This document shows, piece by piece, positions 1 to 16,985 of a DNA stretch of 16,985 nucleotides. A model generated the notes under the pieces. It was not told the DNA's origin. It worked only from the letters and a program-made list of their open reading frames with translations, and did not search any database. A program made the position numbers and the translations under genes. This DNA is from an uncultured Hippea sp. (GTDB taxonomy: Bacteria > Campylobacterota_A > Desulfurellia > JAADFJ01): positions 1-16,985 of the forward strand of contig CAJVZA010000045.1 in the NCBI GenBank assembly GCA_913009315.1, in the 5' to 3' direction. Within the stretch, counting starts at the first letter, position 1. Each line of letters opens with the position of its first letter.

Positions 1-192
1 CCTGATGCCATAGCGAAAAATCTAAATGAGATTGCTAAAATCACGGAAAGACCCAAATCATATTTTATACAAAAGGCATTGGATATTTATCTCAAGGATC
101 AGGTAGATCTTCAGATTGCGATTGATCGTTTGCGGGATGTTTCAGATCCGGTGATATCATTAGAAGAGATGAAGCGCGAACTTGACGTATAA
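1..192 (+). CDS. Ribbon-helix-helix antitoxin, 5'-truncated by window edge
   Basis: Frame 1 is open from the first base and ends at TAA 190-192, giving the last 63 residues of a protein whose start lies left of the window. The residues LNEIAKITERPKSYFIQKAL followed by DIYLKDQVDL match the helix-turn of ribbon-helix-helix (CopG/RelB-like) antitoxins: a short two-helix DNA-binding motif, then an acidic, Leu-rich C-terminal tail ending in SLEEMKRELDV that would wrap the toxin. Its stop codon lies inside the downstream toxin gene (11-base overlap), the usual layout of a type II toxin-antitoxin operon in which the antitoxin and the complex repress their own promoter. The N-terminal beta strand and the promoter are outside the window. 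The family assignment is confident; the exact subfamily is not. Confidence 0.82.
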   Translation, partial: PDAIAKNLNEIAKITERPKSYFIQKALDIYLKDQVDLQIAIDRLRDVSDPVISLEEMKRELDV

Positions 193-451
193 AATAACAT
201 TCAAAAAATCAGTATCTAATGATCTGAAGAAGATTGACAAGCAGGAGATTATCAGGATCTTTAATAAACTGGAAAACAATTCGGCTTTGAATGCATTGAA
301 TGCTGACAGCTATCCTGAACTTCAGGGACAGTTTGCCGGATTGCGGAAATTTCGAATTGGCAATTATCGTGTCATTTTCGCTATCATTGATGATATTATA
401 TTGATTACCCGCATTCAACATCGTAAGAATGTATATAAGATTAGAAGTTAG
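182..451 (+). CDS. RelE/ParE-family toxin (type II toxin-antitoxin)
   Basis: This 89-residue basic protein has the size and pattern of the RelE/ParE superfamily: N-terminal strand YKITFKKS, two helices rich in Lys/Leu (residues 11-35), then the core LRKFRIGNYRVIFAI (54-68) and a terminal strand with RIQHRKNVY (77-85). In RelE-type mRNA interferases Arg and Tyr residues of this core and C-terminus contact RNA; here R55, R58, R63, H80, R81 and Y85 are candidates. ParE-like gyrase inhibitors share the fold, so mRNA cleavage versus gyrase inhibition is undecided. Translation most likely starts at TTG 182, because there is no in-frame ATG that keeps the first strand; the overlap with the antitoxin would couple translation of the two genes. 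No disruption is seen. Confidence 0.85.
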   Translation: MTYKITFKKSVSNDLKKIDKQEIIRIFNKLENNSALNALNADSYPELQGQFAGLRKFRIGNYRVIFAIIDDIILITRIQHRKNVYKIRS

Positions 452-966
452 TGAATCTGCTTATTATGCAGTGGTCTAATAATGGAAAAGTTTAAAACAT
501 AATTAAACAAAATCGTGATATACGACAACTGAAGCAGTTCCTCGTTCTAAACAGCGGGTGGAAATGTGTATCCGGGATTTTTTCCTGCAGCCGGAGTGTT
601 CATTCCAAAATCTGTCGGCAACAATTTTCTGCGAATATAATTTAAAAAAAGTTGTCTTGACGAAATGACGTGATGTGCCGTCTGAGTCACGGCAGTTGCC
701 TGTTTGCCGTATATTTGGACTTGTCCTCCAATCCGGGAGAAATCGACAGACGATCATAGCAGAAAGGGGAATAAAATTTATAGCGCCAACTGCAGTCGCC
801 AATCAGGGTTGGGATGTTAGCAGATAAAGGTTCTATGGATGATGATGAAAGCGGGCTTGGTTGAGTTGCGATTTTAAAATAAACGGCTTGTATCGGGATT
901 TACGTAATAGGGCAATATGTACCGATTTTTCATTGGATGCAGTTAACGCACTATATCTAATTTGTT
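452..966. other. Gene-poor intergenic stretch, possible dispersed repeat
   Basis: I see no convincing gene in these 515 bases. The minus strand is open from 802 to 503, but the frame begins with TTG, has no Shine-Dalgarno sequence before it and no recognisable domain. The stretch contains a 6-bp hairpin at 676-694 and the small inverted repeat AACTG-AAG-CAGTT near 527-539. The 500-660 portion looks more GC-rich and patterned than the flanks and may be part of a dispersed intergenic repeat, which can only be decided by comparison with the rest of the genome. The right end would carry the 3' end of the transcript of the acetamidase-family gene, but no classical terminator is visible. Confidence 0.5.
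676..694. repeat. Hairpin (TGCCGT / ACGGCA)
   Basis: TGCCGT at 676-681 is the reverse complement of ACGGCA at 689-694, with a 7-base loop. No T-run follows on either strand, so it does not look like an intrinsic terminator. It lies within the possible repeat element of the 452-966 stretch. Confidence 0.45.
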
Positions 967-2250
967 TTATCCATATTGTTTTTTTGCAATTTCGTATAGG
1001 TTTAGATCTTCAAATTTCTCCTTTTCCGCCATTATTGTGAGTCTTATGATGCCGGGCAATCTCCCGATCTGAACGCTTCCTGCAATTGTTGCGAGGTTAA
1101 GTATTTTTTCTTTTTCATAATTAAGCATATTAGATGCTCTTTCCACTGCATTATCAAAAGCATCATTAAGGTTTGCACCGCTGCCTACAAATTGAATAGG
1201 CAGCATTTCCGGAATTATTTGATTGAACTTTTTAGAGAGTTTATAAATGTTATCTTTATCTTTTTTTGTGAAAGGTTTCGCCAATAATGGCAAATCTTCG
1301 GCAATGGGGAAAATAATCGGTCCTTCTAACGACAAACCTTTTATTACTTTAACTGTTATTTCTATTTCAGCAGATACATCCGTAGTATGACCGGCTACTT
1401 CACCGTCTCCCTGCATAGCGTGCACATCTCCTATAAATATACCGCCGCCTTCTACCTTAACGGGACAGATAAGAATAGCTCCTTCTCTTACAATATTTAT
1501 ATCCATATGTGAATCTGTTCTGAGTTCTAACTGTTCTTTTGTCAGTGCATATTCATGAGATGCGCCAATTAAAAATTGTCCAAAATCTCCTGCATTGTGG
1601 GAATCCGGCATATTAATAGGTGGAGTTGTGCCGATATTGCCTATGAATGGTCTTATTCTCGTTACAATCCCCTCTATATCAGCAGGACACATGATTACTA
1701 TAGGATTCTGTTCCGAATTATGCGGTAATTTCATTACATTTTCGGCATCTTGGGCTAACTCCTCTGCTTTGCTTCGATTTACGGTAATGCCTAAATTGGA
1801 TTCGTTATCAAACATCATTGTGTAACCATTGGCAAATTTGAATGGACTTACTTCTGCCCCGCAGATTGCGCATCTTACAGAGTTTGCGCCTATTCCAACT
1901 AATTTTGTAGGCGGATTTTCTGTTCCGCAGCTTGGGCAATACCTGTCTACGAATGGGTCGCTTTTATACTTTGTGTCTTCAGGAGCCATTACACCGGAAG
2001 AGGTAGCCATAGAGGTTACTTTTATGCTTTTGATATATATTGCCAATGCATCTCCTATATTAGCATTTTCTACTGCAACGGGTTTTGTTACCTCATGTCC
2101 TCCTTTGAAAATCGGTGTAATCATTGGTCCCCAACAACCTGGTGCAGTATTGGCTACTATAGAACCTCCGTCTTTTACATGATCAAAAACTTCTACTGCG
2201 GGTCCCACTATTCCCCGAGAAAAACTACTAACATATACTTTTGCTTTCAT
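967..2250 (-). CDS. Acetamidase/formamidase family protein with zinc-ribbon insertion
   Basis: This 427-residue protein belongs to the FmdA/AmdA family, cytoplasmic enzymes that hydrolyse formamide, acetamide or related short amides to the acid and ammonia. Recognisable parts are the N-terminal APGCWGPMITPIF region (36-48), the SHNAGDF segment (217-223) and the family hallmark GDVHAMQGDGE (274-284). A CPSC/CAIC pair (C105, C108, C127, C130) forms a likely zinc ribbon inserted after the first third; this is not in the simplest members of the family. The C-terminal 100 residues (from about 320) are Lys-rich and only loosely like characterised amidases, so the substrate is open. The ATG at 2250 is preceded on its strand by AGGAGG at good spacing. 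The gene stands alone between unrelated plus-strand genes; a candidate promoter lies just upstream. Confidence 0.85.
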   Translation of the reverse strand: MKAKVYVSSFSRGIVGPAVEVFDHVKDGGSIVANTAPGCWGPMITPIFKGGHEVTKPVAVENANIGDALAIYIKSIKVTSMATSSGVMAPEDTKYKSDPFVDRYCPSCGTENPPTKLVGIGANSVRCAICGAEVSPFKFANGYTMMFDNESNLGITVNRSKAEELAQDAENVMKLPHNSEQNPIVIMCPADIEGIVTRIRPFIGNIGTTPPINMPDSHNAGDFGQFLIGASHEYALTKEQLELRTDSHMDINIVREGAILICPVKVEGGGIFIGDVHAMQGDGEVAGHTTDVSAEIEITVKVIKGLSLEGPIIFPIAEDLPLLAKPFTKKDKDNIYKLSKKFNQIIPEMLPIQFVGSGANLNDAFDNAVERASNMLNYEKEKILNLATIAGSVQIGRLPGIIRLTIMAEKEKFEDLNLYEIAKKQYG

Positions 2251-2291
2251 GATACCTCCTATTATCTAATACATATATCTTTACCAATTAA

Positions 2292-2319
2292 ATAATAAAT
2301 TACTTTTTGTGAAATTCAA
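2292..2319 (-). promoter_or_regulatory. Candidate sigma70 promoter of the acetamidase-family gene
   Basis: Read on the minus strand, TTGAAT (2314-2319) and TATTAT (2292-2297) are separated by 16 bases, about 40 bases upstream of the ATG at 2250. The surrounding sequence is very AT-rich, so a chance match is possible. Confidence 0.45.
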
Positions 2320-2535
2320 ATTTTTAATTAATTATCCCCTGTGTTTCCTGAGTGTCCTGCTGTTTTTCCAATTGATCAACTTCCGCCTGCAGCTTGCTAA
2401 CTCAGGTATAATTTTAGTTGTTTCGACTCTCTATTCTTTTCATAATTAATGTAGATCAGATGCTCCATTTCAAACATTTTCCTCGATTGCTAATTTAATT
2501 ATTCTCATACAGATTAAATTAGACAATTCGTATGA

Positions 2536-2564
2536 TTGACATTTAATATTTAATTAAATAAAGT
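2536..2564 (+). promoter_or_regulatory. Candidate sigma70 promoter upstream of the OB-fold protein gene
   Basis: A perfect TTGACA at 2536-2541 is followed after 17 bases by TAAAGT (2559-2564), a four-of-six match to the -10 consensus. It would produce a leader of roughly 115 bases before the ATG at 2689, in which the hairpin at 2590-2611 would be transcribed. Confidence 0.4.
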
Positions 2565-2589
2565 AATATTATTTTAAGGTTAACTTATT

Positions 2590-2611
2590 AAGTAAAAAGG
2601 CAGTTTTACTT
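2590..2611 (+). repeat. AT-rich hairpin in the leader of the OB-fold protein gene
   Basis: AAGTAAAA (2590-2597) pairs with TTTTACTT (2604-2611) around the loop AGGCAG. The stem is 8 bp but low in GC, and no T-run follows directly. It may be a weak attenuator, a transcript-stability element or an operator half-site pair. Confidence 0.35.
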
Positions 2612-2688
2612 CTTGAAGACGTAAAAAATAATATTTTTTCTTGTTGCTGCACAGCTGAGAACCGGCAGAGAGAGACAAAGAGGTTTTA

Positions 2689-3093
2689 ATGAAAAGATAT
2701 TTTGTTGCAGCTTTTATATTTTTATTTTTCGGCTTTTATCTTATACATCGCACTTTTTATGCGCAGGGACACATAGAAGAGCGCGTACGCGTAAGCATAA
2801 GTTCGAAAAATGCATATAAACATATTGGAGAGATTCAAACTGTCTGCGGAATTGTGGCAAGCACATATTATTCATATAGAAGTCGCGGCCGGCCCACTTT
2901 TCTTAATCTTGACCGCCCGTATCCGAACCAAATTTTTACAATCGTAATTTGGGGTTCCGATAGATACAAATTTAAAAAATCTCCTGAAATACTCTTTAAA
3001 ATGAAAAGGATTTGTGCTACGGGAAGAATAAAAGCTTATCGCGGAATACCTCAAATTATAGTAAGAAATCCTTCCCAAATAATGAAAAAATAA
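2689..3093 (+). CDS. Exported or membrane-anchored OB-fold-like protein
   Basis: The 134-residue product begins MKRYF and has one hydrophobic segment (residues 4-20, FVAAFIFLFFGFYLI), either a signal peptide or an uncleaved N-terminal anchor; cleavage near YAQ-G (about 26) is possible. The remainder resembles a small OB-fold: a strand with VCGIVAS (52-58), a variable loop, FLNLDRPYPN (71-80), FTIVIWGSD (83-91), and a final RICATGRIKAYRGIPQIIV block (107-125). This order (gain-of-barrier 'CGxV', 'FLNLD.PYP', 'GrI..Y.G.pqI') is what I know from single OB-domain proteins related to nucleic-acid-binding modules. C53 and C109 could form a disulfide outside the cytoplasm. GAGG precedes the ATG. Ligand and role are unknown; a function in the periplasm, perhaps with extracellular DNA, is only a guess. 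Confidence 0.7.
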   Translation: MKRYFVAAFIFLFFGFYLIHRTFYAQGHIEERVRVSISSKNAYKHIGEIQTVCGIVASTYYSYRSRGRPTFLNLDRPYPNQIFTIVIWGSDRYKFKKSPEILFKMKRICATGRIKAYRGIPQIIVRNPSQIMKK

Positions 3094-3213
3094 GTTATTT
3101 TGAACATATCAGGAGATTCATGTGAACATTTTCAAAAGAATACAATCATCTGTCTTGTTATCTGAAAGTCGATCTTTATTTATTTGATATCTTCGAGTAA
3201 ATTTTATGTTATT

Positions 3214-3531
3214 TTATGATCTGATCATAGTGAGCATCATCTTGAACTTTTCAACAGCCTTTAGAGAATGTGATTTATTAACCGGTAAAATAATCATCTC
3301 TCCTTTTTTCAGAATATAGGGAATGCCTGAAATCTTTATTTCCGCCACGCCGTCCAATACAAGAACCAGGGCATCAAACGGTGCGGTATGCTCACTCAGC
3401 TCTTGATCTTTATCAAAGGCAAACAACGTTACGGTTCCTGTTTCCTTTTTAATGATAGTTTTGCTCACCACAGCATCATCTGCGTAATTAATCAGCTCAG
3501 TCAGTAGATTTACCTTTGGTTTGGAATCCAT
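3214..3531 (-). CDS. Small single-domain cupin protein
   Basis: The 105-residue product has the six-stranded cupin pattern: TVTLFAFDKDQELSEHTAPF (33-52) corresponds to motif 1, ALVLVLDGVAEIKISG (54-69) to the central strands, and LKKGEMIILPVNKSHSLKA (73-91) to motif 2 with the usual PxxxxH. Of the metal-binding residues of motif 1 only one His (H48) remains, with H88 in motif 2, so metal binding is uncertain. Stand-alone cupins of this type serve as small-molecule sensors, isomerases or stress-related proteins, and the substrate cannot be read from sequence. The ATG at 3531 is preceded on the minus strand by AAGGAGC at 3539-3545. It is transcribed away from the MFS/glutamate decarboxylase operon, so the 3532-3723 region may hold divergent promoters. 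Confidence 0.8.
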   Translation of the reverse strand: MDSKPKVNLLTELINYADDAVVSKTIIKKETGTVTLFAFDKDQELSEHTAPFDALVLVLDGVAEIKISGIPYILKKGEMIILPVNKSHSLKAVEKFKMMLTMIRS

Positions 3532-3616
3532 TTTTTATGCTCCTTGTGAATTAAATTTTGTCGACTTGCAGGCAGCCGCCAATTCAACGCTTATTAATAA
3601 CTTTATCAATTCCTGC

Positions 3617-3645
3617 TTGATATTCAAGTACGATAAGGATAGTAT
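3617..3645 (+). promoter_or_regulatory. Candidate sigma70 promoter of the MFS/glutamate decarboxylase operon
   Basis: TTGATA (3617-3622) and TAGTAT (3640-3645) are separated by an ideal 17 bases. The start of transcription would lie near 3652, leaving a leader of about 70 bases before the leader ORF at 3724. Confidence 0.5.
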
Positions 3646-3723
3646 AAAATTGTGTATGCGCATTTATATGAAAAATAGAGATTTTGCATATAGCAATCAG
3701 TTGATTTTTATAGAGGAAAAATA

Positions 3724-3792
3724 ATGAATATTGCATGCAAAAATATGATTCTTAATGAATCGGCATCAGTCGGCTTAAGCCAGGCAATCTAA
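3724..3792 (+). CDS. Putative 22-residue leader ORF before the MFS gene
   Basis: An ATG at 3724 is preceded by AGAGGA (3712-3717) at 6-base spacing, a better ribosome binding site than the one before the transporter itself. It reads MNIACKNMILNESASVGLSQ plus two residues and stops with TAA at 3790-3792, two bases before the TTG start of the MFS gene. The arrangement suggests that ribosomes translate the short ORF and re-initiate at the TTG. It could also be a remnant of another gene. No homology is recognised, and the peptide itself has no obvious regulatory codon run. Confidence 0.4.
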   Translation: MNIACKNMILNESASVGLSQAI

Positions 3793-3794
3793 CA

Positions 3795-5006
3795 TTGCGA
3801 AAATATCTAACCTTTTTTCATTTGGCGCTTCCTTTTTCAATAGTGAATGGTGTGGTGTGGGGTATCGGCATCATGACTTTGCCAATATTGGCAAAAACAG
3901 GTGCCAGAGCAGGATTAACATTCGCCATGATCAATCTCGGTATAGGCGTAGGTGCAATATTGTGGGGCACGCTATCTCATACATTCAAAATTAGAAATCT
4001 TATATTCGCAAGCAGCTTTTTATCTTTTCTCGGTTGGCTTATCATAGCATTGTTTCACGGTAAGTTTTTGATACCTCTCGCCTTCTTTTTTGGTCTTTTT
4101 ACTGCAGGTATTTTTGCGCTTGCAAGTGTGATTGTTACAAATACATATAAAGAAAAAGAATGGGACAAATATATATCGCTGATGCAGGCTTTCATGACGC
4201 TCGGTACAGTTGTCGGATTGCTTATCACATCTATCTATACTAATGTCATAGCGGGTATACCGTTTTTGATCATAGCCTTTTTATCTTATATTCCTCTATC
4301 CCGGCATCATGGTTATGTAGTTAAACATCACAAACTTGACCTGTCTTTACTGAAACCAAAAATGCATTTTTCAGAAATATTTACAGGATATTTTTATCAT
4401 CGATTTAAAATCAAACATTTCCTTCATCTGAAGGATAAACGAATTTTGCTGCTGAATTTGGGCTGGATTTTCAGTTTATTGGCTGCAGCACCTGTTTATG
4501 CTATGTATCCGCTGCTGATGAAGCATGTATTTCTCGTCAAAGAATCCTCGTCTTCTTTAATTTATGCCGTAAGCACAGGACTGGGTGTCTATTTTTTTAT
4601 ACTGGCAGGTAAAATGTCTGAAAAGAAAAGCCCTTTATTTTCTTTTAATGCCGGCATACTGTTGTATCTTGTAAGTTTCCTGTTAATGTTTGCAGGTATA
4701 AAAACTCAATTTAATCTCTTTGGTATATTCGGTTTTATTTTCATGATTATTGCATGGTCATTCATCTCCGTCGGTATGAATGTGGGTATAGTTAAGCTTG
4801 CGGATGAATCAAAAAGAGCTGAGCTTTTAGGTGTTGCAAATACACTGCAGAGTTTTGATAATGTGATCGGAGGATTTTTAGGCGGCATTATAGCTGAAAT
4901 TTTTGGTTATTCTTATGTTATTTTATTTGGTCTGGTTTTTACATTTTTTGCTATCATAATTGGTATCAGCTTGCTAAAGGATAAAACAATAGGAGGTATA
5001 AATTAG
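3795..5006 (+). CDS. MFS transporter, partner of glutamate decarboxylase
   Basis: The 403-residue protein is almost entirely hydrophobic, with about twelve membrane helices in two halves (roughly 8-165 and 216-395) joined by a basic cytoplasmic loop (170-215, many His and Lys), the classic major facilitator layout. GTLSHTFKIRNLIF (58-71) between helices 2 and 3 resembles the MFS loop motif GxLaDrxGrr in degenerate form; AGKMSEKKSP (271-280) is its counterpart in the second half. The start is TTG 3795: an in-frame TGA lies at 3756-3758 and the next ATG (3873) would delete helix 1. The gene lies one base ahead of glutamate decarboxylase, so the substrate is plausibly glutamate, GABA or their exchange, although an unrelated amino acid or drug cannot be excluded. 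Confidence 0.82.
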   Translation: MRKYLTFFHLALPFSIVNGVVWGIGIMTLPILAKTGARAGLTFAMINLGIGVGAILWGTLSHTFKIRNLIFASSFLSFLGWLIIALFHGKFLIPLAFFFGLFTAGIFALASVIVTNTYKEKEWDKYISLMQAFMTLGTVVGLLITSIYTNVIAGIPFLIIAFLSYIPLSRHHGYVVKHHKLDLSLLKPKMHFSEIFTGYFYHRFKIKHFLHLKDKRILLLNLGWIFSLLAAAPVYAMYPLLMKHVFLVKESSSSLIYAVSTGLGVYFFILAGKMSEKKSPLFSFNAGILLYLVSFLLMFAGIKTQFNLFGIFGFIFMIIAWSFISVGMNVGIVKLADESKRAELLGVANTLQSFDNVIGGFLGGIIAEIFGYSYVILFGLVFTFFAIIIGISLLKDKTIGGIN

Positions 5007-5007
5007 T

Positions 5008-6399
5008 ATGCTTTCAAAGAAAAAAAAGGGTATCGTGCGCAATGGGATTAGTTCAACATATGCTGAGAGATTTTTTACAAAACCTGTGCCAAGATTTGAT
5101 ATACCGAAAGAAGGTATGGATTCCAATGCTGCATATCAAATTGTGCATGACGAACTCAATATTGACGGAAATCCATCGCTGAATTTAGCATCCTTTGTTA
5201 CAACGTGGATGGAGGATGGGGCGCAAAGACTTATCACTGAAAATTTGAATAAAAATCTTGTTGATCAAGATGAATATCCGCAGACAGGTGTGATACAGGG
5301 ACGTGTGGTGAATATGCTGGCAAGGCTTTTTCATGCACATGAAAATAATGAATATGTGGGTACGGCTACTGTGGGTTCATCTGAAGCTATTATGCTTGGG
5401 CTGCTGGCTCACAAATGGGCATTTAGAAAAAAAATGCAGAAATTGGGAAAAGACTACAGCAGACCCAATATAGTGGTTAGTGCGGATGTTCATATCGTAT
5501 GGGAAAAGTTTGCAAAATACTTTGATGTCGAGATGCGCACTATCCCTATGAAACGCGATAATTATATCCTCGATGTGGAAAAGATGAAAAATAGCATAGA
5601 TGAAAATACTATATGCGTGGGTGCCGTTTTAGGAACTACATTTACAGGTCAATTGGATCCTGTAGAAGATATAAACAGCATACTTCTGGATATAAAGAAT
5701 AAAAAAGGCTGGGATATTCCCATACATGTGGATGCTGCAAGCGGAGGTTTTGTTATTCCGTTTTTATATCCTGATTTGAAATGGGATTTTAGGTTATCTC
5801 AAGTCAGATCAATCAACGTTTCGGGTCATAAATACGGTTTGGTTTATCCGGGAATAGGCTGGCTCATTTTCAAAGACAAAACGGACTTGCCTGAGGATTT
5901 AATATTTTATGTGAATTACCTTGGGGGAGAAGAAGCTACATATACGCTTAATTTCTCAAGGGGCAGTTCCATGGTTATAGCACAATACTACAATCTTTTG
6001 AGATTGGGCAAGAGAGGGTATAAGCACATAATGGAAAACTCTTTATGCAACGCCAAATACTTATTGCGCGAAATAGAAAAAATTGATTTTTTTGAAATTA
6101 TAAATAAAGATTTGAAGATGCCTATAGTAGTGATGTCCATAAAGAATGATGCAGGTTTTGATGTATTTGAATTGTCTGCACAATTAAGACAAAAAGGGTG
6201 GATAGTTCCTGCTTATAGTTTGCCGAAAGATGCTGATGATATCTGCATACTGAGGATAGTTGTAAAAGAAAACTTCAGCAGAGATATGGCAGATCTTTTA
6301 ATAAATGATATATTATACTTTTCAGCTCAATTGCAAAACAATATAAAAACAAAGATTGCTAAAGTAGATAAAAACACCATACATAAGCATATCTGTTAA
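5008..6399 (+). CDS. gadB: Glutamate decarboxylase, PLP-dependent
   Basis: The 463-residue protein aligns by eye over its whole length with bacterial GadA/GadB (466 residues in Escherichia coli). It decarboxylates L-glutamate to GABA, consuming one cytoplasmic proton. Visible landmarks are NLASFVTTWMED (59-70) and D86 of the substrate pocket, GSSEA (123-127) contacting the PLP phosphate, HVDAASGGF (240-248) with D242 for the pyridine nitrogen, and SGHKYGLVYPG (272-282) with Schiff-base K275. The C-terminus ends IHKHIC, with H461 near the position of the pH-sensing C-terminal His of E. coli GadB, which closes the active site at neutral pH. AGGAGG at 4991-4996 precedes the ATG, inside the end of the MFS gene, and the two form an operon. 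The pairing suggests acid resistance or GABA production. Confidence 0.95.
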   Translation: MLSKKKKGIVRNGISSTYAERFFTKPVPRFDIPKEGMDSNAAYQIVHDELNIDGNPSLNLASFVTTWMEDGAQRLITENLNKNLVDQDEYPQTGVIQGRVVNMLARLFHAHENNEYVGTATVGSSEAIMLGLLAHKWAFRKKMQKLGKDYSRPNIVVSADVHIVWEKFAKYFDVEMRTIPMKRDNYILDVEKMKNSIDENTICVGAVLGTTFTGQLDPVEDINSILLDIKNKKGWDIPIHVDAASGGFVIPFLYPDLKWDFRLSQVRSINVSGHKYGLVYPGIGWLIFKDKTDLPEDLIFYVNYLGGEEATYTLNFSRGSSMVIAQYYNLLRLGKRGYKHIMENSLCNAKYLLREIEKIDFFEIINKDLKMPIVVMSIKNDAGFDVFELSAQLRQKGWIVPAYSLPKDADDICILRIVVKENFSRDMADLLINDILYFSAQLQNNIKTKIAKVDKNTIHKHIC

Positions 6400-6482
6400 T
6401 ATCGTATAAGTTCTCTATTTCATTTCCGGCGGGATACCTGATCGTTCTTCTTTTTTTCCTGCGGGCTGCATTTGCGCTCAGC

Positions 6483-6503
6483 GGACGGCACATTCTGCCG
6501 TCC
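6483..6503. terminator. GC-rich hairpin between convergent genes
   Basis: GGACGGCA (6483-6490) pairs perfectly with TGCCGTCC (6496-6503) around the loop CATTC. It sits between the end of glutamate decarboxylase (6399) and the end of the minus-strand lipoprotein gene (6512), where a bidirectional terminator would be expected. A T-run begins only about a dozen bases downstream on the plus strand and none follows on the minus strand, so it is not a textbook intrinsic terminator. Confidence 0.5.
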
Positions 6504-6511
6504 CGTATGCA

Positions 6512-7006
6512 TCAGTTTTTTATACCGTATTTGTTTTTGATTGACTTAATGACAAATTCTGCATTATAGACCAGCCCCTTAACGTCAGGCTTTTTTTTGA
6601 AACCGACAATTGTATCGGTACTGCTCGGCTTAGAATAAAAATATGTCTGCCCTCCGGTTGTTGTAGTTGTGGTGTTTCCGTATGCGTAATTTCCTGTTCC
6701 GTATGCGCTTCCAGTTGTATATGAAGTTATTGGTGTAGTATATTCTTCTGTCTTTGCATACTTCTCGGAGTTGACGATGATAAAGTATTTGAATCCATTT
6801 TTCAGAGCCAATTCCGCAGAACGCAACAGAGCAAAATCTGACGCTCGTTCCCGGCTCGTATATACATTGCCGTTAAACGTAACTTTAAAGATATTTTTCC
6901 CAAGTCGAATTTCAGAAAACCCGCCCGTGAATCCTTGCTTCTGATAGGACGTTGCGCATCCAGCCAGAATTACTGCAAAGATCGCTAAAATGATATAATT
7001 CCTCAT
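6512..7006 (-). CDS. Lipoprotein of the CC0125/CC1285 type
   Basis: The 164-residue product has a short lipoprotein signal peptide ending in the lipobox LAGC, with lipidated Cys at residue 17, so it should be anchored in the inner or outer membrane facing the periplasm. The following domain contains GFSEIRLGKNIFKVTFNGN (28-46) and YTSRERASDFALLRSAELAL (49-68), the block I recognise from the widespread CC0125/CC1285 family of lipoproteins of unknown function. Residues 90-126 form a low-complexity Thr/Tyr/Gly linker, followed by a last strand pair including YNAEFVIKS (147-155). GGAGG lies a few bases before the ATG on the minus strand. No enzymatic motif is seen; an envelope-related role is inferred from location only. 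Confidence 0.8.
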   Translation of the reverse strand: MRNYIILAIFAVILAGCATSYQKQGFTGGFSEIRLGKNIFKVTFNGNVYTSRERASDFALLRSAELALKNGFKYFIIVNSEKYAKTEEYTTPITSYTTGSAYGTGNYAYGNTTTTTTGGQTYFYSKPSSTDTIVGFKKKPDVKGLVYNAEFVIKSIKNKYGIKN

Positions 7007-7193
7007 CCGTTTCCTCCCGATGCATAATACAGCAAACCACCGATGTCAAAAACTGAGCGCAGAAGCCATTTCGATGTCCGAGTGCATTTGCTTGTTATGC
7101 ATCGAGGACAATGTATTTTGTTTGCCCACTTTCAAACACTCCGGTGTTTTGCGTTTTATATATTTTATCTTTTTTATTGCGCATTAATTTACA

Positions 7194-7400
7194 TTATATT
7201 CTTACAATATAGGGTATCGCTACCAAAATAACACCTACAATTACAAGTACGTATACATTTTGTATAAAATAGGGAAATAGAAACAGAGCAATACCTGTAA
7301 ACAGCGGGACTACCGACCTTTGTTTTTTACCATATATGAAAAAACCGAGACCAACCGCCCCGAATAGCGTTCCCCAAATAAGCAGCGATGTGCCTTTCAT
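7194..7400 (-). CDS. Small two-helix inner-membrane protein, conserved family
   Basis: The 68-residue protein has two or three hydrophobic segments (5-22, 31-45 and 47-66) separated by the basic loop YGKKQRSVVP (23-32). This pattern, including GxxFxxYGKKQ...P and FPYF near residue 42, matches a common family of tiny membrane proteins that databases often label 'amino acid transport protein' without experimental support. The topology is likely a helical hairpin with the KKQR loop in the cytoplasm. The ribosome binding site is weak (GGTAAG about 10 bases before the ATG). It follows no other minus-strand gene closely, and its function is unknown. Confidence 0.72.
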   Translation of the reverse strand: MKGTSLLIWGTLFGAVGLGFFIYGKKQRSVVPLFTGIALFLFPYFIQNVYVLVIVGVILVAIPYIVRI

Positions 7401-7760
7401 TTTAAAACTTACCGACTTTTTTTCTCATAGACACCTGACATAATTATTAACCGATTGCTTTCATCGGAGCAAAGTATAGTAGATTTTTACAACAATTGTC
7501 AAGGAATTTTCTTCCCGCATTGCCTATTTAAATTAACTTATTAATTCTTCAGAAGTTTGCCTTGTCTATAGAAAACCTCATAAAAAGCTGTGAATCTGTT
7601 TATTGCTCAGTAGTTTCATTATGGTTTTGCTGCCGTACATTGTTGAAATCGTTATATTTTAGTTGTAGAATGTAAAAACTTTGTGCTGCATCAATTGCAA
7701 TAATATACGGCCGGCGAAATGGTCGTGAATATTGGGAGTACAAAAATAAGAGGTTAACTT
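7401..7760. other. Divergent intergenic region upstream of the hom-argH operon
   Basis: These 360 bases contain a candidate promoter for homoserine dehydrogenase at 7643-7671 and a small CCGAT/ATCGG inverted repeat at 7451-7467. I see no amino-acid leader peptide with a run of Thr, Ile, Met or Arg codons, no T-box, and no SAM, lysine or other riboswitch core that I recognise. The open minus frame over 7659-8120 overlaps the homoserine dehydrogenase gene and is a shadow. Confidence 0.5.
7643..7671 (+). promoter_or_regulatory. Candidate sigma70 promoter of the hom-argH operon
   Basis: TTGAAA (7643-7648) and TAGAAT (7666-7671) are separated by 17 bases. The transcript would start near 7678, about 80 bases before the ATG of homoserine dehydrogenase at 7761. 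Confidence 0.5.
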
Positions 7761-9053
7761 ATGAAATCGGTTAGAATTGGAATTGCCGGGCTTGGAACCG
7801 TTGGCTCCGGAGTTGCCCGGATACTTGTTGAAAATAAAGACAAAATACGAAAGCATATCGGTTTTGATCTGGAGCTTAAACGCATTGCAACTTTGGATAA
7901 AAGTCAACTGGCTCCGATTGGTATAGACCATCTCATAACAGACGATCTTAATTCGCTGCTTGATGATGATATTGATATTGTTGTTGAGACTATCGGCGGA
8001 ATCGAGACCGCAAAAAACTTCATAGAATCTGCTCTTGCCGGAAAAGGGGTTGTGACTGCAAATAAGGCGCTGCTTGCGCAATATGGTATAGATCTCATAA
8101 AAACTGCACGCAAATATCATACTGAGCTTGCATTTGAGGCTGCTGTGGCCGGAGGAATACCGATTATCAGGGTTATAAAAGACGGACTTTCATCGGATAA
8201 GATTCTATCGATAAGAGGTATTGTGAATGGTACTGCGAATTTTGTTCTTTCAAGAATGCTGTCTGAAAAGCAGGAGTTTGATGATGCTCTGAATTTTGCC
8301 CGTAAATCGGGTTTTGCCGAGCGTGACCCGTCGTTCGACGTAGATGGAATAGACTCAGCTCACAAGGCTGCTATTATTGCACTTGTAGCATTTGGATATC
8401 CGGCCGGATTTAGCGATGTCTGGTATGAAGGCATAAGGAAAATTACATATCAGGATCTTAAAATAGCATACGATCTCGGTTACAAAATTAAGCTGATTGC
8501 TACCGCAAAAAAACAGGATGGATTGCTGGATATCAGAGTGCATCCTGAAATGATAAAGATGAATGATTTTCTCGCCAAAACCGATGGCGTTTATAATGCT
8601 ATAACTGTGAGAGGAAAATATTCAGGGAAAACTACCTATGTAGGTAAAGGGGCAGGGTCGCTTCCAACCGCCAACAGTATAGTTGCCGATATTATGGATA
8701 TGGCAAAAAGAATGAGATATGAAGGATTCGGCACTGTTTTTCCCTCGGGATTTGATAAGCTGGGCAGCTTTGAACTCAAGAAAAAGGAAAGTCTCAAACT
8801 AAAGTATTATCTTAGATTCAGTGCAGTTGATAAGCCTTCTGTGCTTTCGGCAATAAGCGGAATATTGGGTGAGAATGATATAAGTATTCACTCAATGATT
8901 CAGATAGGCAGGAGCGGAAATGGATTTGTGCCGCTTATAATAATGACGCATTCATCCGATGAAAATTCGATTCGGAGAGCATTGAGCAGAATAGATGCGC
9001 TTAATGTTATTGCAAAACCGACTGTTCTGATAAGGATTGCTGAAGATGAGTGA
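7761..9053 (+). CDS. hom: Homoserine dehydrogenase with C-terminal ACT domain
   Basis: The 430-residue enzyme catalyses NAD(P)H-dependent reduction of aspartate semialdehyde to homoserine, the branch point to threonine and methionine. The Rossmann fold begins with GIAGLGTVGSG (7-17). VVTANKALLA (97-106) carries conserved K102, EAAVAGGIPII (126-136) lies in the catalytic half, GIVNGTANF (153-161) follows, and FDVDGIDSAHK (192-202) supplies the conserved Asp and K202. Residues from about 352 (SAVDKPSVLSAI) to 427 form an ACT domain, usually the site of threonine feedback. The length matches monofunctional bacterial Hom; there is no aspartokinase fusion. AGAGG precedes the ATG. The stop overlaps the argininosuccinate lyase start by 8 bases, indicating a shared transcript. 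Confidence 0.96.
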   Translation: MKSVRIGIAGLGTVGSGVARILVENKDKIRKHIGFDLELKRIATLDKSQLAPIGIDHLITDDLNSLLDDDIDIVVETIGGIETAKNFIESALAGKGVVTANKALLAQYGIDLIKTARKYHTELAFEAAVAGGIPIIRVIKDGLSSDKILSIRGIVNGTANFVLSRMLSEKQEFDDALNFARKSGFAERDPSFDVDGIDSAHKAAIIALVAFGYPAGFSDVWYEGIRKITYQDLKIAYDLGYKIKLIATAKKQDGLLDIRVHPEMIKMNDFLAKTDGVYNAITVRGKYSGKTTYVGKGAGSLPTANSIVADIMDMAKRMRYEGFGTVFPSGFDKLGSFELKKKESLKLKYYLRFSAVDKPSVLSAISGILGENDISIHSMIQIGRSGNGFVPLIIMTHSSDENSIRRALSRIDALNVIAKPTVLIRIAEDE

Positions 9054-10848
9054 CCGGCTTTGGGGCGGGCGGTTCAGCAAGAAACCTTCTGAAATTATGA
9101 AACTGTTTAATGCTTCAATAAGCTATGACAAACGTTTGGCGCATGATGATATAGATCAGTCTATTGCCCATGTAAAAATGCTTTCAAAATGTAAGATTAT
9201 CAGTGATGCTGACAAAGAAAAGATAATAGACGGTCTGATGCAGATCGCAGATGAGATAAGATCCGGAAAATTTTCTTTCAGCGTTGATGATGAGGATATT
9301 CATATGAATATTGAGCGGCGTCTTATCGAACTTAAAGGCGATGCCGCAAAAAAGGTTCATACAGCCAGAAGCAGAAACGATCAGGTTGCAACCGATTTCA
9401 GACTTTTTGCAAAGAAAGCGTCTATTGAGGTTATCAAAAATATTATAGGACTGCAGAAGGCGATTGTGAGACTGGCTGAATCTAATCTATCCTTGATGAT
9501 GCCCGGATTTACGCATCTTCAGCATGCGCAGCCGATACTTGTATCTCATTGGCTTATGGCATATTTTGAAATGCTGACCCGCGATGCAGAGCAGTTTTTT
9601 GGGAGTTTGAAGCTTGCAGACAGCTCACCTCTGGGTGCCTGTGCACTCGCGGGTACTTCATTTCCGATTGACAGAAACTATACTCAGAGAACTTTGGGAT
9701 TTGCCGCTTCATCCGGTAATTCCATAGATGCGGTTTCAGATAGAGATTTTGCCATAAGTTTTCTTTATGCTTCAGCGGTTTGCAGTATGCATCTCTCGAG
9801 ACTATCCGAAGAGCTTATACTCTTTTCAACATCTGAATTTGGTTTTGTCAGGTTATCCGAAGAGTACAGCACCGGTTCGTCTATTATGCCGCAAAAACGA
9901 AATCCCGATGCGCTTGAGCTGATAAGGGGCAAGACAGGAAGACTTTACGGCAACCTTGTTAGTCTTTTAGTTGTCATGAAAGCGCTTCCTCTTGCTTATG
10001 ACAAGGATATGCAGGAGGATAAAGAGCGTTTTTTTGATAGTTTTGATACAATACATGATCTGCTGCAGGTGATGAGCGGTGTTGTATCATCTCTTAGCTT
10101 TGACAAGCAGACTTTTAACTTATCCCTAAAAAAGGGATTTATTACTGCAACCGATTTGGCTGATTATCTTGCCAAAAAAGGCATTCCTTTTCGTCAGGCA
10201 CACAAAATTACGGGTGAAATTGTCAAATATCTGGAATCTTCCGGCAGGGATTTCGAAACGGTAAGCATAGCTGAGCTGAAAAAATTTTCCGATGCAATAG
10301 ACGATGATATAAAAGATTATCTTTTGCCTGAAAATTCTATAAATTCGCGAAATAGCTATGGCGGAACATCATCGGAACAGGTTGGTTTTCAGATAAAAAA
10401 AGCTGCCGAAACCATAAAAGAAGAAGAACAAAGGCTAAAGCTTCCATTTTTGAATTATAAAAGATCACCGAAGCCGGCCGTTGATGCCATTGTTGAAAGA
10501 TCGGGCAAAATTCTTTTGATAAAAAGAAAATACGAGCCGTATGGATGGGCTTTGCCGGGCGGATTTATAGAGTATGGTGAATCTGCAGAAAAGGCAGTTG
10601 CAAGAGAGCTGAAAGAAGAAACCGGACTTGATGCGATCGGTATTAAGCAGTTCCATGTATATTCGTCTCCGCAAAGAGACGAAAGAGTGCATACAATCAG
10701 CATAGTGTTTGTTGTTGAGACTTCAGGAGATGCCGCAGCGGATGATGATGCGTCAGAACTGAAATGGTTTCTTGAGGATGATCTGCCGCATCTGGCATTT
10801 GATCATAAAAAAATTCTCAATGATTATCGTTTGACAAATAAATTATAG
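9046..10848 (+). CDS. argH: Argininosuccinate lyase fused to a C-terminal Nudix hydrolase domain
   Basis: Residues 1-463 are a complete argininosuccinate lyase, which splits argininosuccinate into arginine and fumarate in the last step of arginine synthesis. Landmarks are MSDRLWGGRF at the start, HTARSRNDQ (105-113), THLQHAQP (156-163) with the catalytic His, and the signature GSSIMPQKRNPD (277-288) on the mobile loop with the catalytic Ser. Family members normally end near residue 460. Here the frame continues without a stop into a full Nudix domain (about 465-596): VDAIVERSGKILLIKR, ALPGGF, and a perfect Nudix box from G506 through E512, R520-E521, E524-E525 and G527. That domain resembles ADP-ribose or nucleotide-sugar pyrophosphatases; its substrate is unknown. 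ATG 9046 is preferred over TTG 9037 because MSDRLWGGRF is the family N-terminus. The start overlaps the hom stop. Confidence 0.93.
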   Translation: MSDRLWGGRFSKKPSEIMKLFNASISYDKRLAHDDIDQSIAHVKMLSKCKIISDADKEKIIDGLMQIADEIRSGKFSFSVDDEDIHMNIERRLIELKGDAAKKVHTARSRNDQVATDFRLFAKKASIEVIKNIIGLQKAIVRLAESNLSLMMPGFTHLQHAQPILVSHWLMAYFEMLTRDAEQFFGSLKLADSSPLGACALAGTSFPIDRNYTQRTLGFAASSGNSIDAVSDRDFAISFLYASAVCSMHLSRLSEELILFSTSEFGFVRLSEEYSTGSSIMPQKRNPDALELIRGKTGRLYGNLVSLLVVMKALPLAYDKDMQEDKERFFDSFDTIHDLLQVMSGVVSSLSFDKQTFNLSLKKGFITATDLADYLAKKGIPFRQAHKITGEIVKYLESSGRDFETVSIAELKKFSDAIDDDIKDYLLPENSINSRNSYGGTSSEQVGFQIKKAAETIKEEEQRLKLPFLNYKRSPKPAVDAIVERSGKILLIKRKYEPYGWALPGGFIEYGESAEKAVARELKEETGLDAIGIKQFHVYSSPQRDERVHTISIVFVVETSGDAAADDDASELKWFLEDDLPHLAFDHKKILNDYRLTNKL

Positions 10849-10888
10849 TTATTACAATGAGCCCGATAAAGGTTTTTTTGAAGAAAAA

Positions 10889-10907
10889 GCAGTTTAAAAC
10901 AAACTGC
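10889..10907 (-). terminator. Hairpin with a T-run on the minus strand, argH-nuoA gap
   Basis: GCAGTTT (10889-10895) pairs with AAACTGC (10901-10907) around AAAAC. On the plus strand no T-run follows, but on the minus strand the stem is followed directly by TTTTTC, the arrangement of an intrinsic terminator. No minus-strand gene precedes it in the window, so it could stop antisense transcription or be a structure in the nuo leader. Confidence 0.35.
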
Positions 10908-10976
10908 CGTATATATAGTTAGATAGAGTTTGCAGCTAAGCTAAGGTGGCTGTATTTTTGTTTATAGGAGAGCGTT

Positions 10977-11327
10977 ATGAACGGTTATGCAGAGGTTATG
11001 GTTGCATTTCTTCTCTTTTCTGTGATTTTTGCAGGAATGTTGATTATGTCTAAAATGCTTGCTCCAAAAAATCCCTACAAGGAGAAGCTTGATCTGTATG
11101 AGTGCGGCTCTCCTATCCTGAAAAGTGAGTACATGATGGATATCAAATATTATCTGCTTGCCATTATGTTTACACTTTTTGATATAGAGATTCTTTTCAT
11201 TATTCCCTGGAGCGTACATGCAAGAGCACTTGGAACGGTTGGCTTTGCAGAGATAGTCGTTTTTGTTGTTCTGCTGTTTGCGGGATATATCTATGCATAC
11301 CTGAAAGGGGCGTTGAAATGGCAATAG
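10977..11327 (+). CDS. nuoA: NADH-quinone oxidoreductase (complex I) subunit A
   Basis: The 116-residue membrane subunit has three hydrophobic helices (about 4-24, 57-80 and 85-107). Between helices 1 and 2 lies the conserved loop with YECGSPI (42-48), and helix 2 carries [14 protein letters not shown] (64-77), the FDxExxFxxPW signature of NuoA. The loop near the Cys and Glu lies at the quinone-binding region of complex I, next to NuoB, NuoD and NuoH. AGGAG at 10966-10970 precedes the ATG, and the stop overlaps nuoB by 10 bases. It is the first gene of the operon. Confidence 0.95.
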
Positions 11328-11779
11328 AAAATGCGTTTATTACAACAAAACTTGACAAACTTGTAAGCTGGGGAAGACGTTCATCTTTGTGGCCTATGAC
11401 TTTCGGGCTTGCGTGCTGCGCTATTGAGATGATGTCAACAGGAGCATCGCGATTCGATCTTGATCGTTTCGGGATCATATTTCGTGCTTCTCCGAGACAT
11501 TCCGATGTTATAATTATAGCCGGAACATTAACAAAAAAGATGGCTGTTGCCGCACGTAAGGTATATGATCAGATGCCTAATCCAAAATGGGTTATTTCTA
11601 TGGGCAGCTGTTCAAATACCGGAGGTCCGTATGATACATATAGTGTTGTTCAGGGTGTAGATACTATCATCCCTGTTGATGTATATGTTCCGGGATGCCC
11701 TCCGTCTCCTCAGGGACTTATGTACGGAATTCTGCAGCTTCAAAAAAAGATTAAAGAAGAGGGGTCGCTCAATGCCTGA
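11318..11779 (+). CDS. nuoB: Complex I subunit B, carries Fe-S cluster N2
   Basis: The 153-residue peripheral-arm subunit binds the [4Fe-4S] cluster N2 that hands electrons to quinone. All four cluster cysteines are present: the tandem C33-C34 in [12 protein letters not shown]98 in [10 protein letters not shown], and C127 in [14 protein letters not shown]. It is close to the usual NuoB length for compact bacterial forms. The ATG at 11318 lies inside the end of nuoA, with AGGGG upstream, and the gene overlaps nuoC by 8 bases, so translation of A, B and C should be coupled. Confidence 0.97.
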
Positions 11780-12329
11780 TACCGGAAATGTAATGGCAAG
11801 AACAGTTGAATATCTGAGGGAACTTTATCCATCTGCAATAACTGAAGTAGAACGATTGAGACTCGGAAGAGTTAGAAGAGACTGGACAATCAGCGTGAAA
11901 CAGTTTTATGCATACCGCATTCTCAAAGCGCTGAAAGACTATCCGGAAGGTAATTACGATTTTCTCGTTTTTGCAACTGCTGTTGATACTCAAAAGAATC
12001 CGCGTTTTAAACTTATTTATCTGATTCGGTCAATTAAAATGGCACGTCAGATTACGGTCGAGGTTCCTGTTGCGGATGACCTGCCGGTTGAATCTGTTTA
12101 TGAGCTTTGGCACGCGGCAGATTTTGATGAGAGGGAGATTTATGATATGTATGGAATTGTATTCAACGGCCATCCTAATTTCAAAAGAATTTTGATGCCT
12201 GAGGATTGGGAGGGTTTTCCTTTAAGAAAAGATTATCCATTGAAGGGTAATCAATTCAGCAACACTTATCTTGATCGTAAGCTGCCGGAAGGACAACTCA
12301 AACAATCAAAGCATGTAAGAATGCCTTAA
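11772..12329 (+). CDS. nuoC: Complex I subunit C (30-kDa type)
   Basis: The 185-residue protein has the NuoC/30-kDa fold: an N-terminal alpha-beta domain, then the signature [18 protein letters not shown] (at about 118-135) and the Pro/Arg-rich tail [19 protein letters not shown]. It is a hydrophilic subunit that scaffolds NuoB and NuoD and carries no cofactor. The frame is open further upstream to 11676, but the ATG at 11772 with AGAGGGG just before it, placed across the nuoB stop, is the credible start. It is separate from NuoD, unlike the NuoCD fusion of E. coli. The last part ([16 protein letters not shown]) is variable in the family. Confidence 0.95.
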
Positions 12330-12338
12330 GGATAAATT

Positions 12339-13514
12339 ATGAGTATCGAAAGTAGAGAAATGCTTATAAATATGGGTCCCCAACATCCGAGTACCCATGG
12401 CGTACTTAGGATGATCCTGAAACTGAATGGTGAAAAGATTGAAGCAAGTGAGCCGGATGTAGGATATCTCCACAGAGGGTTTGAAAAACTTGCGGAAAAT
12501 ATGCTGTATCATCAGTTTATTCCCTATACCGACAGGCTCGATTATATAGCGAGTATGAACAATAATCAGTCTTATGTGATAGCAGTTGAAAAACTGCTCG
12601 GTATAGAAGCTCCGCCGAGGGCGCAGGCTATCAGAGTTATTATGAGTGAACTCGGCCGAATATCATCTCATCTTGTATGGCTTGCTACGCATGCGCTTGA
12701 TATTGGCGCAATGACCGTTTTTTTGTACTGTTTCCGGGAGCGCGAAACAATCGTAGATCTGTTTGAAGAGACCTCAGGCAACCGTCTTAACTATAACTAC
12801 TCGAGAATAGGTGGAGTTGCATTCGATCTGCCGGAGGGCTTTAAAGACAATCTGCGAAAATTTTTGGATATTCTTCCGGAGAAGCTTGGAGAATATCATA
12901 GATTACTGACAAAAAACAGAATTTGGATGTCGAGAACCAAAGGTGTAGGTATTTTAACCAGAGAACAGGCAATAAATTGGGGTGTCTCGGGTCCTGTTCT
13001 TAGGGGATCCGGAGTTAAGTGGGATATAAGAAAGGCTTTTCCGTATGACGGATATGAAAATTATGATTTCGATATTCCAACTGACGATGCCTGCGATGTT
13101 TACGGAAGGTATCTTGTCAGAATGGAGGAGATGCGTCAAAGCCGCAGGATTTTGCAGCAGGCATTAGAGCATCTTCCCGACGGGCAGGTCATTCTGGAGG
13201 ATTCTCCTTATGTGAGTCCGTCAAAAGAGAAGATTATGACAGAGAACTTTTCTCTTATGAAACATATGGTTTTAACGATAAAAGGAATGCATACACCTAT
13301 TGCCACGCTCTATTCGGCAACTGAAAATCCAAAAGGCGAACTTGGCTTTTATATTGTGGCTGATGGCAGCGGAAAACCGTATAAGCTTAAGATAAGAGCG
13401 CCTTCTTTTATAAATATTTCAGCGATGCCTACTATGCTAAGAGGAAACTATCTGGCCGATGTTATTGCCGTAATCGGAAGTTTAGATTTTGTTTTCGGGG
13501 AGAGTGACAGATAA
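12339..13514 (+). CDS. nuoD: Complex I subunit D (49-kDa type)
   Basis: The 391-residue protein is the large quinone-site subunit, evolved from the [NiFe] hydrogenase large subunit. It begins with the family pattern MLINMGPQHPSTHGVLR (9-25), which contains the His-bearing loop of the quinone pocket. GYLHRGFEKLAE (42-53) follows, then YTDRLDYIASMNNN (63-76) with the conserved Tyr and Asp region, and the chain ends in LDFVFGESDR, the normal C-terminal motif. Nine bases separate it from nuoC, with AAGGA before the ATG. Its stop overlaps the nuoG start by one base (TAATG), so no room exists for nuoE or nuoF, which usually follow here. Confidence 0.96.
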   Translation: MSIESREMLINMGPQHPSTHGVLRMILKLNGEKIEASEPDVGYLHRGFEKLAENMLYHQFIPYTDRLDYIASMNNNQSYVIAVEKLLGIEAPPRAQAIRVIMSELGRISSHLVWLATHALDIGAMTVFLYCFRERETIVDLFEETSGNRLNYNYSRIGGVAFDLPEGFKDNLRKFLDILPEKLGEYHRLLTKNRIWMSRTKGVGILTREQAINWGVSGPVLRGSGVKWDIRKAFPYDGYENYDFDIPTDDACDVYGRYLVRMEEMRQSRRILQQALEHLPDGQVILEDSPYVSPSKEKIMTENFSLMKHMVLTIKGMHTPIATLYSATENPKGELGFYIVADGSGKPYKLKIRAPSFINISAMPTMLRGNYLADVIAVIGSLDFVFGESDR

Positions 13515-15961
13515 TGGCTGATATAAACTTTTTTATAGATGGAATTGCAGTTTCTGCAAAGCCGGGAGAAACAATTCTTCAGGTTGCCGATAGGCATGGA
13601 ATTTATATACCTGCTATCTGCTATTCAGATCGATTTTCTTCTCCCATAGGATCTTGCCGAATCTGTATTGTGGTTATAGAACAACTGCCGGAAGAGGATT
13701 TGAGAACTCATTCTGCTACTCATCATCCGGTCGCAACAGGTAAATGTTCCAGGCCTATGCCGTCATGCGTTATGAAACCTAAAGAGGGGACATATGTGTG
13801 GACCAATACCGAAGCGCTTAAGCAGACAAGAGCCGATATCGTAAAAAAATGGAACAGATATCATCCGCTTCAATGCGGCGTTTGCGATGCGTCGGGAGAA
13901 TGCGAACTTCAGGATGCTGCTCTTGAATTCAATATCACAGAGGGACTGCCTCAGGATTTTGATAATCTCCCGCAGAAGACGATTCACAAGGAATGGCCTA
14001 TCGTAAACAACGATACAAGTTTGTGTATCGAGTGTAAACGATGTGTTAAGATATGTGATGATGTTATGAGTGTTAAAGCGCTTGCCATGGTAAAAAAAGA
14101 GAGCGGGATTTTTGAAATTGATACTGTTGACGGAAAACCGCTTGACTGTGAATTCTGCAACCAGTGCATCGATATATGTCCTACAGGATCACTTGAATCA
14201 AAACTGTTTATGCACAAATCCAAAGCATGGGAGATGGATCGTATTGTTTCAAACTGTTTCTTCTGTCCGGCCGGATGCGAGCTTGAGCTCAATGTTAAGG
14301 ATAATAAGATTCTGAGGGTAACAAATCATTTGCCGAGCTTCAACGATGGCAATCTGTGCAATCTTGGAGCGTTTGCATATGATATGAATGAAAAAAACAG
14401 AACTGTTTCAGCTTCGATAGACGGGCGGGAAACAGCTGTAAATAATGTTATTGACGAAGCCTATAAAGAGATCAAGCGAATAATTGATGACTATGGAAGC
14501 GACTCGATTGCTATAGTCTGCGATTCATCTGTGAGTAGTGAATCAATGGTCTCCGCAAAATGGTTTGCCGATCTTATAGGAACAAAAACTCTTATTGCTC
14601 CTGATGCCGATGGTATTCTTAAGCTCAACGGAGTGCTTAGAAAATCAGGTCTTTTAAGACAGCCTTCCTATGAAAGCATAAAAAATTCCGATACCGTTTT
14701 TGTTATAGGTACCGATATAACCAACTCCGTTCCGCTTCTTGATTGGTTTATCATAAGAAAATCAAAATCTAAGGCAAAAAAAGGAAAGCTGATCCTGGCT
14801 TACTACCGAGAGAGCAAACTAAATAAACTTAAACCTATCAGTCTGCGCTACAACTTAGGATCGGAAAGAGAGCTTTTGCTTCTTCTTATACAGAAGCTTA
14901 CGGAAGATACACAAAATACCGGATTTATCAAAAAAATGCCGAATTCGGATGCACTTATAAAAATTACAGGCGTTCAGGAAGAATCAATAGAAGCTGCAGC
15001 AAACCAGATTAAATCAGGAAGTCTGTCCATAATGATTGATGCTTTGCTTCTCGAAAGAGCAGGTATTCCCGAACTGATATCTAATCTGGCAATTGCATCC
15101 GGCAATCGGAGCGATTCTATCGGATTTTGGCCGATCAGCAGGAAAGCGAATATAAAAGGTGCCGAAAGCATATTATCCGGTACAGATCAACATATGGATA
15201 AGGCGCTATTTCAACAGTGTCTTTCTGATGGTGATTTTCATGCGATTATCTATTTCGGTAATGCAATTGAAAGAATATTGCCTCCGCAGATTATGACAAA
15301 GATGACTGATATTGATCTTTTTATAATGCTGTCAAGCTATAAGATGGATGATTTCAGAGCCAAAAAGACATTTGTTCTGCCGGTTGCCACCGGTTATGAA
15401 ACCGATTCTCATTATCTTAATCTTGAAGGCAGGCTGATAACGGCAAAGAAGGCGGTTAATGTGGAAAACAAAAATATTCTGCCGGTGGAATTAGTCATAA
15501 AGTTGCTGGCTGAAAGATTTAATACAATTATGGCACCGCTAAAAATCGACAGCAATCCGGCTGCGGCAACAGCTGAAAAATTGGCGCCTTTGGATTATGA
15601 ATATGAGGCTATGGAAGAGATGGAATCTAAACACTATCCGTATAAGCTTGTTATAGGGCATGATCGATTCAGATCGGATGCTTCAACTTCTTTTGGCAGT
15701 GGTCCTAAAATTGCCAGACCGGTAGGATACGCTGAGATTTCGGACGGATTGGCCGCGTCTCTTGATCTTAAATCAAACGACAAGATTAGGATTATATCTA
15801 AAATGGGAGAATCTGAAACCGTATTATCAGTTTGCCCCGGCCTTCCGGATAATCTTGTTGTTGTACCTGAAGGTTTTGCAGATATTAATCCACTGACACT
15901 TTTTTCATCCGATGATGGGTATGAGCATGTCAATATTGAAAAGATTGGAGGCGGCAAATGA
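13514..15961 (+). CDS. nuoG: Complex I subunit G, Fe-S rich, molybdopterin-oxidoreductase-like
   Basis: The 815-residue protein carries the electron wire of the peripheral arm. The N-terminal [2Fe-2S] site N1b uses C36, C48, C51 and probably C85. N5 is formed by the His-Cys3 set H117, C121, C124 and C130 (YHPLQCGVCDASGEC). N6a and N6b are two interleaved four-Cys sets (C171, C174, C177, C181 and C212, C215, C218, C222). A fourth set, C248-C251-C255-C282, matches the off-pathway cluster N7 found in E. coli and Thermus. The rest is a long molybdopterin-oxidoreductase-like domain, variable in the family, closing with a dinucleotide-binding-type barrel (about 710-800). ATG 13514 overlaps the nuoD stop. 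NuoE and NuoF, its usual neighbours and electron donors, are missing here. Confidence 0.94.
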   Translation: MADINFFIDGIAVSAKPGETILQVADRHGIYIPAICYSDRFSSPIGSCRICIVVIEQLPEEDLRTHSATHHPVATGKCSRPMPSCVMKPKEGTYVWTNTEALKQTRADIVKKWNRYHPLQCGVCDASGECELQDAALEFNITEGLPQDFDNLPQKTIHKEWPIVNNDTSLCIECKRCVKICDDVMSVKALAMVKKESGIFEIDTVDGKPLDCEFCNQCIDICPTGSLESKLFMHKSKAWEMDRIVSNCFFCPAGCELELNVKDNKILRVTNHLPSFNDGNLCNLGAFAYDMNEKNRTVSASIDGRETAVNNVIDEAYKEIKRIIDDYGSDSIAIVCDSSVSSESMVSAKWFADLIGTKTLIAPDADGILKLNGVLRKSGLLRQPSYESIKNSDTVFVIGTDITNSVPLLDWFIIRKSKSKAKKGKLILAYYRESKLNKLKPISLRYNLGSERELLLLLIQKLTEDTQNTGFIKKMPNSDALIKITGVQEESIEAAANQIKSGSLSIMIDALLLERAGIPELISNLAIASGNRSDSIGFWPISRKANIKGAESILSGTDQHMDKALFQQCLSDGDFHAIIYFGNAIERILPPQIMTKMTDIDLFIMLSSYKMDDFRAKKTFVLPVATGYETDSHYLNLEGRLITAKKAVNVENKNILPVELVIKLLAERFNTIMAPLKIDSNPAAATAEKLAPLDYEYEAMEEMESKHYPYKLVIGHDRFRSDASTSFGSGPKIARPVGYAEISDGLAASLDLKSNDKIRIISKMGESETVLSVCPGLPDNLVVVPEGFADINPLTLFSSDDGYEHVNIEKIGGGK

Positions 15962-16965
15962 GTAGTGAAACGATCGGAGCTTTAATATTTCTGGTTAAAT
16001 TCCTGCTTCTTTTTGTAGTCATAACGGTTTTTGTTCTTGTCGCAACATGGTACGAGAGAAAGGTTATCGGGCATATGCAGCAGAGAATAGGGCCCAAAAG
16101 AGTAGGGTGGCATGGGCTTTTGCAGCCGATAGCCGATATGATAAAGGCTTTTTTCAAAGAAGACAGTATTCCGAGAGGAGCCGACAAACTTTTTTTCTGG
16201 GTGGCTCCGATTATAGGAACAGTCTTTGCTATGATGGCTGCAGTTGCGATTCCGTTCGGACCGCCTGTGGTGCTTTTCGGCAGGACAATAACACTTAATG
16301 TTGTTCACCTGTCTTCGGGAGCTTTGTATATGCTCGCGATGCTTTCGCTTGTTTCATTTGGTGCTATATTTGCCGGCTTGTCAACAAAAAGTAAATATCC
16401 GATCATTAGTGCTCAGCGAGAGGTTGCACAGGTTATAAGTTATGAACTTATTTTGTCGGCTGCTTTACTCAATTCCGTAATAATGGCGGGAAGTCTTGAT
16501 TTAACCAAGATTGTTGAGGCGCAGTCTCACCTATGGTTTATTTTTTATCAGCCTGTTGCCTTTGTCTGTTTTCTGATAAGCATGTTTGCAATTGCAGGGA
16601 GAGTTCCATTCGATCTTCCGGAGGCTGAAAACGAGCTGGTTGCAGGGTTTATGACCGAGTTTACAGGTATGAAGTTCAGTCTTTTTTATTTTGCACAGTA
16701 TACTGTGATATTTACCGTTTCAATGCTTGCAGTTATCCTGTTTTTCGGAGGCTGGCTCGGGCCGTCATTTTTGCCTCCGGTTGTATGGCTTTTTATAAAA
16801 TGGGCATTCTTTATATTTCTTTATACATGGAGCTGGGCAACTTTTCCGCGGTATAGATACGATCAGCTTATGAAAATCAGCTGGAAGATATTGCTGCCGA
16901 TCGTTATAATAAATATTTTGTGGACAGGTTTTGCGCTCCAGTTTGGGCTTCCGTATTTGCATTAA
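15958..16965 (+). CDS. nuoH: Complex I subunit H, membrane anchor of the quinone channel
   Basis: The 335-residue membrane protein has about eight helices and links the peripheral arm to the proton-pumping arm, forming most of the quinone tunnel. Conserved parts include TWYERKVIGHMQQRIGPKRVG (30-50), with the GPxRVG loop facing NuoB/NuoD, the AQREVAQVISYEL segment (151-163), and FDLPEAENELVAGFMTEF (215-232), whose acidic residues sit on the proton path. GGAGG upstream of the ATG lies in the end of nuoG, and the two genes overlap by four bases (ATGA). The TAA at 16963-16965 completes it. A following gene, presumably nuoI, starts beyond the window. Confidence 0.97.
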   Translation: MSSETIGALIFLVKFLLLFVVITVFVLVATWYERKVIGHMQQRIGPKRVGWHGLLQPIADMIKAFFKEDSIPRGADKLFFWVAPIIGTVFAMMAAVAIPFGPPVVLFGRTITLNVVHLSSGALYMLAMLSLVSFGAIFAGLSTKSKYPIISAQREVAQVISYELILSAALLNSVIMAGSLDLTKIVEAQSHLWFIFYQPVAFVCFLISMFAIAGRVPFDLPEAENELVAGFMTEFTGMKFSLFYFAQYTVIFTVSMLAVILFFGGWLGPSFLPPVVWLFIKWAFFIFLYTWSWATFPRYRYDQLMKISWKILLPIVIINILWTGFALQFGLPYLH

Positions 16966-16976
16966 AACATTAAAAT

Positions 16977-16982
16977 AGGAGA
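16977..16982 (+). promoter_or_regulatory. Shine-Dalgarno of the next complex I gene
   Basis: After the nuoH stop at 16965 the window ends with a short AT-rich gap and AGGAGA. This is positioned to start a gene just beyond the right edge, most likely nuoI by the usual operon order. The coding sequence itself is not visible. Confidence 0.55.
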
Positions 16983-16985
16983 AGA

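Follow-up and report, generated by a model that had tools for sequence, protein, structure and literature searches.

In marine gammaproteobacteria, argininosuccinate lyase (ArgH) occurs joined to an acetyltransferase of the N-acetylglutamate synthase type, an arrangement called ArgH(A) (PMC1382215; NCBIfam PRK12308), and in COG1058-PncC an ADP-ribose pyrophosphatase domain is fused to NMN deamidase, an enzyme of NAD recycling (PMC3680494). A sequence-only reading of the DNA studied here had pointed to the ArgH-acetyltransferase fusions, which are real (PMC1382215), and knew of none between ArgH and a Nudix hydrolase. This second statement also holds for the literature that we searched: we found no description of an ArgH-Nudix pairing in an open-access library. 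The protein databases must already carry the architecture for Hippea.

The window, i.e., the whole 16,985 nt stretch of DNA analysed, comes from an uncultured Hippea sp. and contains a single open reading frame at 9046–10848 (+ strand; ATG at 9046, stop codon at 10846–10848) that encodes a protein of 600 aa. As had been proposed from the letters of the sequence, a complete lyase and a complete Nudix domain share this one frame: Pfam matches were obtained to Lyase_1 (residues 8–302, 3e-70), ASL_C2 (365–433, 1.4e-25) and NUDIX (PF00293, 476–592, 9.2e-24; 84.4 bits versus a cut-off of 21.1), and the argH model TIGR00838 aligned to residues 5–457 over profile positions 1–454 of 455 (604.7 bits, cut-off 279.5). 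The lyase part (residues 1–457) corresponds to positions 9046–10416, the junction (about residues 458–474, delimited in the class alignment and marked by relaxed substitution) to 10417–10467 and the Nudix domain (residues 475–600) to 10468–10845, all on the + strand. The C-terminus is a Nudix domain and not an acetyltransferase, and PRK12308 matched the ArgH part only, at 496.3 bits and thus below its cut-off of 657, which places the protein outside ArgH(A). The gene is the only argH of its genome, the sole other match being a 469 aa protein with 25% identity. Immediately upstream lies hom, encoding homoserine dehydrogenase (7761–9053, +; NF004976), the 3′ end of which overlaps the start of argH-nudix by 8 bases (ATGAGTGA).

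The window belongs to a draft genome of 96 contigs, and a frameshift, a missed stop or an assembly error joining two adjacent genes would be a trivial explanation of such a frame. We consider this explanation practically negligible, since the frame has no internal stops, including the 10400–10460 interval in which a stop would have spoken against the fusion, and since the same architecture was found in 24 genomes, finished single-contig ones included. These were identified in a search of 99 genomes, 25 of which belong to Desulfurellia, the class containing Hippea, so that close relatives do not encode the two domains as separate genes: 24 of the 25 carry the fusion. Three of the 24 are incompletely readable, with the fusion cut by contig ends in G003 and G017 and read as two pieces flanking a run of undetermined residues in G013. 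In the remaining genome, G007, argG was found and no match to argH, hom or recJ (the hom search was run without a positive control); hence the assembly seems to lack the whole locus and, with hom and recJ absent as well, we rejected this genome as a natural experiment on the loss of ArgH. Four families contain the fusion (f1 to f4, the assignment of f4 as Desulfurella-like being tentative), and the protein of the window shares about 51–56% identity with those of the other families. Hippea is a sulfur reducer; as a separate observation, dsrA scored above its curated cut-off in only five of the 25 class genomes (G002, G006, G013, G019 and G020), each time beside a weaker second match that is probably dsrB.

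Outside the class, no ArgH-Nudix fusion was detected in 361 genomes when 386 genomes were searched with the ArgH C-terminus plus Nudix. The closest Nudix relatives there have 50–59% identity and are mostly separate genes, with ArgH encoded by a different gene. Two further, partly overlapping samples of 386 genomes gave no match spanning both parts beyond the class at an E value of 1e-45 or better, the outgroup sample being broad rather than complete, and viral contigs gave no match. In GC-rich genomes, the long frames that lie upstream of some stand-alone Nudix genes (L145, L193, L194 and L197–L202) were taken as read-through noise and not as fusions.

The N-terminal 457 residues look like a normal argininosuccinate lyase, which is expected to form a homotetramer. 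The lyase motifs HTARSRND, PGFTHLQHAQP (with H157) and GSSIMPQKRNPD (with S278 and K284) are conserved, as are the GSSxMPxKxNxD signature and the catalytic His and Ser, and H157, S278, S279, K284 and N286 are invariant in an alignment of 14 class sequences; for the roles of these residues we assume those of the delta-crystallin/ASL family. In all class genomes but one (24 of 25), argG scored above its cut-off.

In the Nudix domain, the box Gx5Ex7REUxEExGU spans G506–L528 and is followed by an X-loop (SSPQRDERVHTIS) and by the C-terminal motif AFDHKKIL. The seven box residues named beforehand (G506, E512, R520, E521, E524, E525 and G527) are at their expected positions; the first six are invariant in the 14-sequence alignment, and G527 is replaced by S in several members. 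Nei-Gojobori dN/dS values between the window and two congeners were 0.17–0.21 for the Nudix part and 0.10–0.13 for ArgH, showing that both domains are under purifying selection. Their catalytic residues are intact, and both appear to be functional.

Because only ArgH structures were retrieved when the whole chain was compared with known folds, the Nudix part was modelled alone (pLDDT 88.9). Its best match was the Aquifex aeolicus structure 2yyh (Z 20.8, rmsd 3.1, 130 residues), followed by the Nudix domain of NrtR with ADP-ribose, 3gz8 (Z 19.1, rmsd 1.8, 127 residues). A Z of 17.0 was obtained for the bifunctional NMNAT/ADP-ribose pyrophosphatases (2qjt and 2r5w), and general Nudix folds such as the MutT type scored nearly as high as the ADP-ribose-type ones (Z 17.9). 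A profile built from the class and stand-alone Nudix domains likewise retrieved 2yyh first (2.6e-51), then 2fml, 3i9x, the Nudix domain of Francisella NadM, and NrtR. A proline in the X-loop after the Nudix box is common to ADP-ribose diphosphatases (PMC5389931), and P542, located about 15 residues past the box and invariant in the class and in the stand-alone relatives, resembles it by eye. The nearest characterised relatives bind or cleave ADP-ribose; for the exact subfamily, of which 2yyh is the closest solved member, we found no member with a measured activity. Most class genomes hold two Nudix domains, one being the fused copy, which is the only close member of its subfamily there. In the Hippea and Desulfurella-like genomes examined, the second domain is similar to CoA pyrophosphatase, at a score below the cut-off of that model; in the genome of the window it is a different, poorly assigned protein. 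A stand-alone macrodomain protein was present in 19 of the 25 class genomes and was not seen in that of the window, which is 87.6% complete.

The fusion had been suspected to be recent, which does not agree with its occurrence in all 24 class genomes that contain the locus, across four families: it is old and stable in the class. The junction reveals how it may have arisen. In f2–f4, CPRCxYPVKxYxNPxPTVD comes after the ArgH tail, and stand-alone Nudix relatives begin with this same stretch (e.g., LCPHCGARIEVYRNPVPTVD in L128), indicating that a complete stand-alone Nudix was attached. In the genus of the window the CxxC pair has been lost from the junction (LKLPFLNYKRSPKP), so that its short, clean appearance is a derived state and not a sign of youth. 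The earlier view that the two parts meet almost at the natural start of a stand-alone Nudix protein is therefore correct, whereas the near absence of a linker is not general, the junction being longer in most of the class, where CPRCxYPVK is kept. Substitution is relaxed in this segment, which is flexible and fast-evolving.

We infer a single origin, with which the trees are compatible, although neither test demonstrates a clade. The best Nudix tree separates f1 and f4 from f2 and f3; forcing all fusions together cost 7.3 log units in the Nudix tree (p-AU 0.354) and 1.5 log units in the ArgH tree (p-AU 0.42). The shared order of hom followed by argH-nudix, which holds for 15 of 16 loci read in the class (a contig end truncates the remaining one), favours one vertical origin. 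Further downstream the neighbourhoods diverge: in f2–f4, argH-nudix is preceded by hom and followed by recJ, nrdJ (not in f2), tyrS, coaX and gpsA, names that were assigned by reading the sequences rather than by a family search, and in the genus of the window nuo genes follow. We discarded these neighbours as a clue to function, as they are general housekeeping genes that indicate no pathway. Some observations were made in passing. One recJ match (L203; G003:C208:6202-7935), in a draft genome, contains one internal TGA and may be a frameshift or an artefactual join. Elsewhere in the window, positions 3795–6399 encode an MFS-like transporter directly followed by a glutamate decarboxylase (TIGR01788, 648 bits), two genes reminiscent of those that together confer glutamate-dependent acid tolerance, and a small ORF at 182–451 has, by eye, some likeness to RelE/ParE-type toxins.

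The same Nudix subfamily is attached to other proteins elsewhere. Pfam confirmed as partners a Macro domain (L186, L188), NadC (L138), a CoaD-like nucleotidyltransferase (L130), AMMECR1 (L129), PanE (L191), a second Nudix with a zinc ribbon (L183) and an HD domain (L195), and further sister fusions were read by sequence (L184, L187, L189, L190, L192 and L196). The Nudix domain stands behind the ADP-ribose-binding Macro domain in four genomes, which represent three families (L186, L188, L189 and L190; Pfam was run on the first two only). Fusions with three partners from cofactor synthesis, namely NadC, the CoaD-like protein and the ketopantoate reductase PanE, are located at L138:5933-7147, L130:2828-3817, L191:1083-2408 and L192:806-2128. 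AMMECR1 is fused to the Nudix or adjacent to it at L129:5250-6305, L184:1051-2220, L132:5775-6742 and L139:5916-6900, being the next gene after Nudix in L132 and L139, and a functional link between the two is possible. The targets of Macro domains are derivatives of ADP-ribose, and NadC, CoaD and PanE take part in making NAD and CoA; these partners therefore support ADP-ribose or a related cofactor as the substrate, while the many attachments of a fusion-prone Nudix weaken the case for a specific link to arginine.

Taking these observations together, we regard it as somewhat probable that the fusion is a bifunctional housekeeping protein, composed of a normal ArgH and an active ADP-ribose-type Nudix that are kept together for co-expression. 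According to this reading, argH would have merged a single time with an entire stand-alone Nudix gene, prior to the split of the class into families, each ArgH tetramer would display four Nudix domains, and the most likely reaction of these would be cleavage of ADP-ribose, or of a closely related ADP-X compound derived from NAD, into AMP and ribose 5-phosphate. The fusion may have been retained because it co-expresses two needed enzymes, probably with no channelling between them; we infer that the two activities are independent. The main competitor, to which we assign a smaller but appreciable likelihood, is that the Nudix domain is a general housecleaning enzyme active on a different substrate, which could be an oxidised nucleotide, NADH, a nucleotide sugar or a dinucleoside polyphosphate. 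The nearest relative of solved structure, 2yyh, bears the name of a putative 8-oxo-dGTPase domain, MutT structures match almost as well, and an HD domain is among the fusion partners of the subfamily; however, the NadM and NrtR branch, of ADP-ribose type, is among the best family-level relatives by sequence profile, and the Macro, NadC and CoaD partners point to NAD, ADP-ribose and CoA metabolism.

A functional coupling of the two domains seems unlikely to us. It would mean that the Nudix part senses or degrades a nucleotide (ADP-ribose, NADH or an AMP-related compound) and thereby adjusts flux through the lyase, or that arginine or fumarate modulates the Nudix activity. Retention of the fusion over class-level divergence would fit such coupling, the related NrtR/AraR type offers examples of single-domain sensors, and in ArgH(A), too, argH has gained a second enzyme domain (PMC1382215). 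Against it, the Nudix box is fully competent for catalysis, the subfamily has many unrelated fusion partners, the junction is flexible and fast-evolving, and the gene order in f2–f4 is that of a mixed housekeeping operon. More doubtful still is the idea of an ArgH regulated in both directions, in which the Nudix domain would read or remove an NAD-derived signal such as ADP-ribose and tie arginine output to the NAD or redox state. A direct link of the Nudix domain to arginine synthesis probably does not exist, and the suggestion of the sequence-only reading that it cleans up by-products of argininosuccinate synthesis finds no support, as this subfamily is normally a separate gene and has other partners elsewhere.

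The locus thus represents an old, class-wide fusion of a textbook arginine enzyme in an apparently undescribed pairing, and ArgH-Nudix is a clean marker for Desulfurellia. One Nudix subfamily has repeatedly acquired metabolic enzymes of widely differing kinds as fusion partners, several of which act in NAD, CoA or ADP-ribose metabolism, and this pattern offers a clue, open to testing, to what this widespread and uncharacterised subfamily acts on. Like ArgH-Nudix, ArgH(A) consists of an N-terminal ArgH with an added C-terminal enzyme domain and is old and lineage-wide, but its partner is an acetyltransferase of the arginine pathway and not an unrelated Nudix hydrolase. The NadM-Nudix proteins (2qjt, 2r5w and 2qjo), which combine NMN adenylyltransferase with ADP-ribose pyrophosphatase, resemble it in having an ADP-ribose-type Nudix of related fold and sequence C-terminal to a metabolic enzyme; there, however, the partner is an enzyme of NAD synthesis with a clear pathway link, which ArgH does not have. 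COG1058-PncC also places an ADP-ribose pyrophosphatase, stand-alone in other lineages, on a metabolic enzyme, but its fold is not Nudix and it is tied to NAD recycling. Closest in sequence are the stand-alone Nudix proteins of the YRNPxPTVD...AFDHxxIL type (e.g., 2yyh of Aquifex aeolicus), which belong to the same family with 42–59% identity, many sharing the CxxC-YRNP start and the AFDH end with the fused domain; in most bacteria this subfamily is a separate gene, and among the genomes examined it is fused to ArgH only in the class containing Hippea.
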